A stretch of DNA of 64,000 bases from Planctomyces sp. SH-PL14 (lineage in GTDB: Bacteria; Planctomycetota; Planctomycetia; Planctomycetales; Planctomycetaceae): positions 6,528,001 through 6,592,000 of the forward strand of contig NZ_CP011270.1 of the NCBI RefSeq assembly GCF_001610835.1, in the 5' to 3' direction. Each line of letters begins with the position of its first letter. Position 1 is the first letter of the stretch. Below, one piece after another: positions 1 to 64,000 of the stretch. The notes beneath the pieces were generated by a model, which was not told where the DNA came from, did no database searches, and worked only from the letters and a program-made list of their open reading frames with translations. The position numbers were made by a program, and so were the translations under genes.

Positions 1-328
1 CGTCGTAACGGCCCTTGGCGAGGCCGACGGTCTTCAGCGATTCCTCGTTGACCACCGCGCCGCTCTCGAACTTGAGCTCAAGCCACTTGAGGTTGATCTC
101 GAGGATCTTGGGGGCGTGGGCGCGGTTGTTGAAACCCCGCTTGGCGACGAGGCGGAGGAGGGGCTTCTGACCCCCTTCGAAGTTCGCCTTGACGGCCGAA
201 CCGCGACGGCTTCCCTGACCCTTGTGACCGCGGCCCGAGGTCTTGCCGTGGCCCGAACCGCAACCGCGGCCAATCCGCTTGCGCGGCTTGTGGGCGTGGA
301 TTCCCTGGTGGACGTCGTGAATGATCAT
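1..328 (-). CDS. rplO: 50S ribosomal protein L15 (partial, C-terminus beyond left edge)
   Basis: Large-subunit ribosomal protein L15, last visible gene of the spc part of the operon. The ATG is at 328 and about 109 codons are visible, running off the left edge without a stop. The N-terminus (MIIHDVHQGIHAHKPRKRIG) leads into the glycine/arginine-rich segment GRGCGSGHGKTSGRGHKGQ, the hallmark of L15 that threads into 23S rRNA. It follows rpsE with a 130-bp gap, which is too short for the rpmD (L30) gene that sits here in many bacteria. Only the N-terminal two thirds can be judged. Confidence 0.93.
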   Translation of the reverse strand, partial: MIIHDVHQGIHAHKPRKRIGRGCGSGHGKTSGRGHKGQGSRRGSAVKANFEGGQKPLLRLVAKRGFNNRAHAPKILEINLKWLELKFESGAVVNEESLKTVGLAKGRYD

Positions 329-458
329 GGGAGCCGTAATCCTTGGATTCGCCGGTCGTCGCGACCCGAATCCCTCTTCGTGTAACCTGTGCCGTCCGAA
401 CTGTCCCGTCCCGGGCTATGCCGTCGGAACCCACTACAACCGCCAGCCGGGGCCGGTC

Positions 459-956
459 TCAGACTTCGATGCCCCGCAGGCGGGCGACGTCTTCACGCGT
501 CCGGAGCTTGCTGAGGGCGTCCATCGTCGCCTTGACAACATTCGACGGGTTGCTGGACCCGCGCTTCTTGGTGAGGATGTCCCGGACGCCGACCGACTCG
601 ACGACCGCCCGCACCGTGGCCCCGGCGATGATGCCGGTTCCAGGAGCGGCGGGCATCAGCAGGACGCGGGAGGCGCCGTAACGGCCTTCCACGACGTGCG
701 GAATCGTCGTCCCTTCGAGCGGAAACTGCTTCAGCGACCGCTCGGCGTACTTCTTGGCCTTGTCCACGGCGTTCGGCACTTCCACGCCCTTGGCGTAGCC
801 GTAGCCGACCTTGCCCCGTTCATCGCCGACGACCACGAGCGCCGCAAAGCTGAACCGGCGGCCACCCTTCACCACGCAGGCGCACCGACGGATCTGAACG
901 ATCTTCTCGGGTGAGCTGCCGCCGCCGCCTTGTCCTTGTTCCCGTTCCCCTGCCAC
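459..956 (-). CDS. rpsE: 30S ribosomal protein S5
   Basis: Small-subunit protein S5 (165 aa), involved in decoding fidelity and mRNA helicase activity at the entry channel. The start is a GTG at 956. A glycine-rich N-terminus precedes the double-stranded RNA-binding domain (KIVQIRRCACVVKGGRRFSF, about residues 18-37), followed by the typical segments GRYGASRVLLMPAAPGTGI and NPSNVVKATMDAL. Length and position between rplR and rplO are normal. The 69-bp gap to rplR carries no other gene. Confidence 0.96.
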   Translation of the reverse strand: MAGEREQGQGGGGSSPEKIVQIRRCACVVKGGRRFSFAALVVVGDERGKVGYGYAKGVEVPNAVDKAKKYAERSLKQFPLEGTTIPHVVEGRYGASRVLLMPAAPGTGIIAGATVRAVVESVGVRDILTKKRGSSNPSNVVKATMDALSKLRTREDVARLRGIEV

Positions 957-1025
957 TGCGAACTCCCGTGGGTCGACACCTCGGACGGATCTGTCCGCGG
1001 GGTCCTGAAAATACTCTGGAGTGTA

Positions 1026-1391
1026 TTAAAACTGAAGGCCGGCTTCACGAGCAGCGTCCGCCAATGCGGCAACGCGGCCATGATATCGATAGGAACCGCG
1101 GTCGAACGACACGACCGAAACTCCCTTGGCGATGGCCCGCTTGCCGATCGCGGCACCGACGCGGGCGGCCGCTTCCTTGTTGCCATTGTCCTTGGCGGCG
1201 CCCCCCAGTTCCTTCTCGGTCGAGCTGGCGGAGGCGATCGTCACACCCGCTTCGTCGTCGATCAGCTGGGCGTAAATGTGGTTGTTGCTGCGGAAGATCG
1301 ACAGGCGCGGCCGGCCGGTCGCCCGGCAGCGGTTCCGGACGCGAAACGTCCGACGTTCCCGCTGCTTCGCAATACGCTTCTCAAGTCGCAT
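1026..1391 (-). CDS. rplR: 50S ribosomal protein L18
   Basis: L18 (121 aa), which binds 5S rRNA in the central protuberance. The family-typical N-terminus [20 protein letters not shown] supports the ATG at 1391 rather than the in-frame ATG at 1406. The body contains [20 protein letters not shown] and ends in AREAGLQF, close to the usual L18 end (REAGL.F). Located between rplF and rpsE as in standard spc operons. Confidence 0.96.
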
Positions 1392-1520
1392 GTCTCTGAC
1401 TCCCAAGACCCTGGATTGTGCAGGGCCGCTGTCTGTCTCTTGTGCTCTGTTCTGCCCGGTCTGCCATTAGCAACCCGGCTTCCATTCACCGCGTCCGAAG
1501 GGACCCACTTAAAGTGAGGC

Positions 1521-2066
1521 CTACTTCATCACAGCCTTACCAGCCTTGCGGCGAACCTGTTCGCCCGAGTATCGGATTCCCTTGCCCTTGTACGGCTCGG
1601 GGGGACGGACGCGGCGGATGTTGGCGGCGAACTGGCCGACGACTCCCTTGTCGATGCCGGTCACGACGACCGAGGTCGGGGTCGGGACGGTGCAGGTGAT
1701 CCCGGCCGGAATCGGCAGTTCGATGACGTTGGCGAAACCGACGGTCAGGGCCAGCTTCTTCCCCTTGAGGACCGCCTGGTAACCGACGCCGACGATTTCG
1801 AGCTTCTTCTCGTACGGCTTCTGAACCCCTTCAACCATGTTGGCGATCATGGCGCGGGTCAGGCCGTGAAGAGCGCGGTTCTGGCGGGCGTCATCCGGAC
1901 GCTCGACGACGATCTCACGGGCGTCGCTGTTCCACTTGACGGCCATGGCCGGATGCCAGCGGAGCGACAGCTCCCCCTTGGGGCCCTTGACCTTCAGCGT
2001 CCCCGACTGGACTGCGATATCCAGGCCGGCGGCGACGGGGACAGGCTTCTTTCCGATTCTCGACAT
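1521..2066 (-). CDS. rplF: 50S ribosomal protein L6
   Basis: L6 (181 aa), bound near the GTPase-associated region of 23S rRNA. It starts MSRIGKKPVPV and carries the C-terminal signature RRVRPPEPYKGKGIRYSGE (about residues 152-170), typical of bacterial L6. Two tandem L6 folds are implied by the length. Gaps to rpsH (136 bp) and rplR (129 bp) are rather wide for this operon but hold no additional reading frame with ribosomal similarity. Confidence 0.97.
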   Translation of the reverse strand: MSRIGKKPVPVAAGLDIAVQSGTLKVKGPKGELSLRWHPAMAVKWNSDAREIVVERPDDARQNRALHGLTRAMIANMVEGVQKPYEKKLEIVGVGYQAVLKGKKLALTVGFANVIELPIPAGITCTVPTPTSVVVTGIDKGVVGQFAANIRRVRPPEPYKGKGIRYSGEQVRRKAGKAVMK

Positions 2067-2202
2067 GGCTCACGCCGCTGTGGTTTGGACTCAAACGGAC
2101 TGGCGAGTTTGCCCGCCAGCAGGAGGTCAGCGAGCGATCTCGCTGGAGGAGCCGCTCCGAGGCGGCTCAAATCCGAACAGGCCGCCGCAGCGGCCGAATC
2201 AA

Positions 2203-2604
2203 CTAGTACAGTTCGCAGAGGACTTCGCCGCCAACGTTCTTGGCCTTGGCTTCGCGGTCGCTCAGCACGCCGGCGTTCGTCGACAGGATCCGGATTCCGA
2301 GACCCTGGCGAACTCCCTTGAGCTCGGCGACTCCCTGGTAAATCCGCAGGCCGGGCTTGCTGACCCGCTTGATCATCTGAATCAGCGGCTCGCCGTTCTG
2401 GCCGTACTTCAGGTTGACCCGCAGGGTCTTGCCGGGCTGTCCTTCGGTCTCCAGGACTTCGGAGTCCCAGATGTAACCTTCACGCTGGAGCGCGGCGGCG
2501 ACGGCGACCTTCTCCTTGGAGGAGGGCATGTCGACGAATGGACGCTCGATCTGGATCGCGTTGCGCATCCGGGTCAGCATGTCGGCGATCGGGTCGGTCA
2601 TCAT
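2203..2604 (-). CDS. rpsH: 30S ribosomal protein S8
   Basis: S8 (133 aa), a primary 16S rRNA binder and, in other bacteria, a translational repressor of the spc operon. The N-terminus MMTDPIADMLTRMRNA is the family signature; the true start could be 2604 or 2601. The C-terminal RNA-binding domain has GLGIRILSTNAGVLSDREAK and ends in GGEVLCELY (typically GGE.LC.VW or similar). Whether it autoregulates here cannot be judged from the sequence. Confidence 0.97.
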   Translation of the reverse strand: MMTDPIADMLTRMRNAIQIERPFVDMPSSKEKVAVAAALQREGYIWDSEVLETEGQPGKTLRVNLKYGQNGEPLIQMIKRVSKPGLRIYQGVAELKGVRQGLGIRILSTNAGVLSDREAKAKNVGGEVLCELY

Positions 2605-2658
2605 AGCTTGAGTGCTCTCTTCAAATCCTGCAGCCAGGTCAAAACCCGCTGCCCGGGA

Positions 2659-2844
2659 CTACCAGCTCGCCTTGCGGACACCCGGGATCAGGCCGTCGAG
2701 GGCCAGGTTCCGGAAACAGATGCGGCAGACCGTGAACTTGCGGTACACGGCGCTCGGGCGGCCGCACAGCTGACACCGGTTTTCCTTCCGGCTGCTGAAC
2801 TTGGGCTTGCGGTTCGCCTTGGCGATCTTGGCTTTGCTGGCCAT
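2659..2844 (-). CDS. rpsN: 30S ribosomal protein S14, zinc-binding type
   Basis: S14 of the short type (61 aa) with two CxxC pairs (CQLC and CRIC, about residues 24-43) forming the zinc ribbon, so this is the zinc-dependent C+ paralogue class (type Z) rather than the longer zinc-free form. It ends RKASW as is usual. It sits between rplE and rpsH, 54 bp upstream of rpsH. Confidence 0.96.
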
Positions 2845-2947
2845 GCCAGTCCCTTAGGGGTCTAGGGTCGAGGGACTGGAGGCCGGGATTTCCACCCCGG
2901 CGTCTCGTCTGGAGTCCCTGGACGAGGTCTAACGTGTTGAACGAAAA

Positions 2948-3505
2948 CTACTTGGCCGCGCCGTCCTTGCGGAACGGAAACTTGAACGCGTCGAGGAGGG
3001 CCTTGCCCCCTTCATCGTTCCCGGCCGACGTGCAGATGGCGATGTTCATCCCCTGCGTCGTCTTGATCTTGTCCGCCTGGATTTCCGGGAAGACGGTCTG
3101 CTCGCCGAGGCCCAGGCTGTAATTCCCGCGGCCGTCGAAGGCCTTCGGGTTGACGCCCCGGAAGTCGCGGACGCGGGGGAGAGCGAGGGTGATGAGGCGG
3201 TCGAGGAACTCGTACATCCGCTGGCCGCGAAGCGTCACGCGGCAGCCGATGGCGAGGCCTTCACGCAGCTTGAACTGCGAAACAGACTTCCGGGCCCGGG
3301 TAATCGCCGCCCGCTGGCCGGTGAGCTGGCTGAGGTGTTCGGAGACTTCTTCGAGGATCTTCTGATCCTGGACAGCCTTCCCCACGCCCATGCTGACAAC
3401 GATCTTGGTGATCTGCGGAATCGCGTGCGGATTCTTGGTGTTCAGCTTTTCCCCAAGTTCCTTCGCGAGTTCCTTCCGATAATGGTCTTGCAGCCGGGCG
3501 GCCAT
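2948..3505 (-). CDS. rplE: 50S ribosomal protein L5
   Basis: L5 (185 aa), the 5S rRNA-binding protein of the central protuberance that contacts tRNA. Family segments are clear: KIVVSMGVGKAVQD, QRAAITRARKSVSQFKLREG, GCRVTLRG and the C-terminal FKFPFR. The N-terminus MAARLQDHYRKELAKEL fits the usual L5 start. Placed between rplX and rpsN with gaps of about 90-105 bp. Confidence 0.97.
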   Translation of the reverse strand: MAARLQDHYRKELAKELGEKLNTKNPHAIPQITKIVVSMGVGKAVQDQKILEEVSEHLSQLTGQRAAITRARKSVSQFKLREGLAIGCRVTLRGQRMYEFLDRLITLALPRVRDFRGVNPKAFDGRGNYSLGLGEQTVFPEIQADKIKTTQGMNIAICTSAGNDEGGKALLDAFKFPFRKDGAAK

Positions 3506-3593
3506 CTCTTGTCTCTTTCCTGCCGGGGCGGAGCGGTCAACGAAGCGGACCGTTCACACCGCAGCGAATGTTTGGGCCAAACAGTGTAATCAG

Positions 3594-3950
3594 TTACTTC
3601 GTCTTCGCATAGCGTGCGCGGGCCGGGCTCACCTGGCCGGCGGACGTGCCGCACTTTTTGCAATACCGCTCCTTCGAGCCGTCCGGCTGGAAGCGGTATC
3701 CGAGGCGAACCCCCTTCTTGCAGGAGTCGCAGTAATAGGCGACGTTCGAGGCGCTGACCGACTTCTCCAGGCGGAGGCGGCCCCCCTGCGGGCTCTTGGG
3801 GTGGCCCTTCTTGACGTGCTTGTAGACGAGGTTGACCCCTTCGAGGACAACACGCTCGCCCCCATCGACGACTTCCGTCACCTTGCGCGGCGTCGCGGTC
3901 GCTTCATCGCCGGCGGTCAGGAGGACCATGTCCCCTTTTTTGATCTTCAT
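3594..3950 (-). CDS. rplX: 50S ribosomal protein L24
   Basis: L24 (118 aa), an assembly initiator for the large subunit. It begins MKIKKGDMVLLTAGDEA with the KOW motif in the first 35 residues, and contains NLVYKHVKKGHPKSPQGG. The C-terminal half carries CDSC and CKKC pairs (about residues 74-77 and 97-100), a zinc-ribbon-like tail present in some bacterial L24 proteins; zinc binding is inferred only from these cysteines. Confidence 0.95.
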   Translation of the reverse strand: MKIKKGDMVLLTAGDEATATPRKVTEVVDGGERVVLEGVNLVYKHVKKGHPKSPQGGRLRLEKSVSASNVAYYCDSCKKGVRLGYRFQPDGSKERYCKKCGTSAGQVSPARARYAKTK

Positions 3951-4067
3951 GGCTAAGGCTTTACGGTAGGCGGAACTGCGGTGGAATCCCGCAGTCTATC
4001 GTGCCTGGACTTGCAGGGCCACTCTCACGGGCCATTCAAGGGCGAGGGCAAAGGTGCGGCGGGTGTC

Positions 4068-4442
4068 TCAGACGACTTCGGCCGCGAGACTGATGATCTT
4101 CATGAACTTCCGATCGCGGAGTTCCTTGGCGACGGCGCCGAAGATACGCGTGCCGCGGGGATTGCCGTCGGCGTCGATCAGGACGACCGCGTTCTTGTCG
4201 AAGCGGACGTAGCTGCCGTCAGCCCGGCGGTAGGCCTTCTTGGTCCGGACGATGACCGCCCGGGCGACCTTCCCCTTCTTGACCGGTTCGGCGGCCCCGG
4301 CGATCGACTTCTGGATGGCGACCATCACGATGTCGCCCAGGCCGGCGCTGCGGCGGCCCGTGCCACCCATCACGCGGATGCACCGCGCGCTCTTGGCGCC
4401 GGTGTTGTCTGCAATATCGACCATGGTCTGCATGTGAATCAT
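4068..4442 (-). CDS. rplN: 50S ribosomal protein L14
   Basis: L14 (124 aa), which contacts 16S rRNA at an intersubunit bridge. Family motifs: VDIADNTGAKSARCIRVMGG, GDIVMVAIQKSIAG, KGKVARAVIVRTKK, RFDKNAVVLID and the ending FMKIISLAAEVV. The start could be the ATG at 4442 (MIHMQTM) or three codons later at 4433; the usual L14 start is MIQ.., which favours 4442. Confidence 0.97.
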   Translation of the reverse strand: MIHMQTMVDIADNTGAKSARCIRVMGGTGRRSAGLGDIVMVAIQKSIAGAAEPVKKGKVARAVIVRTKKAYRRADGSYVRFDKNAVVLIDADGNPRGTRIFGAVAKELRDRKFMKIISLAAEVV

Positions 4443-4576
4443 GGTTCGACCTCTCTTGGAAATATCGCTGCCGGCATCACGCCGGCAGTCTGGTCGGTCG
4501 CCTCGTCAGTCGGCGACGGTCTGTCTGGGGAAGGGGAGTCGAGCGATCGCTCGTTCCGTCTCTGGGCTCAGCCGGT

Positions 4577-4873
4577 TCAGGTGGCGGCGGCTTCGGACGA
4601 GGCCGGGTCGACCGTGGTGACGCCAACCGCCGCGCTCGCCTTCTGGACGATGCGGACGAGGTTCCACCGCTTCAGCTTCGACAGCGGGCGGGATTCTTCG
4701 ATCTCGACCGTGTCGCCGACGTGCGACTCGTTGTTTTCATCGTGGACGTGGCAGACGGTCCGGGCCCGGACAATCTTCCCGTACTTCGGGTGCCGGTAGG
4801 TCCGCGGAACTTCGACGCGCCGGGTCTTGCTCAGCGTGTCGCTCTTCACCAATCCAATCAAATGCCGTCGCAT
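4577..4873 (-). CDS. rpsQ: 30S ribosomal protein S17
   Basis: S17 (98 aa), a 5'-domain 16S rRNA assembly protein with an OB fold. It shows the S17 core GLVKSDTLSKTRRVEVPR, HPKYGKIVRARTVCHVHDE, GDTVEIEESRPLSKLKRW. The C-terminal tail after the OB fold (about 20 residues rich in A, S and V) is a modest extension. Lies between rpmC and rplN. Confidence 0.95.
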   Translation of the reverse strand: MRRHLIGLVKSDTLSKTRRVEVPRTYRHPKYGKIVRARTVCHVHDENNESHVGDTVEIEESRPLSKLKRWNLVRIVQKASAAVGVTTVDPASSEAAAT

Positions 4874-4969
4874 GGTCTAACCCTGTTCCCGAACTGTCTG
4901 TCTGTGCCGGCTGTCTCGGGCCGGCGATCTCGACGCGGCCTGGATCCGGCCGCTCCGGCGGTCCTTGGC

Positions 4970-5176
4970 CTATTTCTTGGCGGCGTCGGTCGCCCGCTGG
5001 TGGGTGATCGTCTTGATGCGGGCGATCTGGCGGCGCAGTTCCCGGAGCTTGCTGGGAGTATCCAGCTTCTCCGTGGAGGCCTGAATCCGCAGGCGGAACA
5101 GCTCCTTCTTGGCCGCCGCTTCTTCGGCGGTCAGCTGCTCCACGCTCATTTCGCGAAGTTCTTTGGCTTTGGACAT
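4970..5176 (-). CDS. rpmC: 50S ribosomal protein L29
   Basis: L29 (68 aa), near the polypeptide exit tunnel, where it takes part in docking trigger factor and SRP. The start at 5176 (MSKAKELREMSVEQL) is chosen over the in-frame ATG at 5230 because it matches the family length and N-terminus. The conserved helical segment KELFRLRIQASTEKLDTPSK and LRRQIARIKTI are present. Located between rplP and rpsQ. Confidence 0.96.
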   Translation of the reverse strand: MSKAKELREMSVEQLTAEEAAAKKELFRLRIQASTEKLDTPSKLRELRRQIARIKTITHQRATDAAKK

Positions 5177-5243
5177 GGTTGAGACTGAAATCTGAAGTGG
5201 AAGGTGGAGTCTGCGGCTTCGCAGGGACACCCACGTCCGGGGA

Positions 5244-6300
<1,057 letters not shown>

Positions 6301-6376
6301 GTTTCGACTGCTGGATCTGGGCTTTTGGGCTGTGGGCCGGAGCCGCGTTGAGCTTCCGGTCCGTAACGCGATGCGA

Positions 6377-6727
6377 TTACTTAGCTTCGACTTCCGGGGC
6401 GTCGACGCCGATATGAATGTGGGCGAACCGCTTGCGGAGGGTGTAGACCATCCCGCGGGCACGCGGGCGGATCCGCTTGAACATCGGGCCGCCGTCAACC
6501 TGGGCGTCCTCGACGATCAGCCCCTCGATGTTCCGGGCCCCGCGGTCTTCCGCGTTGGCGGCGGCGCTGTTCAGGACCTTCTCGAGGAACCGGGCGCCGC
6601 GATTCGGAACGTACTTGAGGGCTTCGCGAGCCTGCTCGACGGTCAGGCCGCGGATCATGTCCGCGAAGGGACGAACCTTCCGGGCGGAGATGCGGGCGTA
6701 CTTGTGATGGGCTTTGACGATCGCCAT
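6377..6727 (-). CDS. rplV: 50S ribosomal protein L22
   Basis: L22 (116 aa); its extended loop lines the exit tunnel. The start at 6727 gives MAIVKAHHKYARISARKVRP, the usual beginning; an ATG at 6748 is also in frame but less likely. The conserved C-terminal part includes FKRIRPRARGMVYTLRKRFAHI. Follows rpsS by 69 bp. Confidence 0.96.
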   Translation of the reverse strand: MAIVKAHHKYARISARKVRPFADMIRGLTVEQAREALKYVPNRGARFLEKVLNSAAANAEDRGARNIEGLIVEDAQVDGGPMFKRIRPRARGMVYTLRKRFAHIHIGVDAPEVEAK

Positions 6728-6796
6728 GTCTGGATCCTCGAGAGGCATTCGCCTCTCACACTGCGGTCACACGACCGCTTGATCTGTTCGAAGGGC

Positions 6797-7066
6797 TTAC
6801 TTGTTGCCCTTGGCTCCGTGACCGCGGAAGGTCCGGGTCGGAGCGAATTCGCCGAGCTTGTGGCCGACCATGTCTTCGGTCACATACACGTTGATGTGCT
6901 GCCGGCCGTTGTGGACCAGGAACGTGAAGCCCACGAACGTCGGGGGAATGGTGGACCGACGAGCCCAGGTCTTGATCGGATCCTTGCGTCCCGACGCTTC
7001 CAGCTTGGCGACCTTGGCCGCCAGCTTCTCGTCGATAAACGGACCCTTCTTGAGTGAACGTCCCAT
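6797..7066 (-). CDS. rpsS: 30S ribosomal protein S19
   Basis: S19 (89 aa) in the head of the small subunit, forming intersubunit bridges with L5. It begins [19 protein letters not shown] and contains [40 protein letters not shown] and the C-terminal [13 protein letters not shown], which together identify the family without ambiguity. Confidence 0.98.
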
Positions 7067-7137
7067 GGCCTGTGTCCTTCGACTCCGACTCGTCCCGACA
7101 CCCCGCCCGAGCGGGGCACGACTTCAAATGGTTGCGA

Positions 7138-7995
7138 TCAAATCTTCTTCTGGCCGTACCGGCGGGAGACGCGGCGACGAACGATCGCCCGGCTCGACGG
7201 CTTGCGGCGCTTCCGGGTGTTTCCACCCTTCGCCAGCTTTCCGGTGGGGCTGACCGGGTGACGACCACCCGAGCGACGACCTTCACCCCCACCCATCGGG
7301 TGAGCGATCGGGTTCATCGCCGAACCGCGGACGGTGGGGCGAATTCCCATCCACCGCTTACGTCCGGCCTTACCGAGAACAATCTTCGAATGATCGAGGT
7401 TACCGACCTGGCCGATCGTGGCGCGGCAGGTCGCCGGAATCCGGCGGACTTCGCCCGACGGCAGGGTGATCTGGGCCCACTGCTTGTCGCGGGCGTTCAG
7501 GACCGCCAGGGTGCCGGCACTGCGGACCATCTGGCCGCCGCGTCCAGGCTGGAGCTCGATGTTGTAAATCTGCGTTCCGGGCGGAATATGAGTCAGCGGC
7601 ATGCAGTTGCCGACCTTGGGCTCATACTTCGTTCCGCTGTAAATCACGTCGCCGGCCTTGAGGCCCAGCGGAGCGATGATGTACCGCTTTTCCCCGTCCG
7701 TGTAGTGGAGCAGGGCGATGCGGGCCGTGCGGTTCGGATCGTATTCGATGAAGGCGACCTTCGCCGGAATATCGTCCTTGTCCCGCTTGAAGTCGATGAT
7801 GCGGTACTGGTACTTGTGACCGCCCCCGCGATGACGGGTGGTGATCCGACCGTGATGGTTGCGACCCGAGGGCTTCGGGAGGCGGACCGTCAGGGACTTT
7901 TCCGGCTGCTTCTTACGGCACGTCAGGTCCGCGAAGTCGCTGACGGACGCCCCGCGGCGGCCAGGACTCGTCGGTTTGTAGAAGCGAATTCCCAT
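7138..7995 (-). CDS. rplB: 50S ribosomal protein L2
   Basis: L2 (285 aa), required for subunit association and peptidyl transferase function. It begins [18 protein letters not shown] and includes [18 protein letters not shown], the [12 protein letters not shown] segment, and the functional C-terminal region [20 protein letters not shown], whose histidine corresponds to the conserved residue near the peptidyl transferase centre. Length is typical. Confidence 0.98.
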
Positions 7996-8079
7996 GGGAG
8001 TGTTCCCTTGTCTTCCGTCTTGTCGTCTTGTCTTCAGTGACCCCGGAGGAGGGGGCCGGCTCGATCGACCGCAGTGAAC

Positions 8080-8388
8080 TTAGAAGAACGAGATCCGGTC
8101 TTCATCGTGCAGCTTGACGATCGCCTTCTTCCAGTCGCGGGTGTGACCCATCTTGGTCTTGAACCGCCGCGGCTTCCCCTTGTAGAGCTGCGTCCGGACG
8201 GCGGCGACGCGAACGCCCCACAGCTCCGACACGGCCTTCCGGATGTCGTCCTTGGTCGCGATCATCGCGACTTCGAACTGGTAGGCGTTGTAACGCTCCG
8301 CGTGGTGCGTTCCCTTTTCCGTGACGAGCGGACGAAGGATCACCTGGTGCGGCTCGAGAACGATTCCGGGCTTTGCGATCTTGGACAT
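8080..8388 (-). CDS. rplW: 50S ribosomal protein L23
   Basis: L23 (102 aa from the ATG at 8388), docking site for trigger factor and SRP at the exit tunnel. Motifs: ILRPLVTEKGTHHAERYNAY, FEVAMIATKDDIRKAVSELW and VRTQLYKGKPRRFKTKMGHT, typical of bacterial L23. Alternative in-frame starts at 8403 (MTSLNMSK) and 8442 would add a non-family N-terminus; 8403 is possible. Confidence 0.95.
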   Translation of the reverse strand: MSKIAKPGIVLEPHQVILRPLVTEKGTHHAERYNAYQFEVAMIATKDDIRKAVSELWGVRVAAVRTQLYKGKPRRFKTKMGHTRDWKKAIVKLHDEDRISFF

Positions 8389-8494
8389 GTTGAGGCTCGT
8401 CATCCGGTTGCGGCCGTGGCGGCAACCCACTGGTGTCCGCAATGGCGGACGAAACCGATACCGTCCGCGGCTGCGGATGGGGCGATAGTCTGCG

Positions 8495-9115
8495 TTACTT
8501 GCCGCGGAGGGCGTCCAGGGCGTCCTTGGTGACGATCAGCCGCTTCTGGTGCAGCAGGTCGTACGCGTTGAGTTCCTTCGACGGCGAGACCCACAGCTTT
8601 TCGATGTTGCGGGCACACCGCCAGACGGTGGCGTCGTGGTCCTTGGTCGTCAGCAGGCAGGACTGGTCCTGCACGCCGAGGGCCTTGAGGAGGGTCGAGA
8701 CGACCTTGGTCTTGGGTTCGTTGATCGCGATGCTGTCGACGACGATCGCTTCGCCGTCCTGGAACTTGCTCAGGAGGGCCATCTTGGTGGCGATCTGGAG
8801 CGATTTCCGCGGCATCCGGTAGCCGAAGTCCCGGGGGACCTTGGCGAAGGCGTGACCACCGCCGACGCGGGTGGGGGACCGCTTTCCGCCCGCACGGGCG
8901 TTACCGGTGCCCTTCTGCTTGAACAGCTTCTTCTTGCTGCCGGCGACTTCCGACCGGGTCTTGGTCTTGAACGTTCCGGCCCGCTTGTTCGCTTCGTACA
9001 TGATCACGACTTCGTGCAGCAGCTGCTTGCTGATCCGGTCAGCAAGGTCTGCTCCATCGAACTCGTACTTGCCGACGGTCTTGCCAGACATGTCGACGAC
9101 GGGAACCGAAATCAT
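8495..9115 (-). CDS. rplD: 50S ribosomal protein L4
   Basis: L4 (206 aa); its loop reaches the exit tunnel, and in proteobacteria it also represses the S10 operon. Family segments include KTRSEVAGSKKKLFKQKGTG, ARAGGKRSPTRVGGGHAFAK, PRKSLQIATKMAL and the C-terminal region NAYDLLHQKRLIVTKDAL. The 5' leader of this operon does contain hairpins (10585-10632), but a regulatory role for L4 here is not shown. Confidence 0.97.
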   Translation of the reverse strand: MISVPVVDMSGKTVGKYEFDGADLADRISKQLLHEVVIMYEANKRAGTFKTKTRSEVAGSKKKLFKQKGTGNARAGGKRSPTRVGGGHAFAKVPRDFGYRMPRKSLQIATKMALLSKFQDGEAIVVDSIAINEPKTKVVSTLLKALGVQDQSCLLTTKDHDATVWRCARNIEKLWVSPSKELNAYDLLHQKRLIVTKDALDALRGK

Positions 9116-9206
9116 GATCTCACCTTGAGGGTCGTCCAGGGCTCAGGGCCCGGGGGCGATGTCTTGTGCGGCTGGCGGGGGGAGGGCTCGGAATCGTTCT
9201 CGAGGC

Positions 9207-9932
9207 CTACTTGGCCCGCTGGATCATCACGTAACCGCCGTTCGGGCCCGGGATCGAGCCTTCGACGACGATCATGTTGTTGTCCTTGTCGATCTGCAGC
9301 ACGCGGAGATTCCGCGAGGTGCAGCGCTCGTTACCGAAGTGACCGGCCATCCGCTTCCCCTTCCACACGCGGGAGGGGTAGGTGTTGTTACCGATGCTTC
9401 CGGGCTTGCGGTGGGCCTTCTTGACACCGTGGCTCGCGCAGGTACCGGAGAAGTTGTGCCGCTTCATAACCCCGGTGAAGCCACGGCCCTTGCTGGTGCC
9501 GATGACGTCGACCCGGGCGACTCCGTCGAAGCTGTCCGCCGCGACGACGTGACCGACCTGGACTTCGACCGTTTCGCCGTCGACGCGGAATTCACGGACG
9601 AAACGCTTGGCTTCGCAGCCGGCCTTCGGCACGGCGGGGACGCCGGACTCGGCGAGCTTCTTCTGCCGCTTGCTCTTAAGGTCGGCGACGTGGCCGCGTT
9701 CGGCGCGGGAGGCCCGCGACCGCTTCCGCTGGTCTTCCGGGCGATCCTTGTCCTTGTCGCTGATCTTGTCGTCGAATCCGAGCTGAACCGCTTCGTAGCC
9801 GTCGCGATCCTTCGTCTTGACCTGCAGGACCGTGCACGGGCCAGCTTCGACGACGGTGGCGGAGTGGATGTTCCCCTGCGCGTCGTAGACCTGCGTCATT
9901 CCAATCTTGCGTCCGAGAATACCGACTGGCAT
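9207..9932 (-). CDS. rplC: 50S ribosomal protein L3
   Basis: L3 (241 aa), an early assembly protein near the peptidyl transferase centre. The ATG at 9932 gives the family start MPVGILGRKIGMTQVYDAQG; an upstream in-frame ATG at 9965 adds 11 unrelated residues. GRGFTGVMKRHNFSGTCASH and GSIGNNTYPSRVWKGKRMAGH are diagnostic. A central K/R-rich insertion (KDRPEDQRKRSRASRAERGH and following) is longer than in the E. coli protein. Confidence 0.97.
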   Translation of the reverse strand: MPVGILGRKIGMTQVYDAQGNIHSATVVEAGPCTVLQVKTKDRDGYEAVQLGFDDKISDKDKDRPEDQRKRSRASRAERGHVADLKSKRQKKLAESGVPAVPKAGCEAKRFVREFRVDGETVEVQVGHVVAADSFDGVARVDVIGTSKGRGFTGVMKRHNFSGTCASHGVKKAHRKPGSIGNNTYPSRVWKGKRMAGHFGNERCTSRNLRVLQIDKDNNMIVVEGSIPGPNGGYVMIQRAK

Positions 9933-10200
9933 GGCGATGACCTTGCACGATATCTCTGGCGACAAAGCCAGAGGGATTCACTTTAACGGGGTCTGCACGA
10001 TCCTTCGCGACTCGGTCCGCTCCTGCGAGACCGTGGGGAATCGTGTCCTCGGCTCGCCAGATGCGAACCGGCTTCAGAATGGGCTTGTCCGTCCGTCCGT
10101 CTCTTCGTTCGATCCGTACGCTTAACCGATTCGTTCCACTGCTGTGCGACTACATCTGCCATTTGGCTCGGCTGGCTGCAGCCGGGGCCGTCCGGCCGGC

Positions 10201-10518
10201 CTAAGTCGTGGCCTTGATCTTGATGTCCACGCCGGCGGGGAGCGACAGCTTGTTGAGAGCGTCGATCGTCTTGCCGGTCGGCTGGACGATATCGATCACC
10301 CGCTTGTGCGTCCGGATTTCGAACTGCTCGCGGGACTTCTTGTCAATGTGCGGGCTGCGGAGGACGGTATAACGCTCGATCCGCGTGGGGAGCGGAATCG
10401 GTCCGTGAACCACCGCCCCCGTCCGCTTGGCCGTGTCAACGATGTCGGAAGCCGACTGATCGAGCACCGTGTGATCGTAGGCTTCCATCCGAATTCGAAT
10501 TCGCTCGTTGCCAGCCAC
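10201..10518 (-). CDS. rpsJ: 30S ribosomal protein S10
   Basis: S10 (105 aa), first gene of the operon, which also acts in antitermination with NusB in other bacteria. The GTG at 10518 is preceded by AAGAGGT about 9 nt upstream. The sequence [37 protein letters not shown] and [18 protein letters not shown] is diagnostic. About 268 bp separate it from rplC, wider than other gaps in the operon and without a recognisable gene. Confidence 0.97.
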
Positions 10519-10584
10519 CGAACGTTACCTCTTGTTTCAGTGCCTGAGCTGCCGCACGTCGCGTTGCAACTCTGCTTACGTCAA

Positions 10585-10632
10585 TGCTTTCCGACGAAAG
10601 CACCCCGCCCTCGAGACACCGGGAGCGGGGTG
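10585..10632 (-). promoter_or_regulatory. tandem hairpins in the 5' leader of the ribosomal operon
   Basis: Two adjacent perfect hairpins lie between the rpsJ promoter and its GTG. The first has an 8-bp stem, 10601-10608 pairing with 10625-10632 (CACCCCGC/GCGGGGTG), starting about 5 nt after the predicted transcription start. The second has a 7-bp stem and 4-nt loop, 10585-10591 with 10596-10602 (TGCTTTC/GAAAGCA). They share two bases, so the stems may compete. No T-run follows, which argues against a simple terminator. A leader role is inferred. Confidence 0.6.
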
Positions 10633-10643
10633 GGAAGCGAGGG

Positions 10644-10672
10644 ATGATAAGAATGCGCCCGCGGAGTGTCAA
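10644..10672 (-). promoter_or_regulatory. sigma70-type promoter of the ribosomal protein operon
   Basis: Reading leftward, a perfect -35 TTGACA (10672-10667) is separated by exactly 17 bp from TATCAT (10649-10644, 5 of 6 matches to TATAAT). Transcription would start near 10637, leaving a leader of about 119 nt before the rpsJ GTG. It lies between the lipoprotein stop (10756) and rpsJ, so the operon need not depend on upstream transcription. Confidence 0.8.
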
Positions 10673-10755
10673 TTGAGTGGGGCGGGTTTACGTCGTTTCC
10701 GGACAGATTCACGACCGGTCGTCAAGGGGGATCCGGCGACCTCATCGCGATTTGA

Positions 10756-11169
10756 TTAGTCTTTCAAAATCAGTTCAACCGGTTTGCCGTCGGTCGGGAC
10801 CGTGGCGGTCAGGCCGGAGGTCCTCAAGTTGGCGTACTTCGCAGGGAAAATCGGTTGGAGGGGACGTTTCGATTCCGGCGTTCCGGGCATCGGCGGGGGT
10901 GTGGAAGGGGCGAGGCAGATGGCGTGCTTTCCGGCGACTGCTCCGGACTGTCCGTTGGTCTTGAGAACAAATGTTCCGTCCGAGCCGGTCGTCGCGAAGG
11001 CGGCGGGGCCGGAGGCGGGTACGAAACTGACGTTCAGGCCCGCGGCCGGCGACCCCTTGTAGGTCACGACGCCGCGGACGGGGCTCAGGTTCGGGATCCG
11101 CGGCTTCCCTCCACATCCGGCGGCCAGGAGCGGAACCAGAAGTAGACAGGCGTGCAGGCTGGGGCTCAT
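10756..11169 (-). CDS. lipoprotein with carboxypeptidase-regulatory-like (Ig-fold) domain
   Basis: Predicted 137-aa lipoprotein. The ATG at 11169 gives a short signal sequence ending in the lipobox LAAGC (cysteine about residue 18). The mature part begins with VRGVVTYKGSPAAGLNVSFVP, the start of a carboxypeptidase-regulatory-like beta-sandwich, and ends FPAKYANLRTSGLTATVPTD, a tail common in planctomycete lipoproteins. It lies 99 bp downstream of a DUF1559 gene on the same strand, the same pairing as at 31.6-33.3 kb. Function is unknown; a structural or ligand-binding role at the envelope is inferred. Confidence 0.85.
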   Translation of the reverse strand: MSPSLHACLLLVPLLAAGCGGKPRIPNLSPVRGVVTYKGSPAAGLNVSFVPASGPAAFATTGSDGTFVLKTNGQSGAVAGKHAICLAPSTPPPMPGTPESKRPLQPIFPAKYANLRTSGLTATVPTDGKPVELILKD

Positions 11170-11268
11170 GGGAATGTCGGACTCAGGGAGGACGTTGGCC
11201 CGACAGTCGAAGCGGAAAAATTCAGAACGCCTGGTGAAAGTGGAAGGCAACGGGGATCGACGGGGGTG

Positions 11269-12213
<945 letters not shown>

Positions 12214-12378
12214 CCCATCCCCTCCGACGCCAAAAACGGCTGATCGCCCCCTCGACTGAGCCGTCGAGTTCGAATTTATCGTGCCTAGTGCGGTGTGGGT
12301 CGTCAAGCGGCGACAGGAGGCTGCGGCGCTGCTACGCTCGCTCGTTTTCCGTCCGCCCCATCCCTCTCCGCCGGTGTC

Positions 12379-13167
12379 ATGCCCAAGCTGAAAACCGTCG
12401 CCGCCAGCATTTACGACTTCCCCAAGTATTACGACATGGTGTTCAACGCCGACTGGGGGACGGAGCTGAAGTTCATCGAGGCGGCTCTGGAGAAGCATTC
12501 TCGGCGGACCGTGAAACGGGTGTTCGAGCCGGCGTGCGGGACCGGCCGGCTGCTGGTGAAGCTTGCCAAACGCGGGTACGAGGCGTCAGGCAACGACCTC
12601 AATCCCAAGGCGGTCGCCTACTGCAATCGCCGGCTGCGGAGGCACGGGCTCCCCGAGACCGTCGAGGTGGGGGACATGTCCGCTTTTCGGCTGAAACGGA
12701 AGGTCGACGCGGGATTTAACCTGATCAATACGTTTCGTCATCTGGGGACGGAGGAGCAGGCGGAGGGGCATCTCCGCTGCATGGCGGAGGCCTTGAATCG
12801 GGGCGGGATTTACCTGCTGGGGCTGCACCTGCTCGCGAAGCGAGGGGAGCTGTGCGACGAGGAGTCATGGTCCGCGAAGCGGGGTGGGACCTCGGTGACG
12901 TCCCACATGTGGACCAAGAAGATCGATCGGCCGGGGCGGATGGAGTATCTCGGGATGACGATTGACGTCGTCGGTCCGACGGAGGAGTTCCGGATTGATG
13001 ACGAGATGCATTACCGGACCTACACGATGTCGGAGATGCGGGATCTGCTGGGGCGTGTACCGGAGTTTGAGGTCGTCGAGACCTACAACTTTCACTGCGA
13101 TATCGACAAGCCGCAGAAGCTGGACGACTGGACGCAGGATGTGATTTACGTTCTGAAGCGGAAGTAA
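12379..13167 (+). CDS. class I SAM-dependent methyltransferase
   Basis: A 262-aa Rossmann-fold methyltransferase. Motif [21 protein letters not shown] (about residues 51-70), binds S-adenosylmethionine; the acidic motif II is GNDLNPKAV, and [14 protein letters not shown] covers the motif IV region. The start at 12379 ([20 protein letters not shown]) is preferred over an in-frame ATG at 12295. The substrate is not identifiable: YDFPKYYD-type starts occur in uncharacterised small-molecule methyltransferases. Monocistronic; a repeat copy follows 24 bp after the stop. Confidence 0.88.
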
Positions 13168-13191
13168 GCGGTCGGTCGTCGGCTCGAACCG

Positions 13192-13526
13192 CTTTCGTGC
13201 CGGCACGACTGCGCTAGGTGAAACCCAACGTGCCACGGCCGCTGGGGTCAAGCGGGCCAAAAAACAACACAGGCCCCCTTGCCGCCGGAGGCACTTCCAT
13301 GAGGAACCGTGGTAAACAACGGATGTCCCTTTTGTGGTACCAGCGTTGAGGACTCCCTCACATCACACCGCTCGCTCTGGTATCCCCGCGGGTTGGTGAG
13401 GGGCATACGGCACGGTGTCCGCGCTTGGACACTCACTCCTTCAGGCATCTTTCGACGGCCAGGCCTCCGGCGGGCAAGAGGGCGTTGCCCCCTTGCATCC
13501 CCCACCAGGGTGCCCCTGGACCCGGT
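13192..13526 (+). repeat. structured intergenic repeat, copy 1
   Basis: First copy of the roughly 310-410 bp repeat family. It shows the shared blocks CCCAACGTGCCACGGC near the left end, TTGCCGCCGGAGGCA and GCCTCCGGCGGGCAA as inverted arms, the small hairpin GTGTCC-GCGCTT-GGACAC, and the right end CCCCTGGACCCGGT. The left-arm loop is the long module in the orientation CCAAAAAACAACACAGG. It lies between convergent genes and ends 15 bp from the M24-like stop codon. Confidence 0.9.
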
Positions 13527-13540
13527 GAAGTGCAGCCCCT

Positions 13541-14710
13541 CTATTCCCAGCCTGTGCCGGTCTCGCGGCAAAGAACATCCGGGAACGAATGCCTCTCCCC
13601 TTTGACCGTGATGCCCAGCATCGGCCATTGATCCGGAATCGTGAGCCACTCCGGACCCTCCGGTTGAACCAGCACCGTCTCACCCGTCAGCGCAAAACGA
13701 ACCCCGGGATGCCAGTGCACCACGGTGCCACTGCCCAGGGTTGCCGGCTCGTCCGGACGGACCGTCAGCCCCGGCTGGTCATACCCCAGCGTCTCCCCCT
13801 GATCCGCCAGCCGCCATTCGTCCGCCACGCCGAACTTCTCATAAATGCGGTGGACCCGTTTCCAGGTCTCGCCGATCGACCAGCCCGCGAGCGAGAAGTG
13901 CATGGCGGTCGCCAGCACCAGCGTTGCCGCATTGTGGGTTTCAACAATCGATGCGGGGGGCTGACCGAAACAGACACTGCGGGAGACCCCGACATAAAGC
14001 CCGTTGCGGCGGCCGATCGCCGAGAGCACGCAGTGCCGGTTGACCGTGTCGGTCCCAAAGCCCCAGTGGCGATACCGGTGACCCTGAAAGTCCGCCATCA
14101 CCTGCAGGCGATAGGGAGTGATGCCGTGCCGCAACAGGCGGTGGGCCAGGTGCCCCGCGACCTCGGACTCATTCTCTCCCTGACTGAAACTGCGAGCCGT
14201 CGCCTCGACAGCATGGGTGACTTCCCGGGCCAGCACGCGGATCCGGTTCGCCTCCAGATCGGTCAACGTCCGCCGGAAGTCCTGCAGCTCCGCGTCGATG
14301 CTCTGCGGGCCCGTGTCGTAAAGGACATTGCGGCCGCGGCACATGTCGTTGCAGAGCGTCCCGGTGATCTCCTGCCAGGGGCGCTCCTTGACCTGGAAAC
14401 CGAGGCCGTTGAGCTGATGATCGAAGATGTGGCTCGAGTCCACGTTGCTCGTCAGGATCACGCGGACGTCGCGGGTGATGAACAGCGCGGCAACCGGGTC
14501 CAGCGTGCCCGGGCGGGTGTTTTCCGTTCCGCAGGTGAACCAGGCGAAGTTGGCTGGAGAGCGGAGGAGCAGTCCGTCGACGTTCTTGAGAGAAATGTAT
14601 TCCGCCAGCAGTTGATGCTTGCGGTTGATAGACGCCGCACGGTCTACATCGAGAATCGGGATCTCCCCGGACGACGGGGGGGAGTAAGGTTCGAGTTCGG
14701 CGAAAGCCAT
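13541..14710 (-). CDS. M24 (creatinase/aminopeptidase P)-like protein, metal ligands apparently lost
   Basis: A 389-aa protein with the two-domain layout of the creatinase/aminopeptidase P family: an N-terminal domain (about residues 20-150, NVDGLLLRSPANFAWFTCG) and a C-terminal pita-bread-like domain (GENESEVAGHLAHRLLRHGI, then NGLYVGVSRSVCFG). In active M24 enzymes the second part supplies two Asp, a His and two Glu for two metals. I do not see the Asp pair, and the usual GGlHH-type motif is replaced by VVHWHPGVRFALTGE, so hydrolysis is doubtful. The ATG at 14710 is chosen by family length; a long open frame upstream is antisense to the next gene. Divergent from the GH3-type gene. Confidence 0.75.
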   Translation of the reverse strand: MAFAELEPYSPPSSGEIPILDVDRAASINRKHQLLAEYISLKNVDGLLLRSPANFAWFTCGTENTRPGTLDPVAALFITRDVRVILTSNVDSSHIFDHQLNGLGFQVKERPWQEITGTLCNDMCRGRNVLYDTGPQSIDAELQDFRRTLTDLEANRIRVLAREVTHAVEATARSFSQGENESEVAGHLAHRLLRHGITPYRLQVMADFQGHRYRHWGFGTDTVNRHCVLSAIGRRNGLYVGVSRSVCFGQPPASIVETHNAATLVLATAMHFSLAGWSIGETWKRVHRIYEKFGVADEWRLADQGETLGYDQPGLTVRPDEPATLGSGTVVHWHPGVRFALTGETVLVQPEGPEWLTIPDQWPMLGITVKGERHSFPDVLCRETGTGWE

Positions 14711-14848
14711 GCTCGCGAGTTTTCCTGTGAGATGCCGGAAAAACCGTGAACGTCCGCTCCAAGACGGGCAACACGCGAGCTTAGCAAACGGAGTGCACCC
14801 GACACAGATATTGATGTCGGATCGCAACAAATCGCGGAATCCTGGTGC

Positions 14849-16582
14849 ATGTGGCGTCATTTGCGATATCTGGGAGGGGCCGGAGTCCGCTATCGAACGC
14901 GCCGTCACGCCCGCGAATACCTGCATCTCCTGCAGAACTGTCGCGACGCTCAGCAGGTGAGCCTGCGAACGATCCTCGCCCTGAACGCCGACAGCGCGTT
15001 CAGCCGGGAACGGGGTCTCGATAGCACGCTTACGATCGAGGAATTCCGGCGACGGGTGCCAGTGGCGGGCTACGAAGCGTTCCGGCCCTACATCGAACGG
15101 ACGATGCGGGGAGAGGCGACTGCGCTCCTCGGCCAGGCCAACCCGCCCATCATGTTCGCGCAGACGAGCGGCACGACCGCCGCTTCGAAGTCGATCCCGA
15201 TCACGCGTCGGTTCCTCGACGATTACCGCCGCGGCTGGCAGGTGTGGGGGATCCGGAACTTCGACGATCATCCGCGCCTGCACCGGATGAACCTGTTCCA
15301 GGCGGTGAGCGATCACGACCAGTTCCGCTCCCCCTCCGGGCTGCCGTGCGGGAACATCAGCGGGCTCGTCCAAGCCATGCAGGGGCGGGTGATCAAGCTG
15401 CTCTACACCGTCCCGGACGCTGTGACGAAGGTCGCCGACCCGGAGGCGAAGTATTACGCCGCGCTGCGGCTGGGGATTGCCGACCCGCATGTCGGCTCGC
15501 TGATGACCGCCAACCCAAGCACGCTGGTCCTGATGGCGAAGCTGGCGGTCCGGTATGCCGAGTCTCTCATTCGCGATGTCCGCGACGGCACGCTCTCGAG
15601 CGAGTTCCCGTACGGCTCCGCCGATCACGACCGGCTCCGTCCGTGGATCCGGCGGCGGGATCCCGCGCGGGCCCGCGTCCTGGATAGGCTCGCCGAGAAG
15701 GCCGGGATGCTCCGGCCGCGCGACGTCTGGCCGGACCTGCAGGTCATCGCGGTCTGGACCGGCGGGAGCGTGGGGGCGTATCTGCCGCAGGTTCGCGAGT
15801 GGTACGGCGATGTTCCGTTCCGCGATCACGGACTCTCGGCGAGCGAAGGGCGGATGACGCTGCCGCTGGGGGACAACACGTCGGCGGGGCCGCTCGATGT
15901 CGGGACCCACTTCTTCGAGTTCATTCCGGTGAGCGAGATCGAATCGGCGTCGCCGACGGTCCTGCTGGCCGACGAACTGCGGGAGGGGGAGGAGTATTTC
16001 ATCCTGCTGACGACGGCCTCGGGGCTGTACCGCTACGACATCCGCGATGTTGTCCGCTGCACCGGGTTTCTGGGGACGACGCCGGTGCTGGAGTTCCGGC
16101 ACAAGGGGGCGCACATCTCCAGTATCACGGGAGAGAAGCTCACGGAATCGCAGGTGGCCGAGGCGCTGCGGGGGGCGAGCGAGCAGACGGGGCTGTGTCT
16201 CCCTCCGGTGACGCTCTGTCCGGCCTGGGGAGACCCACCGCGATACGAGTTGCTGGTGGAGGAGGATGAGACGACGCCGGCGGCGCGGTGGGTTCAGTTC
16301 GCCGAGGTGCTGGAGGGGCTGCTGCGGGCCGGGAACATTGAGTACGCCGACAAGCGGAAGACGCAGCGGTTGGCTGCCGTAGGGTTGCGGATTCTGGGGG
16401 CGGGGACCTGGGAGCGGTTCATTCGGGACCGGCAGACGCGGCCCGGCGGGAGCGTGGAGCAGTACAAGCATCCGATCCTGAAGCCGGATCTCAGCTTCGC
16501 GGAGACGCTGGTGCGGGAGTTCAGTCCGCAGTCGGTGTCGGCGGCGGCGAAACGGTCGCGATCGTCGCTGGAGCCTCGTTAG
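14849..16582 (+). CDS. GH3-family acyl-adenylating enzyme
   Basis: A 577-aa protein resembling the GH3 (auxin-responsive promoter) family of acyl-acid amido synthetases, which adenylate a carboxylic acid and often join it to an amino acid. Visible motifs are the nucleotide-binding FAQTSGTTAASKSIPIT (about residues 102-118), VWTGGSVGAYLPQVREWYG, SASEGRM (the YAASEG-like motif) and TTASGLYRYDIRDVVRCTGF (about 388-407), followed by FRHKGAHISSITGEKLTE. The substrate cannot be predicted. The gene diverges from the M24-like gene across a 138-bp gap, which suggests a shared promoter region. Confidence 0.85.
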   Translation: MWRHLRYLGGAGVRYRTRRHAREYLHLLQNCRDAQQVSLRTILALNADSAFSRERGLDSTLTIEEFRRRVPVAGYEAFRPYIERTMRGEATALLGQANPPIMFAQTSGTTAASKSIPITRRFLDDYRRGWQVWGIRNFDDHPRLHRMNLFQAVSDHDQFRSPSGLPCGNISGLVQAMQGRVIKLLYTVPDAVTKVADPEAKYYAALRLGIADPHVGSLMTANPSTLVLMAKLAVRYAESLIRDVRDGTLSSEFPYGSADHDRLRPWIRRRDPARARVLDRLAEKAGMLRPRDVWPDLQVIAVWTGGSVGAYLPQVREWYGDVPFRDHGLSASEGRMTLPLGDNTSAGPLDVGTHFFEFIPVSEIESASPTVLLADELREGEEYFILLTTASGLYRYDIRDVVRCTGFLGTTPVLEFRHKGAHISSITGEKLTESQVAEALRGASEQTGLCLPPVTLCPAWGDPPRYELLVEEDETTPAARWVQFAEVLEGLLRAGNIEYADKRKTQRLAAVGLRILGAGTWERFIRDRQTRPGGSVEQYKHPILKPDLSFAETLVREFSPQSVSAAAKRSRSSLEPR

Positions 16583-16883
16583 GGGGCGGGGGAAGAGGCT
16601 TGAGGCGGAAGGCTGAAGGTCGAGGGCGAACGGGAGGCCTTTGCTCGATCCGACGTCAATCGCCCACGATCCCGCTCAGCTCTTCGCTGGCTGCGTGTTT
16701 GAGCGATGAGCAGTGCCTCCGTTGTCGGTTCGTCCGCGCGGCGCGTGACTCGGCTCTGCAGCGATATCGGCCCTCGGATGGCGCCTTGAGAATCTTCCGA
16801 AATCCCGCGTGACTTTCCGGCGGCCGCTTCGCCAGTGGTAGCAGGCGGGAGACGTCTCCCGTCGATCCGGTGAGGTTCGCACG
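16583..16883. other. intergenic stretch without a supported gene
   Basis: Roughly 300 bp between the GH3-type gene and a small membrane protein. Reading frames on both strands are short and look like high-GC noise. No hairpin followed by a T-run and no clear promoter was seen. A GAGG sequence at about 16872 probably serves as the ribosome binding site of the next gene. Confidence 0.4.
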
Positions 16884-17222
16884 ATGACCCGGGACGATCC
16901 GGTTTCCGCTTTCGCCGACGGCGTTTCCAGCGCGTTGGGGGGCGTCGCGTGGTTTCTGACCCTGTTCGCGGCGGGGGCGTGGCTGGGGCTGTCGTATCGA
17001 GCGGGGAGCTGGGCCGACGGTCGGGAGACGTACTTCTTTCTGCTTGGATCGGTCCTGCTGGCCCCCTTCTCGCCGCAGCGGCTTCTGTGTTGGGGGACTT
17101 CCGTTGGTCTGTGGTTGATGGGACGCCGGTCACAGTCCGCGGTCGTGGGAGCCGGCGGCGGGCTGAGCGTCCTGCTGATCTGGGCTGGAATGGCGGCCTG
17201 GGAATGGAGACTGCGGTGGTGA
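16884..17222 (+). CDS. small hypothetical membrane protein
   Basis: A 112-aa hydrophobic protein with about three membrane segments (around residues 18-38, 48-65 and 85-107). The ATG at 16884 has GAGG about 9 nt upstream. No family was recognised. It is followed after 36 bp by a second small membrane protein on the same strand, so the two may form a transcription unit. Coding is supported by hydrophobic periodicity and the ribosome binding site only. Confidence 0.6.
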   Translation: MTRDDPVSAFADGVSSALGGVAWFLTLFAAGAWLGLSYRAGSWADGRETYFFLLGSVLLAPFSPQRLLCWGTSVGLWLMGRRSQSAVVGAGGGLSVLLIWAGMAAWEWRLRW

Positions 17223-17258
17223 CTGTGTTTCGAACGCCTGCGGAGTGAGGAGATGGCA

Positions 17259-17720
17259 ATGAGCCGAAACCTGAGCGACGAACGGCGGCGATGGTTCCTG
17301 AAGGGAGCGGCTGGGCTGGGGATCCTGCTCGGGGCGGCTCATCTGGCCGCCGATGTCTTCTGGATGAAGTTCAATTTCCGGGAGCATCCGACGCTCGGCC
17401 TGATGCTGGTCCTGTCTCCTTGCCTTTCGTTCTTGGTGCTCGGGCTGGTGGCCCGGTCTCAAGGCCGGGGCCGGTACCTCGTCTCGATGCCGAGCCTGTG
17501 CTTCGGGGCGGCGGTCGGAGTCGTCATCAACGTGTTCACGATCTGGATGGAGCTCATTGAGTTTCTGACGCCGTACAATGGCGGGGGCGCGAACATTGGA
17601 ATGGGGCTTCTGCTGCTCGGAACGCCGATCTTCACGCCGCCGCTGATGTTTGCGACCGTGCTCGCGGTCGAGCTGGCCGTTCGCAGCATCGGGCCGCGCA
17701 GGCCGCAGACTCATTCCTGA
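17259..17720 (+). CDS. hypothetical membrane protein
   Basis: A 153-aa protein with about four predicted transmembrane segments (near residues 12-32, 45-65, 78-98 and 112-140). The ATG at 17259 (MSRNLSDERRRWFLKGAAG) is preferred over the ATG at 17253 because GAGGAG lies 8 nt upstream of it. The N-terminal RRWFLKGAAGLG resembles a twin-arginine-like start but continues into a membrane helix. No function is recognised. The unit converges on the amidohydrolase gene. Confidence 0.65.
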   Translation: MSRNLSDERRRWFLKGAAGLGILLGAAHLAADVFWMKFNFREHPTLGLMLVLSPCLSFLVLGLVARSQGRGRYLVSMPSLCFGAAVGVVINVFTIWMELIEFLTPYNGGGANIGMGLLLLGTPIFTPPLMFATVLAVELAVRSIGPRRPQTHS

Positions 17721-17888
17721 AGCTTGACCGCCCTGGGGATCGAAACGCGGAGTCCCGTTCCCGGCGCGTTGCCCCAGGCGATGGCGTTTCACGCCTTCGG
17801 CGTGCCGGGCTCGATCCGAGGGCGATGACACGGCGCGACCGCGCCGGGCGCCTGCGAACCAGCAAGGGGAGGGCGACAGAACGGGACG

Positions 17889-19181
17889 TCAATTGCCCAG
17901 CGTCCTGGCGAGCTGGCCCGCTTTGACGATGCCGCCCTGCAGGACGGCGATGAATCGCCGGCGGTCTTCGAGGACGGAGATATCCGCGACGACGTCGCCG
18001 TCGACGATCAGGACGTCCGCCAGTTTGCCCGGTTCGAGCGTCCCGAGCTCGTGGCCGCGGCCGAGGATCTCCGCTCCGTTCCGGGTGGCGCAGCGGAGCG
18101 TTTCGAGCGGCGTGAAGCCGACGTGCCGGACGAAGAATGTCAGCTCGCGGGCGTAGTCGCCGTGCGGGTTCCAGGCGAAGCCGTAGTCGCCCCCCATGCC
18201 GAGCCGGCCGCCCGCCTTGAGGATCCGGCGGGCGCTCTCGGCGCCCCCTTCGAGCGTCTCCTTGTGGCCGTCGATGACCCGCGGCGGCAGACCGAACTCG
18301 GGGCCGCGGACGATGCTCGCGTATTCGAAGTAGAGGGCGGGCACGCAAGGGACGTCCCGCTCCAGCAGCAGGTCCATCGCCTCGTCGTCCATGAACGTGC
18401 CGTGCTCGATCGCGTCGTAGCCGGCGCGAAGGGCGTTCTTGATCCCTTCGGTGGCGCGGCAGTGGCCGGTCACCTTGAGTCCATGGTTGTGGGCGGTCGA
18501 GACAACCGCCGCCATCTCCTCGAAGGTCATGCAGAGTGTGTGGTGGTCGTTGATGTCCGGCGAGGCGGCGTCGCCCGTGGGGTAGGTCTTGACCCACTCG
18601 ACGCCGTCCTTGACGAGTTTGCGGACCGCCTGCCGCGCCTCGTGCGGGCCGTTGACGATCAGAACCAGCCCTTCCATCCCGATCTTGCGGAAGTCCGGGT
18701 TCCAGTCCATCAGGCCGCCGGCGCCGCAGATCTCCCGCCCGCTGGCGGCGAGCCGCGGGCCCGGCATCTGGTCCTCTTCGATCGCCTTCTTGAGCCAGAA
18801 GTCGATGTTGAACAGGCTCCCTCCGCTGCGGGCGGAAGTGTAGCCACATTCCAGGGCCAGCTTGGCGTTGCAAGCCGCGAGGAGCGTGACGTATTCGACC
18901 GGGTACTTGATATCGAGGTCTTCGAGGGCCGCGACGTTGAAGTAGGTCGGGTGGAAATGGGCCTCGACGAGCCCCGGCAGGATCGTTCCGCCGCGGGCGT
19001 CGATCGTCTGGTCCGGCTCTCGGTCCCGCGGGTGACCCGCGGCGGCCAGTCCGGCGATCGGGCCGGCGTAAGCGATCCGGCCCTCTTCAATGAGCAGGGC
19101 AGCGTCGGGGATCGGCGGAGTGCCGTTTCCGTCGACGAGCTGGCCGTTCCGAATCAGCGTGCAACCGGTCCCGGAGCGCAT
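17889..19181 (-). CDS. metal-dependent amidohydrolase (imidazolonepropionase/prolidase-like)
   Basis: A 430-aa amidohydrolase-superfamily enzyme, start at 19181. Metal-binding residues are visible in order: the HxH pair EAHFHPTYF (H75, H77), VKTYPTGD at the position of the bridging Lys, GHCRATEG, AIEHGTFMDD, and the catalytic Asp region LGMGGDYGFAWN. The small N- and C-terminal beta domain is present (NGQLVDGNG; LEPGKLADVLIVDGD). The subgroup resembles imidazolonepropionase-like or Xaa-Pro dipeptidase-like cytosolic enzymes; the substrate is unknown. Confidence 0.88.
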   Translation of the reverse strand: MRSGTGCTLIRNGQLVDGNGTPPIPDAALLIEEGRIAYAGPIAGLAAAGHPRDREPDQTIDARGGTILPGLVEAHFHPTYFNVAALEDLDIKYPVEYVTLLAACNAKLALECGYTSARSGGSLFNIDFWLKKAIEEDQMPGPRLAASGREICGAGGLMDWNPDFRKIGMEGLVLIVNGPHEARQAVRKLVKDGVEWVKTYPTGDAASPDINDHHTLCMTFEEMAAVVSTAHNHGLKVTGHCRATEGIKNALRAGYDAIEHGTFMDDEAMDLLLERDVPCVPALYFEYASIVRGPEFGLPPRVIDGHKETLEGGAESARRILKAGGRLGMGGDYGFAWNPHGDYARELTFFVRHVGFTPLETLRCATRNGAEILGRGHELGTLEPGKLADVLIVDGDVVADISVLEDRRRFIAVLQGGIVKAGQLARTLGN

Positions 19182-19326
19182 GGGACGTGGCCTCGAAAGG
19201 GGGACTGATGGACGTGGCCCGATTCTGCCGTGAGAGATCGGCCCGCACAAGCAGCGACGGCTTGAGTCTCAACCGGAAGGCCGGCCCCGCCGAACGCGAA
19301 GGTCTGTGGCGAGATTCCAGCAGAGC

Positions 19327-19352
19327 GCTGGGTTTCGAAGACTCAACCCAGC
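19327..19352 (-). terminator. hairpin directly after the small membrane protein gene
   Basis: A perfect 8-bp stem, 19327-19334 (GCTGGGTT) with 19345-19352 (AACCCAGC), begins at the base after the stop codon of the leftward gene ending at 19353. It resembles an intrinsic terminator stem but is not followed by a T-run, so termination is uncertain. It may instead be a dispersed palindrome. Confidence 0.4.
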
Positions 19353-19745
19353 CTACGACGAACCTTCCCCGGAGACGGCCTCGGTCCTGTGCCACCCGTC
19401 TTGAACCATGTCTCGGATGTCAGACGCGAACAGGAAGGTTGAGAGAAAGAACACGAGTCCGAGAGGAAGGGCCGCGAATTGGAAGCCCCTGGTCAACACG
19501 CCGGTCAGCTCAAGAACGAATCGCAGCGTCGCTTCATCCTCGAACTGAATGTGGCTCGCCACACTGGAAGCACACATTGCGGTGGAAAGGACCAGCCCCG
19601 AAGCCGAAAGAAGGCACGCGAAGAATGTTTTCGACAGCAGCGCTGTGGCCGAGAGACTTCGCTGCGACCGGATTCGCCAGATGAGACTTGCTACGGCGAC
19701 TGAGACGCACCCCGCAATCAACACGCTCAACAAGACCGCGGCCAC
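19353..19745 (-). CDS. hypothetical membrane protein
   Basis: A 130-aa protein with about three hydrophobic segments (near residues 3-23, 36-60 and 85-107) separated by basic or polar loops. The first segment ends LIWRIRSQRS, a positive-inside arrangement. No domain was recognised. Supported by the hydrophobic pattern and a hairpin right after its stop; no strong ribosome binding site was seen. Confidence 0.5.
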   Translation of the reverse strand: MAAVLLSVLIAGCVSVAVASLIWRIRSQRSLSATALLSKTFFACLLSASGLVLSTAMCASSVASHIQFEDEATLRFVLELTGVLTRGFQFAALPLGLVFFLSTFLFASDIRDMVQDGWHRTEAVSGEGSS

Positions 19746-20383
19746 AGTTCGCTCCTGGGGTTCCCTGGTGACTGTTGTCGGACTGTCTCGCCGTCCTGCC
19801 GCACTTCAGGAACGTCACCGTTCCACCGCGGTCATGCCGGGACTCGTATTGAGGACACCCTTCCCGCGAAAACTGGCCCAAACTCCGCGCCACCCTCGGC
19901 GCAAAAAAGAACCTCCGCCTGTGCCGTTCGAACTGTCTGGCTGGACCCGCAGTTTGAGGTGGAAACCGCGCTTCCGGGTTGTGTGAGCCGTGGTGCCGAC
20001 GAATCGGTCACCCGGATATACACGCAGCCGAAAGTGCAGCCCCCTGCGAGATAGTTGTAGGGTCCGCGCACTTCACAATTCGTGATCGAACACCGCAGAG
20101 GTGTAAGCTCCGAAGAGCTCAACGGCATGCTAGTCCCGGGGAAGGAGGGGGACAAGGAGTCGTTCCGTTCGTTTGCCGAATTGACAGGAGTTTTGCCGTC
20201 GCTGAACGCGTTCGTCATCCGTCTGCCGCGAACGACGCCTTTGCGGTTGAACATCGAACACGTTGCGAGATTGCGACAGGTCGGATGCCTTCAGGAACCT
20301 GCGCGGCTCAGCAGGAGCTTCGCCCTCCCCGGGCGCGGCGTTAGGATGCCGGAGTCGACTTGCTCGCCGCCGGAAGGTGCTGT
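19746..20383. other. about 640 bp without a supported gene
   Basis: This stretch is less GC-rich than its neighbours and has overlapping open frames on both strands, for example a leftward 140-codon frame at 19832-20254 and a rightward frame at 20082-20483. Neither shows a family motif, signal peptide or convincing ribosome binding site. It may hold the promoter of the PQQ-propeller gene or a decayed gene. Confidence 0.35.
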
Positions 20384-22432
20384 TTGGATCAGGAACCGCC
20401 ATCACGACTTGCGAATGTCTTGTGGCCGACGGCAAGCGGTTTGCGGCTCTGGGCCGGGCTGGTCGTCTGTCTCTGTGGAGTGATTGCCGGGGCCGCGCCG
20501 CCGAAGCTGGAGTACACGCTCGACGGCGTTTCGCCTTTGGCGGAGAAACGGATCGAAGCGGCCGAAGACTTTCTGTCCGCGAAGCAGTGGGATGAGGCGT
20601 TCCGGCTTCTCGATGAAGTCCTCCGCGAGTATCGGCGGGACCTCGTCGAAGCGGAGCCGGGGCGGTGGGTGAGCGTTCCGCGGCGCGTCAGCGAGATCAC
20701 CGCCGCGCTGGAGCCGGAGGGGCTGGCGGCGTACCGCCAGCGGGTCGATGCGCAGGCGTCCGAGTTGTTTCGGGAAGCGGAGGCGGCCGGCGACGTGCCG
20801 CGGCTGGAACGGCTGGTGACGGAGTTCTTTGCCAGTACGCCGGCCGAAGGGGCGCTGTGGCGTCTTGGGGAGCGGTATTGGCAGGCGGGGGAGATTGCCG
20901 CTGCACGGGACGTGTGGCGGTCGCTGATCGCCGAGGGAATGATCGCCCGGAACTACCCATCGCCAACGATGGCCCAGCCGCTGGTTTGGGCGCGTGTGGC
21001 CCTGTGTCACCTGCTGCTCAATGACATCGATTCCGCCAACGGATGTGTCGGGCGGCTCTATGACAACTTTCCCGATGCGACCGGAACGATCGGCGGTCGG
21101 GAGGGACTATTGAAGGAGCTGATTTTAGAGACGATCGAAGAGCGGAGGGCGCATCGGCCCGCCGGAGGGGGATCGGCACCCTGGCAGGGAGCCGGGTCCG
21201 CCGCCGAAACACGGGTGAACGGTCTTCGCTGGTCGTCGGCGGGTGGAGCGGTTCCATCCTTCGGCGACCGCGTCGTACAGGAGGTTCCGGCCGCCTGGTC
21301 GAACGTGCTGCTGGCTTCGACAAACGACCGCGTCCGAGCCCTCGATCTTCGGACCGGCCGGCCGGCGTGGCCTTCGGGGAAGCGCGAGGATGACGGCTCC
21401 GTCTTCGAGACCGATCCGGCCCCGTTGACGGATCCCTGGCCGCGGCCGCTTCATCGTCCGGCGATTGGTGACGGGGTCGGCTTTGTCCGCCTCGGCGTCG
21501 GCGGGAAGCCGAACCGGCTGTCGCTTCTGCAGAACGATACCTCCCGCATTGTGGCCCTCGACCTGAAGGCCGGGGAGGGAAAACTGCTGTGGTCGACGAT
21601 GGCGGGGGATCTGGACCGGTCGCAGTCGTGGGGGTTTGCCAGTTCGCCGGTCGTCTCCGAAGACCGGGTCCTGGCGGTGGTCCGGACGCCGGGGACGGAG
21701 TCACAGTTGGGGGTGGCGTGTCTTTCGGCGAGGACCGGCCAGCGGCTGTGGCTGCGGGCTGTGGGGACCGTGCTGTCCGAGGCGGATCCGCTGTGGGGAC
21801 GCGAGGTGCTCGTGGCCGCGTCCGGGCGGATTGTGCTCAACGTGGCGGGGCTGGTGGCGCTGTTGCGGTTGGATGATGGGTCGGTGGAGTGGGTCGTTCG
21901 CGAGAGCCGGCGGGAGGGGGCGGGTGAGCCGGGTTCGGACCTGACGGCCACGATCGTTCCGCTGGTAGAGAAGGGGACGATCTATGCGGTCGTTGGTCCG
22001 CGGACGGCGGCCTGTCTCGACTGGGAGGACGGGCGGCGGGAGTGGACGGCCGAGTTTGACGACGAGATCGAGGCGGCGGTCGCTCGCGGTGAGAGGATTG
22101 TCGCTTTCGCGGGACGGTCGCTGACGGGGGTCCATATCTGGTCGGGGAAGCCGATGTGGCGGCTGCGGTTTCCGGATGCAGGGATGGGGCCGGGGTGGCA
22201 GGCGGGGCGCGATCTGTTCTGGTCGACGAATGAGGATCTGCTGACGGTTGATCTGGCCCGCGGAAGTGTCGTGCATCGTGTCCCTCTTCCGTTCCGTGGC
22301 GAGCGGGGCAGGGAGGGGATTCAGGGGGGCTGGCTGTCCGGTGCGGCGGGCTCGCTGATTCTGGCTGCGCCGGCGGGCCTGCGTGTCTTTGAGGTTGGTC
22401 CGTCGGCGGACGGGCGAGGCGCCACGCGATGA
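20384..22432 (+). CDS. exported PQQ-like beta-propeller protein
   Basis: A 682-aa protein with an N-terminal export signal (LRLWAGLVVCLCGVIAGAAPP), an alpha-helical TPR-like part (about residues 45-240, AEDFLSAKQWDEAFRLLDEV) and a C-terminal PQQ-type beta-propeller (about 260-670). The propeller shows repeated blade motifs such as VRALDLRTGRPAW, VACLSARTGQRLW and TAACLDWEDGRREW. The TTG at 20384 is chosen because GGAAGG ends 6 nt upstream; a TTG at 20360 is also in frame. No PQQ or catalytic residues were identified, so a structural or interaction role is as likely as catalysis. Confidence 0.85.
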   Translation: MDQEPPSRLANVLWPTASGLRLWAGLVVCLCGVIAGAAPPKLEYTLDGVSPLAEKRIEAAEDFLSAKQWDEAFRLLDEVLREYRRDLVEAEPGRWVSVPRRVSEITAALEPEGLAAYRQRVDAQASELFREAEAAGDVPRLERLVTEFFASTPAEGALWRLGERYWQAGEIAAARDVWRSLIAEGMIARNYPSPTMAQPLVWARVALCHLLLNDIDSANGCVGRLYDNFPDATGTIGGREGLLKELILETIEERRAHRPAGGGSAPWQGAGSAAETRVNGLRWSSAGGAVPSFGDRVVQEVPAAWSNVLLASTNDRVRALDLRTGRPAWPSGKREDDGSVFETDPAPLTDPWPRPLHRPAIGDGVGFVRLGVGGKPNRLSLLQNDTSRIVALDLKAGEGKLLWSTMAGDLDRSQSWGFASSPVVSEDRVLAVVRTPGTESQLGVACLSARTGQRLWLRAVGTVLSEADPLWGREVLVAASGRIVLNVAGLVALLRLDDGSVEWVVRESRREGAGEPGSDLTATIVPLVEKGTIYAVVGPRTAACLDWEDGRREWTAEFDDEIEAAVARGERIVAFAGRSLTGVHIWSGKPMWRLRFPDAGMGPGWQAGRDLFWSTNEDLLTVDLARGSVVHRVPLPFRGERGREGIQGGWLSGAAGSLILAAPAGLRVFEVGPSADGRGATR

Positions 22433-22462
22433 TCTGGACGGTCCGGGTCGTGGCGGGTCGGG

Positions 22463-22828
22463 AGGGCGCATTCGTCGATTGGTCGTTGCCAAATACTGAC
22501 CAACCGGGTCCAGGGGCACCCTGGTGGGGAGTGCAGAGGGGCAACGCTCCTTTGCCCGCCGGAGGCCTGGCCGTCGAGAGATGTCTGAAGGAGTGAGTGT
22601 CCAGACGCGGACACTGTGTCGTATGCCCCCTTACCAACCCGCGGGGATTCCAGTGCGAGCGGCGAGTTCTCAACGCTGGTCCCACAAAGCGGACATCCGT
22701 TGTTTACCAAGGTTCCTCGTTGAAGTGCCTCCGGCGGCAAGGGCCTGTGTTGTTTTTTTGGCCCCCTTGACCCCAGGCTGCCGTCGCACGTTGGGTTTGA
22801 GGTAGCAGTGTCGCATCGGCAAGGACGC
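22463..22828 (-). repeat. structured intergenic repeat, copy 2
   Basis: Reverse-oriented copy with core 22503-22828. Its lower end continues into GGGCGCATTCGTCGATTGGT (22464-22483), which matches the inverted ends of copy 12, so this copy keeps one full terminus. The left-arm loop is the long CCAAAAAAACAACACAGG module. It lies between two rightward genes and ends about 50 bp before the PaaK-like start. Confidence 0.88.
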
Positions 22829-22875
22829 CGTTCGGCAGGCTTGTCGGAGACCCGACTCCGATTCACGATACGGGA

Positions 22876-24150
22876 ATGGATTCGCTTCCCGCCTCCCGCA
22901 CTGCGATCGAACGCGTTCAGCTCAACAAACTCCGCATGCTGCTGCGCGCCCTCTGGCAGCGCAACCCCTTCTGGACAGCGCGGCTCCAGGTCGCCGGCGT
23001 CACTCCGGAAATCACCAGCCTCGCCGACTTCCGCCGCCTCCCGTTCACGACGAAGCAGGAACTCGTCGACGACCAGAACACCCACGCCCCCTACGGCACC
23101 AACCTGACGTTCCCGCTCCCGCAGTACGTCCGCCTCCACCAGACCTCCGGCACGACCGGTCGCCCCATGCGGTGGCTCGACACCCAGGACAGCTGGGACT
23201 GGTTCATGCGGTGCTGGAGCCAGATCTACACCGCCGCCGGCGTCGAACGCGACGCCGTCGTCGCCTTCCCGTTCTCCTTCGGCCCGTTCATCGGCTTCTG
23301 GGCCGCCTTCGATGGCGCCGTCCGCCGCGGCTACCGCTGCCTCCCCCTCGGCGGGCTGGCGACCGAGACGCGGCTCGACGTGATCGTCGAGAACCGCGCC
23401 ACCGTCGTCTGCTGCACCCCGACCTACGCCCTCCGGATGACCGACGTCGCCGAGCAGCGGGGGATGGACCTCCGCAAGGCCTCGGTCCGACGGTTCATCT
23501 TCGCCGGCGAACCGGGGGCGTGCCTGGAGCCGATCCGCGATCGGATTCACGACGTCTGGGGAGCCCGGGTCTTCGACCACTGGGGGATGACCGACATCGG
23601 CTCGCTCGGGATCGAGCACGAGTGCGAACCGGGTGTGCTGCGGATCCTGGAGTCCGAGTGCATCGGCGAGATCGTCCATCCCGAGACCGGCGAGCCGATC
23701 CCGGCGGGTGAACTGGGCGAGCTCGTGATCACGAACCTCGGCCGCCACGGCCAGCCGGTACTGCGCTACCGGACTGGCGACCTCGTCCGGGCCGCCACGA
23801 CGCCCGCTCCCGATGGGGCTGAGACGCTACGGTTGCCCGGAGGGATCCTCGGCCGGACCGACGACATGGTCGTGATCCGCGGGAACAACGTCTTTCCGTC
23901 GAGCATCGATGCGGTGATGCGGTCGATTCCCGACGTGATTGAGTACCGGGCGACGGTGAAGACGGTGCGGGCGATGCCGCATCTCGTCCTCGAAGTCGAG
24001 CCCCGCACGGCAGAGGTCGCGGCCGCGCTGGCCAGCGTTGTGCAGCGGGCGTTTCGGGAGCGGCTGGGGTTTCAGACGGAAGTTGCCCTGGCGGAGATGA
24101 ACTCGCTTCCGCGGTTCGAGCTCAAGGCCCGCCGGTTCCACCGTGTATAG
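22876..24150 (+). CDS. phenylacetate-CoA ligase-like (PaaK family) AMP-forming enzyme
   Basis: A 424-aa member of the PaaK-like branch of the ANL adenylating superfamily. The P-loop is TSGTTGRP (T90-P97); the A5 motif is DHWGMTDIGSLGIEHEC, and YRTGDLVR holds the ribose-binding Asp. ILGRTDDMVVIRGNNVFPSS is the hinge and start of the C-terminal domain, typical of PaaK. The C-terminal lysine region RFELKARRFHRV is present. The acid substrate is unknown. Followed by two small genes on the same strand. Confidence 0.88.
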   Translation: MDSLPASRTAIERVQLNKLRMLLRALWQRNPFWTARLQVAGVTPEITSLADFRRLPFTTKQELVDDQNTHAPYGTNLTFPLPQYVRLHQTSGTTGRPMRWLDTQDSWDWFMRCWSQIYTAAGVERDAVVAFPFSFGPFIGFWAAFDGAVRRGYRCLPLGGLATETRLDVIVENRATVVCCTPTYALRMTDVAEQRGMDLRKASVRRFIFAGEPGACLEPIRDRIHDVWGARVFDHWGMTDIGSLGIEHECEPGVLRILESECIGEIVHPETGEPIPAGELGELVITNLGRHGQPVLRYRTGDLVRAATTPAPDGAETLRLPGGILGRTDDMVVIRGNNVFPSSIDAVMRSIPDVIEYRATVKTVRAMPHLVLEVEPRTAEVAAALASVVQRAFRERLGFQTEVALAEMNSLPRFELKARRFHRV

Positions 24151-24201
24151 GTCTCTCTGCCTTGCGCTCATCTTGCGGAGCAAGATGGCTACAGTGGTGC
24201 C

Positions 24202-24723
24202 ATGACACCCTTTCAGGAGAGCCTGGTCGTCTGGACTGCCCGCGCGGCGGTGGCGGCTTATGCTGTCTCGATCGGGAGCTGGCTGTGGCGGCCCCGCACG
24301 GGGGCGGGGAGTGAGCGGGCTCGGCTGGTCTCGGATGTCGCGTGGACGATCGCTGGGGGTGTGTTTCTCGTTCACGTCGGGCTGGCGTTTCACTATCTCC
24401 ATCACTGGAGTCACGCCGCGGCGATGCAGCACACCGCCGAACGGACCGCCCAGGCCCTCGGGCAGGCGGTGGGGGAGGGGATCTACGTCAACTACGTCTT
24501 CCTGGCGTGGTGGTTCGCCGACCTCGTGCTTCTGTGGACCTGGCCCGCCGTCCGCAGTTCCGCCTACCGCGGGGCGGTTCACGCCTTCTTCGCCTTCATC
24601 CTGTTTAACGCCACGATTGTGTTTGGGCCGCCGTGGTGGCGGTGGACGCTGATTCCGGTGGGACTCGCCGCCGTCGCCGCACTCCAGGCAAGGCGACTGC
24701 AACCTTTGCGAGTGCAGGAATGA
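24202..24723 (+). CDS. hypothetical histidine-rich membrane protein
   Basis: A 173-aa protein with about four membrane segments. Several histidines cluster around the second segment (HVGLAFHYLHHWSHAAAMQH, about residues 57-76), which could bind heme or metal, though no family was recognised. The stop overlaps the next start as ATGA, which indicates translational coupling with the following gene. Confidence 0.7.
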   Translation: MTPFQESLVVWTARAAVAAYAVSIGSWLWRPRTGAGSERARLVSDVAWTIAGGVFLVHVGLAFHYLHHWSHAAAMQHTAERTAQALGQAVGEGIYVNYVFLAWWFADLVLLWTWPAVRSSAYRGAVHAFFAFILFNATIVFGPPWWRWTLIPVGLAAVAALQARRLQPLRVQE

Positions 24724-25241
24724 GCGACAATCAGGTGGATGCCAGAGTCGATCGTGTCGTCGCGAACCTGCAGGCGAAGGGAATCGAGATCCGCAGGGCG
24801 AACAATCTCAGTGTCGTTCAGACCCTTGAACAAGATGCGAACGGAACTTGCCCGGCTTTCTTTCGAAGTCTGGTGTCCCGATATACCTATCCGCAGTTGG
24901 AGATCGGCCCGCTCTTGATGTTTGCGAGCCAGGGAGGACGGTCCTCGAACGATCTCAGCGTGGCCCCGTTTCGAGATCCGATCCTCGCTCAGTGGATGAA
25001 GACAAATCGTCTCCTGCAGATCGGTCGTGCTGTCAGCCGTTTCTACGATCCGATCTGTCTTCCCCTGCGAGGCTTCAACGCACTTTCAACGAAGGACCCG
25101 CTCCGCCAGTTCAACCACGAGGCGATCTTGCAGGAGGAGGCCGAAATCAGTCCCGTCGAAACGTGGAACTCCTGGATCGAGTTGCTTGAATGGTCGGAGT
25201 GCTCTGTAGTCGACTCCGAGCTCGACGACAGTCCCGAGTAA
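24720..25241 (+). CDS. hypothetical cytosolic protein, possibly SUKH/Smi1-Knr4-like
   Basis: A 173-aa soluble protein starting at the ATG overlapping the previous stop (ATGA). The segment CPAFFRSLVSRYTYPQLEIGPLLMF (about residues 42-66), followed by a conserved-looking FYDPICLPLRGFN and QFNHEAIL, recalls short SUKH (SMI1/KNR4) domain proteins, some of which are immunity proteins in toxin systems. No toxin gene is adjacent. The family call is tentative and rests on remembered motif shape. Confidence 0.6.
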   Translation: MSDNQVDARVDRVVANLQAKGIEIRRANNLSVVQTLEQDANGTCPAFFRSLVSRYTYPQLEIGPLLMFASQGGRSSNDLSVAPFRDPILAQWMKTNRLLQIGRAVSRFYDPICLPLRGFNALSTKDPLRQFNHEAILQEEAEISPVETWNSWIELLEWSECSVVDSELDDSPE

Positions 25242-25268
25242 TGCGTTCGACCATCCGAAGGCGACTCA

Positions 25269-27461
25269 CTACACCTGCCACATCCGCTGGTCGAAGTCGG
25301 TCGAGGGGACGGCGGCGTCGATGTAGCCTTCGCCCGGGGCTCGGTCGAGACTCTGCCGCTCGCTGTAGACCTCGACGAAGAGGTGCAGCGACGCCCCCGG
25401 CTTGACCCCCAGCGACGCCAGCGGGACGCCGATCTCCACGAGGTCGGAAAGGGCGACCCGGATTCCCGTGGCCGGCGACTCTTTGCCGTCCCGCAGGAAC
25501 GTTGGTGTTCCCGCCTTCCCGTCCGAGATCGGAATCCGGACTTCGGTCCCGTCCGGTTCGAGGAACCGCAGCCGGAGTTCGTCCACGTCGGCCAAGTCTT
25601 CTGCCGCCTTGCCGGTCGTGTCGACCCGCACGAGCAGGTTCTCGTTGTCGAAGCCGAAGTAGACCTGCTTGATGACGCCGGTCGTGACCTTGGTCATCGT
25701 CCCGCGTTCGCTGCCGGCGGTGTAGACGCCGGCCATGAGCCAGTCGAAGTAATTCCGCTTGGCGTCGAACCGGACCCGCAGCAGGCTCCGCGGCTGCGAG
25801 TGGATGATCCGCTTCTCCAGCCGCTTGATCGGGCGGAAGAGATGCGAGGGGACCGCTTCGCCGAGGAGCTGGTAGATGTTCTGCAGGTGGCGGCGGAAGA
25901 GCTGGTCGAACAGCGCGTCCTGGGCCGAACTGTGATCGTCGCCGTACCACCAGAACCAGTCGCTTCCTTCCGCGATCATGAGTTCGCGGCGGGCGGCGGT
26001 CAGGACCTCGGCGGAGTGCTTCGCCGCCTTCTCCGCCTTGACGAGCACTTCGCGGGCGAGGTGCAGGGCGTCCCAGGCGTCGCGGTCTTCGCGGTGGCCG
26101 ATCCAGATGTAGAAGTCGTGGTTGATCCAGCTTCCGGCGAAGAGGCGGTTGATCTTGTCGGTCGCCGGGTGGCGGTCGAGGTGGTCCTGGACCCGGACCG
26201 GTTCCAGGTACGGATGCTTCGCCGCTTCACGGTAGAGCGTGCGGAGGAACGTCACGCCGCCGTCGCGGTAGTACTCCCAGCAGTTTTCGCCGTCGAGGAT
26301 GATCGGAATCAGCGGCGGGTTGCCCCCCGAGTGCCCGCGGCAGGCGCGGCCGATGTCCGTGCACTTGTGGAGCATGTCCTTGGCGGACCAGACCGAGTCC
26401 GGATTCCGCTGGTACTCGAAGCCGACGAGGTCGCTCAGGCCGTGGTCGCGGAAGATGATCTGGAGGCTCTGGCCGTCCGCCTCGACGCGCCACGGGCGGT
26501 AGAGCATCTCCGGGCGGTTGATGTGGTGCGATGCGGTCCGGTGGACGAAGAAGTCGGTCGAGTGCGACAGGATCTCTTCGTCGGTGGCGATCCACTCGAT
26601 GCCAGTCTCGGCAATCGCGCCGAGGATGTCCTGCGAGACCGAGCCTTCCGAAGGCCACATGCCGCGGGGCTTGGAGCCGAAGACCTCTTCGTGTTGGGCG
26701 ACCCCCATCTTGAGGTGTTGCCGGGCGTCTTCCTTGTACTGGTCGAGGTACTTGGGGAGGTCGCACTGCGGCATCGCCTGGCGGGCGGCCCGCTTGTCCC
26801 ACAGGAGCGGGAGGATCGGGTGGTAGAAGGGGGTGGTCGTCAGCTCGACCTGGCCGCCGGCCGAGAGTTTGGCGTGGAGCGGCAGGATGTCGGCCATGAT
26901 GGCCCGCTGCTTCTCGAGGAGCCAGGCCTTTTCGGCTTCGGTCCAGTCGCGGCCTTTCTCGCGGAACTTGCGGAGTTCCTTGTCCTGTTCGAAGACGAGC
27001 TCGTGGATCCAGGTGAGGTTGCTCCAGACCTGGAGGTCGCGGAGGTCCTGTACGTTGAAGTGCGAGAGGGCCTGTTCTCCGGTGAACCGGCCGGGGGACC
27101 GCTTGTGGTAGAGCTCGCGGTACCGGGGGTACGGGTCGATCATGTTGGCCGGGTTGGCCATGAAGAAATGATCGAGCAGGTAGTAGGCGTCGGTCCGGTC
27201 GAGGCTGTCGGCGGGAGCGCGGGAGACGTCGAGGTGGCGGTCGCTGCCGCCGTTGACGTATCGCTGGATCTGGACGACGAGGCTGGGGACGAGGTTGATG
27301 GAGCAGCGGAACTCAGGGACCTCCTGGATGTGGAGGGCCATGCCGATGTAGTCCTTCGTGCCGTGGAGCCGGACCCACGGCATCAGCGTTTCGCCGGTGA
27401 TGTCGTCGGGGTAGTAGGGCTGATGTTGGTGCCAGAAGAAGGCGACGGAAGCTTTGCTCAT
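25269..27461 (-). CDS. glycoside hydrolase family 57 protein
   Basis: A 730-aa GH57 protein (alpha-amylase/4-alpha-glucanotransferase superfamily), likely acting on alpha-glucans in the cytoplasm; no signal peptide is visible. Conserved region 1 is HQHQPYY (H11-Y17). GMWPSEGSVSQDIL contains the probable nucleophile Glu, and WIATDEEIL follows. HVLLILDGENCWEYY-like sequence (LIPIILDGENCWEYYRDGG) corresponds to a later conserved region with the acid/base Asp. The C-terminal 250 residues are helical then beta-rich. Monocistronic. Confidence 0.9.
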   Translation of the reverse strand: MSKASVAFFWHQHQPYYPDDITGETLMPWVRLHGTKDYIGMALHIQEVPEFRCSINLVPSLVVQIQRYVNGGSDRHLDVSRAPADSLDRTDAYYLLDHFFMANPANMIDPYPRYRELYHKRSPGRFTGEQALSHFNVQDLRDLQVWSNLTWIHELVFEQDKELRKFREKGRDWTEAEKAWLLEKQRAIMADILPLHAKLSAGGQVELTTTPFYHPILPLLWDKRAARQAMPQCDLPKYLDQYKEDARQHLKMGVAQHEEVFGSKPRGMWPSEGSVSQDILGAIAETGIEWIATDEEILSHSTDFFVHRTASHHINRPEMLYRPWRVEADGQSLQIIFRDHGLSDLVGFEYQRNPDSVWSAKDMLHKCTDIGRACRGHSGGNPPLIPIILDGENCWEYYRDGGVTFLRTLYREAAKHPYLEPVRVQDHLDRHPATDKINRLFAGSWINHDFYIWIGHREDRDAWDALHLAREVLVKAEKAAKHSAEVLTAARRELMIAEGSDWFWWYGDDHSSAQDALFDQLFRRHLQNIYQLLGEAVPSHLFRPIKRLEKRIIHSQPRSLLRVRFDAKRNYFDWLMAGVYTAGSERGTMTKVTTGVIKQVYFGFDNENLLVRVDTTGKAAEDLADVDELRLRFLEPDGTEVRIPISDGKAGTPTFLRDGKESPATGIRVALSDLVEIGVPLASLGVKPGASLHLFVEVYSERQSLDRAPGEGYIDAAVPSTDFDQRMWQV

Positions 27462-27612
27462 CAGGCTGCGGCGACGATGGTGGGGAGATTCGGCTCAAAC
27501 CGGGTTGGATTGGGAGTTTAGTCCATTCGGGCGATCGGACGAGCGGAGTCCGCTTTGGAGCCGGAAGTTGAGATTGACAAACGGGGGGAGCTGCGTTGGG
27601 GAGGCGAGACGC

Positions 27613-27927
27613 GCGCTTGCCGGCACGACGTTGTTAGCTCAAACCCAACGTGCCACGGCAGGCTGGGGGCAAGGGGGCCACGCCCCCTTGCCGCCGGAGG
27701 CATTTTCGATGGGGAACCGTGGTCAGCAACGGACATCCCTTTTGTGGTACCGGCGTTGGGGATTCCACACTCGATTTGCAATCCCCGCGGGTTGGTGAGG
27801 GGGGCATACGACACGGTGTCCGCGCTTGGACACGATCTCCTTCAGACATCTCCCGACGGCCAGGCCTCCGGCGGGCAAAGGGGCGTTGCCCCTCTGCACT
27901 CCCCACCAGGGTGCCCCTGGACCCGGT
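27613..27927 (+). repeat. structured intergenic repeat, copy 3
   Basis: Forward copy with a short left-arm hairpin GGGGGCCACGCCCCC, both inverted arms and the GTGTCC/GGACAC hairpin. Its right end (ACCCGGT) stops 3 bp before the stop codon of the leftward TPR gene. Flanked by genes transcribed in the same direction. Confidence 0.9.
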
Positions 27928-27930
27928 GAT

Positions 27931-29121
27931 TTAGAATGCTGGGACGCTCATCAGGCCTGCACTCTGCGTCGGAGCAGTTGACGTCGCCTGCGGCATCGGC
28001 TGCGTCGACCACGTCGTCGCCGTCGGGACCCCGCCACCACTGAAAGAGACATTCTGAGCGAACGGATTCGTCCCCGGCGCCACCGGCTTACCATCAACAG
28101 TCACACTGACAATCTGCCCCCCCGGAGGAAGACTCCCCGGATCAAAATACTGCTGATACTGCTGGGCCGCGACGGCGTTCATCGGACCCGGGACAGAACC
28201 GCCCTGCGGCATCTCCCCACCCTGCGACATCATGCTCGCCTGCCCGGTCGGCTGGCCGTCGAACGACGCGGTGATGATCCCATTCCCGCCCGCCGAGCCC
28301 GACAGCGCGGCGGCCTGGGCCTGATACTGCTGCTGCGTCGGATCGAGGCCAATCGCCTGGTTGTACATCGCGACCGCTTCCGGGTTTCTTCCCTGGCGGC
28401 CATAGATCTGCCCCATGTGGGCCAGCACGCGGGAATCGCGGGGGCTGATCTGGCGGGCCCGCTGCAGCGACTGCTCCGCCGCCGTGAGGTTGCCGGTGTT
28501 GCCGTGGAGCGCGGCCAGTTCGAGCTGCGGCTCGGCCGAGTTCGGCTGGCTTCCGGCCCAGGCGGAGAGGAGTTGCGTGGCGTCGTTGGTCCGCCCCTGA
28601 TCCTGCATCAGCTTGGCGAGGCCGTGGTAGGAGGGCTGGTGCGTCGGATCGGCGGCGATGCCGCGGCGGTACGCCTGCTCGGCGGCGGGAAGGTCCCCCT
28701 GCTTGTGCATGGCGGCCGCGAGGTTGAAGGCGTAATCCGCATTGTCCGGATTCGCGGCGACCGCCTGCTCGAAGTCACGACGGGCGACCTCGTAGTTCCC
28801 CTGCTTGAAGGCCCGGCGGCCCGAGTAGTTGTAGGCCATGCTGCTCGTCGCCCCGCAGCCGCACAGGGAGCAGGCAAGTCCGATCCAGACCAGCCCCGCA
28901 ATACCCATGCAGAACCGCCAGACGCGGGACGCGAGGGGGTGGAGATTCGGCGAGTGGCGGCGCGCGACGGCGAAAGTCGAAGGCAGCTCAGTCGTGGGCA
29001 TGGGGATCTCGATGTGCTGCGGACCGCCGGGGAAGGGGAGGGCGACCTGGGCGGACGCCGGGGCGGGGGCGGGCAACGGCACGAAGGGGGGAAATCGAGG
29101 GATGGGAACCGTCGGCAGCAT
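27931..29121 (-). CDS. TPR-repeat lipoprotein
   Basis: An exported protein of up to 396 aa. Its hydrophobic segment ends in a lipobox-like LCGC (MGIAGLVWIGLACSLCGCG), followed by four to five TPR units (about residues 95-270: YNYSGRRAFKQGNYEVARRD, NLAAAMHKQGDLPAAEQAYR, and so on) and a Gln/Pro/Gly-rich C-terminal tail with VSVTVDGKPVAPGTNPFAQN. The start is unclear: ATGs at 29121, 29001 and 28908 are in frame and none has a good ribosome binding site. 28908 gives the shortest signal sequence but no basic n-region. The role is probably protein-protein interaction in the envelope. Confidence 0.78.
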   Translation of the reverse strand: MLPTVPIPRFPPFVPLPAPAPASAQVALPFPGGPQHIEIPMPTTELPSTFAVARRHSPNLHPLASRVWRFCMGIAGLVWIGLACSLCGCGATSSMAYNYSGRRAFKQGNYEVARRDFEQAVAANPDNADYAFNLAAAMHKQGDLPAAEQAYRRGIAADPTHQPSYHGLAKLMQDQGRTNDATQLLSAWAGSQPNSAEPQLELAALHGNTGNLTAAEQSLQRARQISPRDSRVLAHMGQIYGRQGRNPEAVAMYNQAIGLDPTQQQYQAQAAALSGSAGGNGIITASFDGQPTGQASMMSQGGEMPQGGSVPGPMNAVAAQQYQQYFDPGSLPPGGQIVSVTVDGKPVAPGTNPFAQNVSFSGGGVPTATTWSTQPMPQATSTAPTQSAGLMSVPAF

Positions 29122-29527
29122 CAGAATGCGCCAATGGTTACGGCGAAAACTAGCAGGGATTGCCGAAACGGAACAAGACGTTCCGGCGGCCCGTTGCCGG
29201 GCGCAGGGGCCTCTTGGCCAGTCCGAGAGGTCGATTCTGCGCGTAAGTCCCTGCAGGCTCGACGACTTTCGACGATCGGCATCGATCGGCCGATCCTGCG
29301 GCTCCCCGCGCAGTTTCTGCCGAAGTCCGCGATTCCTGCGGCGGTCGGGGAGTTTGGCTCAAGTCGGGAAGAGGGAGCTCGGCCCGCCTCGATCTCGCGA
29401 GGGGGCTGCGACCGGCAGCGCGATCGCTCTATGACGGCGAATGGTCGAAACTGTCCGGCGTTGCGCCGGGTATCTGCCCCTGATGCTTCGCTTGCGGTGT
29501 TCCTGCCGACCGACTCATGCTTCCCTC

Positions 29528-31204
29528 ATGACTGAATCTTTCGCTTCGCCGTCTCGCCCGCTCGCCACCGGTCTCCTCCGGCGGCTCCCGTCGTGGCTCG
29601 GTGCCGCCTGCCTCTTGCTGGCCGCCTGCACGGCCCTGGCGCGGGAGCCGCTGTTCGTGGTCCGCGTCGCGGGGGTGAACCGACTGCTGGAGGATGTCGA
29701 CTACCTCACGGCCCTCGCCGAGCGGCCGGAACTCGCCGGATTTGTCCGCGGGCTGCCGGGGATCGTGAACGACCTGCGGGGGCTCGACCGGGCCCGCCCG
29801 ATCTGTCTGGCGGCTTATGTGCCGGCGGACGGTAAGGTCGGCAAGCACATGGATGTCGCGCTCCTCGTCCCGGTGATCGACACGACCGCTCTCCAGAAGA
29901 CGATCGGGATGACAAAGCGGGCCAAGCTCGTCGCCGGGGAGTCCGAGGGACGGTTCGTGCTCGAAGCCCCGCGGCGGACGATTCCGGTGCGGGTCATCGA
30001 CGGGTGGGCGGTCGTGAGCGAGCAGGAGGAGTTGCTGAAGGACCTGGCGCCGGAATCGATCGTCGGGACTTCGGAGGGTTCACAGCCCGACATCGTGGTG
30101 CGGCTCAACTGGGCGGGGCTTCCCGAGGCGATCCGGGCCGAAGTCATCCGCAAGATGGAGCGCGACCGCGACCAGGAACGGACGCAGCGGGAGTCGGAGG
30201 ACGAGGCCGAGTTTGCTATCCGGCAGGGTGTCCTGGATGTCCTGCTGACCGCCGGCCGGACGATCCTGCGGGATCTCTCGGGAACCGTCCTGACCGTGGA
30301 TATCGATGCCGGTCGCCGGCAGGTCGTGGCGGTGGCGTCGTTCGTGCCGCGGGACGGCAGTTCGCTCGAGCGGGCGATTGCCGAACTGCCGGTCGAGTCG
30401 CAGTTCTCGGAGCCGGTGGGCCGCTCGGCGGCGGGGGTCCTCGCGATCTCCTGCCGGACGCCGGAGTTCATTCGGAAGGGGACTCAGGACGTCCTCGACA
30501 AGATCGCCGCCCGGACGGACGGCGAAGTCACGAACGAGGTCGAGGCGAAGCTGGTTCGCCAGATCCTGGATCTTGTCCAGGATGGGCTGTGCGGAGAGCG
30601 CTACGACGGGTTTGTGGCAGTCACGCCAACGGAGCAGAGCACGATCTCGCTCGCCGCGGCGGTCCGGTCGGGGCTGACCGACGAGGCCGAGACGCTGCTG
30701 GGCTGGATTCTTCCCGAGGCGGCCAAGCACGAGGACGTGAAGTCGATCGCGATGAAGGCTCTGGTGACGGAGGGAATCGCGTTCCACCGGATCACGCCGG
30801 CCGATCCGCGGGCGGAGGATGAGGAGGTGTTTGGCGCGGCTCCCTCGATCTATATCGGAACCGGCCACGGCGCGATCTGGATCGGAATGGGAGGTGCGCC
30901 GATCGAAAGCACCCTCAAGTCGCTTGTCTCGCCGGCGGAGCCGTCGGACGGGGCTCGGGAAGGCTCGCCGGTGGCGATGCTTTCCATGCATCTGCGTCCG
31001 TGGGCCGGCATCATCGCCGCCAAGGGGGATGGGCCGGTTCGCGTGCGGGACGCGATGGCCGATGCGATCCGCGCGGGGGAGGCGGACGAGGTCTCACTGA
31101 AGCTTCGTGCGTCGGAGGCGGGGTTGACCGCGACTCTCCGGGCGGACGATCTGTTGCTCAAGACGTTGTTCGCGGCCATCGCCGCTGAGCAGGGCGATGA
31201 GTAG
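29528..31204 (+). CDS. exported hypothetical protein of planctomycete type
   Basis: A 558-aa protein with a signal peptide (RRLPSWLGAACLLLAACTALA, about residues 18-38) followed by a soluble body of alternating beta and helical stretches, for example PLFVVRVAGVNRLLEDVDYL and FVAVTPTEQSTISLAAAVRS. The lipobox-like LLAAC could make it a lipoprotein. The start at 29528 (MTESFASPSRP) is used; earlier in-frame codons extend it unconvincingly. No catalytic motif was recognised. Confidence 0.75.
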   Translation: MTESFASPSRPLATGLLRRLPSWLGAACLLLAACTALAREPLFVVRVAGVNRLLEDVDYLTALAERPELAGFVRGLPGIVNDLRGLDRARPICLAAYVPADGKVGKHMDVALLVPVIDTTALQKTIGMTKRAKLVAGESEGRFVLEAPRRTIPVRVIDGWAVVSEQEELLKDLAPESIVGTSEGSQPDIVVRLNWAGLPEAIRAEVIRKMERDRDQERTQRESEDEAEFAIRQGVLDVLLTAGRTILRDLSGTVLTVDIDAGRRQVVAVASFVPRDGSSLERAIAELPVESQFSEPVGRSAAGVLAISCRTPEFIRKGTQDVLDKIAARTDGEVTNEVEAKLVRQILDLVQDGLCGERYDGFVAVTPTEQSTISLAAAVRSGLTDEAETLLGWILPEAAKHEDVKSIAMKALVTEGIAFHRITPADPRAEDEEVFGAAPSIYIGTGHGAIWIGMGGAPIESTLKSLVSPAEPSDGAREGSPVAMLSMHLRPWAGIIAAKGDGPVRVRDAMADAIRAGEADEVSLKLRASEAGLTATLRADDLLLKTLFAAIAAEQGDE

Positions 31205-31247
31205 CGATCAGGATCGTGCTACGGGCCTCCTGAAGGCTCACCGTCTG

Positions 31248-31558
31248 ACCGGGTCCAGGGGGTACCCCTGGTGGGGGATGCAAGGGGGCGAAGCCTCCTT
31301 GCCCGCCGGAGGCCTGGCCGTCGAGAGACGTCTGAAGGAGATCGTGTCCAAACGCGGACAGGGTGCCGGATGCCCCCGCACCAACCCGCGCGGATTCCTG
31401 GGCGAGCGGTGATCCTCAACGCCGGTACCACAAAGCGGACGCCCGTTGCTTACCACGGTTCCTCATAGAAGTGCCTCCGGCGGCAAGGGGTGACCCCCTT
31501 GACCCTTGGCCGGTGGAAGTTGGGTTCGAGCCAACAGCGCGCAGCCGGCAAGCACGCG
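31248..31558 (-). repeat. structured intergenic repeat, copy 4
   Basis: Reverse copy between convergent genes, 44 bp after the exported protein stop. It closely resembles copy 6: both read TGTCC-GCGTTT-GGACA at the small hairpin and share the CGGGCGAAGCC-type variants in the arms, so 4 and 6 form a subgroup. The left-arm loop is short (GGGGGTCACCCC). Confidence 0.9.
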
Positions 31559-31638
31559 GTTTGAGACAGCAGGACAAAAGGTGACCGCCCACGCAATCCG
31601 TTCAATCCCATTGTGCGACGACCACCAGCACCGGCCGA

Positions 31639-32094
31639 TCAATCCATAAGCTCCAACTGCAGGTCAACCGGACCGGGGCCCTTGACCTGCGGAGTGATCA
31701 CCGTGGTCCGGACGCTGGCGTACTTGGCCGGAAGGAGTGAACGGCCCGGATCTTTGCCGAGCACCCGTGACGTGTAGGCATTCGCGTCTTCACCCGCCTG
31801 CTGTTGCAACGCGGGATCGAGCTTGATGATCGTCGCTCGGTGGCTGCCCGGGACGGCGCCATCGTTGGGACGGAAGGTCGACAACGTAAACTTGCCCGCG
31901 GCGTCGGTGGTCCCGGTGGCGGCGTGCGAGACCTGTTCGGTCAGCAGGCTCACGACGGCCCCCTCCACGGCTTTGCCGCGGTAGGTGACCGTTCCCGTGA
32001 CAGGAATCGTCTGAGGTTGTTCCACTGCCTTTTGTCCGCAGCCTGCGGCCAGGAACAGGACACCACCGAGCACAATGCGATAGGAATTGAACAT
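31639..32094 (-). CDS. lipoprotein with carboxypeptidase-regulatory-like domain
   Basis: A 151-aa lipoprotein with a signal sequence ending in the lipobox LAAGC (cysteine about residue 19). The mature protein starts with PVTGTVTYRGKAVEGAVVSL, a carboxypeptidase-regulatory-like sandwich with TGTTDAAGKFTLSTF and LLPAKYASVRTTVITPQV, the same ending as in the lipoprotein at 10.8 kb. It lies downstream of the second DUF1559 gene, separated by a terminator, which suggests an independent promoter. Confidence 0.86.
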   Translation of the reverse strand: MFNSYRIVLGGVLFLAAGCGQKAVEQPQTIPVTGTVTYRGKAVEGAVVSLLTEQVSHAATGTTDAAGKFTLSTFRPNDGAVPGSHRATIIKLDPALQQQAGEDANAYTSRVLGKDPGRSLLPAKYASVRTTVITPQVKGPGPVDLQLELMD

Positions 32095-32225
32095 GGGAAA
32101 CGATCTTGAAATAGACGCCGGGAGCGAGCGGCGGCCGAAACCTTGAGGGAATCGGACGACGGGCAGTCGCCCTTGGCGGAGAGTCGAGCAGGAAGCGAGA
32201 ACGGCCGGAGAAACAGCACCGGCAC

Positions 32226-32258
32226 AAAAAAGGAGATCCCTCGTCGGAGAGGGATCTC
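32226..32258 (-). terminator. intrinsic terminator after the DUF1559 gene
   Basis: A perfect 10-bp stem, 32233-32242 (GAGATCCCTC) with 32249-32258 (GAGGGATCTC), and a 6-nt loop. Read leftward it is followed by CTTTTTTG (T-run complementary to 32226-32231). It lies about 90 bp past the DUF1559 stop and before the lipoprotein start, so it should separate the two transcripts at least in part. Confidence 0.88.
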
Positions 32259-32347
32259 ACAGGAAGACGCCGCATCCGGGCGTGAACGGGACAAAACCAC
32301 CGACGGGGCGTCATCCCGGTCGCCGACCGCGGGGCGCGCCGACGGAT

Positions 32348-33301
<954 letters not shown>

Positions 33302-33678
33302 CTCGACTCGACTCTCAGTGACTCTGTTGGTGGTGATCCGCGAAAGCGCGGGGATGAGGGATTTGCCGACTCGCCCGAGGACGAAAAAATCGGGAATTCT
33401 AGATGCTACGTTAGGTTGGAGGGTTGTCGAGTCAAGGTGTGGACGCGAATTCACACATCGTCTTGAGCGAGCCGCGACGGCCGGTGAACTGTGTTCCCTT
33501 TGACGGACAAATGAAGGCTTCTGCTGCGGTTCGCCACAACCCTGACGGCAAATCGCCCCGTGCATGACGCCTCGACACTCTGACCGGAGCGTCCCGTCCC
33601 CTATCCTGTCCGGTGGATTCTGTGACAGTGCCGCCCGGTCCAGACGACCGTCCCGCGGACAGGAGAAAGTACGCCGCA
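33302..33678. other. divergent intergenic region between the DUF1559 gene and acpS
   Basis: About 377 bp with no supported gene. It includes an A/T-richer tract near 33387-33412 that may hold the leftward DUF1559 promoter, but no convincing -35/-10 pair was identified. Two small open frames here lack any family similarity. Confidence 0.4.
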
Positions 33679-34089
33679 ATGATCATCGGACTGGGGACGG
33701 ACATTGTTGAGGTGGACCGCATCGGAGAGATGATCGACCGGCATGGCGATCTGTTTCTCAAGCGGGTCTTTACCGAGCAGGAGATCGAATACTGCCGAGT
33801 CAAGAAGGCGTGCAACCAGCACTACGCCGGGCGATGGGCCGCCAAGGAGGCGGTCATGAAGACCCTGGGGACGGGCTTCACCAAGGGAGTGGGCTGGACC
33901 GACATCGAGGTTCAGTCCCGCCGCAGCGGGCAGCCGGTGATCCAACTCACCGGCGGAGCGGCGGAGTACGCCAGGGGGCTGGGGATCGACCAGGTCCTGA
34001 TCACGATCTCGCACTGCCGGAAGTACGCCACCGCGACCGCCATCGCCTTTCACCATCCGAAGCCCGCTGCCGCGGAGACCCCCCGCTGA
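33679..34089 (+). CDS. acpS: holo-[acyl-carrier-protein] synthase
   Basis: AcpS (136 aa) transfers 4'-phosphopantetheine from CoA to acyl carrier protein. The ATG at 33679 gives MIIGLGTDIVEVDRI with the Mg-binding D8; the second acidic ligand is E57 in RWAAKEAVMK. The C-terminal SISH-like motif is ITISHCRKYATATAI. A longer in-frame start at 33613 adds residues not found in the family. The gene stands alone and is followed by a thioredoxin gene. Confidence 0.95.
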   Translation: MIIGLGTDIVEVDRIGEMIDRHGDLFLKRVFTEQEIEYCRVKKACNQHYAGRWAAKEAVMKTLGTGFTKGVGWTDIEVQSRRSGQPVIQLTGGAAEYARGLGIDQVLITISHCRKYATATAIAFHHPKPAAAETPR

Positions 34090-34269
34090 TCTCGGACGAG
34101 CCTGGCATCGTCCCGACTGCCATCCAGAACCTGCGAATCTGGGTGGGCTGGGGGCAATCTGCCTTGTTTTGCGTCACTGACCGTTCGTTCCGGGCGGATC
34201 GATCAAACCTGCTGGGCCGGTTATGCCGATTTGACTTCCAGTGGCGCTCTCAATCCAAGGAGTCGGGCA

Positions 34270-34728
34270 ATGCGGAAGGCGTTCGGATCGGCCGTACTGG
34301 CAATGGGCCTGCTGGTGATCGTGGCCGCGACGTGGGGGGCCGGCCCGCAGAAGTCGAACGTCGCCTGGCAGCCGAATCTCCAGACGGCCCACAAGGTTTC
34401 GCAGAAGACCGGCAAGCCGATGCTTCTCGTCTTCGGGGCGGAGTGGTGCACGTTCTGCAAGAAGCTCGAGAGCCAGACGCTCGGCAACGAAAACCTGGCC
34501 AAGTACATCAACATGAACTTTGTGCCGGTTCACATCGACGTCGATGCGGAGCCGAAGGTCGGTGAGATCCTCGAAGTTTCGAAGCTCCCGTGCACGATCG
34601 TCCTCTCGCCGGAAGCGGATCTTCTCGGTCGGTACGAGGGCTTCTGCCAGCCGAACCAGTTTCACCAGAAGCTGACCGCCGCCCAGAAGCTCCACCGGGA
34701 AGTCCAGCAGACGGGCGGCCAGCGGTAA
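34270..34728 (+). CDS. exported thioredoxin-fold protein
   Basis: A 152-aa protein with an N-terminal hydrophobic signal or anchor (residues 4-24, ending ATWGAGP) and a thioredoxin fold. The active site is CTFC (C60, C63) after LLVFGAEW, with the cis-proline in SKLPCTIVLSP. This CxxC (T-F) differs from CGPC thioredoxins and resembles DsbE/thioredoxin-7-like or thioredoxin-fold proteins acting outside the cytoplasm. The start at 34270 (MRKAFGSAVL) is chosen over an ATG at 34231. Confidence 0.88.
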   Translation: MRKAFGSAVLAMGLLVIVAATWGAGPQKSNVAWQPNLQTAHKVSQKTGKPMLLVFGAEWCTFCKKLESQTLGNENLAKYINMNFVPVHIDVDAEPKVGEILEVSKLPCTIVLSPEADLLGRYEGFCQPNQFHQKLTAAQKLHREVQQTGGQR

Positions 34729-34767
34729 CACGCGGCTGCCGAGATCGCTTCACGCCCGCCCGAATGC

Positions 34768-34820
34768 AGAACCCCGAATGTCCCGGCCGTTGGCCCGGAT
34801 GCTCGGGGTTCTTGGTTTTT
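34768..34820 (+). terminator. intrinsic terminator after the thioredoxin gene
   Basis: A perfect 10-bp stem, 34768-34777 (AGAACCCCGA) with 34803-34812 (TCGGGGTTCT), followed by TGGTTTTT (34813-34820). The interior can form a further short CCGG-based helix. It lies 40 bp after the thioredoxin stop and directly before repeat copy 5. Confidence 0.88.
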
Positions 34821-34851
34821 GGCGGGGTGGTGCGTCCCGCTGTCTCGGACC

Positions 34852-35219
34852 GCGTTCTTGCCGGCGCAGCTCTGTTTGCTCAATCCCAACGTGCCACGGC
34901 CGCTGGAGGTCAAGGGGGGGCAACCCCCTTGCCGCCGGAGGCACTTCCATGAGGAACCGCGGTACGCAACGGACGTCCGCTTTGTGGTACCGGCGTTGAG
35001 GACTCCCTCAATCTACACCGCTTGCTTTGCAATCCCAGCGGGTTGGTGAGGGGGCATACGACACGGTGTCCGCGCTTGGACACGTGCTCCTTCAGACATC
35101 TCCCGACGGCCAGGCCTCCGGCGGGCAAGAGGGCGTTGCCCCCTTGCATCCCCCACCAGGGTGCCCCTGGACCCGGTTGGGGGGCGAAATGGCTGGCCAC
35201 CATCCAGCGAACGCACCCA
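34852..35219 (+). repeat. structured intergenic repeat, copy 5
   Basis: Forward copy between convergent genes, core 34852-35177. Beyond the core its right side continues to CCACCATCCAGCGAACGCAC (35198-35217), which matches the inverted ends of copy 12, so one terminus is preserved. The centre has CGGACGTCCG flanked by CAA/TTTG, a palindrome. The left-arm loop is short (GGGGGGGCAACCCCC). Confidence 0.9.
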
Positions 35220-35276
35220 GCGCCATGAGCGATCGAAAAAACCTCGCTGGCGCGAAGCGCGGCAGGAACTGCGGGC

Positions 35277-36581
35277 TTATCCGCGGGAGTCGTCGTTCAC
35301 GGCGTGCCACCGCTGCCAGGCCCGCTGGTCGTAGCCAAAGTCCTTCCCCGTGATCTTCCGCAGGGCGAGGAGGACTTCTTCGTTCCGGACATCCACGTTC
35401 ACGTTGGCCGTGTGGATGATCTCGTTCGGCTCGGGGATCACGATCGCGCCGTACGGCATCTGGCCGGTGAGGGCCATCCCTTCGATCTGGCTGGGATAGA
35501 GGCCGTTGTAGTTGTTCGGGTTCACCTGCGCGACGCCGCCGGGGGTGTTGGCGAAGCCGAGCGCGTTGGAGGAGGGGACCTGGACCGTGATCCGATGCGA
35601 GCTGATGAGGGCCGCGATCAGGTTGGGGACCGTGCGGCGGTCGCCGAATTTGCCGATCCCGACCGCGGCGCGGCGGATGACGGCGTTGTCCTTGTTCTTG
35701 AGGCCGGGGAGGAGATACCGCACCGCCTCTTCGGACTGATCGGGGGCGATGCCGGCGAGGGCGGCCTCGCGGACGACCTGCTCGGGGTCGAGGAGGATCC
35801 GGTCGACGAGTCGGCGGACGGGCTTCTTCCCCGGAATCCGCGAGACGATGTCGACGAACATCTTGCGGCCGTGCGGGTTTTTGTGGCTCGCCAGGAACTG
35901 ATTCAGGCCGGAGACGGCGTCCGGGTCGGTGATGCCACGGAGGGCCTGCTCTCCTTCGGTCCGGCGGAGAGGGTCGCGGTCGGTCAGCATGTTGACCCAG
36001 CGGCGGACCTTGGGGTGCCAGTCCGCTTCGGCGGCCCGTTCGGACGCGGTCTTTTCGAGCAGGTCGAACTCGTGTTCGGTGACGTAGCGGCCCTTGTATT
36101 TGACGTATCCCTGGCGGGCCATGGAGTCGTCTTTCGACATCCATTCCCCCTGGTAGCGGACGTGGCCGAGCGACTTGCGGGCATCAACGTGGTTCGGGTC
36201 GATCTCGACGATCCGTTCCAGCTCCTCGCGCCGCTGCGTCTGCATCTGCCGCTGGAGGCACCAGGCGGCGAGTTCCCAGTGGGCCTCGACGGTGTTGGGG
36301 ACGCGGCGGGCGCGGGTGTGGTATTCCTCGATGAGGGGGGAGCGGGTGGAGATGAACTCGATTTCGGAGCGGTCGACCGTGATCTCGGTGCCGCTGGTGC
36401 TGCGGATGAGGACGGTGGGGTCCTGGGGGGCGGAGGTTTTGCTGACGAGGCCCCGCAGTTCGCCGCCGTTCTTGAGGCGGATGACGTCGCCCGTGGCCGA
36501 CAAGGGATGCGCGGCGAGAAGGCCGCCGAAGAGGCCCCCGAGAACAGTGCGGCGGATCCAAGGTTGAACGGGGACGGGCAC
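35277..36581 (-). CDS. exported HEAT-repeat protein
   Basis: A 434-aa protein. The N-terminus MPVPVQPWIRRTVLGGLFGG and on to LSATGDVIRLKNG is a probable signal peptide followed by a small beta domain (LKNGGELRGLVSKTS). A helical part follows (ELERIVEIDPNHVDARKSLG resembles a TPR), then HEAT-like repeats (about residues 190-320: GEQALRGITDPDAVSGLNQF, VREAALAGIAPDQSEEAVRY, IRRAAVGIGKFGDRRTVPNL). The C-terminus DFGYDQRAWQRWHAV is frequent in planctomycete HEAT proteins. Scaffold role inferred. Confidence 0.8.
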   Translation of the reverse strand: MPVPVQPWIRRTVLGGLFGGLLAAHPLSATGDVIRLKNGGELRGLVSKTSAPQDPTVLIRSTSGTEITVDRSEIEFISTRSPLIEEYHTRARRVPNTVEAHWELAAWCLQRQMQTQRREELERIVEIDPNHVDARKSLGHVRYQGEWMSKDDSMARQGYVKYKGRYVTEHEFDLLEKTASERAAEADWHPKVRRWVNMLTDRDPLRRTEGEQALRGITDPDAVSGLNQFLASHKNPHGRKMFVDIVSRIPGKKPVRRLVDRILLDPEQVVREAALAGIAPDQSEEAVRYLLPGLKNKDNAVIRRAAVGIGKFGDRRTVPNLIAALISSHRITVQVPSSNALGFANTPGGVAQVNPNNYNGLYPSQIEGMALTGQMPYGAIVIPEPNEIIHTANVNVDVRNEEVLLALRKITGKDFGYDQRAWQRWHAVNDDSRG

Positions 36582-36728
36582 TCCAGGCTCCCGGAAGATG
36601 CGTGTGGGTATTGTATCGGCGGGATTTGGCGTGACTCAATCACGTGACGGGGCTGGTCGGAAAATCCGGGGGAATCGTTTGGTGGAAAATCTTGCGCAAT
36701 CGGCAGCCCCAGCGTGCTTGGCAATAGC

Positions 36729-37038
36729 GGGGTCCAGGGGGTACCCCTGGTGGGGGATGCAAGGGGGCGAAGCCTCCTTGCCCGCCGGAGGCCTGGTCGT
36801 CGAGAGACGTCTGAAGGAGATCGTGTCCAAACGCGGACAGTGTGCCGGATGCCCCCGCACCAACCCGCGCGGATTCCTGGGCGAGCGGTGATCCTCAACG
36901 CCGGTACCACAAAGCGGACGCCCGTTGCTTACCACGGTTCCTCATAGAAGCGCCTCCGGCGGCAAGGGGTTGCCCCCTGGACCCCGGCTGCCGTGGCACG
37001 TTGGGTTTGAGCGATCAGAGTCGCGCCGGCGAGGACGG
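36729..37038 (-). repeat. structured intergenic repeat, copy 6
   Basis: Reverse copy between divergent genes, so it may lie in or next to promoters. Nearly identical to copy 4 over most of the core (shared GGGGTACCCCTGGTGGGGGA and CGAAGCCTCCTTGCCCGCC), which points to recent common origin. The left-arm loop is short (GGGGGCAACCCC). Confidence 0.9.
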
Positions 37039-37168
37039 GGTTTGAGCAACCAATGCATCCGCCAGAGTTGAGACTCCTCCCACCGTCCGACACAATAACG
37101 GATCGACTGCCTCTGATTTGATAGACGTCTGCCGGTTCGCCGATCGCCGCCGGAAAGGAACCGTTCCC

Positions 37169-39652
37169 GTGCTCCGCCCGCTCTTCGCCGCGCTCCTGCT
37201 CCTTTTTGCCTCATCGACCGGGTGGGCCGAGGACGCCGTCGTCGCTTTACCGTCCCAGTTCACGCTCCAGGGAACGAAGGCGTTCCAACGCGTCCTCGTC
37301 GAAAAAACGATCGACGGCACCGCGACCGAACAGCTTCGAACCGGCGTCGAGTTCGTTTCGAGCGACCCCGAAGTTGTGGTCGTCGAAGAGGGGATCGCCC
37401 GTCCGAAGGGGAACGGTCAGGCCGAGATCACGGCCAAAGTCGGCGACCGCTCCGCCACGATGAAGGTCAGCGTCTCCGGAATGGACCAACCGTCCGCCCT
37501 GAGTTTCCGGCACGACGTTCTCCCCATTCTCTCGAAGCTGAACTGCAACTCCGGGGCGTGCCATGGCGCGCTGGCCGGGAAGGGGGGCTTCCGGCTCTCG
37601 CTGCGAGGGTACGATCCGGTCACCGACCACTTCACGATCGTCAAGCAGGACCGCGGCCGCCGCATCGAGCTGGCCGATCCGGGCCGCAGCCTCCTGATCG
37701 CCAAGCCCTCCGGCGCCATCCCGCACAAGGGAGGACTGCGGTTCGAGACCGAGTCGGTCGACTACCGCATTCTGGCGGATTGGATCGCCAGCGGGGCCAC
37801 CGAACCGCAGGCCGATGACCCCGAGGTGAGCCGGCTGGAAATCCTTCCGGAGCGAGCGGTGCTGAAGGTGAAAGACGCCGAGCAGCTCGTCGTCCGGGCA
37901 CATTTCTCGAACGGGACGAGCCGCGACGTCACCCCGTGGGTGAAGTGGTCTTCGGCGAATGAGGCGGTCGCCCGCGTCGACGACAACGGGCTCGTTTCGA
38001 TCGTCGGCCACGGCGAAGGAGCGCTCGTCGCGTGGTATTCCAGCAAGCTCGTGATCGCGAGCGTCACGGTGCCGTACCCCAATCAGGTCCCGGACTCCGC
38101 CTTCGCCCAGAAGCCGCGGAACGTCCTCGACGAACTGATCGACGCCAAGCTCAAGAGCCTGAACCTCCCGCCGTCGCCGCAGAGCGACGATGCCGAGTTC
38201 GTCCGCCGCGTCTACCTCGACACGATCGGGACGCTGCCGACGACCGACGAGGTTCGGACGTTCCTGGGGGACGCGTCGGCCGACAAGCGGGACAAGCTCA
38301 TCGACGCCCTCCTGGCCCGGCCGGAGTTCGTCGATTACTGGACCTACCGCACGTCCGACGTCCTGATGCTGAACGGCACGCTGCTGCGGCCGGAGGCGAT
38401 CAAGGCGTACTACGGCTGGATCCGGAAGAACATCGCCGCCAATACGCCGTGGGATCAGTTCGTCCGCGAGATCCTGACGGCCGTGGGGAGCAGCACCGAG
38501 AACGGCGCAACCAACTTCTACGCCCTCCACCAAGACCCCGAGAACATGACCGAGAACGCCTGCCAGGCGTTCCTCGGGCTCTCGATCGCCTGTGCCAAGT
38601 GCCACAACCATCCGCTCGAGAAATGGACCAACGACCAGTACTACGCGATGGCCAACCTCTTCGCCCGGGTCCGGGCCAAGGGGTGGGGCGGGGAGCCGCG
38701 GAACGGGGACGGCAAGCGGACGCTGTATGTCGCGGATATCGGCGACCTGATCCAGCCGCGGACCGGCAAACCGCAGCCGCCGACGCCGCTCGATGGCGTC
38801 CCGGTTGCGTTTGAGGATCCGTCGGACCGCCGCATTCATCTGGCGAAGTGGATGACCTCGCCGGAGAATCCGTACTTCGCCCGCTCGATCACGAACCGCG
38901 TCTGGAAGAATTTCTTCGGCGTCGGGCTCGTCGAGCAGGTGGACGACATGCGGGCCTCGAACCCGTCCAGCAATGACGCGCTTCTAAACGCGGCGGCGAA
39001 GCACCTCGTCGACAACAAGTTCGATCTCAAGTCGCTGATGAAGCTCATCCTCCAGTCGAACGCCTACCAGCGGACCAGCCAGCCGCTGGAGGAGAACAAG
39101 ACTGAGCAGCGGTTCTACAGCCGCTACTACCCCAAGCGGATGATGGCCGAGGTCATGCACGATGCGGTCTGCCAGGTGGCGGAGGTTCCGAGCGACTTCA
39201 CGCAGATCGCCTTCCCGGGGGCGGACAAGCAGAAGACCGACTTCTATCCCAAGGGGACGCGGGCGATTCAGCTCTACGACAGCGCCGTCGACAACTACTT
39301 CCTCCAGGCGTTCGGCCGGAATCAGCGGCGGATCACCTGCGAGTGCGAGCGGTCCGACGAGCCGAGCATGGTTCAGGTACTCCACATCGCCAACGGCGAC
39401 ACCGTGAACCAGAAGCTGAAGGCAGCCGATAGCCGCGTCGAGAAACTCATGCGGCTCCACGCGAGCGGAATGTCCCCCGAGGCCCTCGTCGACGAAGCGT
39501 ACCTCTGTTCACTCTCGCGGTATCCGACGGCCCAGGAACGTTCGAACCTCCTGACGGTCCTGAACCAGACGCCGGAGACCGAGCTCCGCGGCGCGGTCGA
39601 GGACCTGTTCTGGGCAATCCTGAGCAGCCGCGAGTTCCTGTTCAATCACTGA
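37169..39652 (+). CDS. DUF1549/DUF1553 cytochrome-type exported protein
   Basis: An 827-aa exported protein of the planctomycete PSCyt family. The GTG at 37169 has GGAAAGGAA 8 nt upstream and gives a signal peptide (VLRPLFAALLLLFASSTGWA). Domains in order: a bacterial Ig-like segment (about 25-110); a cytochrome-like segment with a CX4CH motif (C126, C131, H132); a second Ig-like region; DUF1549 (about 310-500) with a heme-type CxxCH (C475, C478, H479); and DUF1553 (about 550-820). These proteins usually precede a DUF1501 gene, which is absent here. A role in polymer degradation is often suggested but unproven. Confidence 0.9.
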   Translation: MLRPLFAALLLLFASSTGWAEDAVVALPSQFTLQGTKAFQRVLVEKTIDGTATEQLRTGVEFVSSDPEVVVVEEGIARPKGNGQAEITAKVGDRSATMKVSVSGMDQPSALSFRHDVLPILSKLNCNSGACHGALAGKGGFRLSLRGYDPVTDHFTIVKQDRGRRIELADPGRSLLIAKPSGAIPHKGGLRFETESVDYRILADWIASGATEPQADDPEVSRLEILPERAVLKVKDAEQLVVRAHFSNGTSRDVTPWVKWSSANEAVARVDDNGLVSIVGHGEGALVAWYSSKLVIASVTVPYPNQVPDSAFAQKPRNVLDELIDAKLKSLNLPPSPQSDDAEFVRRVYLDTIGTLPTTDEVRTFLGDASADKRDKLIDALLARPEFVDYWTYRTSDVLMLNGTLLRPEAIKAYYGWIRKNIAANTPWDQFVREILTAVGSSTENGATNFYALHQDPENMTENACQAFLGLSIACAKCHNHPLEKWTNDQYYAMANLFARVRAKGWGGEPRNGDGKRTLYVADIGDLIQPRTGKPQPPTPLDGVPVAFEDPSDRRIHLAKWMTSPENPYFARSITNRVWKNFFGVGLVEQVDDMRASNPSSNDALLNAAAKHLVDNKFDLKSLMKLILQSNAYQRTSQPLEENKTEQRFYSRYYPKRMMAEVMHDAVCQVAEVPSDFTQIAFPGADKQKTDFYPKGTRAIQLYDSAVDNYFLQAFGRNQRRITCECERSDEPSMVQVLHIANGDTVNQKLKAADSRVEKLMRLHASGMSPEALVDEAYLCSLSRYPTAQERSNLLTVLNQTPETELRGAVEDLFWAILSSREFLFNH

Positions 39653-39669
39653 CGAAGGGCGGGGCGACT

Positions 39670-40494
39670 GTGGATCCGGCGGGCGTCGACGCCGCTGTTG
39701 CCGAAGCGGCCAACCTGATCCGCGACGCCGAGGCGATCGTCATCGGCGCCGGGGCCGGCATGGGAGTCGACTCTGGGCTGCCGGACTTCCGTGGGCCCGA
39801 GGGGTTCTGGCGGGCGTATCCGGCGTTCAAAGGGCGCCAGTTTTCGGAGATGTCGAACCCGTACTGGTTCGATCGAGACCCTGAGCTGGCGTGGGGCTTC
39901 TTCGGCCATCGCTTGCAGCTCTATCGCGATACGCCGCCGCACGCGGGCTTCTGGATCCTCAAGACCTGGATGGACTCGAAGCTGCTCGGCGGATTCGTCG
40001 TCACGAGCAACGTCGACGGGCAGTTCTCCAAGGCGGGGTTCGACCCGGAGCGGATCGTTGAGATCCACGGATCGATTCATCATCTACAGTGCGTCAAACG
40101 GTGCGGCCGAACGAGCGACATCTGGCCGGAGCCGGGACTGACGTTCGACATCGACGAGGCGGTCCGCACCTGTTCGCCATTGCCGCGCTGCCCGGGCTGC
40201 GGAGCGCTCGCCCGGCCGAACGTCCTCATGTTCGGTGACTACGGTTGGATTGGGGCGCGGTCGAACCAGCAGAGACGTCGCTTCGAGACCTGGATGCGGA
40301 CGGTGAGACAGCGTCGGATCGCCGTCGTCGAACTCGGCGCCGGAACGGCGATCCCGTCGATTCGGATGGCCTGTGAATCGCTCGCCGATCAGGTAATCCG
40401 CATCAACCCTCGCGATCCCGATGGCCCGGTCGGAACGGTGTCGATCCCGCTGGGAGCGCTGGAGGGACTGCGGAGGATCGACACGCTTCTGTGA
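39670..40494 (+). CDS. sirtuin (Sir2-family NAD-dependent deacylase)
   Basis: A 274-aa sirtuin-like enzyme that would remove acyl groups from protein lysines using NAD. NAD-binding GAGAGMGVDSGLPDFRG (residues 26-42), TSNVDGQF (112-119, equivalent to TQNID), the catalytic histidine H133 in EIHGS, and four zinc cysteines C141, C145, C174 and C177 are all present. The GAGxS of classical sirtuins is GAGMG here. The GTG at 39670 follows the previous stop by 17 bp, which suggests cotranscription with the cytochrome-type gene. Confidence 0.88.
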   Translation: MDPAGVDAAVAEAANLIRDAEAIVIGAGAGMGVDSGLPDFRGPEGFWRAYPAFKGRQFSEMSNPYWFDRDPELAWGFFGHRLQLYRDTPPHAGFWILKTWMDSKLLGGFVVTSNVDGQFSKAGFDPERIVEIHGSIHHLQCVKRCGRTSDIWPEPGLTFDIDEAVRTCSPLPRCPGCGALARPNVLMFGDYGWIGARSNQQRRRFETWMRTVRQRRIAVVELGAGTAIPSIRMACESLADQVIRINPRDPDGPVGTVSIPLGALEGLRRIDTLL

Positions 40495-40557
40495 GCCCGC
40501 AGGAGCGGCTGGATGGACGCCGTGGAACGATCTGCGGACTTGGGGCTCTGTCGGCCC

Positions 40558-40949
40558 GGTGAAGGGCGTGTACGAAGCCAGTCGTGCCGATTCTGTGGGA
40601 CGCCCCAAAACCGTCCTTGCCGGCACGACGCTGCTACCTCAAACCCAACGTGCCCCGGCAGCCTGGGGTCAAGGGGCCTGTGTTGTTTCTTTGGCCCCCT
40701 TGCCGCCGGAGGCATTTTCGTCGCGGAACCGTGGGACACAACAGATGTCCCCTTTGTGGTACCGGCGTTGAGGACTCCCTCACATCACACCGCTTGCGAT
40801 GCAATCCCCGCGGGTTGGTGAGGGGGCATACGGCACGGTGTCCGCGCTTGGACACTCACTCCTTCAGACATCTTTCGACGGCCAGGCCTCCGGCGGGCAA
40901 GAGGGCGTTGCCCCCTTGCATCCCCCACCAGGGTGCCCCTGGACCCGGT
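40558..40949 (+). repeat. structured intergenic repeat, copy 7
   Basis: Forward copy between convergent genes with core 40612-40949. On its left it carries about 55 bp more (from GGTGAAGGGCGTGTACGAAG) that is shared only with copy 8 in this window. The left-arm loop is the long module in the orientation CCTGTGTTGTTTCTTTGG, the reverse complement of that in copies 1 and 2. Confidence 0.9.
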
Positions 40950-41001
40950 GGGGCGATAGGTTCTCGCGACGTTCGGTCTTCGGTCTCGTCGCGGGCAACT
41001 T

Positions 41002-42678
41002 CTAGCCCTTGACCCCCAAGCCGACCATCTGCCGGTTCAGGTCCGCTTCCGCCTTCTCCAGCAACGTTCGCAGGTCGTCGACCAGGCCGGACGATCGTGT
41101 CGCATCGCCGAACATGAGCCGGTTGTACTGGGCGGCGTTCTTCCGGATCCTCGATGCCAGGGCGTCGTCGTCTTCCGCCCGCGCGGCCTGAGTCGCATCG
41201 CCGCGGAAGTCGAACGTCAGGCCAAGCTGCGTCCGGAAGGTATCAAGGTCCGACGGCGCTCCCGCGGTGACGACCCGCTCCACGGACTTTCGCAACTGGG
41301 CGGCGTAGGAGCCCGCGTTCTCCTCATCGAACAGGTCGCTGAACAACTCCGCGAACCTCTCGACCGCCACCGCCGTGTTCCGCGCCTGCTGCGGCACGAC
41401 CGTCGACACGGTGCGGCGATACGTCGTTTCACTCCGGCTCGGCTCATAGGTCGCCGACGTCAGGCCGAGGGCGGACAGAAGACCCGTGCCGTTGTCATCC
41501 AGCGACAGGTTCGCCGAGGCGTTCCGCGATCGGAACTGCACCCGCTGTCCCGCGGCATCGAGCGTCGCATCGGCGCCGGTGAGGGACTGGGAGACGCGGT
41601 CCAGGATCGAGCGGAGCGAATCGGCGGCGGTGTTGAAGGCGATCTCTTCGCCGTTCACGACGAGCGAGCCGGACGTGACCCCCTGAAAGCCGGCCAACTC
41701 GCCGAGGGGCCGGTCGGCATCGTTCCCTGCGTCCTGACCGGGGGAGAGGGGGGCTCCGGTCAGCTTGGCGGCGGCCAGGAAGCCGGAGGTGTCGTTGTCG
41801 AGCGTGATCGTGGGGGCCGCCCCTTCGGTCTTCTGGGTGAGGAGGACTCGTTCCCCGGCGGCGTCGTAGGTGGCGGTCACTCCGGCGGTGGACTGTGTGA
41901 TCTTCGTCAGGACGGAGTTGATGGAGTCGTTGGCCAGGACGTTGATCGTGGCGCCGTTCACGCGGAACGAGCCGCTCGTGACCGCCAGACCCGGCTGCAG
42001 GTTGGGGGAGTTGTTGCGCGTGCCGTTGAACGCCTTGGACGGGTCGGGGGCGCTGCCGACGTTGGCGAAGACTTCGACCGTGAAGGTGTTGTTGACCCGC
42101 AGGGTGCCGCTGGAGAGTGAGAGCGTCAGGCCGTTCTGAAGCGTGTAGACGGACCCGGCGGGCTGGAATCCGATGCTGATGTTGTCGAGGAGCTGGTTCG
42201 ACTCATCCCGGACCTCGACGCGGGTGAAGAGCGCGGAGCCGACGGTGCCGTTGCCGCCGGCGACCCGGAAGGTGAGGGTCTGGGAGCCGTTCTGGCCGTT
42301 ATAGACTCCGCCGATGGTGGGGAGCGCGGTCGATGCGCCGTTGAACGAGGGACCGAAGGGGGTGTAGGAGGTGGGGGTGGTGTTGAGCTGGGTTGTGGAT
42401 TCGAGCCGTGCGGCGCTGGCCTGACGGTCCTGGAGGCCGAGGTTGGTGCCGAGTGGTGATTGGGCGGCGGCGCCGATGACGGTCTCGGTCCGAGTTTCGG
42501 ACTGTTTCCGGATCTGGAGGCGGTCGAGGGTTCCGAGGAAGTCACTGAGGCGGGCGACGTCCTCCCGCAGTCCGGTGAGGTCGGTGGTGGGGCCGGCGCT
42601 GGGGGTGATTGGCGCCGCGGCGCGGGGGGAGGTTGCGAACCGGATCGATTCGGATCGGATTGAAATCAGTCCATACAA
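41002..42678 (-). CDS. flagellin hook IN motif protein (FliD-like region)
   Basis: A protein of about 558 aa with two copies of a flagellin-IN-type motif (SGSFRVNGATINVLANDSIN with TQSTAGVTATYDAAGERVLL, and SGSLVVNGEEIAFNTAADSL with SQSLTGADATLDAAGQRVQF, about residues 290-470), as found in flagellar hook-associated proteins such as FliD. The N-terminal part (GLISIRSESIRFA, then a beta-rich region) does not match classical FliD starts. The TTG at 42678 is chosen because GAGGT lies just upstream; the open frame continues further but into a repeat copy. No other flagellar genes are nearby. Confidence 0.65.
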   Translation of the reverse strand: MYGLISIRSESIRFATSPRAAAPITPSAGPTTDLTGLREDVARLSDFLGTLDRLQIRKQSETRTETVIGAAAQSPLGTNLGLQDRQASAARLESTTQLNTTPTSYTPFGPSFNGASTALPTIGGVYNGQNGSQTLTFRVAGGNGTVGSALFTRVEVRDESNQLLDNISIGFQPAGSVYTLQNGLTLSLSSGTLRVNNTFTVEVFANVGSAPDPSKAFNGTRNNSPNLQPGLAVTSGSFRVNGATINVLANDSINSVLTKITQSTAGVTATYDAAGERVLLTQKTEGAAPTITLDNDTSGFLAAAKLTGAPLSPGQDAGNDADRPLGELAGFQGVTSGSLVVNGEEIAFNTAADSLRSILDRVSQSLTGADATLDAAGQRVQFRSRNASANLSLDDNGTGLLSALGLTSATYEPSRSETTYRRTVSTVVPQQARNTAVAVERFAELFSDLFDEENAGSYAAQLRKSVERVVTAGAPSDLDTFRTQLGLTFDFRGDATQAARAEDDDALASRIRKNAAQYNRLMFGDATRSSGLVDDLRTLLEKAEADLNRQMVGLGVKG

Positions 42679-42788
42679 ACGGCTTACCTCGCGGCTGGCG
42701 ATCCGGTGTGGCGGATTGGCAGCATTCCGCACGCAGGAGAGCCTAGGTCGCGTGAGTGCGGGAGGTGGTTGCCGGGTTGTTTCCGCCT

Positions 42789-43168
42789 GGTGAAGGGGGT
42801 GTACGAATCCGGTCGTGCCGATTCTGAGGCCACTCCAAACCGCGTCCTCGCCGGCGCGGCTTTGATTGCTCAAACCCAACGTGCCACGGCCGCTGGGGTC
42901 AAGGGGGCAACCCCTTGCCGCCGGAGGCACTCCTGTGAGGAACCGTGGTAAGTGACGGACGTCCCCTTTGTGGTGCCCGCGTTGAAGACTCAACGCTCGT
43001 TGCGATATCCCCGCGGGTTCTTGAAGGAGCATCCGGCACGTTGTCCGCGCTTGGACGCGCGCTCCTTCAGACATCTCTCGACGGCCAGGCCTCCGGCGGG
43101 CAAAGGGCCAAGAAAACAAGACAGGCCCCTCTCCACTCCCCACCAGGGGCCAGCCCCTGGACCCCGGT
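42789..43168 (+). repeat. structured intergenic repeat, copy 8
   Basis: Forward copy between divergent genes with core from about 42840. It shares the left extension GGTGAAGGGGGTGTACGAA with copy 7. The right-arm loop is the long module (CCAAGAAAACAAGACAGG), whereas the left arm is short (GGGGGCAACCCC). It lies about 110 bp upstream of the FliD-like start and 139 bp upstream of the bioB start. Confidence 0.88.
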
Positions 43169-43306
43169 CGACGTTTCCAGGATCACGTTTCTGTCATTGT
43201 TCGCACGGCAGCCTTACCGGCACCCTGGCTCCTGCGACGCCGGTGGACACCTCCTCACCGGATTTGTATTGTCCACGGGCTTATCACTTCGCAGGAAATA
43301 CGCAGA

Positions 43307-44362
43307 ATGGTCGCTGCAGAATCGTCGGTTTCGTCCCGGTGGCACAGACTCGCCGGACAAGTCTTGAACGGGCACCAGCTGGATCGCGACGAATGCCGCT
43401 CGATCCTCGAATGCCCCGACGTCGAGATCCTCGACCTCCTCGCCGCCACCTTCCGCGTCCGACAGCAACACTTCGGACTCAAGGTTCACTTCTACCTTCT
43501 CAAGAACGCCAAAAGCGGCCTCTGCCCCGAAGACTGCCACTACTGCTCGCAGTCCGTCATCTCCGAAGCCGAGATCGACAAGTACGTCATCGCCAACGAA
43601 CGCGTCCTCATGGACGGCGCCCGCCGGGCCAAGGAACTCAACTCCCGCACCTACTGCATCGTCGCCAGCGGCCGCGGCCCCAGCGACCGCGAAGTTGACC
43701 ACGTCTGCGGCGTCGTCAGGAAGATCAAGGATGAACTTGGCCTCCACATCTGCGTCTGCCTCGGCTTCCTCAAGCCTGAGCAGGCCCAGCGGCTGGCCGA
43801 TGCCGGCGTCGACCGCGTCAACCACAACCTCAACACGAGCGAGCGGTTCTACCCCGAGATCTGCACCACCCACACCTACGCCGACCGCGTCGACACGCTC
43901 AACGTCGTCAAGAACGCGGGGATGGAGCTCTGCAGCGGCCTGATCGTCGGGATGGGCGAGCAGAACGAAGACATCATCGACGTGATCATGGACCTGCACG
44001 GCCTGAAGGTCGCGTCGATCCCGGTCAACTTCCTGCACGCCGTCGACGGCACCCCGCTCCAGCGGAAGCACGACCTCGACCCGCGGTACTGCCTGAAGGT
44101 CCTCTGCCTTCTCCGGCTCGCCCACCCGGCGGTCGAGATCCGCATCGCTGGCGGACGGGAGCTCAACCTGCGTTCGATGCAGGCCATGGGACTTTACGCT
44201 GCCAACTCGCTGTTCGTCAGTGACTACCTGACGACGAAGGGGCAGAGCCCCGAGCTCGACTTTGAGATGATCAAGGACCTCGGTTTTGAGATCATTGTTG
44301 ACGACCACCATGAGTCGCCATCTGGCCACGAAGCCGCAGCCGAGCAGCCGGCCCTGGCCTAG
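43307..44362 (+). CDS. bioB: biotin synthase
   Basis: BioB (351 aa), the radical-SAM enzyme that inserts sulfur into dethiobiotin. The 4Fe-4S motif is CPEDCHYC (C73, C77, C80). Further family segments are VASGRGPSDREVDHVCG, NHNLNTSERFYPEICTTHTY, GLIVGMGEQNEDIIDVIMDL and RIAGGRELNLRSMQAMGLYA, whose arginine is a ligand of the second cluster. The C-terminal 20 residues are a low-complexity tail. No other biotin genes are in the window. Confidence 0.96.
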   Translation: MVAAESSVSSRWHRLAGQVLNGHQLDRDECRSILECPDVEILDLLAATFRVRQQHFGLKVHFYLLKNAKSGLCPEDCHYCSQSVISEAEIDKYVIANERVLMDGARRAKELNSRTYCIVASGRGPSDREVDHVCGVVRKIKDELGLHICVCLGFLKPEQAQRLADAGVDRVNHNLNTSERFYPEICTTHTYADRVDTLNVVKNAGMELCSGLIVGMGEQNEDIIDVIMDLHGLKVASIPVNFLHAVDGTPLQRKHDLDPRYCLKVLCLLRLAHPAVEIRIAGGRELNLRSMQAMGLYAANSLFVSDYLTTKGQSPELDFEMIKDLGFEIIVDDHHESPSGHEAAAEQPALA

Positions 44363-44370
44363 CGCACGGC

Positions 44371-44706
44371 GTTCTGGCCGGACGGACGCCCATAGCTCAA
44401 ACCCAACGTGCCACGGCAGCCGGGGTCAAGGGGCCACGCCCCTTGCCGCCGGAGGCACTTCCATGAGGAACCGTGGTACACAACGGATGTCCGCATTGTG
44501 GTACCAGCGTTGAGGACTCCCTCATACCACACCGCTGGCTTTGCAATCCCCGCGGGTTGGTAATGGGGCATGCGGCACGGTGTCCGCGTTTGGATACGCA
44601 CTCCTGCCGATGTTGTCCGACGAGCCAGGCCTCCGGCGGGCAAGGGGGCCAAAGAAACAACACAGGCCCCCCTGCACCCCCTGACCAGGGTCCCCCTGGA
44701 CCCGGT
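44371..44706 (+). repeat. structured intergenic repeat, copy 9
   Basis: Forward copy beginning about 9 bp after the bioB stop. The right-arm loop is the long module (CCAAAGAAACAACACAGG); the left loop is short (GGGGCCACGCCCC). The small hairpin reads GTGTCC/GGATAC, which still pairs in RNA through a G-U. The central palindrome is best preserved here: GGTACACAACGGA and TCCGCATTGTGGTACC. Confidence 0.9.
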
Positions 44707-44780
44707 GGACTAGGCCGCTCCGAAAAATCCCTCTACAGTCGGCACCGAGTCTCGCTTTCTCTCCCAGGTTCGATCGCCCC

Positions 44781-45647
44781 ATGCCCACTCGCTACGTAGT
44801 TCGCTTCGGCATGATGCGGCAGGTCGCGGAGTTCGGCGTCAAACAGGACGACGTCTACGCCCGTGGGGCTCAGGTCATCGTCCGCAGCCCCCGCGGACTG
44901 GAATGGGGCGAAGTCCTCTGCGAGGCGACCGAGCGGACCCGGGAGTACCTCGGCGGCCAGGATCCCGTCGGCCGGGTCATGCGGCAGGCGAACGCCGACG
45001 ACGAACGGCTCCGCGATGAGCTGTGGCGGAAGGAACAGGACGCCTTCCTGATCGCCCGCGAACTCGTCGAGGAACACAAGCTCGCGATGCAGCTCGTCGA
45101 TGTCGAACACCTCTTCGGCGGCGAAAAGCTCACCTTCTACTACGTCTCCGAGGCCCGCATCGACTTCCGCGAACTGGTCAAGTCGATGGCCAAGCGGTTC
45201 AACCTGCGGATCGAGCTGCGGCAGATGGGGATCCGCGACGAGGCGAAGCTCCTCGCGGACTACGGCGACTGTGGCAAGCCGGTCTGCTGCAACACGCACC
45301 TCCACGAGATGCCCCCGGTCTCGATGAAGATGGCCAAGCTCCAGAAGGCGACGCTCGATCCCGCCAAAATCTCCGGCCGCTGTGGACGCCTCAAGTGCTG
45401 CCTCCGCTACGAGTACGACACCTACGAGGAATACCGCAAGGAACTCCCGGGCGTAGGGAAATTCGTCATCACCCGCGACGGCAAGGGGAAGGTCATCGGG
45501 CAGGAGATCCTCGCCCGTAAGGTGCTCGTCGTCTACGAGGACAACCGGCGGGTGCTGCTCGGCGAGAGCGACATCGTCACTGTCGTCGGCTCGGCCCAGA
45601 AGACGCGCGAGGAGCGGAGTGATGACGCCGATGACCGCACCGAATAG
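44781..45647 (+). CDS. PSP1 domain protein (RicT/YaaT-like)
   Basis: A 288-aa PSP1 C-terminal domain protein, related to RicT/YaaT, which in Bacillus joins RicA and RicF in an Fe-S-containing complex affecting RNase Y and phosphorelay. Motifs: LTFYYVSEARIDFRELVKSM, RIELRQMGIRDEAKLLADYG and the cysteine set GKPVCCNTHL and SGRCGRLKCCLRYEYD. The cysteines are candidate cluster ligands. The 3' end overlaps the following SDR gene by 26 bp. Confidence 0.9.
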   Translation: MPTRYVVRFGMMRQVAEFGVKQDDVYARGAQVIVRSPRGLEWGEVLCEATERTREYLGGQDPVGRVMRQANADDERLRDELWRKEQDAFLIARELVEEHKLAMQLVDVEHLFGGEKLTFYYVSEARIDFRELVKSMAKRFNLRIELRQMGIRDEAKLLADYGDCGKPVCCNTHLHEMPPVSMKMAKLQKATLDPAKISGRCGRLKCCLRYEYDTYEEYRKELPGVGKFVITRDGKGKVIGQEILARKVLVVYEDNRRVLLGESDIVTVVGSAQKTREERSDDADDRTE

Positions 45648-46392
45648 TGCGGCGGGCCGTTCCGGCGGAGTCGAGTCCAAGCGGGCGATCATCGTCGGGG
45701 CGAGCTCCGGGATCGGCCGCGAACTGGCGATCGTGCTGTCGCAGGCGGGGTGGTCTGTTGGTCTGATGGCCCGCCGGCACGAAGAGCTGGAAGAGACCGC
45801 GCGCAGGATGACGTCGCCCGGAATCGTCACGGTGGCTGATCTCGCGGACGTCGAAGCGGCTCAGGTTCGCTTTGCCGAACTGATGGCACAGCTCGGTGGG
45901 GTCGAGCTGGTGGTCCTCTCGTCCGGCGTCGGCTTTCTGAATCCCGACCTGAGCTGGCCTGAGGAGCAGCAGACAATCGCAGTGAACGTCACCGGCTGTG
46001 CGGCTCTGGCAGGGGCCGCCTTTCGGGAGTTCGAGCGGGCAGGGCGGGGACACCTCGTCGGGATCTCCTCGATCGCAGCGATCCGCGGAGGAGCAGCCGC
46101 GCCCGCCTACGGGGCGTCGAAGGCGTTCCTCTCGAACTACCTGGAGGCGCTCCGCTGCCGGGCGATCAAGAAGCGGCTGCCGATTGCCGTCACGGACATC
46201 CAGCCCGGCTTCGTCGACACCGCGATGGCGAAGGGTGAGGGAAAATTCTGGGTCGCCTCGCCGCAGGTCGCGGCCCGGCAGATCTACGGCGCGATCCTTC
46301 GCCGCCGCCGCCACGCTTACGTCACACGGCGATGGCGGCTCATCGCGTGGCTCCTCCGGTGGCTTCCCGAGTCGCTGTACGCGCGGATGTAG
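45622..46392 (+). CDS. short-chain dehydrogenase/reductase
   Basis: A 256-aa SDR-family NAD(P)-dependent oxidoreductase. The cofactor motif is GASSGIG in AIIVGASSGIGRELAIVL, the catalytic Tyr/Lys is YGASK in APAYGASKAFLSNYLEAL, and the preceding serine lies in GISSIAAIRGG. The C-terminus (RLIAWLLRWLPESLYARM) is hydrophobic and may associate with membranes, as in many SDRs of lipid type. Starts at 45619 (GTG), 45622 and 45631 are possible. Overlaps the PSP1 gene, so probably cotranslated. Confidence 0.9.
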   Translation: MTPMTAPNSAAGRSGGVESKRAIIVGASSGIGRELAIVLSQAGWSVGLMARRHEELEETARRMTSPGIVTVADLADVEAAQVRFAELMAQLGGVELVVLSSGVGFLNPDLSWPEEQQTIAVNVTGCAALAGAAFREFERAGRGHLVGISSIAAIRGGAAAPAYGASKAFLSNYLEALRCRAIKKRLPIAVTDIQPGFVDTAMAKGEGKFWVASPQVAARQIYGAILRRRRHAYVTRRWRLIAWLLRWLPESLYARM

Positions 46393-46548
46393 TTCCCGCG
46401 GCGCCGCGGGAGAGGATTCCCGTCGAATCGGGACACACCCGGTGGTCCTCTCCCGGTAAAATAGGCGGCCTCGCCAGCACGTCGCGCGCGTGGCCGCGAC
46501 GGACCGGAAACCCGGAGAATCGCCGGAGAGAGTGGACGCGGCACCCGA

Positions 46549-47865
46549 ATGCACATTGCGATCGTCACCGCCGGCGGCGCGGGTATGTTCTGCGGCTCGT
46601 GCATGCACGACAACGCCTGGGCCCGCGCGCTGATCGCGGCTGGCCACCGGGCGACGCTGATCCCGACCTACACGCCGATCCGGGTTGATGAAGAAGACCT
46701 CAGCATCGACCGGGTCTTCTTCGGCGGGATCAACGTCTATCTCGACGCCCGCTCCCGGCTGTGGCGGAGTCTCCCGCCGGTTTTCAAAAAGTGGCTCGAC
46801 CGCCCCGGTGTGATCTCGGCGATCACCCGCTGGGCCGGCGGAGTCAGCAACAGCGCGGCCGATCTCGGCGACCTGACGCTCGCGATCCTCGAAGGGGAGG
46901 CGGGGCCGCTCCGCGAGGCGGGGGATGAACTGGCCCGGTTCCTCCGGGACCTCAATCCCGATGCCGTGATCTTCAGCAACGCTCTCCTGTGCGGGGCGGT
47001 GCGGCGGCTCAAGGAGCTTTACCGGGGGCCGGTCTACTGCATCCTCCAGGGAGATGATGTTTTCCTCGACGAACTGACGCCGGCGCTCCGGCGGCAGGCA
47101 GTCGAGCGGATCAGCGCCCGGGCGGCGGAGTTCGACGGGTTCATCGCCCACAGCGCCTTCTACCGCGACTACATCGCCGCGTACCTGCAGTTGCCCGTCG
47201 AAAAGTTCTTCACGATCCCGCTCTCGATCGATGCCAGCGAGCTTCCCGTTCCGGCCGAGCCCCGTCCGGCGGACGCGCCGTTCACGATCGGCTACTTCGC
47301 CCGGCTCGCTCCCGAGAAGGGGCTGCACCATCTGATCGACGCCTTCGAGATCCACCACCGGAGCCATCCCGACTCGCGGCTGCGGATCGGCGGCTATCTG
47401 CCGGAACGCCATGTGAAGTGGGTCGAGAACCTCAAGGCCCGCGCTCAGAAACTGGATGGAGCAGTGGAGTTCGTCGGCAGTCCCGACACGCTCGAAGAGA
47501 AACGTGACTTCTACCGGAGTATTGACGTCCTGTCGGTCCCCACCGAGTTCCTGGAACCGAAGGGGATCTACGTCCTGGAAGCCCTGGCGACGGGCGTTCC
47601 GGTCGTTCAGCCAGCCCACGGGGCGTTCCCCGAGCTGCTGGAGGCAACCGAGGGAGGGCTGCTGGTTCCACCGAAGAATCCTGTCGCCCTGGCTGACACG
47701 TTTTCCCGACTGAAGGCGGACCGGGCCGAGCGGCGGCGGCTTGGGGAGCGGGGCGCCAGGGGGGTGCGCGAGTCGCATTCGCCGGCGGCGCTTGCGGCGG
47801 CGACGATCCGCGGGCTGGAGGCGAGTGCTGCGTCGACCGCGTCCTTGCCGGTAAAGCTCCCATAG
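46549..47865 (+). CDS. glycosyltransferase family 4 protein (GT-B fold)
   Basis: A 438-aa GT-B glycosyltransferase. The N-terminal donor-independent domain begins MHIAIVTAGGAGMFCGSCMHD. The C-terminal domain has PFTIGYFARLAPEKGLHHLI, and the EX7E motif is in EPKGIYVLEALATGVPVVQP, typical of GT4 retaining enzymes using nucleotide sugars. The acceptor is unknown. The last eight residues and the stop codon lie inside repeat copy 10, so the natural C-terminus may have been altered by the insertion. Confidence 0.88.
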   Translation: MHIAIVTAGGAGMFCGSCMHDNAWARALIAAGHRATLIPTYTPIRVDEEDLSIDRVFFGGINVYLDARSRLWRSLPPVFKKWLDRPGVISAITRWAGGVSNSAADLGDLTLAILEGEAGPLREAGDELARFLRDLNPDAVIFSNALLCGAVRRLKELYRGPVYCILQGDDVFLDELTPALRRQAVERISARAAEFDGFIAHSAFYRDYIAAYLQLPVEKFFTIPLSIDASELPVPAEPRPADAPFTIGYFARLAPEKGLHHLIDAFEIHHRSHPDSRLRIGGYLPERHVKWVENLKARAQKLDGAVEFVGSPDTLEEKRDFYRSIDVLSVPTEFLEPKGIYVLEALATGVPVVQPAHGAFPELLEATEGGLLVPPKNPVALADTFSRLKADRAERRRLGERGARGVRESHSPAALAAATIRGLEASAASTASLPVKLP

Positions 47866-48177
47866 CTCAAACCCAATGTGCCACGGCAGCCTGGGGTCAA
47901 GGGGGCCTGTGTTGTTTCTTTGGCCCCCTTGCCGCCGGAGGCATTCCGGTGAGGAACCGTCGTACACAACGGACGTCCCCTTTGTGGAGACGGTGTTGAG
48001 GACTCCCTCACACTGGAACGCTCGCTCTGGAATCCCTGCGGGTTAGGTGAGGGGGCATCCGGCACGGTGTCCGCGTTTGGACACTCTCTCCTTCAGATAT
48101 CTCTCGACGAGAGGGCCTCCGGCGGGCAAAGGGGCGTTGCCCCTCTGCACTCCCCACCAGGGGCCCCCTGGACCCAG
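47839..48177 (+). repeat. structured intergenic repeat, copy 10
   Basis: Forward copy whose left end overlaps the last 27 bases of the glycosyltransferase gene, including its TAG stop. The left-arm loop is the long CCTGTGTTGTTTCTTTGG module. The right end is slightly degenerate (GGACCCAGT). It is followed about 55 bp later by the start of the CbiX-type gene. Confidence 0.9.
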
Positions 48178-48231
48178 TAGGACTGTGATGTGGGGGGGCG
48201 CATAATAAGCTCGTCTCCTTATGAGGTCGTT

Positions 48232-48603
48232 TTGACTGAACTCGCCGCCACCGTCCTGATCGCCCACGGCAGCCGCCGCCCCGAAGCCAATGCAGACCTC
48301 GTCCGCCTGGCCGAACTGCTCCATCCGCGCCTGCCGCAGGACCGGATCGAAATCGCCTACCTCGAACTGGCGGAGCCTTCGATTCCGACCGCCCTGCAGA
48401 AGTGCGTCGATGCCGGGGCGGCAACGGTGCGGATGCTTCCGTTCTTCCTCTCGGCCGGCGCGCACGTCACCGAGGACCTGGAAGAGTTCCGCCGCGAGTT
48501 CGCCGGACAGCATCCGGCCATCCGTTTCCTGCTCGCTCCGCCGATCGGACTGCACCCCGGCATTGTCGACATCCTCGTCGATCGGCTGGCCGAAGCGTCA
48601 TGA
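48232..48603 (+). CDS. short CbiX-type chelatase (sirohydrochlorin cobalto-/ferrochelatase-like)
   Basis: A 123-aa single-domain CbiX protein that would insert Co2+ or Fe2+ into sirohydrochlorin on the route to cobalamin or siroheme. The N-terminus holds VLIAHGSRRPEANAD, with the first metal histidine in HGSR; the second is in PFFLSAGAHVTEDL. The TTG at 48232 has GAGG 5 nt upstream. The small size matches CbiXS-type proteins that act as dimers. Its stop codon abuts the stop of the convergent methyltransferase gene (TCATGA). Confidence 0.85.
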   Translation: MTELAATVLIAHGSRRPEANADLVRLAELLHPRLPQDRIEIAYLELAEPSIPTALQKCVDAGAATVRMLPFFLSAGAHVTEDLEEFRREFAGQHPAIRFLLAPPIGLHPGIVDILVDRLAEAS

Positions 48604-49455
48604 GCCGGACGCGGGAAACTGCACGGCGACCTGCGTGAAGTGGTAGAGGAAGATCCCGGCCGAAACCGTGACGTTAAGGGAATCGGTCCCGAGGGCCATC
48701 GGGATCAGGACTTTGTGGTCGCAGCGCTCGGCCCACTCCGGCTCGAGCCCATCCGCCTCGTTCCCGAGGAGCAGCGCCAGCCGCCGCGGGCGGGCCATCG
48801 TCGCGAGCGGCACAGCGGCCGGATCGAGGAGCGTTGCCGCCAGCTCGAAGCCCGCCGCCTTGAGGTCCGACAGAGTCCCGCCGAGATCCGTCGGCTGAAC
48901 GATCGGCAGGTGGAACGCGTTCCCCATCGAGACGCGAAGGACGCGGCGGCTGAAGGGATCGACGCTCGGCGGCCCGACGACCAGGGCCGCGGCTCCGAAC
49001 GCCCGGCACAGCCGCATCAGCCCGCCGAGGTTGTCCGGGTCGGTGATCCGCGGGCAGACGACGACAAGCTCGACTGGCACCGAGTCGGCGGCCGCGTCCG
49101 TCGCTGGCGGGAAGAGGTCGCCGATCGCCGGTCCCGGCAGCCGCGTGCCGCAGGCCATGATCCCGCCGTGGAACTGATACCCGACCAGCTCGCTGGCGAG
49201 GTCCTCGGGGAGCAGCAGGACCGGGGCGCCGCGGAGGTCGACGCGGTCGAGGAGATGCCGCCGCCGGTCCGTTGCCAGGATCGACTCAACGGGATAGCGG
49301 CTCGCGAGCAGCCGCTCGACGACGCGGTGCCCCTCGGCGATGAACTTCCCTTCGCGGGCCTCGGCTCGCTTTGTTTTGACGTCCCGGTAGGACGCGAGCC
49401 GCGGATCATCGAGCGAGGCGATCGGGATGTCCGGTATGGCCGCTACAGGATCCAC
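48598..49455 (-). CDS. TrmH/SpoU-family RNA 2'-O-methyltransferase
   Basis: A 285-aa SPOUT methyltransferase. The N-terminal substrate-binding region has REGKFIAEGHRVVERLL, typical of RNA 2'-O-ribose methyltransferases of the TrmH group. The C-terminal trefoil-knot motifs are ITDPDNLGGLMRLCRAFGA (motif 1), LLLGNEADGLEPEW (motif 2) and DSLNVTVSAGIFLYHF (motif 3). The target (tRNA or rRNA) is not determinable. The GTG at 49455 is chosen; it lies inside the 3' end of the upstream membrane protein gene, overlapping by 13 bp. Confidence 0.86.
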   Translation of the reverse strand: MDPVAAIPDIPIASLDDPRLASYRDVKTKRAEAREGKFIAEGHRVVERLLASRYPVESILATDRRRHLLDRVDLRGAPVLLLPEDLASELVGYQFHGGIMACGTRLPGPAIGDLFPPATDAAADSVPVELVVVCPRITDPDNLGGLMRLCRAFGAAALVVGPPSVDPFSRRVLRVSMGNAFHLPIVQPTDLGGTLSDLKAAGFELAATLLDPAAVPLATMARPRRLALLLGNEADGLEPEWAERCDHKVLIPMALGTDSLNVTVSAGIFLYHFTQVAVQFPASGS

Positions 49456-49715
49456 AGCCGCACGTACCAGTTCAGAAAGTGACCCAGCGGAGGAAACACG
49501 CCGGCCAGGACCCACAGCGGATAGTAGAACGCGACGACCCACGAGGAGCCGCTCGCATAGACCGCCTCATACCACCGCCAGTACATCGGCCCGATCGAGA
49601 GGGCGTAGAGGACGAACAGAAACGCGTAGCGGTAGACGATCCCCCGGAAACGGCCCCACTGCGGGCCCGTGGCCACCTGCTTGCCGAACTCCAGGATCGA
49701 GCTTCCAGAGGGCAC
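49443..49715 (-). CDS. small hypothetical membrane protein
   Basis: A 90-aa protein with two strongly hydrophobic segments (about residues 26-46 and 58-88) and aromatic-rich loops (MYWRWYEAVYASGSSW). It begins MPSGSSILEFGKQVATGPQW. No family was recognised. The overlap of its stop with the start of the TrmH-type gene suggests a two-gene unit. Confidence 0.65.
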   Translation of the reverse strand: MPSGSSILEFGKQVATGPQWGRFRGIVYRYAFLFVLYALSIGPMYWRWYEAVYASGSSWVVAFYYPLWVLAGVFPPLGHFLNWYVRLWIL

Positions 49716-49854
49716 GGATAACTCCGGTCGGGATCATCCCGGAACCGAGGAGCGGGGGGCGGCGGAGGGGCAGGGCGGGGGACGCGAGCGGAGCGGACGC
49801 AAGGCAACCCGTCCGGGCGAGCGGAGTCGATCCGCCCGCCCGGACCGAATCGGT

Positions 49855-52611
49855 TCAGATGGCGGGGTCCGCGGCGGCTTCGCTCGAGGACTTGAGCAGC
49901 GACCGGAGCACGTTGTGCATGATCCCGCCGTTGCGGTAATACTCGACTTCGACCGGGGTATCGATCCGGCAGGTCGTGACGAAGTGGACCACGTCGCCAT
50001 CGGTCTTGGTCGCCGTGACTTCGACCGCCTGCCGGGGCTTGAGGCTGTCGTTCAGAGCGACTTCGAAGGTCTCGGTTCCGTCGAGGCCGAGGGTCTCGCG
50101 GTTTTCCCCTTCACGGAACTGGAGCGGCAGGACTCCCATGCCGACGAGGTTCGAGCGGTGGATCCGCTCGAAGCTTTCAGCGATGACGCAGCGGACGCCG
50201 AGCAGGTACGTCCCCTTGGCGGCCCAGTCGCGGGAGGAGCCCGTTCCGTACTCCTTGCCGGCCAGGACCATCAGCGGGATCGAGGCCGCCTGGTACTTGA
50301 CCGAGGCGTCGAAGATCGACATCTGCTCGCCCGTCGGGAGGAACTTGGTGGCGTTCCCCTCGACACCCGGGACAAGCAGGTTCTTGAGGCGGATGTTGGC
50401 GAACGTGCCGCGGGTCATGACCCGGTCGTTGCCGCGGCGGGCGCCGTAGCTGTTGAAGTCGTCCGGCTTCACGCCGTGCTTCTGCAAATAGAGTCCGGCC
50501 GGCGAATCCTTCTTGATGTTGCCGGCCGGGCTGATGTGGTCGGTCGTGACCGAGTCGGCGACCGAGACGAGGACGCGGGCATTCTTGATCGAGCCGATCG
50601 GCTTGGGGACCGCCGGCATGTCGACGAAGAACGGGGGCTCCTGGATGTAGGTGCTGTCCTTGTCCCACTCGTACAGGTCGCCGGTCGTGCCTGCGATCGC
50701 CTGCCACTCCGGAGGACCGTCGGCGGCGTGCGAGTATTCGCGGACGAACATATCGGGCGACATGCTCTTGGCGATGGCGTCCGAGATCTCCTTCTGCGTC
50801 GGCCAGATGTCCTTGAGGAACACCGGTTCGCCCTTGGTGTCGTTGCCGAGCGGCTCGGTGTCGAGGTCGATGTCTGTCGTCCCGGCGAGGGCGTAGGCGA
50901 CGACGAGCGGCGGGCTGGCGAGGTAATTCGCCTTCACGTGCTGCTGCACGCGGCCTTCGAAGTTCCGGTTCCCCGAGAGGACCGAGGTCGCCACGAGATT
51001 CCCGTCGACGATCGCCTGGGCGACCGGCTCCGGCAGCGGACCCGAGTTTCCGATGCAGGTCGTGCATCCGTAGCCGACGGTCTGGAAACCGAGGGCGTCG
51101 AGGTGCGGCGTGAGGCCGGCCCGGTTGAGGTAGTCAGTCACGACGCGGCTGCCGGGGGCGAGGCTCGACTTGACCCACGGCTTGCGGGTCAGGCCCTTGG
51201 CGACCGCCTTCTTGGCAACGAGGCCGGCGCCGATCATGACGCTCGGGTTACTCGTATTCGTGCAGCTCGTGATGGCGGCGATGACGACGGCGCCGTCGGT
51301 GATCGAGACCGGGCCGCCGTTTGCTCCGGGGACCGGCGGATCGTCGCCGGCGATGAGGCTGTCGGAGATCGACTGGGCCGCCTTGATCTCGACCGGCTTC
51401 GAGGCTTCGGCCTTGCCGAACGCGCCGGCGAGGTCCTTCCGCCAGTTCGTCTTCATGTCCTTGAGGAGGATCCGGTCCTGCGGTCGCTTCGGGCCGGCCA
51501 TCGAGGGCTGGACGACCGACAGGTCGAGTTCGAGCGTGCTGGTGAAAATCGGGTCCGGCGAGCCGGGCGTGCGGAAGAGGCCCTGTTCCTTGTAGTAGCT
51601 CTCGACGAGGTCGAGGACCGCCCGCGGGCGGCCGGTCCGCTCGAGGTACCGGAGGGTCTCGTGGTCGACCGGGAAGAACCCGATCGTCGCTCCGTATTCG
51701 GGGGCCATGTTGGCGATCGTGGCGCGGTCGGCGAGCGACATCGCGTCGAGGCCGGGGCCGAAGAACTCGACGAACTTCCCGACGACCCCGTGCTTGCGGA
51801 GCATCTGGGTGACGGTGAGGACCATGTCGGTCGCGGTCGCCCCTTCGGGGAGCTGGCCGGTAAGGCGGAAGCCAACGACTTCCGGCATGAGCATGTAGAT
51901 CGGCTGGCCGAGCATCACCGCTTCGGCCTCGATCCCGCCGACCCCCCAGCCGACGACCCCCAGGCCGTTGATCATGGTGGTGTGGCTGTCGGTCCCGACG
52001 AGCGAGTCGGGATAGGCGACGCCGTTCTTCTCGAGGACGACGGTCGCCAGGTATTCGAGGTTCACCTGGTGGACGATGCCGGTCGCGGGGGGAACGACGC
52101 GGAAGTTCTGGAACGCCTTCTGTCCCCACTTGAGGAACTGGTAGCGTTCCATGTTCCGTTCGAACTCGATGTCGATATTCCGCTGGAGGGCGGTGGCGGT
52201 GGCGAATTCATCGACCTGAACGGAGTGGTCGATGACGAGGTCGCACTGGACGAGGGGGTTGATCTTCTTGGGATCGCCGCCCATGCGGACCATGGCGGCC
52301 CGGAGGGCGGCGAGGTCGACGACGGCCGGGACGCCGGTGAAGTCCTGGAGGACGACGCGTCCCGGCATGAACGGGATTTCGACTTCCTTGGGCTTGGCCG
52401 CCTTCCACTGGGCGACTTCTTTGACGTGTTCTTCGTTGACGATGAAGTCGTCGACGTTCCGGAGGCACGCTTCGAGCAGTACGCGGATCGAGTAGGGGAG
52501 CTTGTCGATCGGTCCCAGGCCCGCCTTTTCGAGGGCGTCGAGGCGGAAGATGGTGTAATCGCCGTGGGAGGTCTTGAGGGTGCTGCGGGAACCGAAAGCG
52601 TTACCGGTCAT
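49855..52611 (-). CDS. acnA: aconitate hydratase (AcnA type)
   Basis: Aconitase (918 aa) of the AcnA/IRP type, which isomerises citrate and isocitrate in the TCA cycle. The 4Fe-4S ligands are C450 (ITSCTNTSN) and C516 and C519 ([13 protein letters not shown]). Other active-site segments are [26 protein letters not shown] and [15 protein letters not shown]. The ATG at 52611 ([20 protein letters not shown]) gives normal family length; upstream codons to 52668 are unlikely. Monocistronic, with 138 bp before the small membrane protein. Confidence 0.97.
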
Positions 52612-52773
52612 TGAAGGGGGTGCGGAACGAGGGAGGATCGCGGAGCCTGAAGCCGATGGGCAGGGCACATCAGGTGGTAAGTTATCAGAAAGGCGAGGCA
52701 GGGGCCAACGGCGGGTGAATTCGTTGATGTATTCGCGGAAAGGGTGGACTGGCGTTGTTGGAAGTCGCGAACG

Positions 52774-53089
52774 ACGTCCTTGCCGGCACAGCGTCGCTTG
52801 CTCAGACCCAACGTGCGCCGGCAGCCGGGGTCAAGGGGGGAACCCCTTGCCGCCGGAGGCGCTTCCACGAGGAACCGTGGTAAGTAACGGGCGACCGCTT
52901 TGGGCAGCCGGCGTTGAGGACTCACCGCTCGCTCTGCAATCCCGGCGGGTTGGTGAGGGGGCATACGGCACGTTGTCCGCGTTTGGATACGCACTCCTTC
53001 AGAGAAACTCTCGACGGCCAGGCCTCCGGCGGGCAAGGGGGCGTGGCCCCCTTGCATCCCCCACCAGGGGTTACCCCCTGGACCCCGGT
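52774..53089 (+). repeat. structured intergenic repeat, copy 11
   Basis: Forward copy between aconitase and the ATP synthase operon terminator, ending 5 bp before the terminator's T-run complement. Both left and right loops are short. The small hairpin is weakened (TTGTCC/GGATAC). The copy separates aconitase transcription from the end of the atp operon. Confidence 0.88.
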
Positions 53090-53093
53090 GAAC

Positions 53094-53133
53094 AAAAAAA
53101 GGCACGCCTTCCGTTTCCGGAAAGCGTGCCTTT
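53094..53133 (-). terminator. intrinsic terminator of the ATP synthase operon
   Basis: Leftward hairpin with a perfect 10-bp stem, 53124-53133 with 53098-53107 (AAAGGCACGC/GCGTGCCTTT), and a partly paired interior, running directly into seven T residues (complement of 53094-53100). It starts 25 bp after the atpD stop and leaves no room for an atpC gene in the operon. Confidence 0.93.
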
Positions 53134-53157
53134 AGTTCTTGGACTTCGACGGGCGAA

Positions 53158-54642
<1,485 letters not shown>

Positions 54643-55515
54643 TTATTCCAAAGCGGCGGCGCCGCCGATGATTTCGCTGAGTTCCGACGTGATCTGGCTC
54701 TGGCGAGCCCGGTTGTAGGCCATCGAGAGGGACTTGATCATGTCCTGCGCGTTCTCGTTGGCCGCCTTCATGGCGACGCGGCGGGCAATCTGCTCACCGA
54801 CCGCCGAATCGAGGAAGCACTTGAAGAACCGGGCCTTGAAGGCCTCCGGGACGATCTGCTCCAGGATCTCCCGCGGGCTCGGCAGGAACTCGTAGTCGAC
54901 GTTCGTCGTCCCGCTTCCGGCTTCTTCGGCGAGGTCGCCGATCGGCAGAAGGGTCTGGACCGACGCCTGCTGACGGGCCGCCGACAGGAACCGCTGGTAG
55001 ACGACGTCGACGCGGTCAATCTTTCCCGCGATGAAGTCGTTGATGTAGCGGGTCGCGATCGGGTTGACCTCGTCGAAACGAGGCTTGTCTTCGAACTCGG
55101 TGTAGCTGTGGGCCAGCGGCAGCTTTTCGAACTTGGCGAAGGCGATCCCGCGACGGCCCGACATCTCGATCTGAACGTTCTTCCCCTGAGCCCGGAGCTC
55201 CTTCAGGCGAGCCATCGCCAGCCGCAGGAGACCCGAGTTGTAGCCGCCGCACAGGCCGCGGTTCGACGTCAGGATCAGGAGGACGACGTTCTTCTCTTCC
55301 GCCGGCTGCTTCAGGAGCGGGTGCTCGAAGCTCAGCTTCGCCTTGGCCAGGTCGGCGACGATCTCGTTGATCTTCTTCGTGTACGACGCGGCGGCGGCAG
55401 CCCGGTCCATTGCCTTCTTGAACCGCGCGGTGGCGATGAGTTCCATCGTCCGCGTGATCTTGGCAATATTCCGAACCGCCTTGCGGCGCTTCACAAGAAG
55501 TCGAGCGTTGGCCAT
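54643..55515 (-). CDS. atpG: ATP synthase F1 gamma subunit
   Basis: Gamma subunit (290 aa), the central rotor shaft. The N-terminal helix MANARLLVKRRKAVRNIAKI-TRTMELIATARFKKAM matches the family, as does LLILTSNRGLCGGYNSGLLR and the C-terminal helix MKAANENAQDMIKSLSMAYN-RARQSQITSELSEI. Normal length; lies between atpA and atpD. Confidence 0.96.
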   Translation of the reverse strand: MANARLLVKRRKAVRNIAKITRTMELIATARFKKAMDRAAAAASYTKKINEIVADLAKAKLSFEHPLLKQPAEEKNVVLLILTSNRGLCGGYNSGLLRLAMARLKELRAQGKNVQIEMSGRRGIAFAKFEKLPLAHSYTEFEDKPRFDEVNPIATRYINDFIAGKIDRVDVVYQRFLSAARQQASVQTLLPIGDLAEEAGSGTTNVDYEFLPSPREILEQIVPEAFKARFFKCFLDSAVGEQIARRVAMKAANENAQDMIKSLSMAYNRARQSQITSELSEIIGGAAALE

Positions 55516-55595
55516 GGGGAGTCGTCAGTTCTCGGTTGTCAGTAACCGGTCGGCCGAGCCGAAGCTCCGCCGACCGATGGTCCGCTTGGCACCGA

Positions 55596-57185
55596 CTAGT
55601 GGGCGGCCACAGCCTTCTTCGGTTCGGCCTTCGGAGCCGCCGCTGCGGTCGGGGCGGCTGCTGCGGCCGGAGCGGTCTCGTACTTGTACCGGGCGCGGAA
55701 CGCTTCCAGGGCGGCCTTGAGGAGGTTCTCGGTGTCGCCGCTCAGGTCCTTCGTGTTCAGAAGGGCGTCGCGGACTTCCGACTTCTCATCGCGGATGAAC
55801 TGGAGGAGCTGCTTCTCGGCTTCGGCCACGCGGGCGACCGGAACGTGGTCGAGGTACCCCTTCGTACCGGCGTAGATCGAGATGACTTGGTCGGCGAAGG
55901 AGAGCGGCTCGTACTGCGGCTGCTTGAGGAGCTCGATCATCCGCTTGCCGCGGTCGAGCTGTGTCTGCGTCGCCTTGTCGAGTTCGGTACCGAGCTGGGC
56001 GAACGCTTCCAGTTCGCGGAAGGCGGCGAGGTCGAGACGGAGCGAGCCGGCGACCTTTTTCATGGCCTTCGTCTGGGCGTTACCACCGACGCGAGACACG
56101 GAAATACCGACGTTGATGGCGGGGCGGACCCCGGCGAAGAACAGCGACGGTTCGAGGTAGATCTGGCCGTCCGTGATCGAAATCACGTTCGTCGGGATGT
56201 AGGCCGACACTTCCCCTTCGAGCGTTTCGATGATCGGCAGGGCGGTCATCGAGCCGCCGCCGAGCTCGTCCGAGAGCTTGGCCGCGCGTTCGAGGAGGCG
56301 GCTGTGGCAGTAGAAGATGTCCCCGGGATACGCCTCGCGTCCGGGAGGACGCCGCATGAGGAGCGACATCTGGCGGTAGGCCTGGGCCTGCTTCGTCAGG
56401 TCGTCGTACACGCACAGGGTGTGCTTCCCCTGGTACATGAAGTGTTCGGCGATCGCCGCCCCGGCGTAGGGGGCGAAGTACTGCAGCGGAGCGGGGTCCG
56501 AAGCGGACGCGGAGACGACGATGGTGTAGTCCATCGCGCCTTTCTCGCGGAGCGCTTCCACGATCCCGGCGACCGACGACGCCCGCTGTCCGCAGGCGAC
56601 GTAGATACAGATGACGTCGCCGCCCTTCTGGTTGATGATCGTGTCGATCGCGACGGCCGACTTGCCGGTCTTGCGGTCGCCGATGATCAGTTCCCGCTGG
56701 CCGCGGCCGACGGGGGTCATGGCGTCGACCGCCTTGATCCCGGTCTGGAGCGGCTGCTTGACCGGCTGCCGCTGGGCGACGCCGGGGGCCGGGAACTCGA
56801 TCGGGCGGGTCTGGTCGGTGATGACCGGGCCCTTGCCGTCGAGCGGGTTGCCGAGCGGGTCGATGACGCGGCCGATCATCGATTCCCCGACGGGAACCGA
56901 GAGGAGCGCGCCGGTCGTCTTGACTTCGTCCCCTTCCTGGATCTTGAGATAGTCCCCGAGGATCACGATCCCCACGGAGTTCTCTTCCAGGTTGAAGCAC
57001 ATGCCGCGCGTGCCGCTCTTGAACTCGACCATCTCCCCCGCCATGGCGGAGGAGAGACCGACGGCGCGGGCGATCCCGTCCCCGACCTCGATGACCTTGC
57101 CCACTTCGGCAGTCTGGAGCTGCCCCTGGAAGTTGGCAATTTCACCCGTCAATACTGAAGCGATTTCGTCCGCTTTGAATTTCAT
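55596..57185 (-). CDS. atpA: ATP synthase F1 alpha subunit
   Basis: Alpha subunit (529 aa). The nucleotide-binding P-loop reads [13 protein letters not shown] (about residues 170-182; the family usually has GDRQTGKT), and the arginine-finger region [20 protein letters not shown] is conserved. The C-terminus ends in an Ala/Pro/Lys-rich tail (about residues 500-529) that is longer than in E. coli. The start overlaps atpH by 44 bp. Confidence 0.97.
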
Positions 57186-57783
57186 TGAGGTACCTCTCGC
57201 GCAAACGCTGCTTGAGTGACTTGAGCTGAGTGCGCAGTGAACCGTCGTAAACGGTGTCGCCGACCTGAACGACCAACCCTCCCAACAGGGAGGGGTCGAC
57301 CTGCGTTTCGAGAATGGGCTCGAAACCGAATGTACTTCTTAAACGCTCGGCCACGGCGCCGGACTGCTCATCGCTGAGCGGGACTGCGCTCTTGACCGCC
57401 ACCCGCTTGCGATTCGACCGGACGTCGAACTCCAACCGCGCCTGCTGGGCAATGACCGGAAGCAGGTCGAGCCGTTCGTGCCGGGCCAGGACGTGCAGGA
57501 AGTTCGTAAAGAACTCCGACGCCCGCGGCTTGACGATGCGGTCGATCAGTTCCGCCTTCTGCTCCCGGGTCGTAACGACCGAGGTCAGAAGCGAATTGAA
57601 ATCGCGGGAGCTTCCGAGAACCTCGGAAACGAACGACTCCAAGTCCTCAAGCGGGTCGTGCTGACCCGCCTGCTGGGCGGCATCGAGATAGGACACCGCG
57701 TAGACCCGCGCCACGGCCTGCTCGCTGGGATCAGCCAGGACATGGGTGGGGCGGACCGGTGCTTGTTCGATGTGCGTCGTCAT
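57142..57783 (-). CDS. atpH: ATP synthase F1 delta subunit
   Basis: Delta subunit (213 aa), which connects the alpha-beta head to the peripheral b stalk. The N-terminal domain includes [20 protein letters not shown]; the C-terminal part has the family signature [20 protein letters not shown] followed by [11 protein letters not shown]. An extra 20-25 residues precede the usual start. It overlaps atpA. Confidence 0.93.
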
Positions 57784-57895
57784 CGTGGTTCGAGGAGTCG
57801 GCGAAAGTTAGGGCAGCGGACGACAGGCAGCGGAAACCGCGACCCGACCGCCAGCGGATTGCCGGCAACACTTCACCAAAGACCTGCTTGCTCCC

Positions 57896-58600
57896 TTACG
57901 CCTTGGACGAAACCTGATTGATAGCGTCCCGGATGAGGCGGTCATGGTCCGCCCCGCTCAGGCCGCTTCCGAGAACCCGCTCCGTCGCCGCGCTGACCTG
58001 GCCGGCCAGCGAGTCGAAGATCTCGCTGAGCGCCTGGTCCTTGGCCCGGCTGATCTCGGCGAGAGCGCGGTTCTTGATCGCTTCCGCTTCCGCTTCCGCC
58101 TGCTTCAGGATGCTCGCCTTGACGGTCTCCGCATCGCGGCGACCTTCGGCAACGAGCCCCTTGACGTGCTCTTCCACCGCCTCGAGACGCCCCTTGTGCT
58201 CCTTCATGAACGACTCGGCCTGGAGACGCGAGGTCTCGGCATCGGCGATCGCCTGCCGGATTCCCGCTTCACGGGCATCGAGCGCCCCGGAGATCTTCGG
58301 CCAGGCCAGGGACTGGAGGCTGAAGAACAGCACGAGGAAGACGATGAAGGTGTAGATCGCGAGGTCGGGCGAGAACTCCGAAGGGTCCTTCACCGCCTTG
58401 CTGACATCTTCGCCGATGTGGGCGTGGTGCCCGCCGTGACCGTGATCGGCATGAGCGTCGCCATGAGCGGCTTCGCCGGCAGCAGGGGCTGCGGCGGCCG
58501 GTGCGGGGGGGGCTTCCTGGGCCCGCGCGGCGGAGCCGGCGGCCAGGGTGAATCCCAGCGAGAGGGCGATCGTCAGGACGAGACGGCGAATGCGTTGCAC
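57896..58600 (-). CDS. atpF: ATP synthase Fo b subunit with signal-like N-terminus and His-rich segment
   Basis: b subunit (234 aa from GTG 58600; TTG 58618 also possible). The N-terminus VQRIRRLVLTIALSLGFTLA looks like a cleavable signal (AARAQ), followed by Ala/Pro-rich sequence and a His-rich run (HGDAHADHGHGGHHAH, about residues 48-63). The membrane helix (IYTFIVFLVLFFSLQSL) lies near residue 90, and a long charged coiled coil forms the stator stalk. Ordinary b subunits lack the roughly 80-residue extension. AGGTG about 9 nt upstream supports 58600. Confidence 0.92.
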   Translation of the reverse strand: MQRIRRLVLTIALSLGFTLAAGSAARAQEAPPAPAAAAPAAGEAAHGDAHADHGHGGHHAHIGEDVSKAVKDPSEFSPDLAIYTFIVFLVLFFSLQSLAWPKISGALDAREAGIRQAIADAETSRLQAESFMKEHKGRLEAVEEHVKGLVAEGRRDAETVKASILKQAEAEAEAIKNRALAEISRAKDQALSEIFDSLAGQVSAATERVLGSGLSGADHDRLIRDAINQVSSKA

Positions 58601-58695
58601 GGAGGCACCTATCGACAAGCGACCGAGGCATCACGCGGGCAGGACCCGCGGCTGTAGCGGCAGGAGGGCGACCGGGGTCAGCCGGTCGTCCGGAT

Positions 58696-59022
58696 TCAGT
58701 TAGCCGCCCACGGGTTCTGCTGCATGCAGACGAAGATCGCGAAGAAGGTGAAACCTTCGATAAGGGCGGCCGCGATGATCATGGCGATCTGGATGTTGCC
58801 GGCGACTTCCGGCTGGCGGGCCATGCTCTCGAGAGCGGCGGCGGCCAGCTTGCTGATGCCGTAGGAAGCGCCGATGGCGACGAGGCCGGCGCCGAAGGCT
58901 CCGGAGAACGTGATCAGCGGCGGATTGACGGCGCCAGGAGCCTGGGCCATGGCCGGTGCGGCGGTGATCAGGACGACCGCGATCATGACAGAGAGAACTC
59001 GAACGAACTTGCTCACGGACAC
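58696..59022 (-). CDS. atpE: ATP synthase Fo c subunit (with signal peptide)
   Basis: c subunit (108 aa) of the membrane rotor ring. A signal-like N-terminus (FVRVLSVMIAVVLITAAPAMA) precedes the two-helix hairpin: helix 1 GAFGAGLVAIGASYGISKLA, polar loop ESMARQPE, and helix 2 IAMIIAAALIEGFTFFAIFV with the ion-carrying glutamate in LIEGF. The absence of the usual Na+-coordinating Gln in helix 1 and of Ser/Thr after the Glu suggests proton coupling (inference). Processing of the N-terminus is likely. Confidence 0.94.
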   Translation of the reverse strand: MSVSKFVRVLSVMIAVVLITAAPAMAQAPGAVNPPLITFSGAFGAGLVAIGASYGISKLAAAALESMARQPEVAGNIQIAMIIAAALIEGFTFFAIFVCMQQNPWAAN

Positions 59023-59158
59023 TACTCCCAGCTTGTGAGGAAAACCTCTGACCAGTGATTCACACTCTCCACGACCCGCTGCCGCGGAGAGTCGACAATT
59101 TCAACGGAACACGTCATGCGGAGCGGAACACCGAGGGAGTCCGTCCGGCAGTTGTGGC

Positions 59159-60085
59159 TTAGTGGTGATGGGTGGCGGCGGAAATGAACAGGGCCGACAG
59201 GAAGGTGAATACGTACGCCTGAAGGAAGGCGACGCCGAGTTCCAGGACGCTGAGCGTCGCCGCTCCGAAGACGCTGAGGACCGAGGTCGTCAGGAAGACT
59301 CCGGTGCTCGCCTTGGCGGCCGCGACGACCATGCCAAGGATCGCCAGGAGCACGAGGTGGCCCGCCACCATATTCGCCAGGAGTCGAATCCCCAGCACCG
59401 CGTGCTTGATGATCGTCCCCAGGAGTTCGATGAAGAAAATGCCGATCTTGAGCGGGAAGAGCCAGGCCGGCAGGTCCATGTGCGGAACAAGATTCAGCCA
59501 GAAGCCCGCCACGCCCAGTTCCTTGGTGCCGTACACGAGGCCGACCAGGAAGGTCATGATCCCCAGCGTCAGCGTCACCCCGAAGGCCCCCGTCGCCGCT
59601 CCGACCCAGGGGAGCATGCCGAACAGGTTCATCGTCAGGATGAAGAAGAAGACCGTCCACAGGTAGGGGACGAACTTCTCGTAACCGTGGCCGATCGCCG
59701 GGTGGGCGACTTCGTCACGGATGAAGACGAGGCTGGTTTCCAGAGCGTTCCAGCCGCGGCCCCGCGGGGGCTCGCCCGCCTTCACGCGGTCGGCGAGGCT
59801 CTTGAACATCCAGAAGACGAGGATCGCGGCGATCGTTTCGACGATCATGAACCGCGAGATCGCGAAGCCCGATTCCTTCTCGTAGAGATTCTTCAGCGTC
59901 CCGAACGGCTGGGGGATCAGGATCTTCCCGGCCATCGCGTCGGTGAATTCCTTCGGCGACGACGTGGGGTGCGCCTTGACGAGGAACTCGGGGACGTCGC
60001 TCTTCGAGTGGTAGACAGGACGCCACAGAAAACGAGGGACCTCGAAGAAATAGCTGTCCTTGATGTGGAGGATCGGGTCAGCCAT
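59159..60085 (-). CDS. atpB: ATP synthase Fo a subunit
   Basis: a subunit (308 aa), the stator half-channel protein. The essential arginine lies in GIRLLANMVAGHLVLLAILG, and the closing helix has FLQAYVFTFLSALFIS before a HHH end. The N-terminus MADPILHIKDSYFFEVPRFL is long and extra-membrane, with an insertion before helix 1. Its start overlaps the preceding membrane protein gene by 8 bp. Confidence 0.95.
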   Translation of the reverse strand: MADPILHIKDSYFFEVPRFLWRPVYHSKSDVPEFLVKAHPTSSPKEFTDAMAGKILIPQPFGTLKNLYEKESGFAISRFMIVETIAAILVFWMFKSLADRVKAGEPPRGRGWNALETSLVFIRDEVAHPAIGHGYEKFVPYLWTVFFFILTMNLFGMLPWVGAATGAFGVTLTLGIMTFLVGLVYGTKELGVAGFWLNLVPHMDLPAWLFPLKIGIFFIELLGTIIKHAVLGIRLLANMVAGHLVLLAILGMVVAAAKASTGVFLTTSVLSVFGAATLSVLELGVAFLQAYVFTFLSALFISAATHHH

Positions 60086-60611
60086 GGGTTTTCGAAGACG
60101 TGTTCGATTCCGTGTTGTGTGAGGCCCCAGCCGAAGGGGCGCTCACGATAACGACCGACAAAACGGTTTCAACCATTAACGAAACGAGAAAAAAGCACAG
60201 GAGCATCCCCACGATGCCGGCCTTCGCCAGCGTCGGGCTGGAGACCGCCAGAACAAAGGCGGACGCCAGGGGAACTCCCGTTCTCAATCCCATCGCACCG
60301 AACGTTCCGGTCAGGGCGTTCGGGGTGGCGGCTGTGATCGCGACCAGCAGCAGGGCGCTGAGGGAGGCGATCCAGCAGATCACCGCCGCCAGGAGGGCGG
60401 AGACGATCCCATTGGACCCGTATCGCTCGTGGCCGATGGCGGCCCCGATGCATCCCCCGACCGCCATGACGACCGACAACATCAGGCAGCAGCCGGCGAC
60501 AAGTCGTCGGGACGGGGGCTGTCTGGGAGGTTTCGGCGTCCGCGGAGTCGCGGGGGGTGAAGTCTGTGGCCCGGAGGCCTTCATCTCTGCCGCGTCGTCC
60601 GGTTCACTCAC
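60078..60611 (-). CDS. AtpI-position membrane protein of the ATP synthase operon
   Basis: A 177-aa protein with a Pro/Ser-rich N-terminal tail (about 35 residues) and four membrane segments (about 38-60, 68-92, 105-125 and 130-160). It occupies the place of atpI between atpZ and atpB and overlaps atpB by 8 bp, so it probably assists ATP synthase assembly, but sequence similarity to AtpI is not evident to me. The gap to the upstream gene is only 3 bp. Confidence 0.72.
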   Translation of the reverse strand: MSEPDDAAEMKASGPQTSPPATPRTPKPPRQPPSRRLVAGCCLMLSVVMAVGGCIGAAIGHERYGSNGIVSALLAAVICWIASLSALLLVAITAATPNALTGTFGAMGLRTGVPLASAFVLAVSSPTLAKAGIVGMLLCFFLVSLMVETVLSVVIVSAPSAGASHNTESNTSSKTHG

Positions 60612-60614
60612 GTT

Positions 60615-60896
60615 TTACGAACTCGGCGGCCGGGGTGTCTTGTTGGACGGGATCTTGGTCGGCGGCGCTTTGACGACCGCCAGCAGGGCGACGATTCCAA
60701 TCGTCAGCCCGAGGGCGAAACCCGCCAGGGTGAACACCTGCGTTCCGAACCGGCTGTCCAGCCAGGTTCCTCCCAGCCCGGGAAGCACCATCACGGCCAC
60801 GATCGCCAAGATCCGAGAGACCCACTCGATTGCCGTGGCGGTGGCTTTCGCCTGCTGGGCAATCTGGTTGTCGTCGGGTTCCTTGGGCTGATACAC
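60615..60896 (-). CDS. AtpZ-like small membrane protein
   Basis: A 93-aa protein with two membrane helices (ILAIVAVMVLPGLGGTWLDS and VFTLAGFALGLTIGIVALLA), the layout and GTWLDxxF-type motif of AtpZ/AtpI-family (AtpI-like, Mg2+/Ca2+-associated) proteins. First gene of the ATP synthase operon, 84 bp downstream of the promoter -10 element, with a hairpin (60932-60961) in the leader. Confidence 0.85.
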   Translation of the reverse strand: MYQPKEPDDNQIAQQAKATATAIEWVSRILAIVAVMVLPGLGGTWLDSRFGTQVFTLAGFALGLTIGIVALLAVVKAPPTKIPSNKTPRPPSS

Positions 60897-60931
60897 GCGA
60901 CCTGGTATCCGCCTGGGACGGGGGCCGGATC

Positions 60932-61008
60932 CTGCGGTCGGAGGGCAGAACGCCCCCGCAGTTGTGCTCCGGCGTCGCGAGTCTACTGCCGGGTTTTGGG
61001 GGTGTCAA
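60932..61008 (-). promoter_or_regulatory. promoter and leader hairpin of the ATP synthase operon
   Basis: Leftward -35 TTGACA (61008-61003), 17-bp spacer and -10 TAGACT (60985-60980, 4 of 6 matches). Transcription would start near 60973. The leader contains a hairpin with outer stem 60932-60937/60956-60961 (CTGCGG/CCGCAG) and an inner GGGC/GCCC pairing. No other promoter-like pair of this quality was seen near the operon start. Confidence 0.72.
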
Positions 61009-61104
61009 AGAGGGGTTTCTTGCAGAAATGTGATTCCCAGCGGTGGCATCGGTTTCTCACGGCGGAGAAAGGCCGCGCCTTCCATTTCGCTCTCGCGCAC
61101 TCGG

Positions 61105-61590
61105 CTAACCGCGTTTTCGTACGGCCTCGCGGATCTGCCGGCCCGCCTCGTTCTTCTTCAGTTTGTCCCGCTTGTCGTGCTCTTTCCGTCCCTTGCCGAC
61201 CGCCAGCGTCACCTTCACGATTCCCCGCGTGAAATGGACGTCGAGGGCGATCAGCGTAAACCCCCGCTGCTCGGCGGTCTCGGCGAACTTCCGCAGGTCG
61301 CGCTTCTTGACGAGGAGTTTCCGCTGCCGCTTCCGGACATGGTTCATGTACGACGCCTGCGGGTACTCCGCGATGTCGGCGCCAAACAGCCACAGTTCCT
61401 CGTTTTCGACCCGGCCGAAGGCCTCGTCGATCGTCACCTTGCCGTTGCGGATGCTCTTGACCTCGCTCCCCATGAGGACGATCCCGCACTCGATCTCGTC
61501 CAAGATCTCGTAGTCGTGCCGCGCGCGGCGGTTCCGGCACACGACCCGGTCGGTGTTCTTCTTGTCGTCGCCTTTGTCCTTGGCTGCCAT
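61105..61590 (-). CDS. smpB: SsrA-binding protein SmpB
   Basis: SmpB (161 aa) delivers tmRNA to stalled ribosomes in trans-translation. Family motifs: RRARHDYEILDEIECGIVLM, GSEVKSIRNGKVTIDEAFGR, ASYMNHVRKRQRKLLVKKRD and the C-terminal tail KGRKEHDKRDKLKKNEAGRQ that mimics the codon-anticodon in the decoding centre. The tmRNA gene itself is not in this window. Confidence 0.96.
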   Translation of the reverse strand: MAAKDKGDDKKNTDRVVCRNRRARHDYEILDEIECGIVLMGSEVKSIRNGKVTIDEAFGRVENEELWLFGADIAEYPQASYMNHVRKRQRKLLVKKRDLRKFAETAEQRGFTLIALDVHFTRGIVKVTLAVGKGRKEHDKRDKLKKNEAGRQIREAVRKRG

Positions 61591-61755
61591 CGGGGTTCTG
61601 GTGAGAAGGGCTGTGGCCCTTGAGGGTTCGAAGGGTGTGGAATGGGGCCCGAACGTCTCTGTCGAAGAAATTTGGGTGGCTTCAGGACACCGTGTTGAAG
61701 CGCGAGGTTCAGGGCACCTTGTGAATACCGGAACTTTTGTGTGGACAACAGTGTT

Positions 61756-63198
61756 TCACGCGGGCGGATCACGAAGCAACTGATTGTTCGCGATCGTGAT
61801 TCCCGAAAGCATCGAGCCGATGATCCCGAGGAATCCCTGGTCGGTGCCGCACAGGAACAGGTTTTCGACGGGCGTCTCCCCTGTGAGGATCTTTCGCGGC
61901 GCGCCGTAGACCGCCCCGCGGGCGTGGCCGGTGAACCGCTTGATGGTCTTGGGGGTGAAAATGTCCGTGTCGACGACGTGCGGGCGGAAGTCGGGCATGA
62001 ACCGCAGGGCGGACTCGACCATCCGGTCCCCCCAGGCCGCTTTTTGCCGGGCGTATTCCTCGTCCGGGAGGGAAAACCAGTAGGCCGGGTTCGCCAGAGC
62101 GGTGATCCGGACGATCCCGTCTTCCAAGGGTGGCTTTGCCTCCGCCGTCCCTAGTCCCTCGTCCCCAGACCCTGGTCCTTCCTCGTATCGAAAATTGTTC
62201 GGCGAGCAGACGATCAGGCTCCGGACATCGCACGGCTCGTCCGGAACGGCGTAGGTGAACCGCTCGGAGTCGTTGTAGAAAATGATCGTTTCGCGGTGGC
62301 CGAGGTCCGCCGGCTGCTTGTCGAGGACAAAGATCGTCTCGTTGAACGACAGTTCCCCCTCGGCGGGGCGGGGGACCGTTTCCCGGTTCGTTCCCGGCAG
62401 GAGGTCGACCGTTTCGGCGGCCCCGGCGGAGGAGAGGACGTTGTCCGCCTCGATCTCCCGGCCGTCGTCGAGGATCACGCCGACCGCCCTGCCGTTTTCG
62501 ACCTTGATCTCCCGCACGCCGTGGCGGAGCTTCAGCTCGCCCCCCAGCTCTTTGAAGTGCCGGGTCAGCACCTTGAGGATCTGCCGGACGCCGTCGAGCG
62601 GCCGGCCGAACCCCTGCTGGAAAATGCTCTTGAACATGATGACGAACTGGCTGAAGTCCATGTCGTGCGGGATTGCCGACCCGTAGAACATCAGCGGGCA
62701 GAAGAGCATGTCGATCAGGACCGGATCGCTCAGGTGCTCCTGAAGGACCTTGCGGGCCGAGACCGGCTCCTGCGACAGGTCCAGCTCGTCGAAGGCGTTG
62801 ATCGTCTCGACGAGGCGGCGGAAGCGGTCCGCCTGCTGCGGGAAGACCGCCGCGACTTCATCGACAAAGGCCGGGAAATCGTTGGTGAAATTGAGCCGCC
62901 GGCCGGGGAAGACGACCGCCGATCCGCACTGCGGTTTGAGCGAAAAATCGTCCCAGCGGAGCCGGAGCTGTTTGAGGAGCTTGGCGAGCGGGCCGGTCCG
63001 GGTCCCGGGCGGGGCGTAGTTCGTGACGGCGTGCAGGCCGACGTCGTAGTTTCGCCCGCGGAGGCGGTAGAACGAGTTCAGGCCGCCGATGGTGGTGTGG
63101 CGCTCGAGGATGCAAACCGGTTTCTCGTAGTAGGCGAGCCGGATTCCAGCCGCCAACCCGGACATACCGGCGCCGATGATGAGGGTGTGGTAACGCAA
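61756..63198 (-). CDS. CrtI/phytoene desaturase-like FAD-dependent oxidoreductase
   Basis: A 480-aa flavoprotein. The dinucleotide-binding motif LIIGAGMSGLAAGIRLAYYE lies at residues 6-25, and ERHTTIGGLNSFY gives the substrate-side FAD contact. The C-terminal FAD motif NLFLCGTDQGFLGIIGSMLS closes the protein, as in the CrtI/retinol saturase (polyene desaturase or isomerase) group. The substrate is unknown; no carotenoid or squalene genes are adjacent. Starts at ATG 63198 right at the Rossmann motif. Confidence 0.86.
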   Translation of the reverse strand: MRYHTLIIGAGMSGLAAGIRLAYYEKPVCILERHTTIGGLNSFYRLRGRNYDVGLHAVTNYAPPGTRTGPLAKLLKQLRLRWDDFSLKPQCGSAVVFPGRRLNFTNDFPAFVDEVAAVFPQQADRFRRLVETINAFDELDLSQEPVSARKVLQEHLSDPVLIDMLFCPLMFYGSAIPHDMDFSQFVIMFKSIFQQGFGRPLDGVRQILKVLTRHFKELGGELKLRHGVREIKVENGRAVGVILDDGREIEADNVLSSAGAAETVDLLPGTNRETVPRPAEGELSFNETIFVLDKQPADLGHRETIIFYNDSERFTYAVPDEPCDVRSLIVCSPNNFRYEEGPGSGDEGLGTAEAKPPLEDGIVRITALANPAYWFSLPDEEYARQKAAWGDRMVESALRFMPDFRPHVVDTDIFTPKTIKRFTGHARGAVYGAPRKILTGETPVENLFLCGTDQGFLGIIGSMLSGITIANNQLLRDPPA

Positions 63199-63276
63199 GG
63201 CCAGGAGGGGCTGGAGTGGGGAAGCCCGGAAGTATAGGGAGTTGCGGTGTCAGCGTCCTGCCAGGATATGGCGATG

Positions 63277-63284
63277 TCACGGCT
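63277..63284 (+). repeat. 8-bp direct repeat, left flank of copy 12
   Basis: TCACGGCT immediately outside the lower end of repeat copy 12. The identical octamer sits immediately outside the upper end (63694-63701). This is the signature of a target-site duplication made when the element inserted. Confidence 0.82.
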
Positions 63285-63693
63285 TGGGTGCATTCGCCGA
63301 TTGGTAGTCACCCAGTGTCGGCCCACCGGGGTCCAGGGGGCACCCCTGGTAGGGAGTGCAGAGGGGCAACGCCCCTTTGCCCGCCGGAGGCCGTCTCGTC
63401 GAGAGATGTCTGAAGGAGCACGTGTCCAAGCGCGGACAACGTGTCGTGTACCCCCTCACCAACCCGCTGGGATTGCAAAGCGAGCGGTGTAGGTTGGGGG
63501 AGTCCTCAACGCCGGTACCACAAAGCGGACATCCGTTGTGTCCCACGGTTCCTCACAGGAAGTGCCTCCGGCGGCAAGGGGGCGAGGCCCCCTTGACCCC
63601 AGTGGCCGTGGCACGTTGCGTTTGAGCGAGCAGAGTCGAGCCGGCAAGGACGTGTTCCCTCGTTGACCGACCACCATCCGGCGAATGCCCCCC
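63285..63693 (-). mobile_element. structured intergenic repeat, copy 12: complete element with inverted ends
   Basis: Reverse-oriented copy of 409 bp that keeps both termini. Lower end: GGGTGCATTCGCCGATTGGT (63286-63305). Upper end, read inward: GGGGGCATTCGCCGGATGGT, complementary to the plus strand near 63673-63692. About 20 of 24 positions match. The element is flanked by the exact octamer TCACGGCT on both sides. No transposase frame is inside, so it would be non-autonomous (MITE-like). The insertion point is at the stop codon of the neighbouring leftward gene. Confidence 0.85.
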
Positions 63694-63701
63694 TCACGGC
63701 T
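63694..63701 (+). repeat. 8-bp direct repeat, right flank of copy 12
   Basis: TCACGGCT, identical to 63277-63284. Its first three bases are the stop codon (TGA on the minus strand) of the partial membrane protein gene, so the original gene end was duplicated by the insertion rather than destroyed. Confidence 0.82.
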
Positions 63702-64000
63702 CCGACCACGGACGTCGCGGTTGTCGACCGTCCCTCTGCAGAACCGCCAGCGCTGCGGCGGTCGCGGCTCCATAAAGGAGGCCGGTGATCGCAGCCGCGG
63801 GATCGCAGCCGAGTTCTGCGGTCGCCGGTGCGACCCAGAGGCTGCCGACGAGGCCTCCCGCGGCCCACCCCGCGGAACTCGCCACCAGCCAGAGTCCCGC
63901 CCGCCGATAGCCGCTCTCCTGCAGCAGGCCGAACTGGGCCAGTCCCAGCAGGAGGCCGAATTGCCACGCGAACATCCACGGAAAGAACTGGGCGATCAAC
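63694..64000 (-). CDS. hypothetical membrane protein, C-terminal part (runs off right edge)
   Basis: About 102 residues visible: PWMFAWQFGLLLGLAQFGLL, a short loop with QESGYRRAG, then LWLVASSAGWAAGGLVGSLW and a third hydrophobic segment AAAITGLLYGAATAAALAVL, ending QRDGRQPRRPWSEP. Membrane protein with at least three helices in the visible part. The start lies beyond the window. No family identified. Confidence 0.65.
   Translation of the reverse strand, partial: LIAQFFPWMFAWQFGLLLGLAQFGLLQESGYRRAGLWLVASSAGWAAGGLVGSLWVAPATAELGCDPAAAITGLLYGAATAAALAVLQRDGRQPRRPWSEP

Follow-up and report, generated by a model that had tools for sequence, protein, structure and literature searches.

A probable MITE with ISKra4-type ends and the abundant repeat core that it carries in the genome of Planctomyces sp. 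SH-PL14

Insertion sequences of the ISKra4 family belong to a Mutator-like group in which inverted repeats measure 18-39 bp and direct repeats 8-9 bp (PMC3942029). MITEs of other bacteria are short, non-coding elements that are bounded by terminal inverted repeats (TIRs), flanked by target-site duplications and present in many intergenic copies. REPINs and REP elements are numerous palindromic sequences that lie between genes, near gene ends and in random orientation. A repeat element in the genome of Planctomyces sp. SH-PL14, referred to here as copy 12, can be compared with each of these systems. With the ISKra4 family (p-MULT 4, Mutator-like; PMC3942029) it shares 24-bp ends (GGGTGCATYCGCTGAATGGTGGTC), GGG/CCC termini and 9-bp duplications, whereas it has no transposase gene, is 408 bp rather than 1.39-1.45 kb long and encloses an unrelated core interior. 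It shares all of the listed traits of MITEs, but the autonomous partner is absent from this genome while autonomous elements with the same ends are found in other genera (L249, L252 and L254), most copies of its interior are without TIRs, and these interiors appear to swap short tracts. The core resembles REPINs and REP elements in all the respects named above, but it is about 330 bp long, a minority of its copies carry DDE-type ends with 9-bp duplications, and it shows no close association with a Y1 gene.

Copy 12 lies in the window, the 64,000-nucleotide stretch analysed here, which covers positions 6,528,001-6,592,000 of the 8.44-Mb single-contig genome; coordinates are those of the window unless marked as genome positions. 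The first-pass annotation of this DNA described inverted termini bracketed by an octamer, and both are present. The octamer TCACGGCT occurs at 63277-63284 and again at 63694-63701, and the termini read GGGTGCATTCGCCGATTGGTAGTC (63286-63309, plus strand) and, when reverse-complemented, GGGGGCATTCGCCGGATGGTGGTC (63669-63692, minus strand). These 24-bp TIRs are 83% complementary across 24 nt, and the right one is followed by one extra C at 63693. Between them lie, all on the plus strand, a left spacer that is weakly conserved between copies (63310-63323), the hairpin-rich repeat core (63324-63652) and a right spacer that is shortened in copy 12 (63653-63668). Internal ORFs are short, and no transposase gene is found within the 408 bp. 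TIR remnants accompany two other core copies in the window, a left one at 22464-22487 (genome 6550464-6550487, plus strand) and another at 35195-35218 (genome 6563195-6563218, minus strand).

The length of the target-site duplication was examined in 17 both-ended elements, with ends 370-470 bp apart, by comparing the flanks of the two sides over a range of lengths and offsets, with mispaired flanks as the control. Flank matching peaks at 9 bp abutting GGG/CCC (4.24 vs 2.47 matches, z=5.1), although a convincing duplication is kept in only 5 of the 17. Single elements reach 9/9 (L058), 8/9 (198392 in the 4.0-Mb block) and, in two others, 7/9. The duplication of copy 12 is best read as 9 bp, TCACGGCTT (63277-63285) and TCACGGCTC (63694-63702), matching at 8/9, because the register peaks at this length and copy 12 fits it once the extra right-end C is counted; the element accordingly measures 408 bp (63286-63693). 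The exact 8-bp duplication and the length of 409 bp given earlier are revised to these values. The earlier view that the repeat moves as a unit is borne out by this register for TIR-bounded elements, and mobility is thus supported for the TIR-bearing minority of copies. That the inverted ends and octamer of copy 12 are coincidental is scarcely credible: with offsets left free, 8-bp matches are not very rare across hundreds of copies, but this reading is refuted by the recurrence of these ends and of the 9-bp register elsewhere, both in further copies and in further genera.

The insertion lies at the stop codon of a neighbouring gene, as was recognised from the outset. A minus-strand ORF of 213 aa, whose 3' part occupies 63694-64000 and which continues past the window end, terminates there, and its stop was kept after insertion since the duplicated target includes the stop codon. 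The neighbour on the opposite side encodes a 480-aa FAD-dependent amine oxidoreductase-type protein (61756-63198, minus strand), the relatives of which are mostly found in Planctomycetaceae MAGs. No empty site for copy 12 was found by gene synteny among genomes sharing the oxidoreductase gene, and no second strain of the genus was found.

The end motif was searched for in 170 genomes of the family, and ISKra4-family transposases (NF033572) were sought in the same genomes. Other genomes of the family contain ISKra4 insertion sequences of 1.39-1.45 kb that are bounded by these ends. The ends enclose an ISKra4 transposase at L249, L251, L252 and L254, and the transposase at L234 has at least one such end. 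L249 is 1452 bp long with identical 24-bp ends, and its transposase scores 221.8 bits (cut-off 205); neither L249 nor L251 (1454 bp) has a clear duplication. L252 (1434 bp) has TCTACTACT on either side (9/9) and, like copy 12, one additional C at its right end; L254 (1385 bp) is flanked on both sides by TCGCGAAT. When 15 ends are aligned, mean column identity is 88%. Short elements (111-375 bp) that combine these ends with 9-bp duplications are also present in several other genomes, their flanks matching at 9/9 (L237), 8/9 (L230, L231 and L235) or 7/9 (L242). The genomes at L226-L228, L230, L231, L235, L237 and L242 have short elements of their own with the same ends, 9-bp duplications and different interiors, and none of these interiors matches the core of the window's repeat family.

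The ends are identified as ISKra4 at the family level. Because the same ends bound ISKra4 insertion sequences and, elsewhere, short elements with 9-bp duplications, an ISKra4 transposase is most likely the enzyme that mobilised copy 12, as judged from its ends and duplication. The first-pass annotation had left the enzyme open and offered IS66, ISL3, IS256 and IS1595 as example families; these are not needed now that the ends are assigned to ISKra4, and IS256-type transposases (Transposase_mut, PF00872) have 0 matches in this genome. The search for insertion sequences by their ends that it proposed was indeed successful, but in relatives of this genome rather than in the genome itself. The genome-wide list of ends contains no pair 1-4 kb apart without a core, and no intact ISKra4 transposase is found in this genome. 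ISKra4 transposase is represented here by two fragments only, at genome positions 5095878-5096066 (L274) and 2758537-2758707 (L275), neither with such ends nearby; across about 60 residues, the L274 fragment shares 53-59% identity with the insertion sequences that have matching ends.

Copy 12 is therefore interpreted, with a probability of about 0.85, as a MITE with ISKra4-type 24-bp ends that was placed by an ISKra4-family transposase and duplicated a 9-bp target. In the proposed mechanism, an ISKra4-family DDE (Mutator-like) transposase would have put the unit into a 9-bp staggered target holding the neighbour's stop codon, and repair would have duplicated that target. The autonomous partner would since have been lost from the genome, leaving the two transposase fragments.

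The core is far more abundant than the ends. It was surveyed in 2.06 of 8.44 Mb (24%), comprising the block from the window to 7.392 Mb and the blocks at 1.0-1.4, 3.0-3.4 and 4.0-4.4 Mb. In this sample the core of about 330 bp occupies 301 loci and 4.6% of bases, and extrapolation from this 24% of the genome gives about 1,230 copies genome-wide. Joining of flanks revealed no empty sites within the sample. Among 297 genomes of the class, one other has any core match (37 bases, E=6e-4), and the core was found in no plasmids or viral contigs. Of 237 anchored cores, 11 of which were chosen via their TIRs, 49 are flanked on one or both sides by a TIR with at most 5 mismatches, and 14 of them on both. 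Among full-length cores, about 20% have a TIR on either side, about 6% on both, and about 80% have none. The ends had been taken as the true boundaries of the repeat, a claim that does not hold for the family, since most cores are without TIRs, have a sharp left edge and leave no room for hidden arms. Five cores share a different left flank, around GGGCGCATCCGCGTCCCCCAGCATTACCGGCCCA (149558, 165871, 734171 and 789652 in the 6.5-7.4 Mb block and 134368 in the 3.0 Mb block), which is perhaps a diverged or rearranged left end.

How the core-only copies arose can be explained in two ways. In the first, insertion would have been followed by loss of the arms, with the cores remaining intact and being homogenised by short-tract exchange, with or without selection on the core. 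The second, at somewhat less than even odds, is that the core is a separate dispersed repeat with its own spread or maintenance and no target duplication, and that ISKra4-type ends captured it and mobilised a minority of its copies; it bears on the origin of core-only copies and not on the mobility of copy 12. Several features of the edges favour separate spread. The left edge is abrupt in 239 copies, with conservation falling to background within a few bases, and the flanks outside it are unrelated in TIR-less cores. The left arm is complete in 37 copies and essentially absent (0-3 bases) in 152, an all-or-none pattern that counts against arm loss and is better explained by separate core spread. 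Where a side has no TIR, the median distance from core to stop codon is 20-25 bp, compared with 67 or 133 bp where a TIR is present, and the arms are thus physically absent on TIR-less sides rather than just mutated. The spacers between TIR and core vary between copies, and other genera carry the same ends around unrelated interiors. On the right side, conservation trails off over about 20 bases. Arm loss is favoured by the graded lengths of the right arms and by the many copies that retain a single arm. It is also favoured by the rarity in this genome of ends that lack a core. The 24-bp motif, with 78 genomic occurrences when no more than 3 mismatches are allowed against 0 for its reversed control, is not a product of chance, and 28 of its 30 best matches border a core. 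The core edges have neither direct repeats nor a target motif, which counts against separate spread; the best direct-repeat signal, z 3.2 among thousands of offset tests, is taken as noise. Arm loss is the preferred but unproven origin of core-only copies, slightly ahead of separate core spread.

The relation between cores with and without ends was also examined through the core itself. On the core tree, TIR status changes 44 times, compared with a mean of 44.9 after shuffling; it thus carries no signal, and the tree favours neither capture nor loss of ends. Similarity to the consensus is 0.899 in cores with a TIR and 0.894 in those without (p=0.2).

REPIN-like movement of the core-only copies by a Y1 (IS200/RAYT-type) transposase is improbable. 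In its favour, the genome does have two Y1 transposase genes, both single-copy, and hairpins lie close to either edge of the core, which lacks a target-site duplication. Yet the cores have no target motif and no replication-strand bias, and neither Y1 gene is closely flanked by them: a partial core lies over 1 kb from one of the genes, and no core lies within 1.5 kb of the other. Known REPINs are also far shorter than this core. The Y1 gene with the partial core more than 1 kb away (L276, genome 6246572-6246910) is an IS200/RAYT-like ORF of 167 aa. The genome also has five reverse transcriptase genes (L278-L282), and a core copy lies within 1.5 kb of only one of them.

The core is almost entirely intergenic, with 3 of 271 copies inside genes as defined by a simple ORF-based gene caller. 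Copies are oriented at random with respect to genes (75 vs 83), and divergent gaps hold 45 of 267 placed copies compared with 174 of 878 gaps, so that they are hardly depleted. A role as terminator or 3' end was considered on account of the copies near stop codons; it is not claimed, given the random orientation and gap types near background. Either strand of the core folds stably (z -4.6 and -3.2) owing to internal inverted repeats. Pair counts do not support covariation, for which the nearly invariant stems are uninformative. Core copies show no codon periodicity, and those in the window have no Rfam match. The only Rfam match in the window is elsewhere, a 6S RNA gene at 19908-20104 on the minus strand (RF00013, 49.8 bits).

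Variation within the core is unevenly distributed. Among 337 core columns, 115 have one base in at least 98% of copies and 74 have their main base in less than 80%, whereas uniform divergence predicts none of either; edge anchoring inflates conservation at the edges of the core and not in its interior. This unevenness could result from drift in an exchanging pool or from selection. Shared variants are near linkage equilibrium. Mean r2 is about 0.28 for sites 1-2 bp apart and drops to 0.007-0.008 at distances above 50 bp, at which all four combinations are present in each clean biallelic site pair. This is most simply read as repeated exchange of short tracts between copies. Part of the pattern could also be mimicked by recurrent mutation at sites where only two bases are tolerated, but the multi-base haplotype at core columns 67-72, which shows no linkage at distances above about 10 bases, could not. 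In the loop of the left or the right core hairpin, and in both orientations, some copies carry an 18-base insert (CCTGTGTTGTTTTCTTGG and variants), for example those at 40607-40705 and 47838-47933; its placement suggests exchange between the two arms of the core. A bolder reading, rather doubtful at present, treats the core as a unit of its own, the roughly 1,200 copies of which resemble a freely recombining population within one chromosome, stay intact via short-tract exchange and possibly via a host function, with an ISKra4-type transposon carrying some of them as cargo.

The ends of copy 12 belong to a class of ends and duplications common to several genera of the family, for which a likely enzyme can now be named. 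The repeat load in Planctomyces sp. SH-PL14, about 4.6% of sampled bases, is large for a bacterium. The combination of lost ends with conserved, recombining interiors makes this dispersed repeat a case in which concerted evolution within one genome can be tested.
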